A stretch of 44,071 nucleotides of DNA from a virus. Below are positions 1 through 44,071 of the stretch, piece after piece. The stretch lies in IMG/VR virus record IMGVR_UViG_3300028812_000007, positions 1 to 44,071 of that record. One strand, given 5' to 3'. Within the stretch, counting starts at the first letter, position 1; every line of letters begins with the position of its first letter. A model generated the notes under the pieces. It was not told where the DNA came from, searched no databases, and worked only from the letters and a program-made list of their open reading frames with translations. The position numbers and the translations under genes are program-made.

Positions 1-22
1 GGGTAGGTGAGTAGCCAGACGG

Positions 23-352
23 TCATTGCTCTTGCCCTTTGCCTGACGGCTGGGCAGCCCCGGCCTGCCCCGGGGGCAGGGCCACCCCGCCCCCCTGTGT
101 GTCCCCTCTATCACCTTCCCCTTTGTTAGGTACAGGTGAGGCCGGTCTAGCGGCATGGGGTAAGCGGTCAACGTATTTGGCATTGGTGCGCCAGCGCGCC
201 CCGCACGCTCTACACCTCAGCCCGCTATAGCTGCTAGGCGTGTAGTGGTAGCCGCTGAACGCTGAGTAATTGCAGCGCCAGTCCACCACCTCCCAATCTG
301 TTGACGTGCAGCTTCCAAAGGTGGCCCCGGCATGGCTGCTGTACCCGCTCAT
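23..352 (-). CDS. Hypothetical protein with CxxC motif
   Basis: No family recognised. The 109-residue product has an aromatic N-terminal half (many Ser, Tyr, Trp), a Cys before an aromatic stretch and a CRAC pair that could make a small zinc site. The C-terminal third is Pro/Gly/Gln-rich and probably disordered. The start at 352 is chosen because its ATG overlaps the stop of the upstream lipoprotein gene by four bases (ATGA), the coupling seen throughout this cluster. It is the last gene of the minus-strand run before the window edge. Confidence 0.6.
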   Translation of the reverse strand: MSGYSSHAGATFGSCTSTDWEVVDWRCNYSAFSGYHYTPSSYSGLRCRACGARWRTNAKYVDRLPHAARPASPVPNKGEGDRGDTQGGGVALPPGQAGAAQPSGKGQEQ

Positions 353-591
353 GGGCGCACCAGCCGGCACGTCAGCTTGCCGCCCTGCCCCTCAGTTAGA
401 ACCGTTGGCTTGGGGCAAGCGATGCCACGCTCTAGGCACTCATAGCAAATGCCATAGCGTCCGCACGGCTGCCCCTGAGCGTGCGCGATGCACATCAACT
501 GAGGCTTAGGGTGCTCCGCTTTGTCAGGCGCTTGCGGCCCGCATGACGGCACCAGCAGCAGCAGCGATATTACCAGCATCGACACTTTCAT
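349..591 (-). CDS. Small phage lipoprotein, Cys-rich
   Basis: An 80-residue product that starts MKVSMLVISLLLLVPSC, a basic-hydrophobic leader ending in a lipobox-like VPSC. Established knowledge of type II signal peptides predicts cleavage before that Cys (residue 17) and lipidation. The mature part has several further Cys residues (LMCIAH, QPCGRYGICYEC, GIACP, LTCR) that could form disulfides in the periplasm. The ATG overlaps the stop of the upstream 216-aa gene by four bases. A role at the envelope, such as superinfection exclusion or lysis help, is inference from localisation only. Confidence 0.7.
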   Translation of the reverse strand: MKVSMLVISLLLLVPSCGPQAPDKAEHPKPQLMCIAHAQGQPCGRYGICYECLERGIACPKPTVLTEGQGGKLTCRLVRP

Positions 592-1238
592 GGTGCCCTC
601 CGCTCTCCCACCACCAGCACGGGCCTCGCGTGCTGCCGGTACAGCCGCACTACCTCAGCACGCAACGCTTCGGTAGAGCGCCACGCACGTTCTAAAGCAG
701 CAGTAACATCGCCCGGCGCTGCCCTCTGCTGTACCGTTAGCCCCGCATCGCGAAACACCTTTTCCACCTCACCCTGAAGCTGCTCGTATAGAGCGCCGGC
801 CTCGGGTGGTGTCCACTGCACCTCGAAACGAGCACCTGCCTTGCTTGCCACCCCCTTCAACTCAGGGTGAAGGGCTACCGCTTCAGGCAATGTGTCAGGG
901 AAACCGTTTTCATCGAGCGTGACAGGCACGGCGCTGGCCAGCATGCCATCAACCTGAGCGGCTTCAGCTTCTTCCCACTGTGACCAATGGCTGCCGTGCT
1001 TGTCGTACATCGCACAATCGGGATCGGCCAGCTTGCGCAGTATGTGATACCCCTCGCTCACATCACGCGCCACAAGCGCGTCCCGCAGAGCCAGCAGGGT
1101 GCTCACCGGCACGACCACCACAGCGCAAGCATCTGAAGGGCTAGCACCGACAAAATGATGGCCACGTCCTTGTAAGGAAGGGCAGCTTGGGCGGTGTGAG
1201 CCATAGAACAGCGATCCGCATTGAGGACACCCGGCCAT
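588..1238 (-). CDS. Hypothetical protein, N-terminal zinc-ribbon-like motif
   Basis: A 216-residue protein starting MAGCPQCGSLFYGSHRPSC, a CxxC...C pattern suggesting a metal-binding N-terminus. A conserved-looking region follows with VSTLLALRDALVARDV and a Trp/acidic stretch, then a predicted helical C-terminal half. Similar small proteins occur in phage accessory regions without known function, and I cannot assign one. Its start codon shares bases with the stop of the HNH gene (TAATG), so the two are translationally coupled. Confidence 0.65.
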   Translation of the reverse strand: MAGCPQCGSLFYGSHRPSCPSLQGRGHHFVGASPSDACAVVVVPVSTLLALRDALVARDVSEGYHILRKLADPDCAMYDKHGSHWSQWEEAEAAQVDGMLASAVPVTLDENGFPDTLPEAVALHPELKGVASKAGARFEVQWTPPEAGALYEQLQGEVEKVFRDAGLTVQQRAAPGDVTAALERAWRSTEALRAEVVRLYRQHARPVLVVGERRAP

Positions 1239-1702
1239 TAGTACGCCTCCATCGGGTCAAAGCAAATAGGTTGTGGAGCGAACAGGTCGCGCATAGCGCG
1301 GCCTGCACCATAGGACCGGCCACGCGCACGCGCCTTGGCGTCATGCCGGTTGTGACACTGCTGGCAGAAGAATTTGAGGTTTGCATCGCTATGGTCAGTC
1401 AACTCACCGTCAAGGTGAGCCACTGTGCAGACCACGGCGATGACCTTGCGCCGGCAGCCATCCAGAAAGATGGTCAGCGGCGGTCGCTGGCCGTCACGCT
1501 CATACTCACGCCGCAGGCTATACGGCACCTCGGTGAACTCACCCGTAATCGAGTGCCGCCAGCCCCATACCCCGTTGCGCACACTACACCCCTCGCAACA
1601 GTCACCAGCACGAGCCCGGATACGAGCCCTGATCGCAAGCCATTCCGGTGACTTGATTGAGCCCCCGGGGTATAGCCGCATCTTCTCTTTTGATATTGGC
1701 AT
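1238..1702 (-). CDS. HNH endonuclease
   Basis: A 154-residue HNH-type metal-dependent nuclease. Visible motifs are the RAGDCCEGC zinc pair near residue 35, the AHLDGE core containing the first catalytic His near residue 95, and the CQQCHNRHDA zinc/HNH end near residues 113-122. This arrangement (CxxC, H-D, N, CxxC-HN) is that of phage HNH proteins. In many cos-type phages an HNH protein assists terminase cutting. Here it lies about 2 kb from the left edge, so it would be near the terminase end if the ends join (inference). A homing role cannot be excluded, but it does not interrupt another gene. Confidence 0.85.
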   Translation of the reverse strand: MPISKEKMRLYPGGSIKSPEWLAIRARIRARAGDCCEGCSVRNGVWGWRHSITGEFTEVPYSLRREYERDGQRPPLTIFLDGCRRKVIAVVCTVAHLDGELTDHSDANLKFFCQQCHNRHDAKARARGRSYGAGRAMRDLFAPQPICFDPMEAY

Positions 1703-1707
1703 GGGCG

Positions 1708-1902
1708 CTACTCTATAGCGCGCAGGTCAGCCATCACGTCCTCAAAGCTATCGCTGAGGTGGATGGGCTCACCGCGAGTGAGCAACAATGCGCACCCGCC
1801 GTCACCAGCTAACGGCGGGTCGATCCTGACCACGTGCAACGCACTCACCACCACGGGGAAGTCGTCACCCTTCCTTCTGAACGTCAGAAACATGCCTGCC
1901 AT
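1708..1902 (-). CDS. Hypothetical 64-aa protein
   Basis: A short product starting MAGMFLTFRR. It has alternating hydrophobic strands followed by GEPIHLSDSFEDVMADL, a pattern resembling the small FlbD-like beta fold, but too short for a firm family call. The start at 1902 is chosen because a G-rich ribosome-binding stretch (GAGGGGGG) lies just upstream. A longer frame reading to 2142 would run through the lipoprotein gene and is not credible. It sits 10 bases after the upstream lipoprotein gene. Confidence 0.55.
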   Translation of the reverse strand: MAGMFLTFRRKGDDFPVVVSALHVVRIDPPLAGDGGCALLLTRGEPIHLSDSFEDVMADLRAIE

Positions 1903-1912
1903 AATACCCCCC

Positions 1913-2272
1913 TCAGCGCTTACGCGCTTGGCGCAAGGCGGCCTCGCCAGCCTCTTGCGCCTGCCGCAGGTGGAGCATTGCAAGCGGCCCGTTCTCAGGG
2001 CGCTCACTGGTGCAGTGCCGCACCATGGTGGCGTTGATGTTGTCGCGCCATAGCACCACGTAGGGCCGCTCTGCCGGCGGTGCGATGTACGCCTCGATGG
2101 ACAGGTTTCGGCTGACGCGCTGAGCCTGCATGCACGCGTCATAGACCGCGGGATACCCCAGCTTCAGCGCCGGGTGAACCTCCACCACCGGCCCCGGTGC
2201 ACCACGTGCACCGAAGCCCCAGCAGCCACCCAGCAGCAGCGAGGTGACCATAACCATTGCGATCCTCAGCAT
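1913..2272 (-). CDS. Phage lipoprotein
   Basis: A 119-residue product with leader MLRIAMVMVTSLLLGGC, a clear lipobox (LGGC, Cys 17), so a lipidated envelope protein is predicted. The mature domain holds two more Cys (DACMQ and RHCTS) that could form one disulfide, and a helical, Gln/Arg-rich C-terminus. The family is not recognised. It is the second lipoprotein gene in the left cluster. Phage lipoproteins are known to act in superinfection exclusion or as outer-membrane spanin subunits, but no spanin partner is adjacent. Confidence 0.7.
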   Translation of the reverse strand: MLRIAMVMVTSLLLGGCWGFGARGAPGPVVEVHPALKLGYPAVYDACMQAQRVSRNLSIEAYIAPPAERPYVVLWRDNINATMVRHCTSERPENGPLAMLHLRQAQEAGEAALRQARKR

Positions 2273-2290
2273 TTGATCCTCCGTGCTCCT

Positions 2291-2416
2291 TTAGCGCCAA
2301 AGCCACATCGCCAGACTGATCCATGGCGATAGTATAACAAGGCCGACGAATACCCACGGGATCAGAAAAGCTGGGGCCAGCAGCACTATCCCGACCCAGA
2401 TGGCGATTTGTTTCAT
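2291..2416 (-). CDS. Single/double-span membrane peptide, 41 aa
   Basis: Starts MKQIAIWVGIVLLAPAFLIP and is almost entirely hydrophobic, with one or two short transmembrane helices and a terminal WLWR. The start at 2416 has a GAGG ribosome-binding site 8 bases upstream, and an upstream in-frame ATG has none. Such mini membrane proteins are common in phage accessory regions. Function unknown. Confidence 0.55.
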   Translation of the reverse strand: MKQIAIWVGIVLLAPAFLIPWVFVGLVILSPWISLAMWLWR

Positions 2417-2439
2417 GGCGCAATCCTCGTCCTTTAACC

Positions 2440-2682
2440 TCATGGTGCAGCCGGGTCTTTCTTGTGCGGCCACGCGCGGAAGTCCTCAGCTAGCGCGGCG
2501 GCCTCAATTACCTTGTCGTTACGCACGCCGGCAGCGCGAGCGTGGATTGACCACAACTCCACCAAGTCAGCCGCCAGCGGGTCTTGCGCACGCAAGATGA
2601 ACACCGGCTCATCATCGTGCGCCTTACCCAGACAGCCCTTGCCTACTGCCGCAAGCGCTCGCTCAATCCGTGCTGTAGCCAT
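2440..2682 (-). CDS. Hypothetical 80-aa protein
   Basis: Starts MATARIERALAAVGKGCLGK after a strong GGAGG site 5 bases upstream, which decides the start over an upstream in-frame codon. The product is predicted helical (VELWSIHARAAGV, KVIEAAALAEDFRAW). It contains DDEPVFILRAQDPLA, a pattern seen in small phage hypothetical proteins, but no function is known to me. Confidence 0.6.
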   Translation of the reverse strand: MATARIERALAAVGKGCLGKAHDDEPVFILRAQDPLAADLVELWSIHARAAGVRNDKVIEAAALAEDFRAWPHKKDPAAP

Positions 2683-2722
2683 TGTCACCTCCACCCTTGC
2701 TGAAGCGCGGCCAGCGTTATTG

Positions 2723-2983
2723 CTAGCCGCGAACCTTACTCTCTAACGACTTCAGCGAAGCGGCCCCGGTCAGCCGCAACACCGTATGCCGCACATCACG
2801 CCGCACCTTCGCCGGCACGCGCCAGTCGCTAGGTGTCTTTGCCATGTAAATACGAGCACTGCGACCATTGACGGTCACAGTGCCCTCGATGTTGGAGCGT
2901 AGAACAATGAACGTGAAGCTGGCACCGAGGCGAAGGGCCTCAGCCTCAGCAGCGCGCACATGCTCTAGCTGTTTCTTGCTCAT
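2723..2983 (-). CDS. Small basic phage protein, possible nucleic-acid binding
   Basis: The 86-residue product starts MSKKQLEHVRAAEAEALRLG and has a short beta segment (FTFIVLRSN, GTVTVNGRSARIYMAKTPSD). An Arg-rich end follows (VRRDVRHTVLRL). The TPSD followed by regularly spaced Arg resembles small phage proteins that look HicA-like, but the HicA catalytic His is not visible. I therefore leave function open. The start was chosen at 2983 because upstream residues read through the preceding gene's end. Confidence 0.6.
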   Translation of the reverse strand: MSKKQLEHVRAAEAEALRLGASFTFIVLRSNIEGTVTVNGRSARIYMAKTPSDWRVPAKVRRDVRHTVLRLTGAASLKSLESKVRG

Positions 2984-2994
2984 GGCTAGTTCAG

Positions 2995-3333
2995 TTAGGC
3001 TACCAACCCGGCCAACACCTTCGCGAAGTGTGCACGCATGTGACTGTTTACCGCCTGCCAATGAGCATGCGACAGCGCTTGCAACACGTCAGCGTGCTGC
3101 CGGGCATACCGGGCACGCTGGCGCTTGCTGTCATAGGGATAGCGTGCGCTTGAACTCCAACCGCTGCCACCAGTGCTCTGCCGGCGACGCTTGCGCTCTG
3201 CCCGGCTCTCAATGCGTGGGGCCTCAGCCCTCACACCAGCAGCCGGCGGCAGAGCCCCTAGCATCCCCATGCCTAAGGCCGCGGCTGATAGCACGCCGTA
3301 GAAAGATACCGGCCGGCGATACATGGTCGCCAT
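2995..3333 (-). CDS. Hypothetical exported or membrane-anchored protein
   Basis: A 112-residue product preceded by an excellent AGGAGGTGAAT ribosome-binding site. An N-terminal hydrophobic segment (FYGVLSAAALGMGMLGALPPAAG) looks like a signal peptide or single membrane anchor. The rest is very basic (ERKRRRQ, DSKRQRARYARQ) and likely helical, with RYARQHADVLQALSHAHWQ. No family is recognised. Confidence 0.6.
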   Translation of the reverse strand: MATMYRRPVSFYGVLSAAALGMGMLGALPPAAGVRAEAPRIESRAERKRRRQSTGGSGWSSSARYPYDSKRQRARYARQHADVLQALSHAHWQAVNSHMRAHFAKVLAGLVA

Positions 3334-3335
3334 AT

Positions 3336-3542
3336 TCACCTCCTGTTTAGCCCCGGGTGCCCATCGCACTCCGGGTCATCGCACAGATTGCACCAGCCCT
3401 CCGGGCCGCTCTCATAGGTGTAAACGCGTGGCTTCGGCGGTGCTGGCTTGCTAGCGTAGAACACGAACGGCGGCGGCAACGCGTTCACGCGTTCAGCGAA
3501 CAGCCGCAGCAATCCGGCGCGCACGCGCTCATCGGTGGGCAT
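3336..3542 (-). CDS. Hypothetical Cys-containing 68-aa protein
   Basis: A helical N-terminus (RVRAGLLRLFAERVNAL) and a Pro-rich linker lead to a C-terminal patch CNLCDDPECDGHPG. With three Cys and one His in 14 residues this is a plausible small zinc knuckle. It overlaps the upstream membrane-protein gene by 14 bases and ends two bases before the next gene's start codon, so it is tightly packed in the operon. No function assigned. Confidence 0.6.
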   Translation of the reverse strand: MPTDERVRAGLLRLFAERVNALPPPFVFYASKPAPPKPRVYTYESGPEGWCNLCDDPECDGHPGLNRR

Positions 3543-3759
3543 TGGCCACCCGCCGCCACTCGGCGGTGCCTAGCACCTGCACCTGACAGCCGCCAGTGAT
3601 TGTGAAGCGAACCGGCGTAGCCCCGCCTGAGCGCTCAATAGCTTTTTTGAGTGCGGCACATTGCAGGCCGCGCCCCATGGTGATGCCTGCAAAGCTGGCG
3701 ACCACGATGCAGATGAACGTCACGGCTACGCAAAACGCGGTGTTGCTGAGGCCCGGCAT
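3529..3759 (-). CDS. Small membrane protein
   Basis: The 76-residue product has one N-terminal membrane helix (AFCVAVTFICIVVASFAGI). A soluble C-terminal domain with two Cys (LQCAAL, GGCQVQVLG) follows, which could form a disulfide if periplasmic. No family recognised. It overlaps the following Cys-rich gene by 14 bases. Confidence 0.55.
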   Translation of the reverse strand: MPGLSNTAFCVAVTFICIVVASFAGITMGRGLQCAALKKAIERSGGATPVRFTITGGCQVQVLGTAEWRRVANAHR

Positions 3760-3777
3760 GGCTCTTGCTCCAATGTC

Positions 3778-4374
3778 CTAACGGCGCGTTGACATCGCCC
3801 TTTCAAACGCAGCGGGAAACGCTTTCTCAATCTCCTGAACCATGAAGCGTTCAAAGTCCTCGTAGAACGGCACGTCACGGCGAATGTGAGCATTGGCGTG
3901 GAAGCTATATTTCAGATGCAGCCTACCGCCCTCACCGACGAAGATGCCACGCTCCGTAATTCGCAGCGCGCGGCGTGGCGTATTATCCACAATAGCTCGC
4001 GGCAGCAAATTCTTGCGGATACCGCGAGGCCCGCGGTTATAGGCAATCGTCCACGTGGGGATTGCAAGCCTGCCACGGCGCGGCGTGCGCAACCCACCAG
4101 TGGCGTGCAGCAGCAGGTTGCCGCGGTTGAGCACGTCAGTGATAGCCACGGCTAGGTTATGCTTTCGCGCCGGCTGCACCCGCAGGGCGGCGCGCAGAAA
4201 ACTACGATTGCGCGCCTGCACGTGCGTTGGCCACGTCTGCTCTGACAGCCGCAGCCTAGTAGCGAACGCCGCGGTGGTCATGGCGTTCGCTAGCGCGAAC
4301 GGCACCTGATCGGCGTATCCGCCCATCTGAGCACCGGCGCGTTCAAAATCGCTGAGGTCAAATTCCAACCGCAT
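3778..4374 (-). CDS. Virion morphogenesis / tail-completion-like protein
   Basis: A 198-residue protein beginning MRLEFDLSDFERAG. It has a helical N-terminus (VPFALANAMTTAAFATR), then a basic beta-rich region rich in Arg with RTPRRGRLAIPTW and GIFVGEGGRLHLKYSF. It ends in a long helix (DFERFMVQEIEKAFPAAFERAM). This order (residues sitting on a quasi-membrane helix, then RxxR loops, then a final amphipathic helix) resembles minor tail-completion proteins of the gp10/DUF6441 type. That match is by pattern only. It is odd to find it among small accessory genes, about 12 kb from the nearest structural gene. The start is set by a GGGG site 5 bases upstream. Confidence 0.5.
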   Translation of the reverse strand: MRLEFDLSDFERAGAQMGGYADQVPFALANAMTTAAFATRLRLSEQTWPTHVQARNRSFLRAALRVQPARKHNLAVAITDVLNRGNLLLHATGGLRTPRRGRLAIPTWTIAYNRGPRGIRKNLLPRAIVDNTPRRALRITERGIFVGEGGRLHLKYSFHANAHIRRDVPFYEDFERFMVQEIEKAFPAAFERAMSTRR

Positions 4375-4708
4375 GGCCACCCCTGAAACGGCACACGCCC
4401 GGCCACCGAAGGTGCCGGGCGCGGCCGAGCGCGCAAGCACGGAGTGACCACGTGTAGGCGCATCGATGCTGGCGGCTATACCTGCCGGGTGGTCGCCACC
4501 AGCGAAGCGAAGGTGCTTTCGCGCGATTGCATTGTCAACCCGCCTCTGCTGCATAGTTAGCGCAAAATGCTGGGAAGCCGCGTCAGACAAGGGCCGCGCG
4601 TTAACCTTGTGTGTCGCGCGCCGGCTTGACACAAGAAAGCGGGACACCGCCGGGACAACCGCGTGACAGCCGGGACACCTACCCCTTAAAACTCCTGACT
4701 TTTGGGCA
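4375..4708. promoter_or_regulatory. Intergenic control region of the left gene cluster
   Basis: This 334-base gap separates two minus-strand gene runs. It holds a repeat block (4640-4677, listed separately), a strong stem-loop at 4396-4421 and a perfect TTGACA on the minus strand at 4533-4538. At the expected distance from that hexamer only a poor -10 (CACCTT) is visible, so I do not call the promoter exactly. The stem-loop has arms CGCCCGG/CCGGGCG extended by CACC/GGTG with a GAA loop and one bulged C. It ends about 20 bases before the start codon at 4374, so it could affect translation or attenuation. No convincing coding frame was seen here. Confidence 0.45.
4640..4677. repeat. Helically phased short direct repeats (CGGGACA)
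   Basis: Three exact copies of CGGGACA start at 4640, 4651 and 4671, and a one-mismatch copy CGTGACA starts at 4662. The first three units are exactly 11 bases apart, about one DNA turn, which suits binding of several protein monomers on one face. The block lies 30 bases downstream of the stop of the winged-helix gene (4709-5107) and upstream of the left cluster. It may be an operator or an iteron-like origin element (inference). Confidence 0.5.
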
Positions 4709-5107
4709 TTAATCATCGTCCACCTGTGACGCAAAGACCCGTTTGCCCTTCTCAGTGACACGCCAGATCGTGCGGCTGGTGCCATCCTGCACTACCCGCC
4801 GGCCGGTGTCCTCGACCAGCCCAGCCTCCACCAATTCCGCGCGCCTAGTCCGCAGGGTGGATAGGCTGTTAGCGCCGCGCTCCTGTAGCCGCAGATCGGT
4901 CAACCCCTGAGGCCCCGCCATCACCAAGATGGCGAGCACCTTGCGCTGTAGAGCGTTGAGGCGCACTTGCACCCGGCGCGCCGCCTCGTGCGACGGCTCA
5001 ACGTCATTTGGTCGCGCAAGCTGGTACTGCTCGCGCTCCACCAGCGGCGGCCTGACGGCCTGCCCTGAGAACATATCAAGCTGAGGTGTAGGCTTGCGGC
5101 TAGTCAT
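4709..5107 (-). CDS. Winged-helix DNA-binding protein
   Basis: A 132-residue product starting MTSRKPTPQLDMFSGQ. Residues about 50-125 look like a winged helix: VRLNALQRKVLAILVMAG, GLTDLRLQE, the recognition-helix-like STLRTRRAELVEAGLVE, then a wing and TIWRVTEKGKRVF. This is the layout of MarR/phage replication-region wHTH proteins. The start overlaps the upstream gene's stop by eight bases. Because phased repeats lie just beyond its 3' end, it is a natural candidate to bind them (inference). It could equally be a replication accessory factor. Confidence 0.65.
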   Translation of the reverse strand: MTSRKPTPQLDMFSGQAVRPPLVEREQYQLARPNDVEPSHEAARRVQVRLNALQRKVLAILVMAGPQGLTDLRLQERGANSLSTLRTRRAELVEAGLVEDTGRRVVQDGTSRTIWRVTEKGKRVFASQVDDD

Positions 5108-5333
5108 CGGCCATCCTCCATCGCCTTGGCACGTAGCGCCCCCTAGGAGCACCCTTGCTATGGCCGGCGTCAGTGAGACGCAGACCTAACAGCGTGTTGG
5201 TTAGAAACCCATCCCGCACCAGCTTCTCAACATCGCCATGGCGCGGTGAGCCCGGCGGGTACACCGTAACCACGCCTTTGTTGCGCACCGCCTCTTGCAA
5301 GATGAACTTGCCCATCTTGGAAACGCGTTTCAT
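5100..5333 (-). CDS. Hypothetical 77-aa protein
   Basis: Starts MKRVSKMGKFILQEAVRNKG. The middle (GDVEKLVRDGFLTNTLLGLRLTDAG) looks like the last helices and wing of a winged-helix domain, and the C-terminus is basic (RGRYVPRRWR). The ATG overlaps the stop of the MazG-like gene by four bases. With the next gene it may form a pair of small DNA-binding proteins, but this is only suggested by composition and fold pattern. Confidence 0.6.
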   Translation of the reverse strand: MKRVSKMGKFILQEAVRNKGVVTVYPPGSPRHGDVEKLVRDGFLTNTLLGLRLTDAGHSKGAPRGRYVPRRWRMADD

Positions 5334-5803
5334 TGGTCACGGTCGCCGGTCACGGGGTCCATCGGGATGATGTTGCGGGTGCTGGCGCTACCCGGTCCCA
5401 CGCCATGACGGGCCTCATCGGTGAGCCCAGCCGCCAGCTTCAGCCGGTGCCTACGCTGCAATTCTTCAAGCGGCATTGAGGTGACGCGCTCAATCTCACG
5501 CACCTCGCAATACTCGGCCGACAAGCCCATGGCTTGACACAGAGCGCGCACGCACACAATGACGCCGCCCACCTCTTGCCACGCCTCGCCGGCCGGGCGG
5601 CCGTACACCCGGGCAGCAAGGCGGGCAACGTCATCCCACGTCACGCCAGCGGCCTGCCCAAGCTCCAACGCTTCCTCAACCATCCGTAGCGCGCGTTCGC
5701 GCTGCGATCCAGCCTGTGCACCCCACACCCTTACAGCGAAGTCGTAGATGAACTGCTGCCGGTCGTCGGCAGCCATGGATAGCATCACGTCTCTGGTGCG
5801 CAT
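5330..5803 (-). CDS. MazG-like nucleotide pyrophosphohydrolase-type protein
   Basis: A 157-residue protein with a helical core. The motif RMVEEALELGQAAG (residues about 41-54) matches the EExxE metal-binding helix of all-alpha NTP pyrophosphatases. A second helix with EVGGVIVCVRALCQAMG (about 77-93) sits where the ExxD helix lies in the family. Known family members hydrolyse NTPs or ppGpp-like nucleotides to monophosphates, and phages use them to adjust nucleotide pools or starvation signals. The second acidic motif is weak (Glu but no obvious Asp four residues later), so catalysis is uncertain. It is the fifth gene downstream of the helicase in the early operon. Confidence 0.65.
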   Translation of the reverse strand: MRTRDVMLSMAADDRQQFIYDFAVRVWGAQAGSQRERALRMVEEALELGQAAGVTWDDVARLAARVYGRPAGEAWQEVGGVIVCVRALCQAMGLSAEYCEVREIERVTSMPLEELQRRHRLKLAAGLTDEARHGVGPGSASTRNIIPMDPVTGDRDQ

Positions 5804-5809
5804 GGGTGA

Positions 5810-6100
5810 TTACCTCGATGTGCGGTGGTAGCTGGCCGGGATCGCGCCGTTGCGCAAGTCAGCCAGAACACGGTCAACGGCTCTGCCGATAAGGTGCTGC
5901 ACGTGGTGCCGTGCCGCTAGCTCCGTCCAGCCTATGACGTAGCAGGACACCAGCGCCCCGCCGTAGCGCGTGCCCTGCACTTCCAAACCGAAGGGGCGTA
6001 CAGTCATACTCAACGGCGCGAACTTGCGTGCCTCGAACTGGCGCTGGCGCAATTCCTCGAAAGCTGTCACCAGCCGGTCGCTGTCAATCATCGTCCCCAT
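5810..6100 (-). CDS. Hypothetical 96-aa protein
   Basis: Starts MGTMIDSDRLVTAFEELRQR with a GGAGG site 5 bases before the ATG. A helical start is followed by beta-like TVRPFGLEVQGTRYGGALVS and a C-terminal helix ending ADLRNGAIPASYHRTSR. I do not recognise the family. The start lies inside the end of the upstream HNH-like gene (13-base overlap). Confidence 0.6.
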   Translation of the reverse strand: MGTMIDSDRLVTAFEELRQRQFEARKFAPLSMTVRPFGLEVQGTRYGGALVSCYVIGWTELAARHHVQHLIGRAVDRVLADLRNGAIPASYHRTSR

Positions 6101-6480
6101 GGCTTCCTCCGTGCTGCAAACCTCTGACGCGGCCACTTGCTAGCTGACCGCTGCCGCTTTGGCTTGTGCTTCAGCAGCAACCGCCGCACGTGCTCAGCGT
6201 TGGCGGTGTCGATCCTGACCGCCTTGGCCGCGCGTGAGGTATCTGCTGCATCCTTTGCCTTCAGGTCAGCGTCACGGCGGCGCATATCCAAATTCCACCA
6301 CTTGTCCTCACCGCCGAAGGCGTGAAGCTTTATGTGGTCAGGTGTGAACATGCGCACAACCTGAAGCGCCGCCACGCGCGCCGAACGCAACGCGTCACGC
6401 TCAGCCGGCGGCAGCTTGTCGGCCAACGCTGAGGCCAGCAACTCCACCAATGGGATATGATGGCGCTTTCGCCGTGCCAT
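6088..6480 (-). CDS. Degenerate HNH-like protein
   Basis: A 130-residue basic protein. Residues about 45-95 read FTPDHIKLHAFGGEDKWWNL then RRRDADLKAKDAADTSRAAKAVR. The D-H-I, GG-x-D, N-L and trailing D...AKA.R signature is that of phage HNH proteins of the type without CxxC zinc pairs. The usual final HxxK is changed to DxxxKxK, so it may bind DNA without cutting. The C-terminus is strongly basic. It sits in the replication operon below the helicase gene. Confidence 0.55.
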   Translation of the reverse strand: MARRKRHHIPLVELLASALADKLPPAERDALRSARVAALQVVRMFTPDHIKLHAFGGEDKWWNLDMRRRDADLKAKDAADTSRAAKAVRIDTANAEHVRRLLLKHKPKRQRSASKWPRQRFAARRKPWGR

Positions 6481-6485
6481 GGTGC

Positions 6486-6650
6486 CTACCCCACCACCAC
6501 CTTGCGCACGATACGGAAGCTGTAACCCAGCATGTGGCGGGCATACGCCTGTGCGGCTCTAGCCTTTGCGCGCCGTGCAGCGCGAACCCCCTTGTGCTGA
6601 GAATAGAACTTCCAGCGGTGACGCTTGAAACGATATTCAACGGTCAGCAT
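6486..6650 (-). CDS. Small very basic protein, 54 aa
   Basis: A short frame between the helicase gene and the HNH-like gene. The product starts MLTVEYRFKRHRWKFYSQHK and continues with many Arg/Lys and Ala, ending RIVRKVVVG. A GAGG site lies 6 bases before the ATG, and the gene fills an otherwise empty 178-base gap, which supports it being real. The charge suggests nucleic-acid or ribosome binding (inference). Confidence 0.6.
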   Translation of the reverse strand: MLTVEYRFKRHRWKFYSQHKGVRAARRAKARAAQAYARHMLGYSFRIVRKVVVG

Positions 6651-6658
6651 TTTGCGCC

Positions 6659-8626
6659 TCACTTCAGTGGGCCAAACGTGTCGGCGTCAACTGGCTCGCT
6701 GTCCAGTATTTCGTCAGCGGCACGCTGCTGTGCATTGGCGTTCACGCGCTCGCGCGGTGGCCATGAGAACCCGTCACCATAGACCGGCCTACCCGTTGGC
6801 CAGATATAGCCAACTTCACCGACTTTTTTGGTGCTGATAATCCGCTTCTCGTAGCCCCACTCGCGCAAGCGCTGAAGCGCTTTGCGCAGGCCGTCAGCGT
6901 GCTTCTTCGCGTCATCTTCCTCGGGCAACACCGTTTGCCTGTAGAGCGCCTTGACGTGGTTATAGTCCACGACCAGCGGCACCTCAGCGGTGAGGTGCAG
7001 CGAGGGCGGCGGCTTAACCCCGTACTCTGCAATGGCCTTCAGTAGTGCGTCACGGAAGAACAGCAGCCGCGTGTTCGCAAGGAATACGCCCTCAGGCGGC
7101 CGGCGGCGCTCATCCCGCGCCGGGCTCAACTCGCTGGCCACCACGGCGCAAGACCTCAGAGGCTCGTCATCCTCATCGTACCCCACAACGACCGGCAGCA
7201 GCATGCTTACCAGCCGCGCGCCATCCGGCCCATCTTTCATATACTCCACTGACGCCTCAACGTAGCCGTGACCGTTCTTGCGCACGGCTATCTGTGCGTC
7301 AGCGGCAGCGGTCAGCGATGTATGACCGCGCGGCCGGGTGCCATCAATGCCGCAGTGGTGCACCACAAGAACAGCGCAGTTGAACGCATCGCGCACCGCG
7401 TCAGCGGCGCGGACATAGTTAGCCATGTCCTCATCTTTGCTTTCCGATCCGAAGAACGATCGGTTGAGAGTGTCAATCACCACCAGTGACGGCGCTTGCT
7501 CACCCACCTGCTGCACAATGTCCCGAATAAGCTGCTGGTGCTGTGCGATCAGGTTTAGCGGCATGCCCATATAAAAGAACGGCGCTTTGGCCCACGCCTC
7601 TGCTGTTACTTGGTGGTGCTGCCTCATGGCCTCTGACCTCTGGCCGAAACCCTCAGAGCCCTCAAGGCCGATATAGACCACGCCGCCGCTCTGCACCCGC
7701 CGTCCCCGGTATTCCCAGCCCATGGCAACGTGCATCGCCATATCAAACGCCCAGAACGACTTGCCGCACTTCGGTGGCCCCCACACCACCACCAAGCCGA
7801 CGCGAGGCACCAGCCCCTTGACCAGATAGGTGCGCTTGCGCGTCAGTGGCACGTCCTGAAGCTTCACCAGCTTGAACACCGGGGCGGCGCTGGCGGGCTT
7901 GCTAGCCGTTTCCTCCGTCCAATCTGCCGGCGGCCCCTCGGTCACGTGCTCAGGTAGCCCATCCTGCACCGCCGGCATTTCCGGCAAGTCACTGTCACCC
8001 AGCCCGTGAGCAATGGCCGCCTCAGCCGTGGCGCGTTCTTCTGGCGTCACCAGCCCCAGCGCCTCAGCGGATTGCGCCAGCGCCTCGCTCACCAACCCCG
8101 GCGGAACGCCTTCCTCTCGCAGAGAGCGCGCGGCGGCGGTGAGCGCGTACAGCAGCATCGGCATGCCGCGCTTAGCCGCTTGGTATAACACGCGCTTGGC
8201 GCTCAGCACCGCGGGGTGCGCAACCGGCTCATAGTCTGGGGCAGCATCGGCCGGTGCCTCAGGCTCATCGGCAGGTGCCGGCGCGGCGGCTTGCTCTGAA
8301 GGCGGCGGCATAAGCGCCTTTGTCTGGGCGGGCGACACCTCAGCTAGCAGCGCGGTTAGCGCCTTGACCGCTTCAGCGGTGGTGTAGCCCTGAGCCTCAA
8401 CGAGGTACGCGACAGCATCGCCGTCTTTCTTGCTCGCCGCGTCCTTCCACCTATTGGCCTTGTCGTCTACAGAGAACGAGCGCGCGGCGCTGCCTTCCTT
8501 GAACGGAGACGGGCACGCCCACTTGCCGCCCTTCTCCACCAGCCGTACACCCAAAGCGCAAAGCACCTGCGACAGCGGCATGAGAGCATGCAGATCGGCC
8601 AGCAGCTTCTTCGGTATAACAGCCAT
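6659..8626 (-). CDS. RepA-type replicative helicase with degenerate primase zinc domain
   Basis: A 655-residue protein. The N-terminal ~85 residues resemble the DnaG-type zinc ribbon (WACPSPFKEG, SFSVDDKANRWKDA, GDAVAYLVEAQG), but most zinc Cys are missing and no TOPRIM domain follows. A Pro/Ala linker leads to a RecA-like ATPase. It has Walker A GPPKCGKS at about residues 283-290, Walker B LVVIDTLNRS at about 381-390, a sensor-like LVVHHCG and GHTSLTAAADA. This matches the AAA_25/RepA hexameric helicase family, which unwinds origin DNA and loads host replication proteins. The phage encodes no DNA polymerase here, so it likely relies on the host enzyme. Start 8626 is preferred over ATG 8635, which is too close to the AAAGGA site. 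Confidence 0.85.
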   Translation of the reverse strand: MAVIPKKLLADLHALMPLSQVLCALGVRLVEKGGKWACPSPFKEGSAARSFSVDDKANRWKDAASKKDGDAVAYLVEAQGYTTAEAVKALTALLAEVSPAQTKALMPPPSEQAAAPAPADEPEAPADAAPDYEPVAHPAVLSAKRVLYQAAKRGMPMLLYALTAAARSLREEGVPPGLVSEALAQSAEALGLVTPEERATAEAAIAHGLGDSDLPEMPAVQDGLPEHVTEGPPADWTEETASKPASAAPVFKLVKLQDVPLTRKRTYLVKGLVPRVGLVVVWGPPKCGKSFWAFDMAMHVAMGWEYRGRRVQSGGVVYIGLEGSEGFGQRSEAMRQHHQVTAEAWAKAPFFYMGMPLNLIAQHQQLIRDIVQQVGEQAPSLVVIDTLNRSFFGSESKDEDMANYVRAADAVRDAFNCAVLVVHHCGIDGTRPRGHTSLTAAADAQIAVRKNGHGYVEASVEYMKDGPDGARLVSMLLPVVVGYDEDDEPLRSCAVVASELSPARDERRRPPEGVFLANTRLLFFRDALLKAIAEYGVKPPPSLHLTAEVPLVVDYNHVKALYRQTVLPEEDDAKKHADGLRKALQRLREWGYEKRIISTKKVGEVGYIWPTGRPVYGDGFSWPPRERVNANAQQRAADEILDSEPVDADTFGPLK

Positions 8627-8639
8627 TCCCGGCATTCCT

Positions 8640-8969
8640 TTATTTGTCAGGGTCCAGCACGGCCCTGAATAGATCGCCCTCAACAATCGCTTCCCACACC
8701 ATGGTCGCCAGCGCGCCCTCAGTCACATTCATGCGCTGGGCCTCGGATCGGATAGCCTTCACAGTAGAGCGGCGCACCAGCGCCACCACCTTCACGCCCC
8801 TCACGCTGTTGCCGCCGCGGCGCAAGCGTATGCCGCGCTTAGAGCACTCAACCTTTACGCTGCCCGGAGTTGAGTTGATGGCCGCCGCTATCGCCTTGGC
8901 ACCGCTGCCATCGCGCGCCATGCGGCGCATGGTCCTGACGGCGCTGCTGGTGAACACGGTGCGGGCCAT
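8640..8969 (-). CDS. GcrA-like small HTH DNA-binding protein
   Basis: A 109-residue protein. Residues 5-50 show a helix-turn-helix of the GcrA/Myb-like type: FTSSAVRTMRRMARDG, then SGAKAIAAAINSTPGSVKVECSKRGI, close in layout to the GcrA signature of a short helix, G-hS-x-IA, then S-x-x-V...RxGL. The basic RLRRGG follows. In Alphaproteobacteria GcrA works with DNA methylation by CcrM to control promoters, and phage proteins of this type are thought to act on DNA directly. The C-terminal half (TVKAIRSEAQRMNVTEGALATMVW) looks like a ribbon-helix-helix segment. Start set by GAGG 7 bases upstream. Confidence 0.6.
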   Translation of the reverse strand: MARTVFTSSAVRTMRRMARDGSGAKAIAAAINSTPGSVKVECSKRGIRLRRGGNSVRGVKVVALVRRSTVKAIRSEAQRMNVTEGALATMVWEAIVEGDLFRAVLDPDK

Positions 8970-8973
8970 CGGG

Positions 8974-9243
8974 TCACCTCTTGGGCTTCGGTGCCGACTT
9001 TTTAACCAACTCACCTGAGGCGCACATATCGACCATGCGCGCCGTGCGCTCAAACACCTCGGCCTTACGCACCTCAGCGGGATTGTGCTTACGCTGGAAC
9101 CCGCCGTTCACCCACCGCTCTTGCTGACCGCGGATAGCTATGGCCTCGCAACGCAGAACCCACGCCATTTCCTCCAGCGTAATTGGCTCGGCGGCGGGCT
9201 CAGTAGCCTCAGGCTCAGCGCTGGTGGTGTTTGCTTCAGTCAA
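8974..9243 (-). CDS. Hypothetical 89-aa protein with TTG start
   Basis: Starts with TTG after a GGGGAT site, overlapping the stop of the resolvase gene by eight bases. No upstream ATG fits, and the first internal ATG is at residue 26. The N-terminus is acidic/Ala/Pro-rich and probably flexible. A helical middle follows (MAWVLRCEAIAIRGQQERWV, KAEVFERTARMVDMC), then a Lys/Pro-rich tail. The family is not recognised. Confidence 0.6.
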   Translation of the reverse strand: MTEANTTSAEPEATEPAAEPITLEEMAWVLRCEAIAIRGQQERWVNGGFQRKHNPAEVRKAEVFERTARMVDMCASGELVKKSAPKPKR

Positions 9244-9760
9244 AGGCTATCCCCGGTGTAACTAGCCCGGCGAATTCCGGGTACAGCCGCTCTATTGCGA
9301 AGAACCTGACCGCCAGCGCGTCAGCCTCATCCGGCGTCTGAACCTTGAAGCCGTTGGCCACGGCAACAGCTACCATGTCGTTCTTGTCAGCGCGGCCGTT
9401 GCCGGTCCACCACGCCTTGACCGATTGATTGTTGGCCTCCCGCACCGCGCACTTGCCGCGACACACGAACTCGGTATGTGACGCTAGGCCGTACAGCTTG
9501 CGCAGGATTAGAAGCTGGGTCTTTTGCCGGTTCAGAACGGGTTGCTCGAACACCAGCACGTCAGGTGAGTGCTCAGCGAGCATGCGGCGCAGCCACTTAT
9601 CGTAGTGCCAGATAAACAACCCCAGATCAGGGCCAGTCTTTGGCAAATCATGGTGCCCGAACTGCGGTTGAGCATCGTGGACGGGGCCGCAACTCCACCC
9701 GATGTGCGTGCTCAGGTCGAGCGTAAGCATATCGAGAGAGTTGCGGCCCCGGCGGGTCAT
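9236..9760 (-). CDS. RuvC-like Holliday junction resolvase
   Basis: A 174-residue RNase H-fold nuclease. The first acidic motif is LTLDLSTHIGWS (Asp at about residue 15), the second is VLVFEQPVL (Glu near 70), and the C-terminal DEADALAV supplies the last two acids near 145. RuvC-family enzymes cleave four-way junctions, and phages use them to resolve recombination intermediates and branched DNA before packaging. The gene lies in the replication operon, and the partner recombination genes are on the opposite strand from 10.96 kb. The start at 9760 is chosen because the later ATG at 9730 has no ribosome-binding site. Confidence 0.85.
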   Translation of the reverse strand: MTRRGRNSLDMLTLDLSTHIGWSCGPVHDAQPQFGHHDLPKTGPDLGLFIWHYDKWLRRMLAEHSPDVLVFEQPVLNRQKTQLLILRKLYGLASHTEFVCRGKCAVREANNQSVKAWWTGNGRADKNDMVAVAVANGFKVQTPDEADALAVRFFAIERLYPEFAGLVTPGIAFD

Positions 9761-9774
9761 GGGCGTGGCTCTTT

Positions 9775-10263
9775 TTACTGAGCGGTTTCCACGCCGGTAT
9801 GCGTAGGCTCAACGCTGGCCGGCGGCTTCAGCGGGGCCACGTTGCTCTTGGGCTTGCCGGCGCGCGGCTTGCCGCCGTTGTCCTTCTTCGCCTTCGCAGG
9901 CTTCTTCGGCTTGCTGCCGCCGGTGGCTTGCTTGCCATCGGCCTTGCCGGCGCGATCCGGCAGCATGTCGGCGGCCTTCATGTTGTCGAGCTTCAGCGTC
10001 TCGCGCATGGCGTCGAAGTGGTGAAGGTACTCGCCCAGCTTCACGGGGTCTTTGCCACCCATCTTGACCAGCGAGGCGATGTGACCCCACGCGCGGGTGT
10101 GAAGGTTGTGCTCGGCCTCGGCCGCTTTCACCTTCTCACCGTAGGTGCCGCGCGCCGTTGCTGACTTGTGCTCGGCAGTTTCCTTCGCCTGCAACAGGTC
10201 GGTCAGCACCGACTTGCTGGGCAGCCGGGCGGTGCGAGCCGGCTTCTCGATAGCTTGTGCCAT
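9775..10263 (-). CDS. Hypothetical protein with helical core and Lys-rich tail
   Basis: A 162-residue product starting MAQAIEKPARTARLPSKSVL after AGAGG 6 bases upstream. The central region (LLQAKETAEHKSATARG, KVKAAEAEHNLHTRAW, YLHHFDAMRETLKL) is helical and could dimerise. The last ~50 residues are a low-complexity Lys/Pro/Gly tail typical of nucleic-acid-associated proteins. The helical core recalls GapR/DUF2312-like small proteins of Alphaproteobacteria in outline only, and I saw no decisive motif. Confidence 0.6.
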   Translation of the reverse strand: MAQAIEKPARTARLPSKSVLTDLLQAKETAEHKSATARGTYGEKVKAAEAEHNLHTRAWGHIASLVKMGGKDPVKLGEYLHHFDAMRETLKLDNMKAADMLPDRAGKADGKQATGGSKPKKPAKAKKDNGGKPRAGKPKSNVAPLKPPASVEPTHTGVETAQ

Positions 10264-10323
10264 TTGTGGCCTCTCAGGGTTTGAGTTGAGGTGGTAACAC
10301 GCCATCCAAACACTCTGCCGGCC

Positions 10324-10363
10324 GGCCGGTCAACGCGCTATCGGTAGGGCGCTATGACCGGCC
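10324..10363 (-). other. Long intercistronic stem-loop
   Basis: Arms GGCCGGTCA (10324-10332) and TGACCGGCC (10355-10363) pair perfectly over 9 bases. Inside them GCGC(TA) and (TA)xxGCGC extend the helix with a two-base bulge. It follows the stop of the 95-aa gene (10376) and precedes the next gene (start 10263). There is no good U-run, so it may be a weak terminator, a processing or stabilising element, or a protein site. Confidence 0.5.
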
Positions 10364-10375
10364 CACCCGCAGCAT

Positions 10376-10663
10376 CTAGGCGGCCTCGCGCAACTTGCGA
10401 ACCCTAGCCACCTCAGCCTTCGTGGGGCGCTCAATGCCCACGTCAGGCCACTTCACGCCGGCCGGCCACGTGTCGGCCATGAACGCCACCACGCCGTCAA
10501 CGACGCGCAGCGACACCATGGCGCGACCGGCGGCGAGTTGAGCGAAGAACGTGGAGTTGCCTACCGCGCGAACCGCGATGGTAGATGGGCCACGGCCGGT
10601 GTGCTTGGTGTAGACCGCCGCCAGCTTCGGCAGCGCCTTGCGAACTTTATCTTCGAGAAGCAT
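10376..10663 (-). CDS. Hypothetical 95-aa protein, first gene of leftward operon
   Basis: Starts MLLEDKVRKALPKLAAVYTK with a GGGG site 6 bases upstream. A helical N-terminus is followed by GRGPSTIAVRAVGNSTFFAQL and beta-like VSLRVVDGVVAFMAD, then a basic C-terminal helix. The family is not recognised. As the first leftward gene beside the palindromic control region, it is probably expressed early. A half copy of the palindrome (GTGCCACC, 10683-10690) lies just upstream of its ribosome-binding site. Confidence 0.6.
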   Translation of the reverse strand: MLLEDKVRKALPKLAAVYTKHTGRGPSTIAVRAVGNSTFFAQLAAGRAMVSLRVVDGVVAFMADTWPAGVKWPDVGIERPTKAEVARVRKLREAA

Positions 10664-10827
10664 TGCAATCCCCGTCCTCAGAGTGCCACCGCTACGACAA
10701 ATCAGCAGGGCGCGCGGTGTAGCCGATTTGTTTTTGGTTGGCAAACACGCCTCGCGGCTGAGGTGGACAAGGTTGGTTTAGGAGCAACTATAAGCACGCG
10801 CGCGGTATTGTATTTTAATCCAGTATT

Positions 10828-10852
10828 GTGCCACCCATTCCATGGGTGGCAC
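10828..10852. promoter_or_regulatory. Perfect 25-bp palindromic operator candidate
   Basis: Arms GTGCCACCCAT (10828-10838) and ATGGGTGGCAC (10842-10852) are exact inverted repeats around TCC. The element sits in the roughly 290-base gap between divergent early operons (leftward from 10663, rightward from 10957). AT-rich stretches lie on both sides (TATTTTAAT at 10811-10819, TATAAC at 10854-10859) as possible -10 elements. No standard -35 is present at the right spacing, so the palindrome may be where an activator or repressor dimer acts. Half of it recurs at 10683-10690. Confidence 0.65.
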
Positions 10853-10956
10853 TTATAACAGTTGGAGTAACGTCCACAGCGGCTCACAAACCTCTGGCGC
10901 TCAGTCCGCAAATCAGCCATAAGCGCAACCCTTCCAACCTTGCCGGGTGGTGCACC

Positions 10957-11301
10957 ATGAAAATCAATCGAGTTACGACCGACCACGCGACGGTGAGCGC
11001 TGACCTTGAAGCCTACCGGCGCGAGGTTATCCGCGCCGTGAACCTAGCGATCCTCACCGTCAGAGCGCCTGACCTAGAGGCGCGGGCCGTCATCGCGGCC
11101 AGCAGCGCCGGCAAGACCACAACGGTGGACGTACCCACCATGATCGAAGCGCTGGTGTCCGTGGCGGCGTACTACACCGCCCACGCCAACGCCTCGCCCA
11201 CCAGAGTGCGCGAGCGTGCTGAGTATATCCGCAAGGCTTTCATTCAAGCGCACCGCCAGTGCGCCGATGAACTCGCCGCTGCCCAGCAAGGGCAGCGCTA
11301 A
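10957..11301 (+). CDS. Hypothetical 114-aa helical protein, first gene of recombination operon
   Basis: Starts MKINRVTTDHATVSADLEAY. Mostly helical, Ala/Arg-rich, no membrane segments and a Gln-rich end (ADELAAAQQGQR). I do not recognise a family. Frames extending upstream to 10828 would translate the palindromic control region, so the start at 10957 is preferred, though its ribosome-binding site (GGTGG) is only moderate. Confidence 0.6.
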   Translation: MKINRVTTDHATVSADLEAYRREVIRAVNLAILTVRAPDLEARAVIAASSAGKTTTVDVPTMIEALVSVAAYYTAHANASPTRVRERAEYIRKAFIQAHRQCADELAAAQQGQR

Positions 11302-11317
11302 CCACGGGAGTTGCCAG

Positions 11318-11701
11318 ATGACTGAGCGGCTTTTCCAGATCACGTGCGTCACGACCCACGACAGGCTTAACACCATCACGCAGCTAATCGCTGACCAGTG
11401 CTCCAAGTTCGAGGTCCTCGAACTGAAGCCTGAGCCCACCACCCGGCGAGGTCGAGCGCGCGGCCCAGCCATCGCCTCGGCCAATCACGTTCTTCAAACT
11501 GATAAGGGCCGGCGCGCTATGGCGGCGGTGCTGGCCTTCATGGAGCCCGGCAAGGTGTACCACTATGAGGACCCGGAGTTGGGGCAGGTCATCGTTCCGG
11601 TTGGCTACGCGGCCACCACCATCAACCCGGTGCTCTCAGCCATGGTGGCGCTGGGCAAGATCGCCAGAATTAAGCGCGGTCACTACGCGCGGGTTGCCTG
11701 A
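11318..11701 (+). CDS. Winged-helix-like hypothetical protein
   Basis: A 127-residue product starting MTERLFQITCVTTHDRLNT with GGGAG 7 bases upstream. The C-terminal part (RRAMAAVLAFMEPGKVYHYE, GYAATTINPVLSAMVALGKIARIKRGHYARV) looks like a winged helix: helix, turn, recognition helix, two-strand wing. A basic RRGRARG linker precedes it. It lies three bases before the RecE-like gene and is probably co-translated with it. Function unknown. Confidence 0.6.
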   Translation: MTERLFQITCVTTHDRLNTITQLIADQCSKFEVLELKPEPTTRRGRARGPAIASANHVLQTDKGRRAMAAVLAFMEPGKVYHYEDPELGQVIVPVGYAATTINPVLSAMVALGKIARIKRGHYARVA

Positions 11702-11703
11702 CC

Positions 11704-12795
11704 ATGGCGAAAGCGAAGAAGAACAGCCAGATCAGCGGGCTGCCGGAAGGCGTATATTTTAACCTGCCCTTCGACGACTATCACAACGACCCGGCGCTGG
11801 GCTCAGGTGACTTGCGCGCGCTCAGAAAGAGCGCGCCGGACTATTGGTATGAAAGCCCGCTCAACCCGCAGCGCGTGCGAAGCAAGACCACGCCGGCCCG
11901 GCTACGCGGGCAGGCCATGCACTCAATGGTGTTAGAAGGCCGTCAGGCGTTTGACGCGCGTTTCGTTTGCGAGCCCACCGGCAGCGATGTGCTTTACACC
12001 ATCGCGGACATGACAGAGTGGCTGAAGGCGCACGGCTCGCTTTTCCCAAAGGGCAGCAAGGCCGAGCTAGCCGCGCTGGTGCAGAAGTTTGCCAAGCGGC
12101 TAAAGCTGAAGAACCCGCCCGTTCTCTATGACGACTTCAAATCCAAGGTTGAGGCCAGCGGCAGGATCATCCTCAACTTCGATGACTATGCGCGCATTTC
12201 AATAGCCAGCGCGATGATTACCAAGAACCCGGAGTTGGCGACAGCCTTCACCGGCGGCGTGTCGGAAGTCTCAGTGTTCTGGCGGCGGTCACCGCAAGAC
12301 CCGATGATGAAATGTCGGTTCGACTATCTGAAGGTCCGCGGGATCGGTGACCTCAAGGCCATCACCAACACCATGGGCGTTGACTTTGGCGAGGCGTGCA
12401 AGAACAACTTTGCGCGCTACCGCTACGACATTCAGGCGGCGCACTACCTTGAAGGCCGCGCCATGCTGCCGCTGCTGGTGCGGGGCGGTCACGTGTTCGG
12501 CAAGCACGATAAAAAGTGGCTAGCCGAGGTGGCAGCCTCGAAAGAGTACGCCTTTGTGTTTGTGTTCTTCCAAGCTGAAGGCGCACCCATCACCGAAAGC
12601 TTCAAGCTGTCACCGCGCAATCCCATTCTCGCCGTTGCTCAGGATGACATTGCCGCGGCGCTGGCGCGCTATCACCAGAGCCTCAACACGTTTGGCCCGC
12701 ACGAAATGTGGGTGCGCATCGCGCCCACCGCTGAGCTAGATATTGGCGAATTGCCCGGCTACTACGGCAGGGCGCAACCCGGAGAGAAGCCATGA
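11704..12795 (+). CDS. RecE/ExoVIII-like PD-(D/E)XK exonuclease
   Basis: A 363-residue nuclease. The N-terminus has the family pattern DDYHNDPALGSGDLRAL followed by SAPDYWY and RGQAMHSMVLEG. The catalytic region has VSEVSVFWRR (Glu), MKCRFDYL (Asp), then GIGDLKAIT, which supplies the D-x-K. A later AAHYLEG completes the motif. Such 5'-3' exonucleases chew dsDNA ends to give 3' tails for a single-strand annealing partner. The next gene overlaps by four bases (ATGA), as expected for an exonuclease and annealing-protein pair. Confidence 0.85.
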   Translation: MAKAKKNSQISGLPEGVYFNLPFDDYHNDPALGSGDLRALRKSAPDYWYESPLNPQRVRSKTTPARLRGQAMHSMVLEGRQAFDARFVCEPTGSDVLYTIADMTEWLKAHGSLFPKGSKAELAALVQKFAKRLKLKNPPVLYDDFKSKVEASGRIILNFDDYARISIASAMITKNPELATAFTGGVSEVSVFWRRSPQDPMMKCRFDYLKVRGIGDLKAITNTMGVDFGEACKNNFARYRYDIQAAHYLEGRAMLPLLVRGGHVFGKHDKKWLAEVAASKEYAFVFVFFQAEGAPITESFKLSPRNPILAVAQDDIAAALARYHQSLNTFGPHEMWVRIAPTAELDIGELPGYYGRAQPGEKP

Positions 12796-13811
12796 GTGAG
12801 AATGAGGGCGACACCACGCGCCAGCAAATAGCCACCCTTGAAGCCGGCCATGAACTGGTGACATTCGAGCGCGCCACCATCGACCAGCAGATAGCCACCG
12901 CCAAGCGCTTTCCGCGCCGGGTGCAGGTGGCTATGGAAAGCATGACCGCGCTGGCCATCATTACGCCTGAGGCCGCGCGCACCATGATCTACACGCTGCC
13001 GCGCTCAGGCAAAGATATTGAAGGCCCGAGCGTGCGGCTGGCAGAGATCATCCACCAGTGTTGGGGCAACGCCCGTGTCAGTGATGGCATCGCCGCCGTC
13101 AATCGCGCGGAAGGCTACGTTGAGGCGTTCGGTGAATTCCACGACCTCGAGACGAACAGCGCCACGCGCACCACCACCCGCCGCCGCATCACTGACAGCA
13201 TGGGCAGGCTCTACAGCAACGACATGATCGTGGTGACAGGCAACGCCGCCCGCTCTATCGCCCGCCGCAACGCCATTCTGGCCGGCGTGCCAAAGGCCGT
13301 CTACATGAAGGCTTACGAGGCTGCCGCTGAGGTGTGCGGCGGCACCATGCAGACCTTGGGCGAGAACCTTGACGCTGCACTGCAAGCCTTCAAGCTGGAA
13401 TACAACATCGAACCGGCGCGCGTGTACGCCGCGCTCGGTATCAGCGGCGAGGCTGACGTTGGCCTGAAGCATATCCGCAAAATGCGCGGCATGTATGCCG
13501 CGCTCAAGAATGAGGAAGCTACGGTGGGTGAGCTATTCAGCCCGCGCACGGCTGAGGCCACCGAAGCTGAGGTGGCCAACCCACTGACCGACGACACTGG
13601 CAAGGGTGACGGCGGCAAGGGCAAGCCGGGCAAGCCCAAGACCGCGGCGCAATACATCGAGCACGCCACCAAGTGGATTGCCGAAGCCAGCAACGAGCCG
13701 GCAGCGCGCCGCCAGTGGCGCGATGAACGCACGTTGCGTGAGGCGTGCGGCGTGTCAGCAAAACAGCGCGAGCCCTTGGAAGCCGCGCTTGAAACCAAGT
13801 TCGCAAAATAG
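12792..13811 (+). CDS. Putative recombination partner / single-strand annealing protein candidate
   Basis: A 339-residue protein of a phage family I recognise by pattern but cannot name with certainty. The core (residues about 75-180) has IEGPSVRLAEIIHQCWGN, VEAFGEFHDLETN, a run of TTRRRITD, and VTGNAARSIARRNAILAGVPK. A charged Gly/Lys linker (about 265-280) leads to a small C-terminal helical domain ending LETKFAK, recalling how annealing proteins carry a C-terminal partner-binding tail. It directly follows the RecE-like exonuclease, the place normally taken by RecT/Redbeta/Erf proteins. The annealing role is inference from context, and no classical RecT motif is seen. Confidence 0.6.
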   Translation: MSENEGDTTRQQIATLEAGHELVTFERATIDQQIATAKRFPRRVQVAMESMTALAIITPEAARTMIYTLPRSGKDIEGPSVRLAEIIHQCWGNARVSDGIAAVNRAEGYVEAFGEFHDLETNSATRTTTRRRITDSMGRLYSNDMIVVTGNAARSIARRNAILAGVPKAVYMKAYEAAAEVCGGTMQTLGENLDAALQAFKLEYNIEPARVYAALGISGEADVGLKHIRKMRGMYAALKNEEATVGELFSPRTAEATEAEVANPLTDDTGKGDGGKGKPGKPKTAAQYIEHATKWIAEASNEPAARRQWRDERTLREACGVSAKQREPLEAALETKFAK

Positions 13812-13876
13812 GGCGTTGGCACCTATGCCGTGCGAGCCACGGTGCACCCACCGCACCCGACAAGCCACGGTGAACA

Positions 13877-13910
13877 CCCCCAGCGAGCGGCCCGGCGCTG
13901 GGGGTTTTGT
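13877..13910 (+). terminator. Rho-independent terminator of recombination operon
   Basis: Arms CCCCCAGCG (13877-13885) and CGCTGGGGG (13896-13904) form a perfect 9-bp stem with a 10-base loop. They are followed by TTTTGTTTTG on the plus strand. It lies 66 bases after the stop of the last recombination gene. Confidence 0.9.
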
Positions 13911-13969
13911 TTTGCCCGTTCGGTTGTGCTACACCCCACGACCCTCAACACCTGCCCGGGAGAACCCCA

Positions 13970-14110
13970 ATGCTGCTGAAGATCATCGCGATGCTGCTGA
14001 CCGCTGCCGCGCTCACCGCCTGCGGCGATGACCGCCGGTCGATCTACGACCCATGCCATGACAACCGCAACGCTGACGCACCTCAGCGGCAGTGCATCAT
14101 TGAGCGGTGA
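13970..14110 (+). CDS. Small phage lipoprotein, 46 aa
   Basis: The product starts MLLKIIAMLLTAAALTAC, a textbook lipoprotein leader with lipobox LTAC (Cys 18). About 28 mature residues follow, with two more Cys (DPCHDNR, RQCIIER). GGGAG lies 8 bases before the ATG. It sits between the recombination-operon terminator and the tmRNA gene, so it needs its own promoter, which I could not place. Tiny lipoproteins of this kind in phages can act in superinfection exclusion or as an outer-membrane spanin, but the evidence is only the leader. Confidence 0.7.
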   Translation: MLLKIIAMLLTAAALTACGDDRRSIYDPCHDNRNADAPQRQCIIER

Positions 14111-14150
14111 CGTTTGCTTGCCGCATGGCAATGTGATACGTGCCACGCCA

Positions 14151-14183
14151 ACGTCGCACGGCCTGCAAGTCAACGTGCGACGT
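14151..14183 (+). other. 10-bp inverted repeat upstream of tmRNA
   Basis: Arms ACGTCGCACG (14151-14160) and CGTGCGACGT (14174-14183) pair perfectly around a 13-base loop, between the lipoprotein stop and the tmRNA acceptor piece. There is no U-run. It could be a processing hairpin of the tmRNA precursor, part of the acceptor piece or a mild terminator. Confidence 0.5.
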
Positions 14184-14189
14184 GATGGT

Positions 14190-14456
14190 GCTGAAGCTTC
14201 AGACGCTAGACCGTCAGGACCCGGGGGCAGTACCCGGCGGCTCCACCGAGTGCCAGCTACGGCGCAAAGCCAGCCTTGCCATGGAAGGGGCGCTGGCACT
14301 CGGCGGGGCCGACATAGGATCGACTGAGGACGAAGGGCTGAGGTTGCACCCGGAGCTACGCCGCCGTTACAGGCCACACCACAACCGCCAACGACAACAC
14401 CGTTGGTTCTCAGGCTCAGGCCCTCGCGGCCTAACTGAGTAGGGGCAGGGCAGCCC
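14190..14456 (+). ncRNA. ssrA: Circularly permuted (two-piece) tmRNA gene
   Basis: Upstream acceptor piece: T-stem CCGGG/CCCGG (14221-14225, 14233-14237) closes loop GGCAGTA. It is followed by acceptor strand CGGCTCC and ACC (14238-14247). Next an intervening hairpin with a perfect 10-bp stem GAGTGCCAGC/GCTGGCACTC (14248-14257, 14292-14301). Then the coding piece begins GGGGCCG at 14305, pairing with CGGCTCC over 7 bp (one G-U), followed by the conserved ACATAGGATCGAC. The tag frame at 14387-14434 reads ANDNTVGSQAQALAA then TAA, with the usual AND start and ALAA ClpXP degron. The stop lies in a hairpin (CTCAG/CTGAG). Order 3' half, spacer, 5' half is the alphaproteobacterial permuted form. 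Genome-encoded 3' end is ACCG, so CCA completion by the host enzyme is expected. The outer ends are approximate. Confidence 0.92.
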
Positions 14457-14467
14457 TCGTAACAGAA

Positions 14468-14492
14468 GGGTGGCGGCACATCACCGCCACCC
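14468..14492 (+). other. Stem-loop after tmRNA coding piece
   Basis: GGGTGGCGG (14468-14476) pairs with CCGCCACCC (14484-14492) over 9 bases with a 7-base loop. No U-run follows. It may be the 3' end structure of the tmRNA precursor or a rho-independent-like pause. A second GC-rich stem-loop, GGCGGCCCGCC with GGCGGGGCCGCC (14583-14615, one bulge), lies further on. The interval 14493-14622 shows no gene. Confidence 0.55.
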
Positions 14493-14621
14493 GCCCACCT
14501 CACCAGCCCGCGAGCGCGGCCCCAGCATCGCTTAAAACCGCCCGGCCCTTACCAGCACCGCCCCAGCGCCCCCTAACGCACTGGCGGCCCGCCCGGATTA
14601 GCTGGCGGGGCCGCCTGAGCG

Positions 14622-14649
14622 CGAAAAACCCGGGGCTACTGGCCCCGGG
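14622..14649 (-). terminator. Rho-independent terminator of M15 peptidase gene
   Basis: On the minus strand, arms CCCGGGGC/GCCCCGGG (14629-14636 with 14642-14649) make an 8-bp stem with a 5-base loop. A U-run follows (plus-strand AAAAA at 14624-14628). It lies 34 bases after the stop of the M15-type gene. Confidence 0.8.
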
Positions 14650-14653
14650 CCGA

Positions 14654-14669
14654 TGTTTCACGGGAAACA
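14654..14669. promoter_or_regulatory. parS-like ParB binding site
   Basis: The plus strand reads TGTTTCACGGGAAACA, which differs at one position from the bacterial chromosomal parS consensus TGTTTCACGTGAAACA. The left half-site is perfect. It lies between the M15 gene stop and its terminator. The flanking ATGTTTC/GAAACAT could also just form a 7-bp RNA hairpin, so binding is not proven. Confidence 0.45.
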
Positions 14670-14682
14670 TGCCCCGCGCGGG

Positions 14683-15312
14683 TCAGCGGGCGGCAGCCCA
14701 GCGGGTGCGGCGAACCTTGCGCTTGCCGGCGCTGACGCCATGGGAAAAGCGGGTGCCGTGCTCACGCCCCCCGAATGAGACGTGGTAGTGCGGCGTGCGA
14801 AGGCGGTGGTAGTCATTCGACGCGCCGCCCGGCCAGCCGGCCAGATGCTTGGCGATACAGCCCGGGTTGCCGGCAAGGTCAACCGCGCGGCCTGACGCGT
14901 GCAGGCTCTTGGTGCGGGTGCCGGCCACATAGGTATTGCGCACCGCGCTGATAACGCGGCTTCCGCAATCGGCCACCACCTTGCTGGCGAACGCCGCCAA
15001 CTCAGGCACCACACCCGACAAGCTGACCGAGCGCCTTGCCACCGCCTCAACGTAGCCGGCGATGGTTGGCGCTTCACGGCGCTCACCCGGCTTGTGCGGT
15101 GGCAGTGGTGTACGCACCACCGCAGTGCGCGCCTTGCTCACGCGAGCCAGCTTGCGCTTGTGCGCCTTCTTCCGTTTGACCGAGTGCGCGGCACGCTGGT
15201 GCGAACCGTCAACACAGATCACGCGCCCCTCGTTGGTGTATATGCAAGCCGCCGAAGGTGTAGCCGTCACAAGCAACGCGACAAGCGCGGCGGCCATCTT
15301 AAGTGCTGTCAT
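14683..15312 (-). CDS. Secreted M15-type peptidase (D,D-carboxypeptidase-like)
   Basis: A 209-residue protein. Residues 1-22 (MTALKMAAALVALLVTATPSAA) form a signal peptide. A Lys-rich linker follows, then an M15-like fold with SLHASGRAVDLAG (His 138, Asp 145) and PHYHVSF (His 175/177). These are the zinc ligands of VanY/Hedgehog-type peptidases that cut peptidoglycan stem peptides. The C-terminus is strongly basic. The gene stands alone, has its own promoter and terminator, and lies away from the endolysin cassette. Export through Sec suggests action in the periplasm, perhaps in early wall remodelling or lysis (inference). Confidence 0.75.
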   Translation of the reverse strand: MTALKMAAALVALLVTATPSAACIYTNEGRVICVDGSHQRAAHSVKRKKAHKRKLARVSKARTAVVRTPLPPHKPGERREAPTIAGYVEAVARRSVSLSGVVPELAAFASKVVADCGSRVISAVRNTYVAGTRTKSLHASGRAVDLAGNPGCIAKHLAGWPGGASNDYHRLRTPHYHVSFGGREHGTRFSHGVSAGKRKVRRTRWAAAR

Positions 15313-15348
15313 TTTCAGTCCCCCGAAAGTTGGCGTTTAAGCCCGGGG

Positions 15349-15378
15349 TTTATGCCCGGCGCACCGCGCGCGCGTCAA
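15349..15378 (-). promoter_or_regulatory. Possible promoter for M15 peptidase gene
   Basis: Minus-strand TTGACG (15373-15378) and CATAAA (15349-15354) are separated by 18 bases, about 37 bases before the start codon at 15312. Five of six and four of six bases match the sigma-70 consensus. Confidence 0.45.
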
Positions 15379-15494
15379 CCGCCCAAACTGCCGCAAATCA
15401 CTTTTTGTTACACGCAACCCTTAGCAAACGAGTGTCCGCGTCACCGCTAAGTCATTGATCGCTGTCCGCAGAGTGCAATTCGCAAAATGCGATT

Positions 15495-15503
15495 TGGTAT
15501 AAT
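15495..15503 (+). promoter_or_regulatory. Extended -10 promoter
   Basis: TGGTATAAT: a perfect TATAAT with the upstream TGn extension. The -35 region is weak, as is usual for extended -10 promoters. It lies 35 bases before the ATG at 15539 and would drive the three-gene accessory run to 16186. Confidence 0.65.
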
Positions 15504-15538
15504 TGCCATTGTTCACTCAAATCATGGGAGTTACACCA

Positions 15539-15760
15539 ATGCCAAAGGACAAGCGGATCAAGTGGTGGGATGACGAGCGCGACATAGGCAACTGCCTGAT
15601 AGTCACGCTGGCGCACGGGTGGGCGTTCGAGCCTCACGATAATGAGTGCGTGGCTGAGCACGTCAGAGGCTTTGACACTGTGAAGGAAGCGCGGGGCAAG
15701 TTTCGCGGCGTTGCTTCAGCCCGGCCGTGCAAGTGCCAGCGCTGTCAGCGGGGGTACTGA
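15539..15760 (+). CDS. Small accessory protein with C-terminal Cys knuckle
   Basis: The 73-residue product starts MPKDKRIKWWDDERDIGN after GGGAG. It has a beta-like core (CLIVTLAHGWAFEP, HVRGFDTVKEARGKF) and a C-terminal CKCQRCQRGY that could bind a metal. No family is recognised. It heads a three-gene plus-strand run embedded between minus-strand late genes, a typical place for host-interaction genes. Confidence 0.65.
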   Translation: MPKDKRIKWWDDERDIGNCLIVTLAHGWAFEPHDNECVAEHVRGFDTVKEARGKFRGVASARPCKCQRCQRGY

Positions 15761-15763
15761 GCC

Positions 15764-15946
15764 ATGGTCACCCGCGAAGCCCCGCCCTTCCATATCTGGA
15801 ATTGCAGTGACGTGCACGAACTGGTGTGCACCGACCATGCAGACCTCAGAGAGCGCATGCGCTACGGCGTGCGCCGCTGCGATATAAAGGACTGTGACTG
15901 GTGCCGTGACAACCGCACGCTAACCGTCATAGCCGGCGGGCGGTGA
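15764..15946 (+). CDS. Cys/His-rich 60-aa accessory protein
   Basis: Starts MVTREAPPFHIWNCSD with a G-rich ribosome-binding site 9 bases upstream. Cys residues occur at NCSD, LVCTDH, RRCDIKDCDWCRD, so one zinc finger is plausible. It begins four bases after the previous stop. Function unknown. Confidence 0.6.
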   Translation: MVTREAPPFHIWNCSDVHELVCTDHADLRERMRYGVRRCDIKDCDWCRDNRTLTVIAGGR

Positions 15947-15949
15947 AGC

Positions 15950-16186
15950 ATGCTCACCACCAGCCATCACCTCTACATTGAGACAGAGCTACGGCGCATC
16001 AACACCGGCTGGCGGCGCATCGAGGTGCGCCGCGGCCGGCGGTGGGCCTACCTGAAGGAAGCCGGCACCTCGCGCAAAGATAAGGTGCCGGTGGCTGTGC
16101 TGGACGCGCTGCTGGCTAGCCGCCGCGTGGATCGCGCACCACAAAGTGCACGTCCGGTGACGCGAACTCCAAGGGCCAGAGCGTGA
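15950..16186 (+). CDS. Basic 78-aa accessory protein
   Basis: Starts MLTTSHHLYIETELRRINTG three bases after the previous stop. It is Arg-rich (WRRIEVRRGRRWAYLKEAG) with a basic, Pro-containing tail, so nucleic-acid binding is possible. Its last 70 bases overlap the end of the convergent minus-strand gene (16116-16637). Both frames look used, making this an unusual convergent overlap. Confidence 0.55.
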   Translation: MLTTSHHLYIETELRRINTGWRRIEVRRGRRWAYLKEAGTSRKDKVPVAVLDALLASRRVDRAPQSARPVTRTPRARA

Positions 16187-16637
16187 AGCAATCCCACGAC
16201 ACCTGCACCGGCACCGTGATCTTGGCGCGGTACGTCGCCACGCCGGGGCGCACGCTGTCAGGCACCGCAATGCTGGTCACCCGCACGTGCTGCCCCAGCG
16301 TAGCCGGCGGCTGCACGGCGCGGCTTTCAAAGGTCTTGACCTCGGCAACGCTAGCCCCCGGCGCGCGTGGCAATACCAGTTGCCTCGCAACCTCAACGAC
16401 GCACGCGCGCTTCCACTCATGGTGCCAACGCACCTGAAGCACCTGCCCCGGCATAACCGGATCGTTCACCACGAACCCCGGATCGAACGATATTGGCGGC
16501 GTGCGATTGAAGCCGGTGACAAGCGTGGCACACAGCACACCGGCCACGACAGCCGGCAGCCAGTTTTCGCGGATGAAGCGCTTCGCCGTGCAGCGGCCGG
16601 TGTGAGCGCGCAATGCGTCCCGTGCTAGCATGGTCAT
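16116..16637 (-). CDS. Membrane-anchored hypothetical protein of lysis region
   Basis: A 173-residue protein with a single N-terminal membrane helix near residues 26-43 (WLPAVVAGVLCATLVTGF). A soluble beta-rich domain likely faces the periplasm (PGQVLQVRWHHEWKRAC, ATYRAKITVPVQVSWDCF). Two Cys in that domain could pair. The ATG overlaps the previous stop by four bases. It could be an atypical spanin or a host-envelope factor, but nothing in it proves either. Confidence 0.6.
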   Translation of the reverse strand: MTMLARDALRAHTGRCTAKRFIRENWLPAVVAGVLCATLVTGFNRTPPISFDPGFVVNDPVMPGQVLQVRWHHEWKRACVVEVARQLVLPRAPGASVAEVKTFESRAVQPPATLGQHVRVTSIAVPDSVRPGVATYRAKITVPVQVSWDCFTLWPLEFASPDVHFVVRDPRGG

Positions 16638-16843
16638 AGTCCACCCTTCCAAAATTTCAGAACCGTAATGGTGCCACCTGCTACCGCCAGCGCGGCCGTC
16701 GCCCAGCCGAGCCAGCGCTTGACCAGTACCTTAAAACGCTCGCGCCAGATGAAGCGTTCCAGAATGAGGCGCAACCCCTGCCGCTCATCGCGCGTGAACG
16801 GCCCCGCCGATTGCGCGTCAATTTCGTCCCCGTAGTCTGCCAC
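16634..16843 (-). CDS. Small membrane protein of lysis region
   Basis: A 69-residue protein with GTG start. A charged amphipathic N-terminal half (RDERQGLRLILERFIWRERF) precedes one membrane helix (WLGWATAALAVAGGTITVL). Similar proteins are frequent beside holins in phages and gene transfer agents. It follows the 3TM holin-like gene by about 18 bases and may be a holin helper or antiholin (inference). Confidence 0.6.
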   Translation of the reverse strand: MADYGDEIDAQSAGPFTRDERQGLRLILERFIWRERFKVLVKRWLGWATAALAVAGGTITVLKFWKGGL

Positions 16844-16861
16844 CTCACGTGCCCTCCCGTC

Positions 16862-17500
16862 TCACTTCTTTTTGATCGGTACGGGCTGCGGCGGCACCTT
16901 CGCAGGTGCAACGGCAACGCCGGCAATCTTTTCCTGACCGCGCGACCACACCGTGACACCTACAACGGCGGCCGGCAGACCCAGCACGGAAAGAATGAGA
17001 GGCCATGCGCTGACCAGCGCGTTGAGCAATTCAGGATCGCGTGAGAAGCCGGCGCGGGCCACGCCAAGCATGGTGAAGGTGCCCAGCACGGCGATCAGGT
17101 AGCACAGCACCCAACCCGTAGCCGGACGCCAGCCCCACTGGAAAAAGCGCTCAGGCGGTGCCTTCAACTCAGCGCGCATCGTTTCGTTGACTTGCTCAAC
17201 CTGCGTGCCGGCTAGCTTGGCCCATGCTTCTTCAACACGCGCCCAGCCGTCTATGGTGGCGCGCGCTTCGTCAGCCGCGGCCTTCAGCTTGGCGATGGCA
17301 ACATCCTTGTCCGTGGTGGCCAGCGCGTTGCTCACCGCCTCAGGCGTGGGCGCGACCCCGAAGTGCTTGGCAATGATGGTGCCTAGCCCTTGACCTATCA
17401 GCGCGCCGCCCGGGAACGGGATGAAGCCACCAAGCACGCTGCCGACCATGGGCGCTAGCGGCGCAACGGCGGCAGCTACGTCAGACCACTTCAAGGCCAT
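16862..17500 (-). CDS. 3TM holin-family protein (GTA_holin_3TM type)
   Basis: A 212-residue protein starting MALKWSDVAAAVAPL behind GGAGG. It has a Gly-rich hydrophobic N-terminus (APMVGSVLGGFIPFPGGALIGQGLG), a helical middle with KLKAAADEARA, then two membrane helices (ATGWVLCYLIAVLGTFTMLG; ALVSAWPLILSVLGLPAAVVG). The last segment is basic (VPIKKK). This is the layout of the holin family used for gene-transfer-agent release and by many alphaproteobacterial phages. It follows the other holin-like gene. Confidence 0.7.
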   Translation of the reverse strand: MALKWSDVAAAVAPLAPMVGSVLGGFIPFPGGALIGQGLGTIIAKHFGVAPTPEAVSNALATTDKDVAIAKLKAAADEARATIDGWARVEEAWAKLAGTQVEQVNETMRAELKAPPERFFQWGWRPATGWVLCYLIAVLGTFTMLGVARAGFSRDPELLNALVSAWPLILSVLGLPAAVVGVTVWSRGQEKIAGVAVAPAKVPPQPVPIKKK

Positions 17501-17516
17501 GGGGCCGCCTCCGTTG

Positions 17517-17870
17517 CTAGAGGTCGTCGCGCTTCTCAGCAAGCTTGCGGAAATACTGAAGCAGGCTCACCACCGCGATCATAATGATCGGCCACGCCAT
17601 GGGCGGGATGCTGGCCGTCAGTGGCGTGGTGTCCACCATGCCCAGCACCGGCCCCAGAAAGTCCGCGATGGTGACCGCCACCGAAGCAGTGACCACCAGA
17701 GCGCCGAGAAGCTTTTGCTTCAGGCCGCGCACCTTCAGCACCAGAGCGGCGGCGATGCTTTCCTCGCGGTCGTACAGGTGCTTCAGCGTGGGGTTCTGAC
17801 GCAGCAGCGGACGCAGCCAGATAAAATACAGGGTGGCCAGCACCGCTGCGATGATAAGGCCGTACAGCAT
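17517..17870 (-). CDS. Putative holin, 117 aa
   Basis: A 117-residue membrane protein starting MLYGLIIAAVLATLYFIWLR. Up to three hydrophobic segments: the N-terminus, LLGALVVTASVAVTIADFLG and AWPIIMIAVVSLLQYF. It has a charged C-terminus (KLAEKRDDL). This topology and the position directly after the endolysin gene fit a holin that forms membrane lesions at lysis. The next gene also looks like a holin, so one of the two may be the antiholin. Confidence 0.65.
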   Translation of the reverse strand: MLYGLIIAAVLATLYFIWLRPLLRQNPTLKHLYDREESIAAALVLKVRGLKQKLLGALVVTASVAVTIADFLGPVLGMVDTTPLTASIPPMAWPIIMIAVVSLLQYFRKLAEKRDDL

Positions 17871-17885
17871 GGGGCGTCTCCCGGG

Positions 17886-18890
17886 TCAGTGCCAGTTCGC
17901 GCGAACCGTGCGACGCTTGAGTAGCACAATCGTCACTCCCAAGACCAGCGCGGCGATGCCGAAAGCGGCAAGTGTCCACGCTAGCTCGCTAGATAGGAAC
18001 GGCGTCTTATCCGGCTGCACCGTCATGGCCTTGCCAGCCTCATTACCGCCGCCGGCAGCGGTCGCAGTGCCGCCGGCCTGCGTCAGCGCCTTGCGCTTCT
18101 TGCGCGCGTCCTCGGTGGCTGCCTCCATCACCTCAGCCGGCGGCGCTGGTGTAGGCGGTGCGCCGGGCTGCCCCCTGAGCACGGGGGCGATGGACTTGGC
18201 GATAGCCATGCGCGCGATGACCGCATCGTTGCCGGCCATCAAGTGCTGACGGTCAGCAAGGCCGATTTGCCCGCCGTTCCAGATCTTCACCACGCGCTTG
18301 AAGTCGCCAGCGTCGGCTACCGGGTTTAGCTTCTTCCAAATCCAGAACGCAACGCAGACCGCCGGCTGGTGCGGGTAGCTGATAGCGTAGCGGATGGCTT
18401 GCTCAGCGGTCATGGCCGGCACGCCTAGCAATTCAGACAGCAGCCGCGCCAGCGCTTCATGCCCATCACGGCCCGTCCACTGAGGCCCGCCGTGACCGAT
18501 GAACAACGATCCGTCACGCGTGCCCGGCCGGTTGCCCATGCGGTTGCCGTACACGTCATCGAACATACGCAGTTGCCAGCCCGGCCCGGTGCCGTACTTG
18601 CGGATGACGCTCTGGGTTTTCTCGGCCAACGTGCTGCCAGCGAAGCGGCCCGGCCAGATTTGCGCCGCGCGCTGGTGAGAATAGTTGGTGTTTTCGGTCA
18701 GGTTCTTGATCGTAAAACCACCGCACTCATGCTCGATGTTTGCGAAGAAGTGGCCCAGCCGCGTGCGCGTGTGAGAGATTTGCGCACGGTCCAACATGCG
18801 CTGCCAGTCGGCCGCCACGTCCTCAATGCAGGCGCGCGGTGCCTTCGGAAAAATTGCGCGCAACCCCTCAGCCGTCATCTGAATGGTCAT
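17886..18890 (-). CDS. GH19 endolysin with C-terminal membrane segment
   Basis: A 334-residue protein. The GH19 chitinase/muramidase-type fold occupies residues about 10-225. It has FFANIEHECGGFT (catalytic Glu near 53/55), NLTENTNYS, YGNRMGN and FIGHGGPQWTGRDGH, all characteristic of phage GH19 lysozymes that hydrolyse the peptidoglycan glycan chain. A Pro/Ala/Lys linker leads to a hydrophobic helix (WTLAAFGIAALVLGVTIVLL, about 302-322) and a basic end. A membrane segment at the C-terminus is unusual because SAR endolysins carry it at the N-terminus. The ATG at 18890 has GGAGG 5 bases upstream and is preferred over the GTG at 18896. Confidence 0.8.
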   Translation of the reverse strand: MTIQMTAEGLRAIFPKAPRACIEDVAADWQRMLDRAQISHTRTRLGHFFANIEHECGGFTIKNLTENTNYSHQRAAQIWPGRFAGSTLAEKTQSVIRKYGTGPGWQLRMFDDVYGNRMGNRPGTRDGSLFIGHGGPQWTGRDGHEALARLLSELLGVPAMTAEQAIRYAISYPHQPAVCVAFWIWKKLNPVADAGDFKRVVKIWNGGQIGLADRQHLMAGNDAVIARMAIAKSIAPVLRGQPGAPPTPAPPAEVMEAATEDARKKRKALTQAGGTATAAGGGNEAGKAMTVQPDKTPFLSSELAWTLAAFGIAALVLGVTIVLLKRRTVRANWH

Positions 18891-18922
18891 AGCCACCTCC
18901 CGGTCTTGATGTAGTGGAAGCT

Positions 18923-19333
18923 TTACAGGTGCTCGCCAGTGCGCCAGAGGTTATCGATCGCGCGGGCGTTGAGCCCCATGATCTGCCCCAGCACCACAGT
19001 CACCAGTCCGTCAGCGCGAGGCACGTTGGCCATGGCCTCGTAGTCATCGTGCACGTCAGGGCCGGCAGCAGCGAGCGCGGCCTTGAACGCCACGTCTAGC
19101 CCCGACTGACGCAGCGCGCGAATAAGCTGCACCTTGGTGAGCACCGGCGGCACCCGCTGGCGCGTAGGATCGTGAGCCTGCATAACCATCGCAAGCTTGG
19201 CGCGGTCGGTGGTGCTCAGCTTGTCTGTGCCCAGCACCTCACCCGTAGCCGGGTCCCATGACAGCACCGGCGCAATGCCGGCGGCCACCAATTCAGAACC
19301 GAAGGTTGGGCCGAACTTCATCTTCACCCCCAT
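18923..19333 (-). CDS. Hypothetical protein following tail fibre
   Basis: A 136-residue protein with a beta-like N-terminus and a helical C-terminal half (LTKVQLIRALRQSGLDVAF, AIDNLWRTGEHL). This helix repeat resembles a small protein often found just after tail-fibre genes in phages, possibly a fibre chaperone or attached domain. GAGG lies 7 bases before the ATG, and it overlaps the fibre gene by 10 bases. No specific function assigned. Confidence 0.6.
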   Translation of the reverse strand: MGVKMKFGPTFGSELVAAGIAPVLSWDPATGEVLGTDKLSTTDRAKLAMVMQAHDPTRQRVPPVLTKVQLIRALRQSGLDVAFKAALAAAGPDVHDDYEAMANVPRADGLVTVVLGQIMGLNARAIDNLWRTGEHL

Positions 19334-21015
19334 ACCGTCGCCTCAACCCACGTCTGGCTAAAGGCCAGCGCTCCGGTGGACGTGCGACCAATAGGCGTTG
19401 CGTAGTGGCGCGTGGCCTCTGCGAACGCCTTTGACAGCGTGCCATTGAAGGAGCGGTAGTCACCGCTGACCGCGTTCTGTTGCGTGTAGATACGGCTAGC
19501 CAGTTGGCCGGTGGTGCCGTTGAGGCCGATATCAGCCTCCATCGCGGCAGTGTTGGTATCGTGAGCCCAATGACCTTGCAGCGTTAGCCTCACCTCGCGC
19601 GCGTCATGGGCGATGAAGCCCAGACGCATGCTGCTGGCCAACTCTGCCCACGATGCTGACGTAGTGGCGGGGTTGGCCACCAAGCCGCGGGCCGTCTTGG
19701 GCTTCGGGTTCCAATGGCTGATCGTCTCGCTCTCAACAGATGACCACGTGTTGGTTGCTGTTGCGTATGCCAGCCCCACCAGCGTCTTGCCGGTGTTGCC
19801 GTTCTGCACGGGCAACCCGCTGGCCGCAGCCACCAGCCAGCCGGTGGTCGAGTATTCAACGGTGAGCACGCCCAACAGGTCGTAGGCGTAGATGAAATAG
19901 AGAGTGTTTGCCACCACGCCCGAAGCGCTCACCGCCAACCCCGCTTCAGGGATAATCATATTGGTGGTGCCGCAGGTGATATATTTTCCGTTCTTGCGCT
20001 GAAGCGTCAGCGTGCCGGCGCTGTTGTTTAGGTAGCACTGAGCAACGATGGAAGCGCCGGTGGCAGCGTCAACGTAAGCGGTGCTGGCGGCATGCAAGCT
20101 GTTGTCGCCCGGCGAGCGAGTGTAGACGGTCACGTATCCGCCCTGAAAGGCATAGTCCCCCGTGAAGGTGCCGCCGCCAATGTCAGAGGCCGTAAGCGTG
20201 ACCGCGCCGGTTCGGCCGGCAACGCTCTGCACGCGCGATTGCGCGGCCGGCACAATGCCGCTGCTGTCTAGGCCGGCATAGCCGTTGTTAGCGCCTTTGT
20301 TAGCCGTGGCCTCAGCGCCGGTCACGTCAGCCACCGCCAAGGTGACCGCGCCTTGGCGACCGGCCACCGAGGTCACCTGATCGGTGCTGTCAACCTTCTC
20401 CCAAGCACTGCCGTTGGAAATGATCCAGTCGCCAATCTTCCAGTCCGTAATGCCGTCAATGTTGGTGGCACCAGCGGTGGTGACCACGTAGTAGTGACCC
20501 TTGTTTCCGACAGCGGCGGCGGGAATGGTGGGCGTGTTGGCGTTGGCGTTCCAGCCACTCTGGTACTTGACCGCACCGATGACAGCCTCGGGCATTTGCT
20601 GCACCGGCACCTTGCCGGTAGCATCAAGTTCGGCGTAGCCGTTCGGCTGCCCTTTCTCGGTAACGTCCTCAGCGCCAACATCGGCCGGCGTGAGTTGGAT
20701 ATTGCCAGCCCCGTCAGGCTCGATGCTGTTGACGGTGAGCAACGGGCTGTCCGCGCCGGGCTCACCCTTCTCAGCCACCAGCGTGAAGTTGTCGGGATCG
20801 AACACCGCACCGGCGGTGTGGCTGACGGTGCACGCATACACGTTGCCGCCGAAGCGCACCGCGGTGGCCGGATAGGTGGCCACGCACACCAAGCCCTGCA
20901 CCCAATCCACCACAGGCAAGGCAAACGGGACCGGCCCCTGAGGGCCGGCGGCAACCGCTACAGCGGGCGGCGTGATGGCAGCGCGAGCAAGCGCCGTGAG
21001 AGATTTGATAATCAT
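19324..21015 (-). CDS. Tail fibre protein
   Basis: A 563-residue protein with features of a fibre. An N-terminal part is followed by a collagen-like KGEPGAD, then repeated modules of the type SVAGRQGAVTLAVADVTGA and SVAGRTGAVTLTASDIGGG. These triple-beta/coil repeats are common in phage fibres. NGYAELDATGKVP occurs once and NGYAGLDSSGIVP once. The C-terminal ~250 residues are beta-rich, Thr/Ser/Ala-rich and probably carry the receptor-binding region. Its ATG overlaps the 122-aa gene by four bases. It is the distal gene of the tail module. Confidence 0.85.
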   Translation of the reverse strand: MIIKSLTALARAAITPPAVAVAAGPQGPVPFALPVVDWVQGLVCVATYPATAVRFGGNVYACTVSHTAGAVFDPDNFTLVAEKGEPGADSPLLTVNSIEPDGAGNIQLTPADVGAEDVTEKGQPNGYAELDATGKVPVQQMPEAVIGAVKYQSGWNANANTPTIPAAAVGNKGHYYVVTTAGATNIDGITDWKIGDWIISNGSAWEKVDSTDQVTSVAGRQGAVTLAVADVTGAEATANKGANNGYAGLDSSGIVPAAQSRVQSVAGRTGAVTLTASDIGGGTFTGDYAFQGGYVTVYTRSPGDNSLHAASTAYVDAATGASIVAQCYLNNSAGTLTLQRKNGKYITCGTTNMIIPEAGLAVSASGVVANTLYFIYAYDLLGVLTVEYSTTGWLVAAASGLPVQNGNTGKTLVGLAYATATNTWSSVESETISHWNPKPKTARGLVANPATTSASWAELASSMRLGFIAHDAREVRLTLQGHWAHDTNTAAMEADIGLNGTTGQLASRIYTQQNAVSGDYRSFNGTLSKAFAEATRHYATPIGRTSTGALAFSQTWVEATVWG

Positions 21016-21380
21016 GCGCGCGTCACCCCGTGCACGTGGGTCCAGATGCCTTGAAGCACCACCACCGTCACGCCATCGGCCGTGGCGCGAATGTCAAAGT
21101 GGTACTCGCCCGCCGGCAGCCGGGCCATGCTGCTGTCATCGATGCTGACGGACAGAAAGTTGTTCGAGGCCCCGGCCACCGCCAACTCACCTGACGCCGT
21201 GCTGGCGTCCAGCGCCGCCGTCCTATCCGTCAGGTTTTTGCGAAGCTGAAGGCGGAAAGCGATGCCGGTGAGCGCCACCGGCACATCATCCACCGTGAAC
21301 TCAAAAGAGCCGCGCGCGTCAGCGTTGCTACGCGTCTCAATCTCAGCCTCATACAGCGGCAGGTCTAGGATGGCGGTCAT
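21012..21380 (-). CDS. Beta-sandwich tail-associated protein
   Basis: A 122-residue protein with FRLQLRKNLTDRTAALDAST, a run of alternating strands, and LPAGEYHFDIRAT. This is the pattern of small immunoglobulin-like proteins that lie between tail fibre genes in many prophages, often as fibre or baseplate accessories. Function not directly shown. It overlaps the fibre gene by four bases. Confidence 0.6.
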   Translation of the reverse strand: MTAILDLPLYEAEIETRSNADARGSFEFTVDDVPVALTGIAFRLQLRKNLTDRTAALDASTASGELAVAGASNNFLSVSIDDSSMARLPAGEYHFDIRATADGVTVVVLQGIWTHVHGVTRA

Positions 21381-21391
21381 GTCGCGCGGCC

Positions 21392-21772
21392 TCAGAAGGC
21401 CGGCTTGTCAGGCCGGGCCGGAAACTTTTTGCGCCCCACCGTGCCAGTCTCAGCGCCGGCAATGTCGCGCATCTTCTGACGGTACTCGCGCCACGCCGCC
21501 GGAACCTTCATGTCGGCTTCGAAGCAACGCAGCACTATACGGTCGCTTTGCTTCAACTCCGCCAGCGCCTTCGCGCGCCAGTGCTTCCACGCTTCGGCCT
21601 CGGCCTCGGCCGGATCGGGGGCAGTGAACGCGCCGGACTTCTCATCGTAAAGCGTGCCCACCGTGCAGCCGGCTGGTGCACTGACCAGCAAAAGGCTGGT
21701 GTGCAGAAGCTTGGCGTCCTCATCGCTGTAGAGGCGGTGAACCTTGCCTTGGTGGATTAGTGCCTTCGTCAT
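21392..21772 (-). CDS. Tail fibre assembly/chaperone-like protein
   Basis: A 126-residue product. The C-terminal part has AWKHWRAKALAELKQSDRIV, then AAWREYRQKMRDIAG and a Pro-rich PARPDKPAF. The W-x-YRQ-x-x-RDI feature followed by a Pro-rich tail is common to small phage tail-fibre assembly proteins. Position directly after the glycine-rich fibre gene supports that. The start at 21772 (MTKALIHQGKV) is preferred, as the longer frame starts inside the fibre gene. Confidence 0.6.
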   Translation of the reverse strand: MTKALIHQGKVHRLYSDEDAKLLHTSLLLVSAPAGCTVGTLYDEKSGAFTAPDPAEAEAEAWKHWRAKALAELKQSDRIVLRCFEADMKVPAAWREYRQKMRDIAGAETGTVGRKKFPARPDKPAF

Positions 21773-21786
21773 CGCCGCCTCCGTTG

Positions 21787-22953
21787 TTATCCAACCCACT
21801 CAACAATCACCAAGCCGTCAGCGCCGTCGCCGCCGCGCGCGTTGGTGCCGGTGGCAGAACCGCCACCTGAGCCCGCGCCGCCCGGGAACGCGCCGTCACC
21901 AGATGAGCCCGTTGACATCATGCCGCCGCCGCCACCTTCGGGGCCGGGAGCGTTGCCACCCGCGCCACCATATCCGGTATATTCGCCGTTGGTGTTGGTG
22001 CCAGACGCACCGGAGCTTCCGTAGCTTCCGGTGGAATTGACCTCACCGCCAGCGCCTACGCCCGGCGTAGAACTGGCCGGCGTGCCGGGGATGGGATCAA
22101 TGCCAGCCTCACCGCCGCCGCCGCCTGTAGCTGACGCCACCACACCAGCGCCGACCGTGGACACCGAACTGGTGCCGCCATCATCGCCGGCAGTAGTGGT
22201 GCCGACAGGGCCGCCAGCGCCGCCAGCGCCGACCGTGATTGTCAGGCTCTCACCCGGCGTCACAACCAAGTCTTTGCGGCAGTAGCCGCCTGAGCCACCG
22301 CCAGCGCCGCCGACGAACGTAGCGTGCCCGGTGCCGCCGCCACCGCCGCCGCCGTACACGTGCAAGCGCACCTTGCGAACGCCGGCCGCCACGACATGGG
22401 TGTGCAGGCCCGGAACGTAGTAGCGCTGCTGTTGCGGGAACGCCGCCTTCTCCAGCCCGTTCGCGGTCACCAGCTTGAAGCCGCCCACCAGACGGAAGGC
22501 CGCGCCGTCATAGACCAGTTCCAGCATTGAGCCCGCCGGCAGGTCACCAATACCGCTCAGCGCGTTGCCTTGCGCATCCACGATGGTCTTTGCCGCGTTG
22601 GCACCGACCGTGATCGTCGGCGTGGTAGTGGTGCTGTCACTGCCGGCCTTCTTCACGCGCAACGGCAGACCAGCCACCAGCACCACCGCCGGGTCAGGCG
22701 TCACCACCAGCGCGTTCGCCGTGCCGGCGTCCTCAAGATAGTTGAGCGTCTGGCTGCGAACGGCCTTGGTCAGTTGCTCCAAGTCCGCCTCAGAAGCGGC
22801 GAGCCCGGCGTTGGTGATAAGGTTGACGATTTCGCGCTGCGGGTGCTCGATGGACGCAGCCGGCGGCACTGAACCTTCGGTGCCGGTGCTGGGGTTGCCG
22901 TTCACATACGGCGCATCCGGGTCCAATTCACCGTAGGGCTGCTGATACTTCAT
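21787..22953 (-). CDS. Glycine-rich tail fibre/tip protein
   Basis: A 388-residue protein. The N-terminal ~170 residues look like a fibre base (GELDPDAPYVNGNP, SIEHPQREIVNLITNAG). The C-terminal ~200 residues are extremely Gly-rich, with VYGGGGGGGTGHATFVGG, ATGGGGGEAG, GYGGAGGNAPG and GADGLVIVEW at the end. Such polyglycine-helix domains form receptor-binding tips in some contractile phages, for example gp38-type adhesins, and end in this DGLVIVEW-like strand in many phage and bacterial proteins. It is probably the variable receptor-binding protein (inference). Confidence 0.8.
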   Translation of the reverse strand: MKYQQPYGELDPDAPYVNGNPSTGTEGSVPPAASIEHPQREIVNLITNAGLAASEADLEQLTKAVRSQTLNYLEDAGTANALVVTPDPAVVLVAGLPLRVKKAGSDSTTTTPTITVGANAAKTIVDAQGNALSGIGDLPAGSMLELVYDGAAFRLVGGFKLVTANGLEKAAFPQQQRYYVPGLHTHVVAAGVRKVRLHVYGGGGGGGTGHATFVGGAGGGSGGYCRKDLVVTPGESLTITVGAGGAGGPVGTTTAGDDGGTSSVSTVGAGVVASATGGGGGEAGIDPIPGTPASSTPGVGAGGEVNSTGSYGSSGASGTNTNGEYTGYGGAGGNAPGPEGGGGGMMSTGSSGDGAFPGGAGSGGGSATGTNARGGDGADGLVIVEWVG

Positions 22954-22973
22954 AGGGGCGTCCTCTCTTGGAG

Positions 22974-23651
22974 CTACGGCAGGCCGGCGAACTCACCGCC
23001 ATCAAGCAAGCCGGAATAATCAAAGACCACATCGGTGTGAGCAGGCTTCCAACGCCGAATGAGACACTCAAGATCGGTGGCCAGCGCAATGCGCAGGTGC
23101 GGGTCAACGCCGGTCTGGCCCTTTGATACTCGAAACCACGTGAGGCGAGCAAGGCCAACCCGTATCTTCCAGTAGAAGCGCATTTCCAGCGGGCCTAGCT
23201 GCCACAGCGGATCGCCCACCTCATCCACGTGCTCGCCGCACCGCGAGATACCGCACATGAAGGGCGAGTATTCACGGATGGTGATGGTGTAGCCAATGCG
23301 CGCCGCCACCGCGATGAAGAACTCCCGCGACTGTGCGCCCTCAATAGTCATCCACTGGACAAGCGCCTTCTGGCGGTCGCCAATGGTCAGGGGCTCAGCC
23401 ACGCACTTGTCGGGCAGGCCGAAGTTACGTTCCCAATCGGCCAGCATTTCCAGCGTGGCGCGCGGGTCGCTCTCACGCTCCAACAGGTCGGCAATCCGCC
23501 CGTCAACGTAGCCCCAGATTTGGGCCAGCCCGGTGACCGCCTGCATTAACACCGTGTCAGGATCGCGCGGCCACGCCGCGCCCTGCGGCAGCAGCGCAGC
23601 AAGCGGCTCCGCATAATCATCACCAGAGCGGCGGAAGAATTTACGGGTCAT
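22974..23651 (-). CDS. Baseplate protein, Mu gp48 (YmfQ/DUF2313) family
   Basis: A 225-residue protein with the family pattern LLPQGAAWPRDPDTVL, LADWERNFGLPD, and ITIREYSPFMCG near residue 125. Mu gp48-type proteins link the baseplate wedge to the tail fibre and are encoded directly after gp47. The start overlaps the gp47 gene by 11 bases. Gene order gp45-gp46-gp47-gp48 is retained. Confidence 0.85.
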   Translation of the reverse strand: MTRKFFRRSGDDYAEPLAALLPQGAAWPRDPDTVLMQAVTGLAQIWGYVDGRIADLLERESDPRATLEMLADWERNFGLPDKCVAEPLTIGDRQKALVQWMTIEGAQSREFFIAVAARIGYTITIREYSPFMCGISRCGEHVDEVGDPLWQLGPLEMRFYWKIRVGLARLTWFRVSKGQTGVDPHLRIALATDLECLIRRWKPAHTDVVFDYSGLLDGGEFAGLP

Positions 23652-24717
23652 AGCTGATCGTTCCGAGAACAGCCATGTGGCCGGCGCTATCCATCACAAA
23701 GTCATCGGCAATAGGCGCGAAGTGGCCATCACCGATGGCGCTGCTGATCGCGTCGTTCACCCACACCGCATAGATGGTCTGCCCCGGGGCCGCGCGCTCA
23801 GTAAGCATTTCAGCCACCGCCAGTTCGATGAGCGCGCGCGTAGCGGCGTCGTCCTCGCTGAGGTCGGTGATGGTAAAGTCGATGTTTTGCGCCAGCGGCG
23901 ACAGCACCCATCGATCCTTGATGCAAACCGGCCGCACCGTATCGAGGTACTCAGTGACGGCTTCCAAGTCGTCACCAGTGGGGAAGCCGCCGGCCTCAGC
24001 GCGCACTACGTCAAACATCACGCGCACCGTAACGGTGCCGATGCCCATTTCATTCGGGGCGCACCACGCGCGCGTCACACCGGGCACGGCCTTTGCCCAA
24101 TGCTCGTAGTCATCCTTCGCCCCACCCATGGGCGGCTTGCGAATGCGTTCGAGCACACGCACGCGAAGATCCTCGATGCTCTCCTGATCCACGCCGCCGT
24201 CCAGCGTCACCACGGTGAGTGACCCCGTGACGCCGCTGATCGCTTCGCGCAAGGTCAGCGCGGTGCCGGGCTCTTGGTTTCCGGCCACGCCACCCACCAC
24301 CGCGCGCACGGGCACATCGGTGGGGCCGCCGCTCAACGTGACTTCTTCAACCGCCTCGAACTCAACACCGCTAGGTGCCGTCAGCACCGTGCCGGCGGGT
24401 ATGATGGTCCCAAGCGTGCCCTCGGCCGTAGCCGTGCCCTCAGCCAGCGCGGCGCTCTTGCGGCCTATGCTGCCGTCAGAGTTGACCAGCCAGATGCTAC
24501 CGTGCCGCTCAAGGAATTCATCCTCGGCGGTATCCGGCAGCAGTTGCTTGCTGACCCAATCGACATACAGCAGCACCAAGTGAGCTAGCCCGGCCTTGGC
24601 GTCAGACATGACGCGCAAGACGCTGTTAGGCACCAGCGCGGCACCGCGCACGGCCGCCGTGACAAAATCACGGGTCATCTTGCGAACGTCAGTGAGAGTT
24701 GGTGTGGCCCAAGCCAT
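23641..24717 (-). CDS. Baseplate J-like protein, Mu gp47 family
   Basis: A 358-residue protein of the baseplate wedge. It has LLPDTAEDEFLERHGSIW near residue 60, SGVEFEAVEE, VRAVVGGVAGNQEPGTAL and RIRKPPMGGAKDDYEHWA near 195, hallmarks of baseplate J/gp47. The C-terminal part (SAIGDGHFAPIADDFVMD) looks like the receptor-facing domain. The ATG at 24717 shares bases with the previous stop (TGATG), so the GTG three bases upstream is not needed. Confidence 0.88.
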   Translation of the reverse strand: MAWATPTLTDVRKMTRDFVTAAVRGAALVPNSVLRVMSDAKAGLAHLVLLYVDWVSKQLLPDTAEDEFLERHGSIWLVNSDGSIGRKSAALAEGTATAEGTLGTIIPAGTVLTAPSGVEFEAVEEVTLSGGPTDVPVRAVVGGVAGNQEPGTALTLREAISGVTGSLTVVTLDGGVDQESIEDLRVRVLERIRKPPMGGAKDDYEHWAKAVPGVTRAWCAPNEMGIGTVTVRVMFDVVRAEAGGFPTGDDLEAVTEYLDTVRPVCIKDRWVLSPLAQNIDFTITDLSEDDAATRALIELAVAEMLTERAAPGQTIYAVWVNDAISSAIGDGHFAPIADDFVMDSAGHMAVLGTISYDP

Positions 24718-25214
24718 CACGCGCTCCTAATTTGATCCCATAGACCTTGGAATTGAAGTGTGACTTCGGGAACGCTGCCGCGGTACATGGTCACCAGAGC
24801 GTCTATACGCTCTATGCCGGTTCGCGTCACCTCCACCTCAAAGCGCGTGGCAATTCGCCGGTCAACGAACGGCTGCAACGCCTCCTTGATATAGCCCTCA
24901 ATTTGGAAAAGCGTGCCGCCGCCCTGTGCGTTCTGGCTCGTGATCTTGGCGCGGGACATGAGCCACAGTTTACTTCCAATGTCCCAGCCGTCCCAGATAT
25001 TGCCGGCGTCAGCGTCACCCCACCAGCCGCGCCGGGCAGTGTCGTCAGGATCGGGCAGCACGTCATCCAACGCGGCACGGGCGTCTGTGCCCAGCGCCAC
25101 CGTGACCGCGGTGGCGAGGTCATTGCTCACGTCCAGCAGCCCGGTGGGCTGAAGCAGCCAGTCCAGCGTGACAGCTTCTAGGGTGGCGCTACGGTGTATG
25201 CGAATATCAGTCAT
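24717..25214 (-). CDS. Baseplate protein, Mu gp46 family
   Basis: A 165-residue protein with DDTARRGWWGDADAG near residue 55, a strong signature of Mu gp46, then GSKLWLMSRAKIT and a C-terminal beta region EVEVTRTGIERID. It is a baseplate wedge component equivalent to T4 gp25/P2 W by position. The start overlaps the gp45 stop by four bases. Confidence 0.88.
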   Translation of the reverse strand: MTDIRIHRSATLEAVTLDWLLQPTGLLDVSNDLATAVTVALGTDARAALDDVLPDPDDTARRGWWGDADAGNIWDGWDIGSKLWLMSRAKITSQNAQGGGTLFQIEGYIKEALQPFVDRRIATRFEVEVTRTGIERIDALVTMYRGSVPEVTLQFQGLWDQIRSA

Positions 25215-25789
25215 GCTTTGTCGATCTCACCCCAGATGACGTTGCTGGGGCCATCCTCAGTGACCATGCGGATTGACGCCGGCACCTTCACCAAGTCGAT
25301 ACGGTCTTCCTTGACTGACAGCTTCATGCCCTTCACGTCGCCAATGATCTGATCCTTTTTAACCACCAGCGTGACGCTGCCCACCTTGATGGTGACCGGG
25401 AGTTCTTTCTTGCCGCCGTCGATGATGATGCCATCGCGGCTGACGTGCACCTTCTGGCCCTGATCGTCGTACTGTGCGCTTTCGCCTTCCTTCAGGTTGC
25501 GCAGCCGGTGCCGGCGGTCATCCATGGCGACGATGACGCCGTGCGATCGGTTGCCGCCGAGAAAGACGATGACGAACTCGGCCGCCTTGTCGCTGCCCTC
25601 ACCGTCCTCCTTGTGGGGCACGCTGGTGAAGCCATAGTTCTGGAAGCGCTCAAGGGTGGTTTTCTTCTCACCCTTCAAAATCTCAACGTCCACCTCTTGC
25701 ATTAGAGGTTCATCGTTGGCCTTCGTCAGGGTGCCACGCGCGCTGCCGTTCTGAGAGCGGTTAGCCGTATCTCTGGTGTTCGCGCGCAT
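25211..25789 (-). CDS. Tail spike / baseplate protein, Mu gp45 family
   Basis: A 192-residue protein with the central LERFQNYGFTSVPHKEDGEGSDKAAEFVIVFLGGNRSHG (near residues 45-85) typical of Mu gp45, the OB-fold baseplate hub spike. The C-terminal part with repeated strands (VSRDGIIIDGG, IKVGSVTLVVKK) would form the trimeric beta-helix needle that punctures the cell envelope. It lies just after the gpP homologue. Confidence 0.87.
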   Translation of the reverse strand: MRANTRDTANRSQNGSARGTLTKANDEPLMQEVDVEILKGEKKTTLERFQNYGFTSVPHKEDGEGSDKAAEFVIVFLGGNRSHGVIVAMDDRRHRLRNLKEGESAQYDDQGQKVHVSRDGIIIDGGKKELPVTIKVGSVTLVVKKDQIIGDVKGMKLSVKEDRIDLVKVPASIRMVTEDGPSNVIWGEIDKA

Positions 25790-25792
25790 GGC

Positions 25793-26851
25793 TCAGTTCG
25801 CACCGCTCAGGTTTGCAGCACCGCCCGTGAGCCAGTTCTGGCGCACCAGCGTGAGGACGGTCAAGCTGCCGCTCTTGTCGTCTTGGGTAAACGTCAGGCA
25901 CTTCACGTATAGGGTTTCGTTGTAAAGCAGCAGCATCGGGGAATTTACGGTGACCGGCTGACCCACCTGCCACAGGCCGCCGCTGGGGCGAAGCCAGCCA
26001 TACACGGTTATATCCGCCACTATCTGCACGCTATCGCGCCAGCCGCCCTCGAACTTGCTACGCAACAGCGCTTCACCCTTGCGGCCCGGGTGCTCGGTGA
26101 ATTGCTCGAACGGCCGTGAGCGGGCGGCGTCACCACCGTGCTCGCCGTGCACTTGGCTGACCTTCTTGCCCCACTCTTTGTTGTCGCCGTTAATCTGCGA
26201 GAACGAGGCGTAGCTACCGCCTAGGCTCATGTCGCTGATCGTGCAGCGCGCGGCTTGAATGTTGCCGCCCTCCACCAGCGCGTCACCTGACCCGCCCTCG
26301 AAACCGCCGGCCGCCACTAGGTTGCCGCTCACATCATCGGACAGCACGATGCCACGCATGCGCGCCAGCCGTTCGATAAACTGAAACACGCTCTCGCCCG
26401 GGATAATGTCCGCGCGCTTGAACGGCGTGCTGTTGATGGTGCCCTTCGTAACAAGGCCGATGCCGTGCTTGCTCAGCATCTTGCGCGCGATGCTTTCCCA
26501 CGGCTGCTCTTTGAACTCGCCAGTGTCCAGCGGCGCGCTGCTGTCAACTAGGTCACCCGTCTTGCTGCGGCCGACGATCATAACGCCGTGACGGTTTGCA
26601 TCGTATGACGCCTGCCGCAGGTACACGTGACCGGCTATAGCCAGATGACCGGCCAGCTTCACCGTGCACGCGTCACCCGGCTTGATCTGCAGACTGGTGA
26701 CCACGCGCGCCAGCGGCACCGCCTCAGTGCAGGTGAATTGAAAGTGAGACACGGCCACGCCGTACTCCCGGCGCACTAGTACCGTGGTCCAATCTTTGTA
26801 GATTGTGCCGTTGACGGTCAGTTCTACGGTTTCGTTAAGCGGCGTAGCCAT
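25793..26851 (-). CDS. Baseplate hub protein, Mu gpP family
   Basis: A 352-residue protein. It has ELTVNGTIYKDWTTVLVRREYG at the start, PGDACTVKLAG, then the central YDANRHGVMIVGRSKTGDLVDSS and SVFQFIERLARMRGIVLSD, all characteristic of gpP/gpD hub proteins that link the tube to the spike. ATG at 26851 shares its first base with the preceding stop. It follows the gpN-like genes as in Mu. Confidence 0.87.
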   Translation of the reverse strand: MATPLNETVELTVNGTIYKDWTTVLVRREYGVAVSHFQFTCTEAVPLARVVTSLQIKPGDACTVKLAGHLAIAGHVYLRQASYDANRHGVMIVGRSKTGDLVDSSAPLDTGEFKEQPWESIARKMLSKHGIGLVTKGTINSTPFKRADIIPGESVFQFIERLARMRGIVLSDDVSGNLVAAGGFEGGSGDALVEGGNIQAARCTISDMSLGGSYASFSQINGDNKEWGKKVSQVHGEHGGDAARSRPFEQFTEHPGRKGEALLRSKFEGGWRDSVQIVADITVYGWLRPSGGLWQVGQPVTVNSPMLLLYNETLYVKCLTFTQDDKSGSLTVLTLVRQNWLTGGAANLSGAN

Positions 26852-27519
26852 CACTCTGCAATCGCCCTTCCGGTCACCGGCATGAACGCCGGGTGCGCCA
26901 CGCTGTTTTCCTGAACCAACTCAATGAAGCGTTTGCCATCACCGTAAAGGTGGTTCGCCAGCGCCAGCGCCGGCATGCTGCCGGGCGTCGCGTAGGTGAC
27001 CATGCGCGGCAGCGGGCGGGCACGGTCCACAAGATCGCGCGTGCACGCCGCACGCATGTCGATGAGCGCTAGGTACAGCGCCGCGTCTAGTTCATCTGCG
27101 GCCTCCAACTCTGCCGCATCGAACCCGGCCAGCATGCGATCAAGGTGCAGGTCAACGTCAGTGCGACTGACGAACGTGGTGCGGGCGATGATCTGCACCA
27201 TTGCGACCAGAGCGTAGCGCACACCCGCGCGCGCGATAGCCAGCACACCTGCACGATCTGACGTCTCAGCCTGCATCAACGCGCGAACGCGATCCATACC
27301 GTTGAACGTAGCGCCCACCGCCACCGCCTCAGTGAAGCACGGCACCAGCAAATCGGCCAACGTGCCGGCGCGGACAGCGTTGATGGTGCCGGCGCGTGCG
27401 CGCCCCACCAGATAGCGAAGCTCAACGCCGGCCGAACTCGAGGCCAGCGCCGGCACGGTGCCCAGCACCTCGCCCATCATGCGATCAACCAACGCCTCAG
27501 CTTCCTTTAGCGGCGTCAT
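26851..27519 (-). CDS. C-terminal part of gpN-like DNA circularisation / tail protein
   Basis: A 222-residue protein. Its end (SMPALALANHLYGDGKRFIELV, NSVAHPAFMPVTGRAI) matches the C-terminal region of Mu gpN, where an ALA.hLY.D...EL..RN.V.HP.FvP pattern ends the protein. In Mu this is fused to the DNA_circ_N domain, but here that domain is encoded by the preceding gene and ends with its own stop. Both may still work in one complex at the tail tip. The ribosome-binding site is weak, so coupling to the upstream gene is likely. Confidence 0.7.
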   Translation of the reverse strand: MTPLKEAEALVDRMMGEVLGTVPALASSSAGVELRYLVGRARAGTINAVRAGTLADLLVPCFTEAVAVGATFNGMDRVRALMQAETSDRAGVLAIARAGVRYALVAMVQIIARTTFVSRTDVDLHLDRMLAGFDAAELEAADELDAALYLALIDMRAACTRDLVDRARPLPRMVTYATPGSMPALALANHLYGDGKRFIELVQENSVAHPAFMPVTGRAIAE

Positions 27520-27521
27520 GG

Positions 27522-28019
27522 TCAGTACCACTCTTGTTGCTTAAGAGCGCCGCCCAGCACTTGCGTGATGGCCAGCGTTGCGGCGTTCGAGGTGTCCAGC
27601 GATACGCCCGCCGTGTCCACACCCAAGATGGTGAAGCCCGGCACGCCGGCCTCAACAAACTGCATTTCTACCGTGCAGAAGCCGCCGCGCTCGCGCACTT
27701 CCGTCAGCGTGTAGCCCTCGCACACCACCTGAAGCGCGCTGATCTTGGGCAGCACCAGCAGCCCCGGGCCGTCAGCCTCAAGCGCGGATACCAGCAGGTC
27801 CCGCGGACGGGTGAAGTTCGGGCCGATCAAATAGCCGCTGATACGGAAGCGCTTTGCGCGGCGTCCCATATCCTCCGCATAGGGCAGGTTGCGCTTCGGG
27901 TACTCGTGCAGAGCAACGCGGCGGCCTGACGCCTTGCCGCCAGCCTCAACGTGGAAGAACGCGCCACGGAAAGAGGCGGGTCCAAGACCTTCACGCCACG
28001 GAGCGCGCGGCATAGCCAT
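27522..28019 (-). CDS. gpN N-terminal domain protein (DNA_circ_N)
   Basis: A 165-residue protein. It starts MAMPRAPWREGLGPASFRGAFFHVEAG. It has GRRVALHEYPKRNLPYAEDMG, RRAKRFRISGYLIG and LPKISALQVVCEGYTLTE, which together are the DNA_circ_N domain of Mu gpN. In Mu this family was first tied to protecting and circularising phage DNA ends and is now seen as a tail-tip/hub part. The C-terminus here stops at about residue 165, less than half the length of Mu gpN, and the rest is the next gene. Its ATG shares bases with the tape measure stop (TAATG). Confidence 0.8.
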   Translation of the reverse strand: MAMPRAPWREGLGPASFRGAFFHVEAGGKASGRRVALHEYPKRNLPYAEDMGRRAKRFRISGYLIGPNFTRPRDLLVSALEADGPGLLVLPKISALQVVCEGYTLTEVRERGGFCTVEMQFVEAGVPGFTILGVDTAGVSLDTSNAATLAITQVLGGALKQQEWY

Positions 28020-30355
28020 TAGTAGTCTCCCAGAGCGCCATAGTCAGGCGACAAGCTTTCGTCACCCTTTGGCATTTGCATGCCGCGGTTTATCTGCACA
28101 CCTGAGAACAGCCCCTCAGCGTCAGCGCCAACCTTCGTGCCCCGCGGGGCGTTCACGTCAACGCGGATCGTTGCGTTGCCGGTAACACTCTGTGCGCCGC
28201 CGGTCTGCCCCTTCAGCGCGCGGCGGAACTCGTACTCGCCCACGCCTTGGTTGATAACCGGGCGGCCTTGATTGCCCCCCAGCAGATTGAAGCGGCCAGT
28301 GGCCGGGTCCACGTCCTTCACGATGCCGACATGGCTGCCGGTCGCGCCGGTAGGCGCGTAGCCGCCATAGCGGCTGCGGTTGCGAACAGCCACGTCACCC
28401 GGCTGCACATCGTGAGGCTCAACGCGCGTGCCGTACTTGCGCCAGTTGGAAGCGATGCCCGCACCCTTGGGCGGCTCACCACCTGAGGCGCGCACCACTG
28501 AAGCTGCGAATTGACCGCACCACGCGCCGGACTTCGGGTAGCCCTGCGAACTCATAAACGCCTGAAGCTCGCCGGTGGTAGCCCCGCGCGATAGCAGCGC
28601 CTCAGCCTGCTTCAGCACCTCGCTGGGCACACCAGCCCCGTCGCTGGCCAGCCCGCCCACCTTGCCGGCGTTGATGTTCGCCGTGCCCTCAGCGTGAGTG
28701 ATGCCGCCGAACACGCGCTTCGCCATGGCCGGGTCATTGGCTAGGTCAAGCGGCTCGTTAGGATCGACGCCCGCGCGCTTGGCAACGGTGGCGGCCCACG
28801 CCTCCTGATCGGTGGTCGTGTATTTGCGCGCCATCTGGTTGACCGATAGCCCGCTGTAGCTCTTTTGCAGCAGCGCTTGCGCCGCAGTGTCGCCCGTCTC
28901 CTGATCGGGGAAGATAGCAAATCCGCGGTCGTCAGCGCCGGTGGCACCCATGCTCTGAGCGAAGGGGCCATACTTGAGGTTGCCGCGGTTATTGTTGCGC
29001 ACGCCACGCGTCAGGCCGGTTGCCGCGGCGTTGGTGCTGTAGCCGCCCGTGCTCAGCGACGTGCGCTGAGGTCCGCTATCTGACGGCACATAGATGGCGC
29101 GCGGCCCGCCGGTGCTCACCAGACCGTCACCGCCACCACCGCCGCCAGTGTAGCTCTGAAGCCGCAGGTAGTCTAAGAAGCCCTTGCCAACCTCTTTGCC
29201 TATTTCAGGCGCGGCGTTCTTGATGCCTTGCTCAGCGCCGCGCTCAACCCCCTGCTCCATGCCGCGCGGGGTGGGCATGTCATAGCCACCCAACGGGGCG
29301 CGCTGAGGTGACGGCGATGGCGTAGGCACCACGCGGTCACCGAACCACTTCCACACGTCACCCCACGTGGCGCTAGGGCTGCCGGGCTTTTTGCTCTGAT
29401 CGTTCTGATCCTTCATTAGCCCGGTCACCAAGCCCGGCACCATCGACCAGTTCGGCATGCCGTTCTGGCCAATATCGAAGAACCAACGAACGCGACCGCT
29501 AACCGTATCCAGCCGCTCAGTGGCGGCGGTCAGCGCTTCAATGCCGGCCACCATAGGGCCGAACGTGAGGTTGGCCATCGACACCTTCAGGTTATCGATA
29601 GCACCGGACAGCTTGCCGACCTGAAGCGCGTACTTTGCCGCGGCCTCGGCGTCAGGCACCTTGACTTCGCCAAGCGCCTTCGTCAGTTCGCGCACCTGAT
29701 CTATGGTCATGCGCGCAAACTCAGGCGAACCGAACAAGAAGGTGGCCAGCGTGGCGCGGTCGTGTGGGTCCTTCAAGCGCTGTAGCGCTTCCATAGACCG
29801 CTCAAGCGCCTTGGTAGGATCGTTGGAAAGAATGTCCTCGCGAAGGTTGCGGTAGAAGCCCAGCGCTTGGTGCTTGGCGAAGAACTCCACCACCTCAGCG
29901 GACTGGCGCTTGATGCCGTACAGCCGCTCTGAGAACGTGCGCAGACCTTGCGTGGCCGCCTCAGGTGCTATGCCAAGCTGAGGCGCAAGGCGCTCAAACT
30001 GCCGGATCGTCTCCATGGCGAAGCCGGTTTCGCGGCTGGCAAAACGCAGGCCGAGCACGCCTTGCGAATACTCATTCAACGCGCGGCCGGCCAGCACCAG
30101 CGACCCAGCCACACCGACCACCGCCGCGCCCAACCCCAGCGTGGTGCCGGTCAGGCCGCGCATCGCGGGGCTCAGCACCCCGCCCACGTTGCCGCCTATC
30201 TGATCGATGACCGTGGATAGCTCACCGAAGTTCTTCTTCAGTTCGCGGCCGGCGGGTGAGCGCGCAATTTCCTCAAGCGAACGCTTGATGCCTTGTAGCG
30301 GGCCGGTGGCGTTATCGCGAACCCTTGCTTCAAGGTGCAGCGGTTGGCTCGCCAT
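28019..30355 (-). CDS. Tape measure protein with two C-terminal peptidoglycan-type domains
   Basis: A 778-residue protein. Residues 1-290 are alpha-helical with a hydrophobic stretch (TLGLGAAVVGVAGSLVLAGRAL), usual in tape measures that set tail length and are ejected with DNA. From about residue 450, GVRNNNRGNLKYGPF starts a domain like those that begin NNPGN/NNxGN in structural muramidases. Around 609-700 lies a CHAP/NlpC-like cysteine peptidase: SGAWCGQFAAS (Cys 613), GSHVGIV (His 675), LLGGNQG (Asn 695). Together they could open peptidoglycan during DNA entry (inference). A Pro-rich linker near 350 splits the halves. The ATG shares bases with the frameshift-frame stop. Confidence 0.88.
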   Translation of the reverse strand: MASQPLHLEARVRDNATGPLQGIKRSLEEIARSPAGRELKKNFGELSTVIDQIGGNVGGVLSPAMRGLTGTTLGLGAAVVGVAGSLVLAGRALNEYSQGVLGLRFASRETGFAMETIRQFERLAPQLGIAPEAATQGLRTFSERLYGIKRQSAEVVEFFAKHQALGFYRNLREDILSNDPTKALERSMEALQRLKDPHDRATLATFLFGSPEFARMTIDQVRELTKALGEVKVPDAEAAAKYALQVGKLSGAIDNLKVSMANLTFGPMVAGIEALTAATERLDTVSGRVRWFFDIGQNGMPNWSMVPGLVTGLMKDQNDQSKKPGSPSATWGDVWKWFGDRVVPTPSPSPQRAPLGGYDMPTPRGMEQGVERGAEQGIKNAAPEIGKEVGKGFLDYLRLQSYTGGGGGGDGLVSTGGPRAIYVPSDSGPQRTSLSTGGYSTNAAATGLTRGVRNNNRGNLKYGPFAQSMGATGADDRGFAIFPDQETGDTAAQALLQKSYSGLSVNQMARKYTTTDQEAWAATVAKRAGVDPNEPLDLANDPAMAKRVFGGITHAEGTANINAGKVGGLASDGAGVPSEVLKQAEALLSRGATTGELQAFMSSQGYPKSGAWCGQFAASVVRASGGEPPKGAGIASNWRKYGTRVEPHDVQPGDVAVRNRSRYGGYAPTGATGSHVGIVKDVDPATGRFNLLGGNQGRPVINQGVGEYEFRRALKGQTGGAQSVTGNATIRVDVNAPRGTKVGADAEGLFSGVQINRGMQMPKGDESLSPDYGALGDY

Positions 30356-30857
30356 TAGTCCTCATCCTCTGCTAGCGCCTTCAGCAGCACCCCGGTCATA
30401 AGGCGGTGCATGGTCACCGCCCCCACCGGCTCTCGCAGGAATTGGCCGGGGTGCACACCGTAGAACTTGGCCAGCTTGTAGCACTCCAACAGAGGATCGG
30501 GGTTGTGCGCTACAGTTGGGCCATGTCCGGAATAAAAAAACTGGCAACACCCCACGCCACCGTATTCCAGTCTTTGGCGCTCAGCTTGTCCACCGTTGAG
30601 GTGGGCACGCTGCACAACGTGGCGATCATAGCGCGCATCTTCGGCGCGTCGAACGACACCTGAGGCGGCGTCATGTTGAAGTCGATAAGCACCGGGTTTC
30701 CGGCCCGCATAATGTCCATGCCGGTTGGCTCGCGTACCACCAACTCCTTGACCGCCTCACCGTGAGCGTCCACCGGCTTTGCCAGCTTGAACGTCAGCGG
30801 TTGCGCCTCTGCCGCTGCCGCCTCAGCAGGGGCGGCAGCCTTCGTGTTCTCGGCCAT
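30355..30857 (-). CDS. Tail assembly chaperone, -1 frameshift product
   Basis: A 167-residue fusion made by a -1 slip at 30540-30534. The first 108 residues are those of the short chaperone up to its FF, then the downstream frame reads YSGHGPTVAHNPDPLLECYKLA... to the stop at 30355. The downstream part has no plausible ATG of its own and fits the second half of Mu gp41/gp42. In contractile and siphovirus tails the short and long forms coat the tape measure and recruit tube subunits. Their stoichiometry is set by frameshift efficiency. The tape measure gene follows at once, as in the conserved order. Confidence 0.85.
30510..30857 (-). CDS. Tail assembly chaperone, short form (Mu gp41-like)
   Basis: A 115-residue protein with an Ala-rich start, then TFKLAKPVDAHGEAVKELVVREPTGMDIM and KMRAMIATLCSVP, the Mu gp41/TAC pattern. 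It is the zero-frame product and ends FFIPDMAQL. GGAG lies 6 bases before the ATG. It is encoded between the tail tube and tape measure genes. Confidence 0.88.
   Translation of the reverse strand: MAENTKAAAPAEAAAAEAQPLTFKLAKPVDAHGEAVKELVVREPTGMDIMRAGNPVLIDFNMTPPQVSFDAPKMRAMIATLCSVPTSTVDKLSAKDWNTVAWGVASFFIPDMAQL
30534..30540 (-). other. Programmed -1 frameshift slippery heptamer
   Basis: Seven consecutive T on the minus strand (plus-strand A at 30534-30540). In zero frame it reads AGT TTT TTT ATT, and slipping back one base gives TTT TTT TAT TCC, continuing into the open downstream frame. Homopolymeric X-XXY-YYZ sites allow efficient tandem re-pairing. Frameshifting between these genes is conserved in tailed phages. 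Confidence 0.85.
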
Positions 30858-30895
30858 CTGTCACTCCGTAAAGTTAGGGGCGTTGCTGGCCCCGG

Positions 30896-31258
30896 CTACG
30901 AAACCTCATCGCATGACACGCCTTCGAAGCGCACGCGCACCTGACCTTCGCGCGATTGCAACTCCAACGCATCCTTGCACCACGCCTCCCGCAGCACATA
31001 CACCTTGCCGTTCGCCAGTTCGGCAGTGACGGTGGCGTTGATGACCGCGGACACGTCATCCATCGACAGGCCCGGCACCAGCGACACGTCACCTTCGATG
31101 AAGGGCACGCGCGGCAATTCGCTGAAGCCGTGCACGTAGTCTTGGCCGGCGATGCCGGCGCGCTCGACGGCAGAGGGCGATACGGTGAAGTTGCCCTTGA
31201 GCGGGTACTGGTTTCCGTCAACCTTCAGAAACGCAACACCTGCAATGCGCGGAGCCAT
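30896..31258 (-). CDS. Tail tube protein (Mu gpM-like)
   Basis: A 120-residue protein, starting MAPRIAGVAFLKVDGNQYPLKG and containing SGFxELP-like GFSELPRVPFIEGDVSLVPG, as in Mu-type tube proteins. It forms stacked hexameric rings inside the sheath and guides DNA. GAGG is 5 bases upstream. In Mu it directly follows the sheath gene. Here the four-gene cassette intervenes. Confidence 0.87.
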   Translation of the reverse strand: MAPRIAGVAFLKVDGNQYPLKGNFTVSPSAVERAGIAGQDYVHGFSELPRVPFIEGDVSLVPGLSMDDVSAVINATVTAELANGKVYVLREAWCKDALELQSREGQVRVRFEGVSCDEVS

Positions 31259-31290
31259 GCTGACCTCTCCCGGGTTTCGCCCGGGCCGGG

Positions 31291-31935
31291 TCAGGCCGGG
31301 GCTAAGATCAAGTTGCGACGGTCAACGGCGCGCGCCGCGACCTTGTACGATGGGAGCATGTCTATCACGGCAGCTTCCGCGCTGTCATCCAGCACTTCCA
31401 CAAAGAGCACCGGGCGGTCGCGAGCCAGAAGCTTGCTAGCGCCGGCCAGCACCGCCAACTCATGGCGCTCAACGTCTATCTTGATCGCGCTAACCGGGTG
31501 GCTCACCAGCAGGCAATCCAGAGCCACCGTTTTCACGGTGATTTTGTTCGGCCCGCTCTTGCGCTTCAGGCTGGCACCGGCGGTGAACGGGGTGTTGGTG
31601 TAGCAAAGCTGTGCCTTCCCACAGGTGGCGTCAGCAGCGCCGCAGATTAACCTTAACCCAACGCCGTTGGCCTTGGCGTTCACCTCAATGCGCTCTTGCA
31701 TCAACGGCAAGGGCTCCACTACCAGCACCTCGGCCGCGCCGGCTTTGGCCGCGGCAATACCGAACAACCCACTGTAGCCGCCAACGTCGATGACCGCGCT
31801 GCCGGGGCGGCACGCCTCAACCCAGCGGGCCAGCGTGTCAGGCTCGAACGGGGTGCCGGTGGTGGTGATGTGGCGAACAATGCGGTCGCCTTCATCCACC
31901 AGTTCTACTGCCACGCTGCCAATCTCGATCTTCAT
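31291..31935 (-). CDS. FkbM-family SAM-dependent methyltransferase
   Basis: A 214-residue Rossmann-fold methyltransferase. SAM motif I is VIDVGGYSGLFGI (about residues 48-60), then VVEP (73-75) as the acidic loop. IKIDVERHELAVLAGA near residue 155 is the FkbM signature, and LFVEVLDD follows. FkbM enzymes O-methylate sugars or polyketides, and in phage and bacterial glycan clusters they cap sugars. Translation is coupled to the upstream glycosyltransferase by a four-base overlap. It is the last gene of the cassette inserted before the tube gene, and a methylated glycan is the likely product (inference). Confidence 0.85.
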   Translation of the reverse strand: MKIEIGSVAVELVDEGDRIVRHITTTGTPFEPDTLARWVEACRPGSAVIDVGGYSGLFGIAAAKAGAAEVLVVEPLPLMQERIEVNAKANGVGLRLICGAADATCGKAQLCYTNTPFTAGASLKRKSGPNKITVKTVALDCLLVSHPVSAIKIDVERHELAVLAGASKLLARDRPVLFVEVLDDSAEAAVIDMLPSYKVAARAVDRRNLILAPA

Positions 31936-32591
31936 TGCCACTGCTCCCTGACCCATGCCACGCCGCAGTTGTGCGGCTTATGGCTGCCGGCGAATATCAC
32001 CAGCGATGCCGATGCCGGCCGCACGCTGGTGAGGTGACGGTATCCCAGAAAGAACCCCGGCGGCATAAGCCGCTGTAGGATCGCGGCGTCAGGCACACAT
32101 TCTTCAATGACGCGCTGATCGCCATACCGACCGTGCTTTGCCATCCACACGCTATCGCACACCAGCACCGCCGCACGGTTAAAGGCGTCATCCCCGAAGC
32201 TTGGGTTAAGCACCATGACGCAAGAGCCATAACGGCACGGCCAGTTGAGGTTGCCGGCGGCGCGCGTGAAGTTCTCACAGATGGCGAAGTCAGCGCCTAC
32301 ATTTTGCAGCGGCGTCAGGTCACCGACCACCGCAGTGTCTAAGTCGATATAAACGATCCGGCGCGTCTGCCGCCACGTGTATTGCAGCAGTGCCAGCTTA
32401 GCCCACCAGCCCAGCAGGCCGCCCGGCACGGGGTGCATCTTCACGCCCTCAATCTGATCGGGCTGATCGGTGAAGCACGCAATATCGAATGAGCCCGGCG
32501 CGGCGTGCCGCCGTATGCCGTTGCGCAAGCGCTCAACGTACTCAGGCCCGTAACGGGTGCCTGAGCGCACGCATGCGAAGGTCACCTTCAT
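31932..32591 (-). CDS. GT-A glycosyltransferase (DxD) 2
   Basis: A 219-residue protein. Its start reads MKVTFACVRSGTRYGPEYVERL. The metal-binding DxD is at IVYIDLDTAVVGDL (Asp 83, Asp 85), preceded by GGLLGWWAKLALLQY, as in GT-A enzymes of the GT8/GT32-like group. The later SHKPHNCG is a typical final loop. It transfers a sugar from a nucleotide donor onto an unknown acceptor. The ATG overlaps the previous stop by four bases. No signal peptide or membrane helix is seen, so it is cytoplasmic. Confidence 0.83.
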   Translation of the reverse strand: MKVTFACVRSGTRYGPEYVERLRNGIRRHAAPGSFDIACFTDQPDQIEGVKMHPVPGGLLGWWAKLALLQYTWRQTRRIVYIDLDTAVVGDLTPLQNVGADFAICENFTRAAGNLNWPCRYGSCVMVLNPSFGDDAFNRAAVLVCDSVWMAKHGRYGDQRVIEECVPDAAILQRLMPPGFFLGYRHLTSVRPASASLVIFAGSHKPHNCGVAWVREQWQ

Positions 32592-33331
32592 ACCGCACCA
32601 GCCCACACATCGCGCGCCGCGCGCCACTCGTTGGCGTAGGCTACGTTTTCAAAGCCCGGCAGCCACGGCCCGCCATCGGTAAAGTGAACGATCGCCGGAT
32701 TGACGGTCGCCGGCGAGTGACCCACCAGCCAATTCCACTCCACCCCCAGCGCGCCTATAAGGCCGTCAGTGGGGGCGAGCCAATCAAACTGGTGCAGCGC
32801 TAGGCCGCGCCACGTGTTCACCACCTCAACAGTGAGCCCACCGCGCACGCCCGGGTGCTCGCAGTTAAAGACCATCATGCTTGACCAGTTCTTGCGCGCG
32901 TAGCCCGTCTGCGGCTGCCCATCCATCTTTTGATCGCTGGTAGGGCGGTGGTCATGCTTCACGCACCATACGGCAATATCGCGGTGCTCTGCCGCTTGCT
33001 CGAACAGCGGCCGCACGTCACGGCGCACCAGCATATCCGCATCAAGGAAGGCGGCGATGCCGTGGTAGCGCGTCAGCGCCGGCACCAGAAAGCGCGTCAG
33101 CGCAAACTCGGTGGCCATGGGCTTGCCGGATATTTCATCCATCAAGATGCCGGCAGCAGTGCGGTGAGTTGGCCGCGTGTAGAGCCCAGCGGTCACCAGC
33201 CGGTCCATCCTCAGCGCGTGCACCTGTAGGCTACCCCACCGGGCATGCCTCAACAGGGTGTGGCGCGCTACCGCGAACGCCTCAACCTCGCGCGGGTCAT
33301 ACCCGATAAAAACGTGCCACGGCCTCAGCAT
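32588..33331 (-). CDS. GT-A glycosyltransferase (DxD) 1
   Basis: A 247-residue protein beginning MLRPWHVFIGYDPREVEAF. It has ATEFALTRFLVPALTRYHG and AAFLDADMLVRRDV (DxD at Asp 97/Asp 99), then VVFNCEH and VEWNWLVGHS, typical of GT8-like glycosyltransferases. The last residues FTDGGPWLPG are typical of the family's end. It overlaps the upstream gene by 35 bases. With the adjacent enzymes it likely assembles a short glycan (inference). Acceptor and donor sugars cannot be read from sequence. Confidence 0.83.
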   Translation of the reverse strand: MLRPWHVFIGYDPREVEAFAVARHTLLRHARWGSLQVHALRMDRLVTAGLYTRPTHRTAAGILMDEISGKPMATEFALTRFLVPALTRYHGIAAFLDADMLVRRDVRPLFEQAAEHRDIAVWCVKHDHRPTSDQKMDGQPQTGYARKNWSSMMVFNCEHPGVRGGLTVEVVNTWRGLALHQFDWLAPTDGLIGALGVEWNWLVGHSPATVNPAIVHFTDGGPWLPGFENVAYANEWRAARDVWAGAV

Positions 33332-33944
33332 AGGTATCCGCCTTCTCGAAACAGTTGATCGCACTTTCGGGAAACGCATTGACCACGCGCACGCCGGCAG
33401 CCTTCAGCCGCGGCGCGATGACGTTGAACGCCGCCGCCCACGTGGCCCAATTTCCGTTGCTGTGCTTGCGGGGGCGAATGTAGTGCTGCTCGTTGTGGTG
33501 CACCGGGCCGTCCTTTTCCTCACCGCGGTAGTCGAAGCCCAGCAGTATGACGCCGCGCGGTGGACCCAGCGCGTACACCATGCCCAGCGAGCCGAACCCC
33601 GAAGATCCTCCGCTATACACCTCGCCCGGTGAGCGGGACAGCCCGACGCCCGGGTGGCGCTTCACAAAGCGAACGCACGCCGGCTTCTGGGCAATCATCG
33701 TGGCCGCGCCGGGCTCAGGCACCGCCCAATATACCGGCATGGTTACCTCGGCCGCGAGGCGCTCGCGCCATTCTTCATAGCGCGGCGTGTCCAGCCCGAA
33801 GCCGCACGCCGCCCACGGCAGATCGAATATGCTGCCCTTGACCGCCATCACGCGCACGTCATCGCGGCGCATCTGGTCGAAGTCGAAGCCGGCCAACGAA
33901 CGGCCGCCAGCAACGATGACAGCAATCTTATCTTGAAAGATCAT
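33297..33944 (-). CDS. DUF115-like / 'norphogenetic'-type glycan-modifying protein
   Basis: A 215-residue protein. KIAVIVAGGRSLAGFDF near the start is the Rossmann G-x-S-L motif. GGSSGFGSLGMVYALG and GVILLGFDY match the G-x-S/N-x-S-G...LLG(F/Y)D pattern of DUF115/MptE-like proteins. These are often found with phage glycosyltransferases and annotated as norphogenetic protein. The C-terminus (WATWAAAFNVIAPRLKAAGVRVVNAFPESAIN) also fits. Function is unproven, and glycosyltransferase-like activity has been suggested for relatives. A longer in-frame start (GTG 34046, overlapping the sheath stop) would read through the terminator hairpin, but the ATG at 33944 has the better ribosome-binding site. 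Confidence 0.75.
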   Translation of the reverse strand: MIFQDKIAVIVAGGRSLAGFDFDQMRRDDVRVMAVKGSIFDLPWAACGFGLDTPRYEEWRERLAAEVTMPVYWAVPEPGAATMIAQKPACVRFVKRHPGVGLSRSPGEVYSGGSSGFGSLGMVYALGPPRGVILLGFDYRGEEKDGPVHHNEQHYIRPRKHSNGNWATWAAAFNVIAPRLKAAGVRVVNAFPESAINCFEKADTYAEAVARFYRV

Positions 33945-33960
33945 GGTGCGCTCCCGGCAA

Positions 33961-33994
33961 GAGAAAAGCCCGGCAGCACTCTGGCTGCCGGGCT
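33961..33994 (-). terminator. Rho-independent terminator after tail sheath
   Basis: Arms AGCCCGGCAG (33967-33976) and CTGCCGGGCT (33985-33994) form a perfect 10-bp stem with an 8-base loop, followed on the minus strand by TTTTCTC. It lies between the sheath gene and the glycan-modification cassette. Downstream tail genes thus rely on read-through or another promoter. A second hairpin (CGTGTCA/TGACACG, 33999-34020) sits just before it. Confidence 0.88.
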
Positions 33995-34042
33995 CCGTCG
34001 TGTCAATCCATGCTGACACGGCTTCAATAGGGGCTAGGCCCC

Positions 34043-35575
34043 TCACAGAATGCTGGTGTCCACGCCGCGGTTATACTGAAGGCGGAATTGGCCCAGCACC
34101 GCGAAGATACGCAGTTGGTTCACAAGGTCAGGCGGGTACAGCACCGACACGCGGTTCGGGTTATTGCTGTCACGCTCCACGATCAAGTTATCCTTGAACG
34201 CGGCGGCGTTCTCCACCAGCCCGTTGAACTCCGCGATACGATACTGAGCAATCAGTTCGGCCTTGATGATCTTGGGCGTCACGATTGCCTGACCCGGGCC
34301 GAAGCGCGTGCCGTCATCGGCCAGCTTGTGGCGCGGCCACTTGCTGGTGACCGCGTGCTGCAGGTCGCGGAAAAGACGCGCGAGGGTGGCCAGCGTGGTC
34401 ACCAGTTCGTAAGCGTCATCGCCCTGACCGTAGCTGTTGAGTTGGTACGTGGTGCTCTCACGCAGCAGCGCCACGTTGCCGTTCGGGTTGACGTTCGCCG
34501 TGGCCAGCCCGTTGCCGGCGAGGTTGTTCAACTCCGTTTTGCTGAAGCGCTGGTGCTTCGGTGCCGGCTTCAGGCTCAGCAGTTCGAGCGTCTGAAGCGG
34601 GCGGGCCGGGTCATTGAGCAACGCGCGCGCCGCCTTCGCGGTGTACGCCGCTGACCACTCCCACTTCGGTGACGGCGCTGCCGTCTCCATGGCAATCACG
34701 CTCAGCAGACCGCTGTTCTGGGTTGCGCCCCAGACCAGCAGGTTCGCATACGTGTCGCGGTAGGCCGAGAACAGGTGGCCGTAGGTCTGGCGCATCCAGC
34801 CCCAGCGGCCGGTATCGCTGAAGCCGTATTCGGTGTTCCAGTCCGACAGCGACGTGGTGTCGGTGAACGGCATGGCCACGAACTCGTATGGCTCATCGCC
34901 AAGGTTGGCGATTGCCGCCGCAAAGTCCGGTGCCGCCGTGCCGCCGGTGAGGAAGTTGCTGCCGCTGTACGCCAGCGCAATGCCGGCCGGCATACGCTCG
35001 CCGCCGTTCACGCCGAGGTAATTGTCCTGCATGCGGATATCGTTGCCGCTCTCACCCTTCCACTTGCAGGTCAGTGTGACCACCGCACCATCGGACGCCG
35101 CCGAAGCGGTCACCGGGAGCGTGGCCAGATCGTTGATGGCCGCCACCAGCGCTTGCGCCACCTCAACCGCGGTGTCATCCACGGCCACCGCCAACTCAAC
35201 GCGCTGGCCGGCGATGTAGACGTACAGCGTGCCCGCCCCGGTCGCGGGGCCGGTCACAGTGATGGTGCCGCTCGCGGTCACGCCAGCGCCGGGCTCGGCC
35301 ACGGGCAGGCCATAGACTTCGTGGGCGAAGTTGTTCGCAAAGAACGCGGTGAACATGCGCGCCAGCATCGAGCCTTCACCGAACGCGTCGTCGGCCTGAG
35401 CCTGAGACGAGATTGCGATAGGCACGTCCACCGGCGCGCTGCCGGCTGCCAGCTTCACACCCACCAGCAGCGCCGGCAGGTTAGCCACGGGGAAGCCGGC
35501 CTTGCTGGGATCGACCTCAACCCATACGAGGGGCAAGCGCCAGTTCGCCGGGAAGTTTGAAAACGAGATAGGCAT
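34043..35575 (-). CDS. Tail sheath protein (Mu gpL-like)
   Basis: A 510-residue contractile sheath subunit. It starts MPISFSNFPANWRLPLVWVEVD. ANLPALLVGVKLAAGS and FGEGSMLARMFTAFFANN match Mu-type sheath proteins. ATPAGTGTLYVYIAGQ-like TGAGTLYVYIAGQRVELAV and TCKWKGESGND give the insertion domain. The C-terminal VSVLYPPDLVNQLRIFAV and FRLQYN are the conserved handle by which neighbouring rings lock together. AAGGAGG lies about 8 bases before the ATG. Presence of a sheath sets the myovirus morphology. Confidence 0.92.
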   Translation of the reverse strand: MPISFSNFPANWRLPLVWVEVDPSKAGFPVANLPALLVGVKLAAGSAPVDVPIAISSQAQADDAFGEGSMLARMFTAFFANNFAHEVYGLPVAEPGAGVTASGTITVTGPATGAGTLYVYIAGQRVELAVAVDDTAVEVAQALVAAINDLATLPVTASAASDGAVVTLTCKWKGESGNDIRMQDNYLGVNGGERMPAGIALAYSGSNFLTGGTAAPDFAAAIANLGDEPYEFVAMPFTDTTSLSDWNTEYGFSDTGRWGWMRQTYGHLFSAYRDTYANLLVWGATQNSGLLSVIAMETAAPSPKWEWSAAYTAKAARALLNDPARPLQTLELLSLKPAPKHQRFSKTELNNLAGNGLATANVNPNGNVALLRESTTYQLNSYGQGDDAYELVTTLATLARLFRDLQHAVTSKWPRHKLADDGTRFGPGQAIVTPKIIKAELIAQYRIAEFNGLVENAAAFKDNLIVERDSNNPNRVSVLYPPDLVNQLRIFAVLGQFRLQYNRGVDTSIL

Positions 35576-35598
35576 TGCTATCGCCCTCCTTCAGGGTT

Positions 35599-35832
35599 TC
35601 AGGCCAGCCGCGAACGGCTGCGACGAATACGCTTCTGAGGTGCCGACCCGGGCACTTCTCGCACCGGCTTCGCAGCCGGGTTTATGTCCGTAATAGCGCC
35701 ATCTTGCAAGCGGCGCATCGTAAATTGATCGCGTGGCCACAGCCCACCCTTGACGGGATCAGCCCGGCCGGCCGCCGGGTGCTTCAGGAGCTCAGCCGCC
35801 GGCACCGCCGGCCAGACCCTCAACGTCACCAT
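35599..35832 (-). CDS. DUF2635 small tail protein
   Basis: A 77-residue protein with a family pattern: LKHPAAGRADPVKGGLWPRDQFTMRRLQDGAI. In Mu-like phages a DUF2635 gene is always found directly before the sheath gene, and its role is unknown. GGAG is 7 bases upstream of the ATG. The C-terminus (KRIRRSRSRLA) is basic. Confidence 0.8.
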   Translation of the reverse strand: MVTLRVWPAVPAAELLKHPAAGRADPVKGGLWPRDQFTMRRLQDGAITDINPAAKPVREVPGSAPQKRIRRSRSRLA

Positions 35833-35834
35833 GT

Positions 35835-36410
35835 CTATGCTCCGCTCTCAGTGTCACCGCTCACAGGCACCAGCCACTTGCGGATGATGGGGTTAGCGTT
35901 GCCGGGGTTCGGGTAAGGCGCACCCGTCAGGATGACGCCCTCGAAATCGTCAGGCACGTTCGGCGGGTAGTCAGTGCGGTAGGTGAACACGTACTCAATC
36001 TGCACCTCCGCGAATGAGGCGTCGCCAATACGCGGATACACCACCTTGCGATCCATGCTGGCCACGCCTTCAATCATGGCCACAAAGGTTGGATCGGTTA
36101 GCAGAACGGCGCTCACGCGCTCAGGCACCGCGCGCACCTTCACCAGCATGTCATCTTCATCGTTGGCGAGCATCAGCGCAGACACGCCGATTGAGCACTG
36201 GTGGTAGAAGCTGGGTTCGCCAGCATTGGCGTCACCGTCAGCGGTGGCCAGATCGCGCATCAAGAACACGGACAGGCTGGGCAGGTGCTTTGGGTCCACG
36301 TCCAGCATTGGCGTGCGGCGAAAGGTGGTGAAGGCTGCTTGCAAGGTGGCGTCAGCGCTCACCCTGAGGAACGCCGCTTCATGCAAATCGTTGGCGTGAT
36401 CGTCACTCAT
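35835..36410 (-). CDS. Putative tail terminator / head-tail completion protein
   Basis: A 191-residue protein starting MSDDHANDLHEAAF. It has a helical start followed by a DVDPKHLPSLSVFLMRDL strand, then RTDYPPNVPDDFEGVILTG. A beta-alpha arrangement with an LPxxxVFLxxD strand is common in tail terminator proteins (lambda gpU, Mu gp37-like). Position after the FII-like gene and before DUF2635/sheath agrees. It would cap the tail and join it to the head. The start was set at 36410, overlapping the previous gene by eight bases. Family assignment is by pattern and order. Confidence 0.65.
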   Translation of the reverse strand: MSDDHANDLHEAAFLRVSADATLQAAFTTFRRTPMLDVDPKHLPSLSVFLMRDLATADGDANAGEPSFYHQCSIGVSALMLANDEDDMLVKVRAVPERVSAVLLTDPTFVAMIEGVASMDRKVVYPRIGDASFAEVQIEYVFTYRTDYPPNVPDDFEGVILTGAPYPNPGNANPIIRKWLVPVSGDTESGA

Positions 36411-36756
36411 CGACCCAGCCCACCAGCATGAGGGTGCGACCGCCTTGACCGTCATCGTCGGTATCAGAGACGCGATACCAAACGCCATCAACGCGAACGC
36501 GGTCGCCTTGCTCAGGTGCCACAGCGAACATGGCCGTGCCGTTCGCATTTTGCTCATCCAGCTTGATGCCGAGCGTTGTCCGCTGGGTACTCACCACGCC
36601 TTCAAGGGTCTGCACGTCAACCGGCGCGCTACTGAAAACACCGCGCGCATCGTACTCAGCCCCGGCAGGTACAGACGCGCGCGGCTCTATGCGAACCGCG
36701 CGCGAGAACATGGCGACTGCCGGGCCTAGTACCAGCTTGTTTAGGTCAAGGCCCAT
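36403..36756 (-). CDS. Head-tail joining protein, lambda FII-like
   Basis: A 117-residue protein, the same length as lambda gpFII. The C-terminal half (EQGDRVRVDGVWYRVSDTDDDGQGGRTLMLVGW) matches the FII fold with G-x-x-Y-x-V followed by an acidic turn and a final strand. It makes the ring that connects head to tail. It follows the capsid gene by 12 bases and has only a weak ribosome-binding site. Confidence 0.7.
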   Translation of the reverse strand: MGLDLNKLVLGPAVAMFSRAVRIEPRASVPAGAEYDARGVFSSAPVDVQTLEGVVSTQRTTLGIKLDEQNANGTAMFAVAPEQGDRVRVDGVWYRVSDTDDDGQGGRTLMLVGWVDE

Positions 36757-36768
36757 GGCACCGCAGGC

Positions 36769-37788
36769 TTACGCGCCCAGCTTGCCCTTCAGCAGCACGC
36801 GCGGGCGGGTGCAGATGTGCAGCGCGTTCATCTGCACGTCGAGGTGCACGCCCTTGCCGTTGCTCATTTCGTACTGCTTGGCGTACAGGCGCTTGCCCGG
36901 GGTGTTGACCGTCTCGATGTAGTCAGCCGGCGCGTGGTACGAGCGGAAAAGCCCGGGCACGCCGACCGGGATGAGGTGGCACTTGTCGTCATCGATGTAC
37001 TTGGTAGCGCCCACCGCGCCGCGGTAGTTTTCCCAGACGATGCCGCCGAACTCGAACGTGCCCCAGCTTTGACCGCTCTGCACGTAGCCGCCGCGCAGTT
37101 GGCTCGCCGCCTCCTGTGCGAGGTAGCTTTCGCGCACCTCGGCGTTCTTGATGAGCGCATCGAAGAAGCTATCCGAGCAGAGCGCGTGCACGCCGCTGAA
37201 GGGCAGGCCGCCCAACTCGTTGCCGGTGGTGCGGATGATGCCCGCCATGAACGCACGCAGGTTGCCGCTGTTCTTGTTCGCAAAGTCGAACGCCAGTTCG
37301 GCCACCTGCTCCACGCCGAACTCGTCGAACAGGTTCAGGTCGCTGCCGTCATCCGGGTACACCACGATGCCCTTGATGGCACCGATACGGGCGTATTCCT
37401 CGGTGGCAGCGAACGAGCGCTGGTGGTCGAGGAAGCGGCTGGCCAGCTTGCCTTGAAGCGTCTCAACGGCGCGCTCCTGACCGAAGGCGCGGATACCCTG
37501 CACTTCCTCGGCCATCACCGCATCGTTGATTTCTTGGTGCGGCACGTAGAACGGGCGCAGGTTGCGCTTGCCCTTGCCGACCGTGGTACCCGGCGCACCG
37601 CGCGGTGAGCGCGGCACCAAGATCAGTTGTTCCTCGGCACCCTTTTCGATGCCCACGGTGGTGGTGTCCACCGGGGTTTCCTCGAACAGGCCCATTGCGC
37701 CGATACGGCCGGGCACGAACTTCACATCGTTGATCGCGTCCGTCAGGTTGATGACCGAGAACGCGTCTTGCTTGAAGATATCCAACAT
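36769..37788 (-). CDS. Major capsid protein (lambda gpE family)
   Basis: A 339-residue HK97-fold capsid protein. It begins MLDIFKQDAFSVINLTDAINDVKFVPG, the family start. RLRPFYVPHQEINDAV-like NLRPFYVPHQEINDAV and IRAFGQERAVE, then FDFANKNSGNLRAFM, are gpE hallmarks. Several hundred copies form the icosahedral head. The start at 37788 (behind GGAG) is preferred over an in-frame ATG at 37803. Confidence 0.9.
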   Translation of the reverse strand: MLDIFKQDAFSVINLTDAINDVKFVPGRIGAMGLFEETPVDTTTVGIEKGAEEQLILVPRSPRGAPGTTVGKGKRNLRPFYVPHQEINDAVMAEEVQGIRAFGQERAVETLQGKLASRFLDHQRSFAATEEYARIGAIKGIVVYPDDGSDLNLFDEFGVEQVAELAFDFANKNSGNLRAFMAGIIRTTGNELGGLPFSGVHALCSDSFFDALIKNAEVRESYLAQEAASQLRGGYVQSGQSWGTFEFGGIVWENYRGAVGATKYIDDDKCHLIPVGVPGLFRSYHAPADYIETVNTPGKRLYAKQYEMSNGKGVHLDVQMNALHICTRPRVLLKGKLGA

Positions 37789-37858
37789 TGGATTTGGCTC
37801 CATCCTTCAGGTTAGGCGCGTCTCAGATGAGTACGGCCGGCGTCAGCAGCAGCAGGCT

Positions 37859-38239
37859 TCAGCGAACGATGATGCCGACCGCCGACAGTTCGGCGTGCTT
37901 CGCCGCCTTCTCGGGGTCGGTGGTAACGGTGCTGGCGTACTCAAGAACTTTGCCGTTCACCTCGGCGTCACGCGTGATGGCGGCCACGGCCTGATCGGCG
38001 TCGGTGGCGTCCACCTCGTAGATGGTGACGGCCACGGCCGTCTCCGCACCTTCTTCGCCGGTGTCAATGCCGTCATGCGACGGCCAGTATTTGCCATCGG
38101 CCGTGATCTTGCCGACCACCGTGCCGGCCTTGACCACGCCAGCGCCGGTCTTGATCGTGATGCTGTCACGGGAGCGGGAGCCACTGGCTTCCGACAGAAT
38201 GAACTCACCCGGGTGACGGCCTTCGGTCAGTGCAGCCAT
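37859..38239 (-). CDS. Head decoration protein (lambda gpD-like)
   Basis: A 126-residue protein. RHPGEFILSEASGSRSRD at the N-terminus is the HDPD signature, then IKTGAGVVKAGTVVGKIT and YEVDATDADQAVAAITRDAEVN form the beta-tulip fold. It clamps the three-fold capsid sites and stabilises the packed head. It lies between protease and capsid genes as in lambda (C-D-E). Confidence 0.9.
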   Translation of the reverse strand: MAALTEGRHPGEFILSEASGSRSRDSITIKTGAGVVKAGTVVGKITADGKYWPSHDGIDTGEEGAETAVAVTIYEVDATDADQAVAAITRDAEVNGKVLEYASTVTTDPEKAAKHAELSAVGIIVR

Positions 38240-38327
38240 TTTGGCGATCCTTTCTCCTGAGGGGCACGCCCTCTGAAAATCTGGCAGCTTTTACGCTCTT
38301 ACAGTGGCGAGGTAAATCCCCCCGCCC

Positions 38328-39356
38328 CTACTTCTCAGCCTTTTCGAGGCCGGCGCGAGCGTTGACGGCCTTGACCGCCTTGCCCCAGCCGGCCTTGGCT
38401 TGCGCCGTGGTGACCGTGCTGCCGCTGGTGCCGGTGTCCGCATGCTGCCCCACCACCGTTTCCGGCTCGCGGTCAGCCTTGGCTTTCGCCAGCGCGGTGC
38501 GCACCTCAGCGACAGGCTTGTAGGCGGCGATGAAGTCGGCCGCCTTGCCGGGGTATCCGGCCAGCGCACACAGGTCGCGCACCTCGGCGGCGTAGGCCGT
38601 AAACTCGGCCTGAAGCTTGGGGCGGGCGGCGTCGAGGCTCACCACGTTGCCGCCAGTCTCGGCCGGCGGCGAGGCGGCGGCAGCCGCCGCGGCCGGCGGC
38701 GCGGGCGGGGTGACGGGCGGCGGCGCATCCTTGTCCAGCGCCGCCTTGAACGTGGCGCGCGCCTTTTCGGGCAAGCACGCCAGCGCCGGGGCAGCGAACT
38801 TGGCGGCCATCTTCACATCGGCCGTCACCTCATCGACATAGCCAAGCTCTTTGGCTTCGGTGGCCGTCATAAGACGGTCCTCGGCCATCAACTTGCCCAC
38901 CGCCTCGGCCGACTGGCCCGAGCGCGACGAATAGGTGGCCGTGAAGCTGTCCGTCATACGCCCCAGATCGGCGGCCACGCGCTCCATGTCAGCCTTGGTG
39001 CCGAACGCAATGCCGTGCGGCTCGTGAATGAGCATGAACGTGTTCGCCGGGGCGATGATCTTGTCAGCGGCCATGACGACATAGGACGCCGCAGATGCAG
39101 CGATGCCGTCGATGTGCGCCTCCACATCGGCCTTGTGGTTCTTCAGCATGTTGTGGATGGCCACGCCGTCCATCACATCGCCGCCGGGCGAGTTGACGCG
39201 CAGCTTGATCTTGCTCACGTCCCCCAGCGCCTTGAGGTCGGCGTTGAACTTCTCAGCCGACACGGCGTCATCGTCCCAATAGCTCTTGCCGATAACGTCA
39301 TAGATGATGATTTCGCCAACGCCGCCTTCGGCCTTCATGCTGTACCAGTTGCGCAT
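38328..39356 (-). CDS. ClpP-type prohead protease with scaffold-like C-terminus
   Basis: A 342-residue S14-type serine protease. VNSPGGDVMDG is the ClpP oxyanion region. GIAASAAS (Ser 88), MLIHEPHG (His 111) and EDRLMTATEAKELGY (Asp 160) form the catalytic triad. Residues about 215-250 are an Ala/Pro low-complexity linker, and the C-terminal helical part (about 260-330) is likely the scaffold, as in lambda gpC/Nu3. The protease matures the prohead by cutting scaffold and portal. GGAG is 7 bases upstream. Confidence 0.88.
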   Translation of the reverse strand: MRNWYSMKAEGGVGEIIIYDVIGKSYWDDDAVSAEKFNADLKALGDVSKIKLRVNSPGGDVMDGVAIHNMLKNHKADVEAHIDGIAASAASYVVMAADKIIAPANTFMLIHEPHGIAFGTKADMERVAADLGRMTDSFTATYSSRSGQSAEAVGKLMAEDRLMTATEAKELGYVDEVTADVKMAAKFAAPALACLPEKARATFKAALDKDAPPPVTPPAPPAAAAAAASPPAETGGNVVSLDAARPKLQAEFTAYAAEVRDLCALAGYPGKAADFIAAYKPVAEVRTALAKAKADREPETVVGQHADTGTSGSTVTTAQAKAGWGKAVKAVNARAGLEKAEK

Positions 39357-39382
39357 CGGGGTTCTCCTTCTTCGGTGTTGGG

Positions 39383-40972
39383 CTAGGCCGCGGTGGCGGC
39401 CGGGTCATCTTCTTCGTCGTCGCGCTCAGGCGTCTGCACCACGTCGCTGCCTTCAAGCAACGGATCGGGCAGCACTGACCCGGGCGCGCGGGCTTGCGTG
39501 AGCCCCGCCTTGCTGACCTTGCGCGCATCGCTGTCAAGGACCAGCCCGTAGTCATCCAGCAGCGCCGCGTCATCGGCAATGCGTTCAAGTGCCTCAACCG
39601 CATCGTAGCCGTTGGCTTCCAACACATCACTGAGCGGCTTGAAGCCAGCGCGCACGGCGATCAATTCAGCGTTGGTGTCTTTGTACGGGTCAGCCCACTG
39701 AGAGGCTGGCGCGATCCAGCGCGTGCGCACGTAATCCAGTGGCGCGGTGCGGTACTGTGTTGCGGTCACCGGCAGCGCGCCGGACAGCACGCCGGCCTTG
39801 AACCATTGCGCTCGCACGGGGCGGCACATTTGGTAGACCATCACGCCGTGCTGCACTTGCTCAAGGCGGCGGTGAAATTCAACGATGCCACCGCGCGATG
39901 ACGAATAGTTGGCCTTCTTCAGGTCACCCGTCATGGCCGCATAGGGTATGCTCAGCGCTGAAGCGATCGATAGAAGGTTACGGTACTGAAACGCCTCGTA
40001 TGATCCGCCCACGTCCGCCGGCGAAGCAAACTCAATTTCCTCACCGGGTAGAAGCTGCTGAAGCGTGCCGGGCTCTAGCGTCACCTGCGGCACGTCTTGC
40101 AAGTCATCCGCCTCAGGGGCCTCATCCTCGAACACCGCCTCGGGTGCCTTGATAAAGCCGGCGAACAGCGCAGCTACCTTCTTGCGCTCCAACTCAGCGT
40201 CATCGTAGCTGTCCAGCAGCCACAGCTTGAGCATGGCCGGCGCAACCCACGGCAAGCCACGCACCTGACCGGGGCGAAGCGGGCGGAAGATATGCAACAC
40301 CTGATCGGCCGGCACGCGAACCGGCGAGTTGGTATCGCTGCCATCGAACACAAGGCCATCACCCGGGTGGCGGCGGTAAAACCAATAGGCCACGCGCGCG
40401 CCGATGGCGTTGAACTCCACGCCGTTGACAATGCGATTGCCGTTGTCCGCGACCTTGTTCAGTTCGATAGGGCACATATCCCCTTCAAGTAGCTGAAGCT
40501 GTAGCGGCACGCTCAGCCCGTCCTCGGGGCGGCGCGCGCGCAAGCGGATGAAGCACTCACCCGCCTCAAACATGGCGCGGCCGGCCAGCGATTGCAGGCC
40601 GTAAAAATCTGAGAGGCCGTCAGCGTCGGCCTCATCTGTCCAGTCAGACCATGCCTGCGACACGGCCTTGCGTAGCGCCTTGTCGCTGATAGTGGGCGAC
40701 GGCTTGATCCCGGTGCCAACCAAGTTGGCCACAAAGCTTTCGCAGGCTGACGCGGCGTAGGGATTGTTTCGCACCAACTCACGCGCGCGGTCGCGCAGCT
40801 TGCGGCCGTCCATGGCCACCAGCCTATTCGGCCCCTCGCTACCGGGTCGCCAGTGACCTAGGCGGCGGCGCACCGATGCCGCCTCATAAGACATGCGCGC
40901 ACCGTGGGCGACCTTCTTCGCCTCGGCCGGCACCTTCACAGCCTTTGCCTTGCGGGTGGTCTTGCTAGCCAT
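39383..40972 (-). CDS. Portal protein (lambda gpB family)
   Basis: A 529-residue portal. SVRRRLGHWRPGSEGPN near residue 33 begins the family core. Further matches are RDRARELVRNNPYAASACESFVANLVGTGI, EAGECFIRLRAR, DGNRIVNGVEFN-like DNGNRIVNGVEFNAIGARV and VLHIFRPLRPGQVRGLPW. These are the pattern of TIGR01539-type lambda portals that form the dodecameric entry ring and dock the terminase. Basic N-terminus. It follows the W-like gene and precedes the protease. Confidence 0.92.
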   Translation of the reverse strand: MASKTTRKAKAVKVPAEAKKVAHGARMSYEAASVRRRLGHWRPGSEGPNRLVAMDGRKLRDRARELVRNNPYAASACESFVANLVGTGIKPSPTISDKALRKAVSQAWSDWTDEADADGLSDFYGLQSLAGRAMFEAGECFIRLRARRPEDGLSVPLQLQLLEGDMCPIELNKVADNGNRIVNGVEFNAIGARVAYWFYRRHPGDGLVFDGSDTNSPVRVPADQVLHIFRPLRPGQVRGLPWVAPAMLKLWLLDSYDDAELERKKVAALFAGFIKAPEAVFEDEAPEADDLQDVPQVTLEPGTLQQLLPGEEIEFASPADVGGSYEAFQYRNLLSIASALSIPYAAMTGDLKKANYSSSRGGIVEFHRRLEQVQHGVMVYQMCRPVRAQWFKAGVLSGALPVTATQYRTAPLDYVRTRWIAPASQWADPYKDTNAELIAVRAGFKPLSDVLEANGYDAVEALERIADDAALLDDYGLVLDSDARKVSKAGLTQARAPGSVLPDPLLEGSDVVQTPERDDEEDDPAATAA

Positions 40973-40974
40973 GG

Positions 40975-41199
40975 TCAGATGCCTGAGCCTGAGTAGTAGC
41001 CGCGGCTGGCGGCAACCCTCAGCGTCTTGCGCTTAGGCTTGCCATCGAGTTGAGCCTGAAGGTCAGCGCGCGCTTGGCGCATTTCGTCAAGCGAACGGTA
41101 CTCGGCAGACTTGCCATCGTAGGACGCACGCAGCACGCCGCTGGCCATGGCTTCATCGAGTGCTGCGATCCACGCCTGAAGCTGCTGTGTAGTGGCCAC
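40975..41199 (-). CDS. gpW-like head-tail joining protein
   Basis: A 74-residue protein. ATTQQLQAWIAALDEAMAS, then VLRASYDGKSAEYRSLDEMRQARADLQ gives the gpW fold of two helices and a hairpin, and its length is close to lambda gpW (68). GTG start, with GAGG 7 bases upstream. It lies between terminase and portal, the same place as lambda W, and joins the head to the tail connector. Confidence 0.82.
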   Translation of the reverse strand: MATTQQLQAWIAALDEAMASGVLRASYDGKSAEYRSLDEMRQARADLQAQLDGKPKRKTLRVAASRGYYSGSGI

Positions 41200-41208
41200 C
41201 GCCTGCCC

Positions 41209-43182
41209 TCACCGCCCCATGAACAGCGACCGAAACAGACGGCGGCGCTGCCCCTTGCGAGGCGCACTCATAACATCGGGGCGGGGCAGTTGGCTATCCC
41301 CCTTTTTCGGGCGGGCTGGGGACGGCCCGGCGGGCGGCGGCGGCGCTTGCCGGCTGGTGGCCGGCACCTCAGGGGCCAGCGGCGGCGGGCCGACCAACCT
41401 AATGGGGATAGAAGCCCGCGCGGCCAGCGCATAGACGTAGGTATCAAGCGCTTCGTTTCGCTTTTTCTCGGGCAGCACCCAGACGCGGTAGGGCTTGCCC
41501 TCTTTCTTGCGCGTCACAACCTGTTCGGCGGTCAACTGATCGAAGTAGTCTGCATCGAAGCCCTGACCGGCCGGGAAGTGAATGTAACCGGGGCCGGGTC
41601 TGGTAATGCGAAGGCGGCCGTAGATCGTATCCTTGCCGGTATCAACGCCCACCAAGAACACTTCGTTGCGCTTGTCCTTTGTTTTGCTGACGCGCTTCGG
41701 CCACACCGGGTAGGGGCCGGCGCGACCTTTGATCGGGAAGATACGCCGCGCGCGGCGCTTGTTGGTGAAGTCGAACACCGCGTTCGCATGGTGACCGCCA
41801 GTGTCAACGCACGCCGCGCGCACGCGTAGCTCCCGGCCGTCATCCGTGGTCAAGCGCTCAAGCAGCAGCGCATCTAGGTCATCCCACACTTGCTTCTGTG
41901 CCGGGTCACCATGGATGACCTCGTACCGCAGCGCCCAGCTTTCTTCGTTGACGCCCCAGCCCCACCATTGCGCCTCTAGGCGGTCACCCTGCACGTCAAC
42001 GCCTACAGTCACCAGCCGCACGCCGGCCGGCACCGTGGCAGGCGAGTAGTTTTCGCCGCGCGTCAGCAGGGCGCTGCCCTCAACCTTCTCAGCAGGTTCC
42101 TCCCACACCTCGCCCAGCACGGTATTCGTCCACACCTGCAACAGCGCAGGATCGTGCCGCGCCGCCAAGAACTCGCGCACAATGTCTTGCATGGTCAGCC
42201 ACGGTGACAGCAGACCGGGGATATGAAAGCCGGCAACGCCGGCCGGGCTCACCGCTGTTGCTCGCCATTCGCCGCGCTGAGCGGCGTCAAACCTATCAAT
42301 GTCATCCCAGATGGCACCGCAGTGCTCGCACACATAGTGCGCCGTGTCGGGCATGTGCTCACCCTTCTCATCTTTGTCCCACCGCACCTGCGACCACTGA
42401 AGGTGCTGGGCTTCACCGCACGCGTGGCACGGCACAAAGTAGCGGCGCTGATCTGACGCCTCCCACTCGCGGTTTATGACGCTGGTGGCCTTCAGCACTG
42501 GCGTGGACCCCACCAGCGTCTTCCTATTCCAGAACGTGGTCTGGCGCTTGGCTGCCAGCGATAGCGGGTCACCTTCGGTGCCGGCTGACACGGGGTAGCG
42601 GTCAACTTCGTCAGCTAGCACCACGCGTATAGGCCGCGAGGCAAGCTGTGACGGCGCGTTGGCACCGATGATTGCCAGCCGCCCGCCGGGAAACACCTTG
42701 CCTAGTATCGTGTTGCCAGTAGTACGCGAGCGGGCTTCCTGCACGCGACCACGCAAGGCCGGCGTGTCGCGCAGCATTGGCGCTAGCCGATCCTTTGACC
42801 ACACCTCAGCAAGGTCAATGGTGGGCTGGATGACAAGCAGCGAGCACGGGTCTTGATCGATGAAGTAGCCGCACGCGTTATTCAGTATCTCAGTCCACCC
42901 AACCTGAGAGCCCTTGATGCACACCACCTTCCCTATGGCTGGGTCACAGATAGCGTCCATCACGCCGCGCTGGTATTCCGCACGCGCGGTGCGCCACTTG
43001 CCGGGCTCGGCAGAACTTTCAGGTGACAGGTAGCGCTTCGCGTCGGCCCACTCAGATATCGTCAGCCTCGGCGGCGGCGCGAACGCGTGCATCGTCGAGG
43101 TGGCCAGCGCTGCCACTGGCGGCCGGCAGTGCAGTGACATTGAACCTTGAGAGTTCTGAGAGCGCTTCGGTGATTTCGTCAC
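41209..43182 (-). CDS. Terminase large subunit (lambda gpA family)
   Basis: A 657-residue packaging ATPase-nuclease. RLTISEWADAKRYLSPESSAEPG opens the conserved core. The nucleotide site is KGSQVGWTE (about 90-98), the Walker B-type acid is VVLADEVDRYP (187-197), CHACGE and CEHCGA form a zinc site, and VGVDVQGDRLE (about 420) starts the nuclease domain. Together these are gpA hallmarks, so DNA is cut at cos sites rather than by headful (family knowledge). Start choice is uncertain: GTG 43182 has a GAGGAA site, ATG 43140 has AAGG, and ATG 43092 begins nearest to the core. The gene overlaps the small subunit. Confidence 0.92.
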   Translation of the reverse strand: MTKSPKRSQNSQGSMSLHCRPPVAALATSTMHAFAPPPRLTISEWADAKRYLSPESSAEPGKWRTARAEYQRGVMDAICDPAIGKVVCIKGSQVGWTEILNNACGYFIDQDPCSLLVIQPTIDLAEVWSKDRLAPMLRDTPALRGRVQEARSRTTGNTILGKVFPGGRLAIIGANAPSQLASRPIRVVLADEVDRYPVSAGTEGDPLSLAAKRQTTFWNRKTLVGSTPVLKATSVINREWEASDQRRYFVPCHACGEAQHLQWSQVRWDKDEKGEHMPDTAHYVCEHCGAIWDDIDRFDAAQRGEWRATAVSPAGVAGFHIPGLLSPWLTMQDIVREFLAARHDPALLQVWTNTVLGEVWEEPAEKVEGSALLTRGENYSPATVPAGVRLVTVGVDVQGDRLEAQWWGWGVNEESWALRYEVIHGDPAQKQVWDDLDALLLERLTTDDGRELRVRAACVDTGGHHANAVFDFTNKRRARRIFPIKGRAGPYPVWPKRVSKTKDKRNEVFLVGVDTGKDTIYGRLRITRPGPGYIHFPAGQGFDADYFDQLTAEQVVTRKKEGKPYRVWVLPEKKRNEALDTYVYALAARASIPIRLVGPPPLAPEVPATSRQAPPPPAGPSPARPKKGDSQLPRPDVMSAPRKGQRRRLFRSLFMGR

Positions 43183-43603
43183 GTAAGGCTTCCTCGACGG
43201 CTAGCGCGGTCTTGACGGTCAGCAGCCGTGCACCAAGCTTGCTCGGTATCACCAATAACCTAGTCTTGACGTTCTGGACAATAGCCGTCCACGCCATACG
43301 CACTTCCTCAACGTGCAAGTAGGTGCCGCGCATCCGCGCTAGCTCAATCTCCGCCATGTCAGCAGCCGCCTTCGTCTTTCTAGCGCGCTCCTGCGTGAAC
43401 GCCTCGCTGCCTAGCTCAACACCGACAGCACGAGCGCGAAGAAACTTCACGTAACCCTGCACGCTGCCGATCAACTCATACTTGCCGCGCTCAGGTGCAG
43501 GGATAACGCCATCCTTGGCTAGCTGCTGCACCCGCCGGGGCGTCACGTCCAGCAGCTTTGACAGGTTGGCCAGTGAAAGGGTGACAACGCCGCTGTCCGC
43601 CAT
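43052..43603 (-). CDS. Terminase small subunit (Nu1-like)
   Basis: A 183-residue DNA-recognition subunit. VTLSLANLSKLLDVTPRRVQQLAKDGVIPAPERGKYELIGSVQGYVKFLRAR (residues 5-60) is the winged-helix/MerR-like N-terminal domain of Nu1/gpNu1. The helical centre (QERARKTKAAADMAEIELARMRGTYL) is the dimerisation part, and the C-terminus is the large-subunit contact. Start at 43603 is chosen over ATG 43609 because AGGAG is at the proper 7-base distance. It lies just inside the probable cos region. Confidence 0.88.
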   Translation of the reverse strand: MADSGVVTLSLANLSKLLDVTPRRVQQLAKDGVIPAPERGKYELIGSVQGYVKFLRARAVGVELGSEAFTQERARKTKAAADMAEIELARMRGTYLHVEEVRMAWTAIVQNVKTRLLVIPSKLGARLLTVKTALAVEEALRDEITEALSELSRFNVTALPAASGSAGHLDDARVRAAAEADDI

Positions 43604-43726
43604 GGTCATTCTCCTAGAGGCCGTTTTGCTGGGGTTTTGAGGGTCCGGGCGTTGGCAAATACGCCACGGCACCCCTTGCAACCCCTGCGGGGAATTGGGA
43701 TATTGTTGGGGTCGGTGCCAACGGCG

Positions 43727-43878
43727 GCAGTAGCCAGCCCGCGGCACCCAATAAAACCAACGATACGGCCACAAGGTAAGGGCCGGGCTCTTTGAAAAGC
43801 GAACCTCAAGACCAAGGCGCAGGCTCCTACTCGTTGTAGCCGCCGCCCGGTCACGCAGTGGGCAGCAGTAGCTAGCCC
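43727..43878. repeat. Direct repeat pair, candidate terminase R-sites
   Basis: GCAGTAGCCAGCCC (43727-43740) recurs as GCAGTAGCTAGCCC (43865-43878), 13 of 14 bases the same and 138 bases apart. Both are followed by GC-rich sequence. A partial third copy lies between. In lambda three 16-base R-sites bind gpNu1 inside cosB. Confidence 0.45.
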
Positions 43879-43966
43879 AGCCGGCACACACTCGCCGGTG
43901 ATTGCGCGACTGAGGCGAACCGCCGACAGTGCAGGTTCAGACCAACCAAGCATGTATCTCAAACAA

Positions 43967-44013
43967 GCAAACACGTCCACGGGGCGGCGCACGCTGCCCC
44001 GTGTGGTGTTTGC
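43967..44013. terminator. Long interrupted stem-loop near right end
   Basis: GCAAACAC (43967-43974) pairs with GTGTTTGC (44006-44013), and inside it CACGGGGC (43978-43985) pairs with GCCCCGTG (43996-44003), extended by GGC/GCT pairs. It could terminate incoming plus-strand transcription or form a leader structure before the right-edge gene. The trailing TTTGCTTTCC is a weak U-run. Confidence 0.35.
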
Positions 44014-44046
44014 TTTCCACCTCAACCAACCAAACGGAGAATGACG

Positions 44047-44071
44047 ATGGCTGACAACGATGGGATGACGC
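44047..44071 (+). CDS. Possible start of a rightward gene, cut by window edge
   Basis: ATG at 44047 is preceded by GGAG at a 7-base distance, and the frame reads MADNDGMT to the window end. With only eight codons no product can be assigned. If this edge were joined to the window start, the frame would stop after 12 codons. Confidence 0.3.

Follow-up and report, generated by a model that had tools for sequence, protein, structure and literature searches.

A circularly permuted, alphaproteobacterial-type tmRNA gene in a phage genome record

Detection and Structure of the tmRNA Gene

The window analyzed here, an entire IMG/VR virus record of 44,071 bases, contains a circularly permuted two-piece tmRNA gene on the + strand at positions 14187-14474, as established with ARAGORN, Rfam and a base-by-base check (Table 1). 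ARAGORN calls one permuted tmRNA gene (tmRNA*) in the window, and the tag it reports is the one listed in the table. In an Rfam scan of the whole 44 kb, the locus matches RF01849 (alpha_tmRNA) at 104.7 bits (E=1.1e-27) and RF04321 (tmRNA_permuted) at 98 bits (E=5.6e-18), about twice the respective gathering thresholds of 50 and 47 bits; the covariance-model search proposed in a preliminary description of this DNA thus gives a clear positive result. Nearby matches to the anti-hemB and P11 families fall far under their gathering scores. Given these E-values and the independent agreement of ARAGORN, the match is far above chance. The preliminary description had assigned the locus to the permuted alphaproteobacterial type, and every element that it named is present, with the acceptor piece preceding the coding piece. 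Its endpoint at 14456 is too short, because the conserved 3' hairpin continues to 14474, while the Rfam match itself ends at the tag stop codon. At the other end, the gene opens with the P2 helix.

Table 1. Features of the tmRNA locus (window coordinates)
Feature	Position	Strand	Details and basis
P2, outer 5' strand (GGTGC)	14187..14191	+	5/5 standard pairs with 14346-14350; paired in Rfam alignments
P2, middle 5' strand (CTTCAG)	14197..14202	+	6/6 standard pairs with 14338-14343, one T-G
T arm	14221..14237	+	stem CCGGG/CCCGG, loop GGCAGTA; 5/5 pairs, 14221-14225/14233-14237
3' acceptor strand CGGCTCC (14238-14244) and discriminator A73	14238..14245	+	7/7 pairs with 14305-14311
CCG where CCA is usual	14246..14248	+	encoded 3' end reads ACCG, not ACCA
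Spacer	14246..14303	+	perfect 12-bp hairpin 14246-14257/14292-14303; predicted to be removed in processing
Start of coding piece	14305..14324	+	5' acceptor strand GGGGCCG (14305-14311) and D-loop region ACATAGGATCGAC
P2, 3' strands	14338..14350	+	Rfam alignments and pair check
Tag frame ANDNTVGSQAQALAA (14387-14431) and TAA	14387..14434	+	resume codon GCC; ARAGORN, translation
3'-terminal tmRNA hairpin	14450..14474	+	loop motif AACAGAA at 14461-14467; 6/7 pairs
9-bp GC hairpin adjoining the tmRNA downstream	14468..14492	+	no T run on + strand; function putative

The GGGGCCG that begins the coding piece pairs with the acceptor strand CGGCTCC as had been proposed, forming a fully paired 7-bp stem with a single G:U. 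That G:U is the third pair, G3:U70, the AlaRS identity pair. At the fifth pair the window has C-G, and the relatives have GC in 86 cases, TA in eight, CG in six and AT in one; relative to the common G-C, both bases have changed and the pairing is preserved. The P2 helix linking the two pieces of the tmRNA is also present, complete in both its outer and its middle parts.

The tag is readable, as the preliminary description had it: the frame is open, starts with ANDN and ends with ALAA, and TAA follows. An alanine resume codon, the stop codon, the ANDN start and a hydrophobic C-terminus are all present, and the start and end are those of an ordinary degradation-type tag. The base immediately ahead of the resume codon (position -1) is C, as in only 10 of 103 relatives. 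The AACAGAA motif of the 3' hairpin lies no more than 120 nt past the tag stop in 92 of the 102 permuted tmRNAs compared, and occurs only twice in the window, counting both strands. Read on the - strand, the GC hairpin that adjoins the gene has TTCTGTTACG after it and receives a terminator-like score. Upstream of the tmRNA in the window, no promoter-like site was found.

The Spacer Hairpin and the Encoded 3' End

The spacer hairpin had been described as perfect and 10 bp long; it is indeed perfect, but measures 12 bp, and is one of four perfect 12-bp inverted repeats with loops of 15-60 nt in the window. Its first three bases are the CCG of the encoded 3' end, which is therefore paired in the precursor. 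An encoded 3' CCA is usual in permuted tmRNAs but not universal, and hence not truly defining. A base other than A occupies the final position in 15 of 103 permuted tmRNA genes compared (a set that includes genes fetched by a targeted scan for non-A ends), so the CCG does not exclude membership in the class. In established tRNA biology, the CCA-adding enzyme is expected to complete such 3' ends, and the CCG is probably repaired by that of the host.

The CCG end was also considered as a hallmark of this gene. It was found in none of 120 other pattern matches at first, but the targeted scan then yielded five more viral stretches with a non-A base, and the idea was dropped. The non-A ends from that viral scan include CCG in L203 and CCC in L204 and L205, viral contigs from IMG/VR whose permuted tmRNAs, like the window gene, lack an encoded final A. 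Their tags (ANDNIVPGRLALAA and ANDNQLVGQELRLSA/LAA) differ from that of the window gene, and almost no proteins are common to the window and these three in the stretches compared, the only match being a 31% endolysin match in L205. Two Bradyrhizobium chromosomal ssrA copies, L246 and L248, also encode CCC.

Phage Setting and Probable Host

Phage genes flank the tmRNA on either side. The record encodes head and packaging proteins (terminase subunits, portal, head protease, and decoration and major head proteins), tail and lysis proteins (sheath, baseplate, tape measure and endolysin) and proteins of DNA metabolism (helicase-primase, a RuvC-like resolvase and exonuclease VIII), and is that of a contractile-tailed phage. 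Located 14.2 kb into the 44 kb, the tmRNA has exonuclease/recombination genes (11704-13811) on one side and, from 17886 on, late genes including endolysin and tail genes on the other. It closes a + strand stretch containing the exonuclease and its neighbor, and convergent - strand genes come next. Neither a tyrosine integrase nor SmpB was found in the record.

Two unassigned open reading frames are located nearby. Directly upstream of the tmRNA, a 46-aa frame (13970-14110) resembles a small lipoprotein (MLLKIIAMLLTAAALTACGDDR...), and on the - strand a 209-aa frame (14683-15312) has what looks like a signal peptide, as well as residues that hint at a D-Ala-D-Ala-carboxypeptidase-like (M15) enzyme. 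Neither has a PHROGs match.

Prophages of Bradyrhizobium, Bosea, Rhizobium and Kaistia are among the sources of sheath relatives (53-62% identity), and the relatives from named genomes comprise, among others, rhizobial prophages, chiefly of Bradyrhizobium. The nearest terminase belongs to a Paracoccus phage. On the basis of these prophage hosts and this terminase, the host is probably a hyphomicrobial alphaproteobacterium.

One further IMG/VR contig (3300033551_000044) is 100% identical to window positions 24046-44071, a span of 20 kb, and extends 321 bases past the right end of the window, which is therefore not a complete genome. This contig was considered as a second copy of the tmRNA and set aside; it begins inside the tail region and stops short of 14 kb.

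Relatives and Origin of the Gene

The window copy forms a long lone branch, part of no supported set, in a tree built from 91 permuted tmRNAs. Its highest identity to any sequence compared is 68%, to L205 over 150 columns. Recent capture from any of the hosts sampled was rejected on this identity and on the long branch without a supported partner. The canonical ssrA genes of Bradyrhizobium carry, in most copies, the tag ANDN(F/Y)APVAQAA, so that chromosomal tags in this genus mostly end in VAQAA, whereas the window tag ends in ALAA. In Bradyrhizobium erythrophlei GAS478 (L254) and Bradyrhizobium sp. SRL28 (L255), a second, divergent permuted tmRNA is present beside the canonical copy, scoring 158-159 bits, with the tag ANDNVALNEVRLAA and an encoded CCT end; in GAS478, this second copy has an integrase-like ORF about 1 kb away.

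Among viral relatives of the phage, 32 records (31 found via the sheath and one via the protein encoded at 12792-13811), many of them fragments, contain no permuted tmRNA, and the gene is therefore taken to be accessory in this lineage. A separate set of 32 records that do carry the tmRNA signature (31 IMG/VR contigs and phage RcRudolph) was searched for SmpB, which was absent from all of them. A Terminase_6N match confirms the phage identity of 12 of these 32. The absence of SmpB from the window and from these carriers fits the use of host SmpB.

Comparison with Known Phage tmRNAs

That phages can carry tmRNA genes is well established (PMC9004378, PMC4131195, PMC11915505). Earlier phage ssrA genes are given in PMC4131195, and 79 unique phage tmRNA sequences are catalogued in PMC11915505. 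In one survey, 402 of 18,146 phage genomes bear a tmRNA, with 133 unique structures, of which 53 are two-piece, and they are mostly marine or aquatic (PMC9004378). tmRNA genes are also reported in virulent Bradyrhizobium elkanii phages (PMC12656738), in a paper in which the word "permuted" is absent. The novelty that the preliminary description saw in a permuted tmRNA within a phage does not hold up: the two-piece gene of phage Melnitz and the 53 two-piece structures were already described (PMC9004378), and the T-arm signature of the window recurs in alphaproteobacterial ssrA and in at least 119 viral contigs from IMG/VR, some of which may be host-derived and about half of which received a full tmRNA call from ARAGORN. 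The window gene is a fresh example, similar to phage genes described before, and no new sort of thing.

The Methylophilales phage Melnitz and related marine phages resemble the window in having a permuted alphaproteobacterial-type tmRNA with an ANDN...ALAA tag (ANDNYVPVDYALAA in Melnitz). However, Melnitz is a marine phage of 141 kb, as opposed to a 44-kb record of a contractile-tailed phage, and is reported to have a glutamine riboswitch at ssrA (PMC9004378), whereas Rfam finds no riboswitch in the window. The T-arm signature occurs in nine INPHARED phage records, and ARAGORN confirms permuted tmRNAs in five phages: the Rhodobacter phages RcRudolph and RcSimone-Hastad, Mesorhizobium phage Cp1R7A-A1, Erythrobacter phage vB_EliS-L02 and Melnitz. 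The first four share the T-arm and acceptor signature with the window, and the cultured-phage tags ANDNVRMDAQALAA and VAANDNHFEARALAA have the ALAA end in common with it, but these four carriers differ in phage background, and RcRudolph encodes CCA where the window has CCG. Only Melnitz has an ssrA annotation; the permuted tmRNAs of RcRudolph (L122), Cp1R7A-A1 (L274), RcSimone-Hastad (L275) and vB_EliS-L02 (L276) are without annotation in GenBank, and in RcRudolph a "hypothetical protein", RCRUDOLPH_61, has been called over the gene. In four viral contigs with permuted tmRNAs (L057, L066, L098 and L112), ARAGORN reports an unusually long tag of 29 aa, ANDNALSNVTFVDFSAPVTAVNEDFALAA, which may be genuine or may reflect an error of frame.

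Proposed Function and Alternative Explanations

The phage carries an intact split tmRNA gene of the alphaproteobacterial type, and this gene is real. The favored model, to which we assign a probability of roughly 80%, is that the host processes and charges the phage-borne ssrA product, which would top up ribosome rescue during infection. The gene would be transcribed as a single precursor, from which host tRNA-processing enzymes would excise the spacer hairpin between the acceptor and coding pieces, with RNase P acting at GGGG and 3' trimming and the CCA-adding enzyme acting at ...CTCCA. The acceptor stem and P2 would hold the two RNAs together. Host AlaRS would charge the molecule with alanine via G3:U70, and host SmpB would deliver the RNA to stalled ribosomes on broken mRNAs, where the tag A-ANDNTVGSQAQALAA would be added for ClpXP-type proteases of the host. 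The likely benefit would be extra ribosome rescue that keeps ribosomes free in infection. Against the model speak the missing promoter-like site upstream, the encoded CCG, the C at position -1 and the 32 related viral records in which a permuted tmRNA is lacking. That the structure is intact favors trans-translation of the ordinary kind, in which the host supplies AlaRS, SmpB, processing enzymes and proteases, and since the record has neither SmpB nor a tyrosine integrase, trans-translation with host AlaRS, SmpB and ClpXP is most likely.

The gene may instead be an ssrA copy that is decaying or was captured passively, a relic of an integration site or of transduction without function in the phage. 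This seems unlikely. ssrA often serves as an integration site (PMC11915505), and both the encoded CCG end and the sporadic distribution of the gene, which is missing from the records of 32 relatives, would fit a relic. However, the helices, the tag frame, G3:U70 and the 3' hairpin are all intact even though identity to any relative does not exceed 68%, the acceptor stem has a compensatory pair, and the gene sits inside the phage record with phage genes on each side. An origin as an integration-site relic was rejected, given that the gene is whole, not an att fragment, and that no tyrosine integrase was found in the record. That a host ssrA at a provirus edge has been mistaken for a phage gene is extremely improbable: viral contigs can include host flanks, but this gene lies well inside the record, with recombination genes on one side and late genes on the other, and canonical Bradyrhizobium chromosomal copies reach about 306-316 bits when scored along the full model, versus 104.7 here.

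Other models grant the gene a function, but not simply one of added rescue. The RNA might compete for host SmpB and AlaRS and so alter tagging and protein fate. An RNA consisting only of a tRNA-like domain, of the kind found in phage DS6A, acts as an inhibitor of tmRNA (PMC4131195), and the C-terminus of the window tag is unlike the mostly VAQAA-ending tags of Bradyrhizobium. Against this, the window gene differs from that of DS6A in encoding a full tag, with the ANDN start and ALAA end of a working tmRNA, and such interference is very unlikely. Likewise very unlikely is a model in which the phage tmRNA outcompetes that of the host, the ALAA tag and the host-repaired 3' end retargeting or timing the tagging of stalled proteins in favor of the phage. 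As for the roles suggested by the preliminary description, rescue at host shut-off or redirected proteolysis would be plausible, and it is conceivable that the changed tag has a role of its own.

Supplemented ribosome rescue thus remains the preferred reading. With this gene, a probable rhizobial contractile-tailed phage joins the carriers of permuted tmRNAs, which in the published survey are mostly marine or aquatic (PMC9004378), and the cultured phages compared here show that permuted tmRNA genes escape annotation in published phage genomes.

Follow-up and report, generated by a model that had tools for sequence, protein, structure and literature searches.

Glycosyltransferase and methyltransferase genes between the tail sheath and tail tube genes of a Mu-tailed virus and their possible role in virion glycosylation

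The DNA analysed here (the window) is a stretch of 44,071 nucleotides from a soil phage encoding a Mu-like tail and a lambda-like head, so that the term Mu-like used in a first-pass annotation applies to the tail and not to the head. On its minus strand four open reading frames, called A, B, C and D in reading order, lie between the tail sheath and tail tube genes. The features of this region are, in the direction of reading:

34043..35575, minus strand: tail sheath gene, bordering the cassette on its upstream side (PHROG 165, E 1.5e-173, and Pfam sheath domains)
33967..33994, minus strand: terminator-like hairpin between sheath and A, with an 11-bp GC-rich stem and a 6-nt loop, then TTTTCTCTT on the coding strand
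33297..33944, minus strand: gene A, putative Maf/CstII-fold (GT42-like) glycosyltransferase, 215 amino acids, with an HHNEQHY loop (PHROG 4603 and AF2 model)
32588..33331, minus strand: gene B, putative GT-A fold glycosyltransferase, 247 amino acids, with a DxD motif (LDADM) (PHROG 28018 and model)
31932..32591, minus strand: gene C, putative GT8-like glycosyltransferase, 219 amino acids, with intact DLD, GDQ and HKP (PHROG 1962 and motifs)
31291..31935, minus strand: gene D, FkbM-family methyltransferase, 214 amino acids (TIGR01444; PF05050, 2e-10)
31260..31294, minus strand: hairpin covering the stop codon of D and the ribosome-binding region of the tube gene (-22.6 kcal/mol, z -4.37)
30896..31258, minus strand: tail tube gene, bordering the cassette on its downstream side (Pfam Tail_tube, E 3.8e-36)

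The overlaps given earlier, 35 bases for A/B and 4 bases each for B/C and C/D, are exact by the coordinates of the reading frames, the latter two junctions reading ATGA, and the description of four coupled genes interrupting the sheath-tube pair was borne out in reading frames, families, coupling and location. Sheath and tube are indeed normally adjacent. In 22 isolate records of SfV/Mu-tail phages, namely those with both sheath and tube matches listed, the gap calculated from coordinates was below 95 bp (17 bp in SfV, 13 in IPK, 48 in BZS1 and 90 in BgVeeders33). No transmembrane segment was found in A to D, with a maximum 19-residue hydropathy of 1.52, and the catalytic motifs of all four look intact.

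A matches the profile PHROG 4603, 'alpha-2,3-sialyltransferase' (E 3.4e-14). Searched against Pfam it yielded no family at E<=1, including DUF115 and Maf_flag10, and it is not counted among the members of Pfam DUF115. Its AF2 model (pLDDT 89) matched Maf (5mu5, Z 13.8), MptE (Z 11.5) and CstII (Z 11.0), with unrelated structures at about 5, and superposition on Maf and CstII spans 167-186 residues, which places A in the fold of the Maf/CstII catalytic domain. This ranking was obtained in a second look with VIA-align; the Foldseek ranking had unrelated dehydrogenases on top, with poor superposition. The earlier label DUF115-like therefore stands at the level of fold and falls at the level of sequence. 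Comparison of the alignment profile of A with CstII gave collinear matches below threshold (E 0.6). Conserved residues are G14, S16 and L17 in a putative G-x-S-L nucleotide-binding motif and G136 and D138 in an LxGxD strand, and the HHNEQHY of the window A aligns with HWHGxH of PAJU2 and P1, so far only a candidate for the counterpart of the CstII base. With the window sequence as query, no close isolate relatives of A were found among 50,697 phage records; distant ones were reached only stepwise via intermediate relatives. An A-like gene, mostly divergent, occurs in nine of 265 Bradyrhizobium genomes, and only one of these has a sheath-tube cassette.

B matches PHROG 28018 only, a family of unknown function. 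Its model (pLDDT 85) shows a GT8-type GT-A fold resembling WbbM (Z 16.7), LgtC (16.6) and GlyE (16.2), and D97 and D99 of its DxD motif are invariant. C belongs to the glycosyltransferase family PHROG 1962 (E 6e-21) and contains the DxD metal-binding motif (YIDLDTAVV) as well as GDQ and HKP, while its match to Pfam GT8 (PF01501; E 7e-4, 19.6 bits) lies under the 24.3-bit gathering score. D reaches 80.3 bits with TIGR01444, for which the cutoff is 37.7. Structure prediction, proposed as a check in the first-pass annotation, thus gave a Maf/CstII fold for A and a GT-A fold for B, and the assignment of two DxD glycosyltransferases and an FkbM methyltransferase was confirmed.

In soil metagenomic relatives the sheath-tube junction is a recurrent insertion slot, which is empty in one group. 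Inserts were found at 41 of 59 sheath-tube junctions as compared to 2 of 51 for tube-TAC and 2 of 48 for TAC-TMP. In one sheath clade all 46 loci for which data exist contain A, by itself, with C or with B-D. Some ten divergent loci, one of them a Bradyrhizobium prophage, have the order A-B-X-C-D between sheath and tube, and this, along with purifying selection on A, makes the cassette more than a product of chance. The prophage L225 of Bradyrhizobium sp. BRP22 carries a full cassette. B, C and D are variably present among loci; they enter or leave as sets, and the motif states match. The same junction holds HNH or GIY-YIG/NUMOD genes in other phages, and the slot may therefore be simply permissive. 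Ser/Thr columns and insertions of the sheath were considered as marks of an acceptor. Loci with the cassette and empty loci do differ in them, but because the difference is confounded with one clade split it was not used as evidence, and no sheath feature was found which tracks the cassette separably from phylogeny. About 20 relatives encode a Pro-rich repeat protein between sheath and A; it was rejected as acceptor, as the window has none at this place.

For the region between sheath and A (33940-34046) the folding energy is -51.2 kcal/mol (z -3.86). Of the cassette-bearing loci 30 of 50 have a similar hairpin, of the empty loci 2 of 18. A terminator-like hairpin often stands between a major virion gene and A; such a hairpin or terminator occurs in the window, in loci L215 and L230 and, as annotated, in PMG1. 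A hairpin ahead of the tube gene was rejected as a general feature of relatives (1/38 vs 3/18). No promoter-like site was found upstream of A on the strand of A.

Related cassettes occur in unrelated phages, several siphophages among them. In L193, L207, L209, L214-L216, L221, L222, L224 and L230 they immediately follow a major head gene, and in L201 they precede a tail tube gene of lambda type. The PAJU2 cassette has head closure genes on one side and tail genes on the other, the CcrColossus cassette is flanked by tail fibre and lysis genes, and the A+C pair of phiNP by lysis and terminase genes. A and C are, by profile comparison, distant relatives of the products of the P1 genes pmgO-pmgP-ppp-pmgQ (PmgO at 2.4e-27 and PmgP at 2.3e-14 with the A profile; PmgQ at 5.4e-25 with the C profile), which are likewise accessory lytic-phase genes of unknown function. 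The P1 cluster differs in having a phosphatase gene in between, in lacking B and FkbM and in not being at a sheath-tube junction. It is under operators of the lytic repressor C1 and a late promoter, and knockouts of pmgO, pmgP and pmgQ had no plaque defect (PMC9024508, PMC10695390). PAJU2 ORF010-012 and the D3/PMG1 homologues combine an A-like gene (PHROG 4603, 4.4e-65) with a methyltransferase within the head-tail block, and in PMG1 an annotated terminator and, before it, the major head gene precede the A-like gene. These are, however, siphophages with another tail type, without B or C, and their methyltransferase (PHROG 6564) is not matched by the D profile. CcrColossus gp126-gp131, directly after a tail-protein gene, includes A (gp126), B (gp129, 1.7e-63), a methyltransferase (gp130) and a GT9 enzyme (gp131), but this is a giant siphophage and gp130 is not matched by the D profile.

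Bacterial and phage glycosylation systems offer further comparisons. Maf proteins O-glycosylate Ser/Thr of flagellin (PMC11339370), and A has the same fold as their central domain; at 215 amino acids it lacks the other Maf domains, and its acceptor would be a virion protein. Flagellin glycosylation islands unite GT2/GT4/GT9 enzymes and FkbM methyltransferases in a single locus (PMC6993521), as the window cassette unites glycosyltransferases with such a methyltransferase. The mycobacteriophages Che8 and Rita are said to decorate their capsid with their own glycosyltransferases (PMC11256854, citing Freeman et al. 2023), a likeness by description and in other hosts. In Maravista these genes are near the genome 3' end (PMC11256854), so that in the known mycobacteriophage case the glycosyltransferase genes need not be close by.

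The best explanation, to which we give an even chance of being right, is that the cassette glycosylates and O-methylates an abundant virion protein, late and at a low level. Like its Maf relatives, which act on flagellin in the cytoplasm, A would put the first sugar on Ser/Thr of the acceptor. The glycan chain would be lengthened by B and C, and a sugar O-methylated by D. The cassette would be transcribed with the tail operon, the hairpin after the sheath gene limiting the enzymes to amounts that suit catalysis, below those of a structural protein. First candidate for the acceptor would be the product of the adjoining major virion gene, which is the sheath in the window and the capsid in other phages. 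The families, folds and motifs of the genes, their coupling, their location and their recurrence are observations; the activities of A to D, the order of steps, the acceptor and the benefit are inferred. Of the earlier proposal, virion glycosylation and methylation is retained as the best-supported reading, given related cassettes by different major virion genes in unrelated phages, the Maf fold of A and a gene content like that of flagellin islands; nothing favours one of sheath, tube and fibre over the others as the target. The interruption of the sheath-tube pair is real, but location among virion genes is weaker evidence than was assumed, since the same junction takes HNH/GIY-YIG genes and the phiNP pair is elsewhere. 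Counted against this explanation were also the eroded motifs in cassettes without B, the P1 knockouts without plaque defect, and the lack of a cassette-linked sheath feature separable from phylogeny.

The main rival, in our view unlikely, is late modification of host surface glycan (LPS core, O-antigen or exopolysaccharide), which would keep released virions from binding to debris or infected cells. LPS and O-antigen pathways likewise employ FkbM methyltransferases and enzymes of GT8 and GT9 type, and the top structural matches of B include the LPS builders WbbM and LgtC. The phiNP pair adjoins lysis genes and the CcrColossus cluster is just before them. On the other hand, A to D include no GtrA/GtrB-type membrane component and do not form a Gtr-type serotype-conversion system, no promoter-like site precedes A while a hairpin separates it from sheath, PAJU2 has its O-antigen acetylase separately, elsewhere in the genome, and the P1 homologues are probably silent in the lysogen, being under C1 operators.

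Less likely again is a role of A, plus C in reduced cassettes, as a non-catalytic virion or assembly protein of glycosyltransferase fold, full cassettes keeping both roles or only the enzymatic one. In cassettes without B, the NxxHY loop of A is missing in 29 of 29 and C has mostly lost GDQ and HKP, and purifying selection nevertheless acts on the reduced A, close pairs giving dN/dS of 0.13-0.18; this suggests a non-catalytic role there, the eroded loop being presumed catalytic. For motif loss in relation to B loss there are just two to four independent transitions, which leaves a sign test without power. The presence of A throughout one sheath clade points in the same direction, as does the label 'structural protein' of PAJU2 ORF010 and the Eowyn homologue, which is the depositors' label only. 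In the window, A to D retain their motifs, however, and PmgO, PmgP and PmgQ are dispensable for plaque formation by P1, whose virion proteome paper does not name them in its main text. A more specific version is held to be still more doubtful, namely that in one large contractile-tail clade A has lost its presumed catalytic loop and is now a conserved non-enzymatic tail or assembly protein, the full enzymatic cassette persisting in a minority that includes the window phage.

That the genes are neutral or selfish cargo travelling with the tail module is improbable. The junction tolerates endonuclease-type inserts (HNH and GIY-YIG/NUMOD) and B, C and D come and go, but dN/dS of A and C is well below 1, A is in all 46 loci of its clade, B-D are gained and lost as sets with matching motif states, and other junctions of the tail operon are rarely filled. 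Glycosylation of modified bases in phage DNA, for which phage enzymes are described, e.g., in Shewanella phage Thanatos (PMC12838424), is very improbable, as a non-exhaustive scan of the window proteins recognised no base-modifying enzyme, the folds match protein- or glycan-directed enzymes, and the cassette is late, not early.

The recurrence of such genes beside major particle genes or other late genes in unrelated phages suggests phage enzymes decorating their own particles, a function predicted from genes. As related cassettes recur by different major virion genes, often behind a terminator-like hairpin, a testable hypothesis is now available for pmgO, pmgP and pmgQ of P1 and Orf7 of D3, so far without a role in these textbook phages: they may encode particle-decorating enzymes. 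The eroded cassettes provide natural contrasts for learning the function of the enzymes. If the hypothesis is true, virion glycosylation would not be confined to mycobacteriophages but would also occur in contractile-tailed phages of soil proteobacteria.

The cassette is read from gene A to gene D, between the genes of the tail sheath and the tail tube. In reading order the region contains:

34043-35575, minus strand: tail sheath gene, upstream neighbour of the cassette
33967-33994: hairpin between sheath and A, with an 11-bp GC-rich stem and a T-rich tail, read in the window
33297-33944, minus strand: gene A
32588-33331, minus strand: gene B
31932-32591, minus strand: gene C
31291-31935, minus strand: gene D
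30896-31258, minus strand: tail tube gene, downstream neighbour of the cassette

The overlaps of 35, 4 and 4 bases which the first-pass annotation had claimed among the four genes were confirmed. All start with ATG, a purine-rich stretch lies 5' of B and of D, and C starts in an ATGA overlap with no such stretch upstream, an arrangement which fits translational coupling. The cassette equals its flanking tail genes in G+C content (0.62-0.64) and so shows no trace of very recent acquisition. The window is a stand-alone 44-kb virus record with a lambda-like head (terminase, portal, protease, decoration and major head protein) and a contractile tail of the SfV/Mu type. The C-terminal half of its tape-measure protein (28019-30355) contains a CHAP domain just under the Pfam cutoff as well as tail lysozyme-like and endolysin-like stretches. 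At 11704-13811 two overlapping plus-strand genes, oriented oppositely to most others, encode an exonuclease VIII-like protein and a PHROG 3657 protein.

D is a methyltransferase of the FkbM family, matching TIGR01444 with 80.3 bits (cutoff 37.7), and C, which retains the DLD, GDQ and HKP motifs, matches PHROG 1962 'glycosyltransferase' (6e-21). No Pfam match was found for B, the model of which (pLDDT 85) resembles WbbM (Z 16.7), LgtC (16.6), GlyE (16.2) and glycogenin (15.8); its residues D97 and D99 are invariant. A likewise has no Pfam match and hits PHROG 4603 'alpha-2,3-sialyltransferase' (3.4e-14). Its model (pLDDT 89) is best matched by a Magnetospirillum Maf flagellin glycosyltransferase (Z 13.8, 186 residues), and also by the pterin kinase MptE (Z 11.5) and the sialyltransferase CstII (Z 11.0), with unrelated Rossmann folds at about 5. 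The profile of A aligned collinearly with CstII at an E of 0.6, below significance. The predicted structure says that the fold of A is of the Maf/CstII type; taken alone, this modelled fold would also be compatible with a kinase such as MptE.

Adjacency of sheath and tube proved to be normal, as had been assumed, with gaps below 95 bp in the 22 isolate records checked by coordinates. Metagenomic relatives, collected via the sheath, have either a short junction or one that carries an insert. Among 77 distinct sheaths it contained A in 50, was empty in 18, held other content in 3 and gave no data in 6, proportions biased upwards by rows which came via the A search. Junctions with A hold A alone, A and C, or A, B and C with D, the last in some cases with an additional gene between B and C, whose product is a GT9-family protein in locus L023 and, in L048, belongs to PHROG 2518 (function unknown). 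Endonucleases of the GIY-YIG/NUMOD3 and HNH kinds also occupy the junction; such homing-endonuclease-type genes were seen at the junction in L019, L032, L037, L053 and L071, and L068 has an HNH-like remnant adjoining A. Inserts of at least 450 bp were present between sheath and tube in 41 of 59 loci, between tube and TAC in 2 of 51 and between TAC and TMP in 2 of 48; the interval upstream of the sheath is often long too (16/68), without any of A-D. The sheath tree contains a 48-row clade in which each of the 46 rows that gave data carries A; the window sits on a long branch with the mostly empty group. A was not found elsewhere in the empty-slot records. Purifying selection acts on A, with a dN/dS of 0.06-0.25 in close pairs. 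Between sheath and A about 20 relatives, including L025, L030, L031, L048, L056, L058 and L060, carry an ORF of 140-208 aa with proline-rich repeats (such as PDQGLPGxQP), which occurs in none of the empty loci and had no Pfam or PHROG match in the one case tested (L058); it is possibly an acceptor or a tail-associated protein.

Two grades of cassette occur, and that of the window is of the full grade. An N-x-x-H-Y loop is found in A at 13 of 16 loci with B versus 0 of 29 without it. C accompanied by B kept the DxD, GDQ and KP motifs in 11 of 11 sheath-lineage loci; in C without B, DxD is changed in about half, GDQ is mostly gone and the C-terminal motif nearly always lost. The association of motif state with the presence of B is strong, although only 2-4 independent changes underlie it. 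For reduced A, dN/dS is 0.13-0.18 in close pairs, and reduced C is looser (0.3-0.4); both may be non-catalytic.

The region of the hairpin between sheath and A has a folding z of -3.86. A consensus terminator scan did not list this hairpin, owing to its T run under the rule of that tool. A post-sheath hairpin scoring at least 8 was present in 30 of 50 cassette-bearing versus 2 of 18 empty loci (Fisher p 3e-4, phylogeny not controlled). L215 and L230 have a similar hairpin between the major head gene and A, and in PMG1 a terminator is annotated between the major head gene and the A-like gene. As we read it, the abundant virion message would stop, wholly or partly, at the hairpin, and read-through would yield the enzymes at a lower level. 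A second stable hairpin (31260-31294) spans the stop codon of D and the ribosome-binding region of the tube gene; it could couple tube translation to D and is not general in relatives.

Relatives of the cassette genes were found in other phages. The A profile matches P1 PmgO (2.4e-27) and PmgP (2.3e-14), PAJU2 ORF010 (1.2e-30), PMG1/D3 Orf7 (2e-26), CcrColossus gp126 (1.2e-32) and Domovoi (7.7e-34), the B profile CcrColossus gp129 (1.7e-63), and the C profile P1 PmgQ (5.4e-25) and phiNP_030 (1.7e-27). Such genes follow the major head gene (PHROG 1005 or 29), directly or after one small gene, in L193, L207, L209, L214-L216, L221, L222, L224 and L230; in L201 they lie upstream of a lambda-type tail tube. 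In PAJU2 the A-like gene stands between those for head closure and tail terminator, in PMG1 3' of the major head gene, and in Domovoi close to genes for tail and lysis proteins. Cassette relatives follow a tail-protein gene in CcrColossus and sit between the Rz and terminase genes in phiNP; in P1 they belong to the morphogenetic pmg operon, which has C1 operators and a late promoter. Common to these placements is late expression, often beside a major virion gene, with exceptions. The A-like proteins of PAJU2 (ORF010, L241) and of Klebsiella phage Eowyn (L243, 2303-2875) were labelled 'structural protein' by their depositors, in records which state no basis for it. Extra methyltransferase-like and DUF6716-like genes accompany cassettes in other phages (L193 7944-8537, L216 8724-9536, L023 6719-7456).

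The module described in the first-pass annotation is real and conserved, and the interpretation given there is partly supported. The best-supported account is glycosylation of an abundant virion protein late in infection, for which we infer enzyme activity, the sequence of steps, donor, acceptor and benefit. The cassette would operate like a flagellin glycosylation island: A would carry out the initiating step, B and C would extend the glycan and D would O-methylate it. Maf proteins O-glycosylate serine and threonine of flagellin (PMC11339370), and flagellin glycosylation islands hold FkbM methyltransferases together with glycosyltransferases, GT9 among them (PMC6993521). Glycans on capsid proteins are reported for the mycobacteriophages Che8 and Rita (PMC11256854). 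The main rival, late modification of host surface glycans, is disfavoured by the absence of membrane components from the cassette, by its late position and by the separate O-antigen acetylase of PAJU2.

Glycosyltransferase clusters in phage late regions are of a known kind, with unknown function; to our knowledge the open-access literature searched contains no description of the sheath-tube slot, of the hairpin or of the two grades. As P1 plaques were unaffected when pmgO, pmgP or pmgQ was deleted or knocked down (PMC9024508, PMC10695390), the benefit of virion glycosylation by the cassette, if any, would be conditional.
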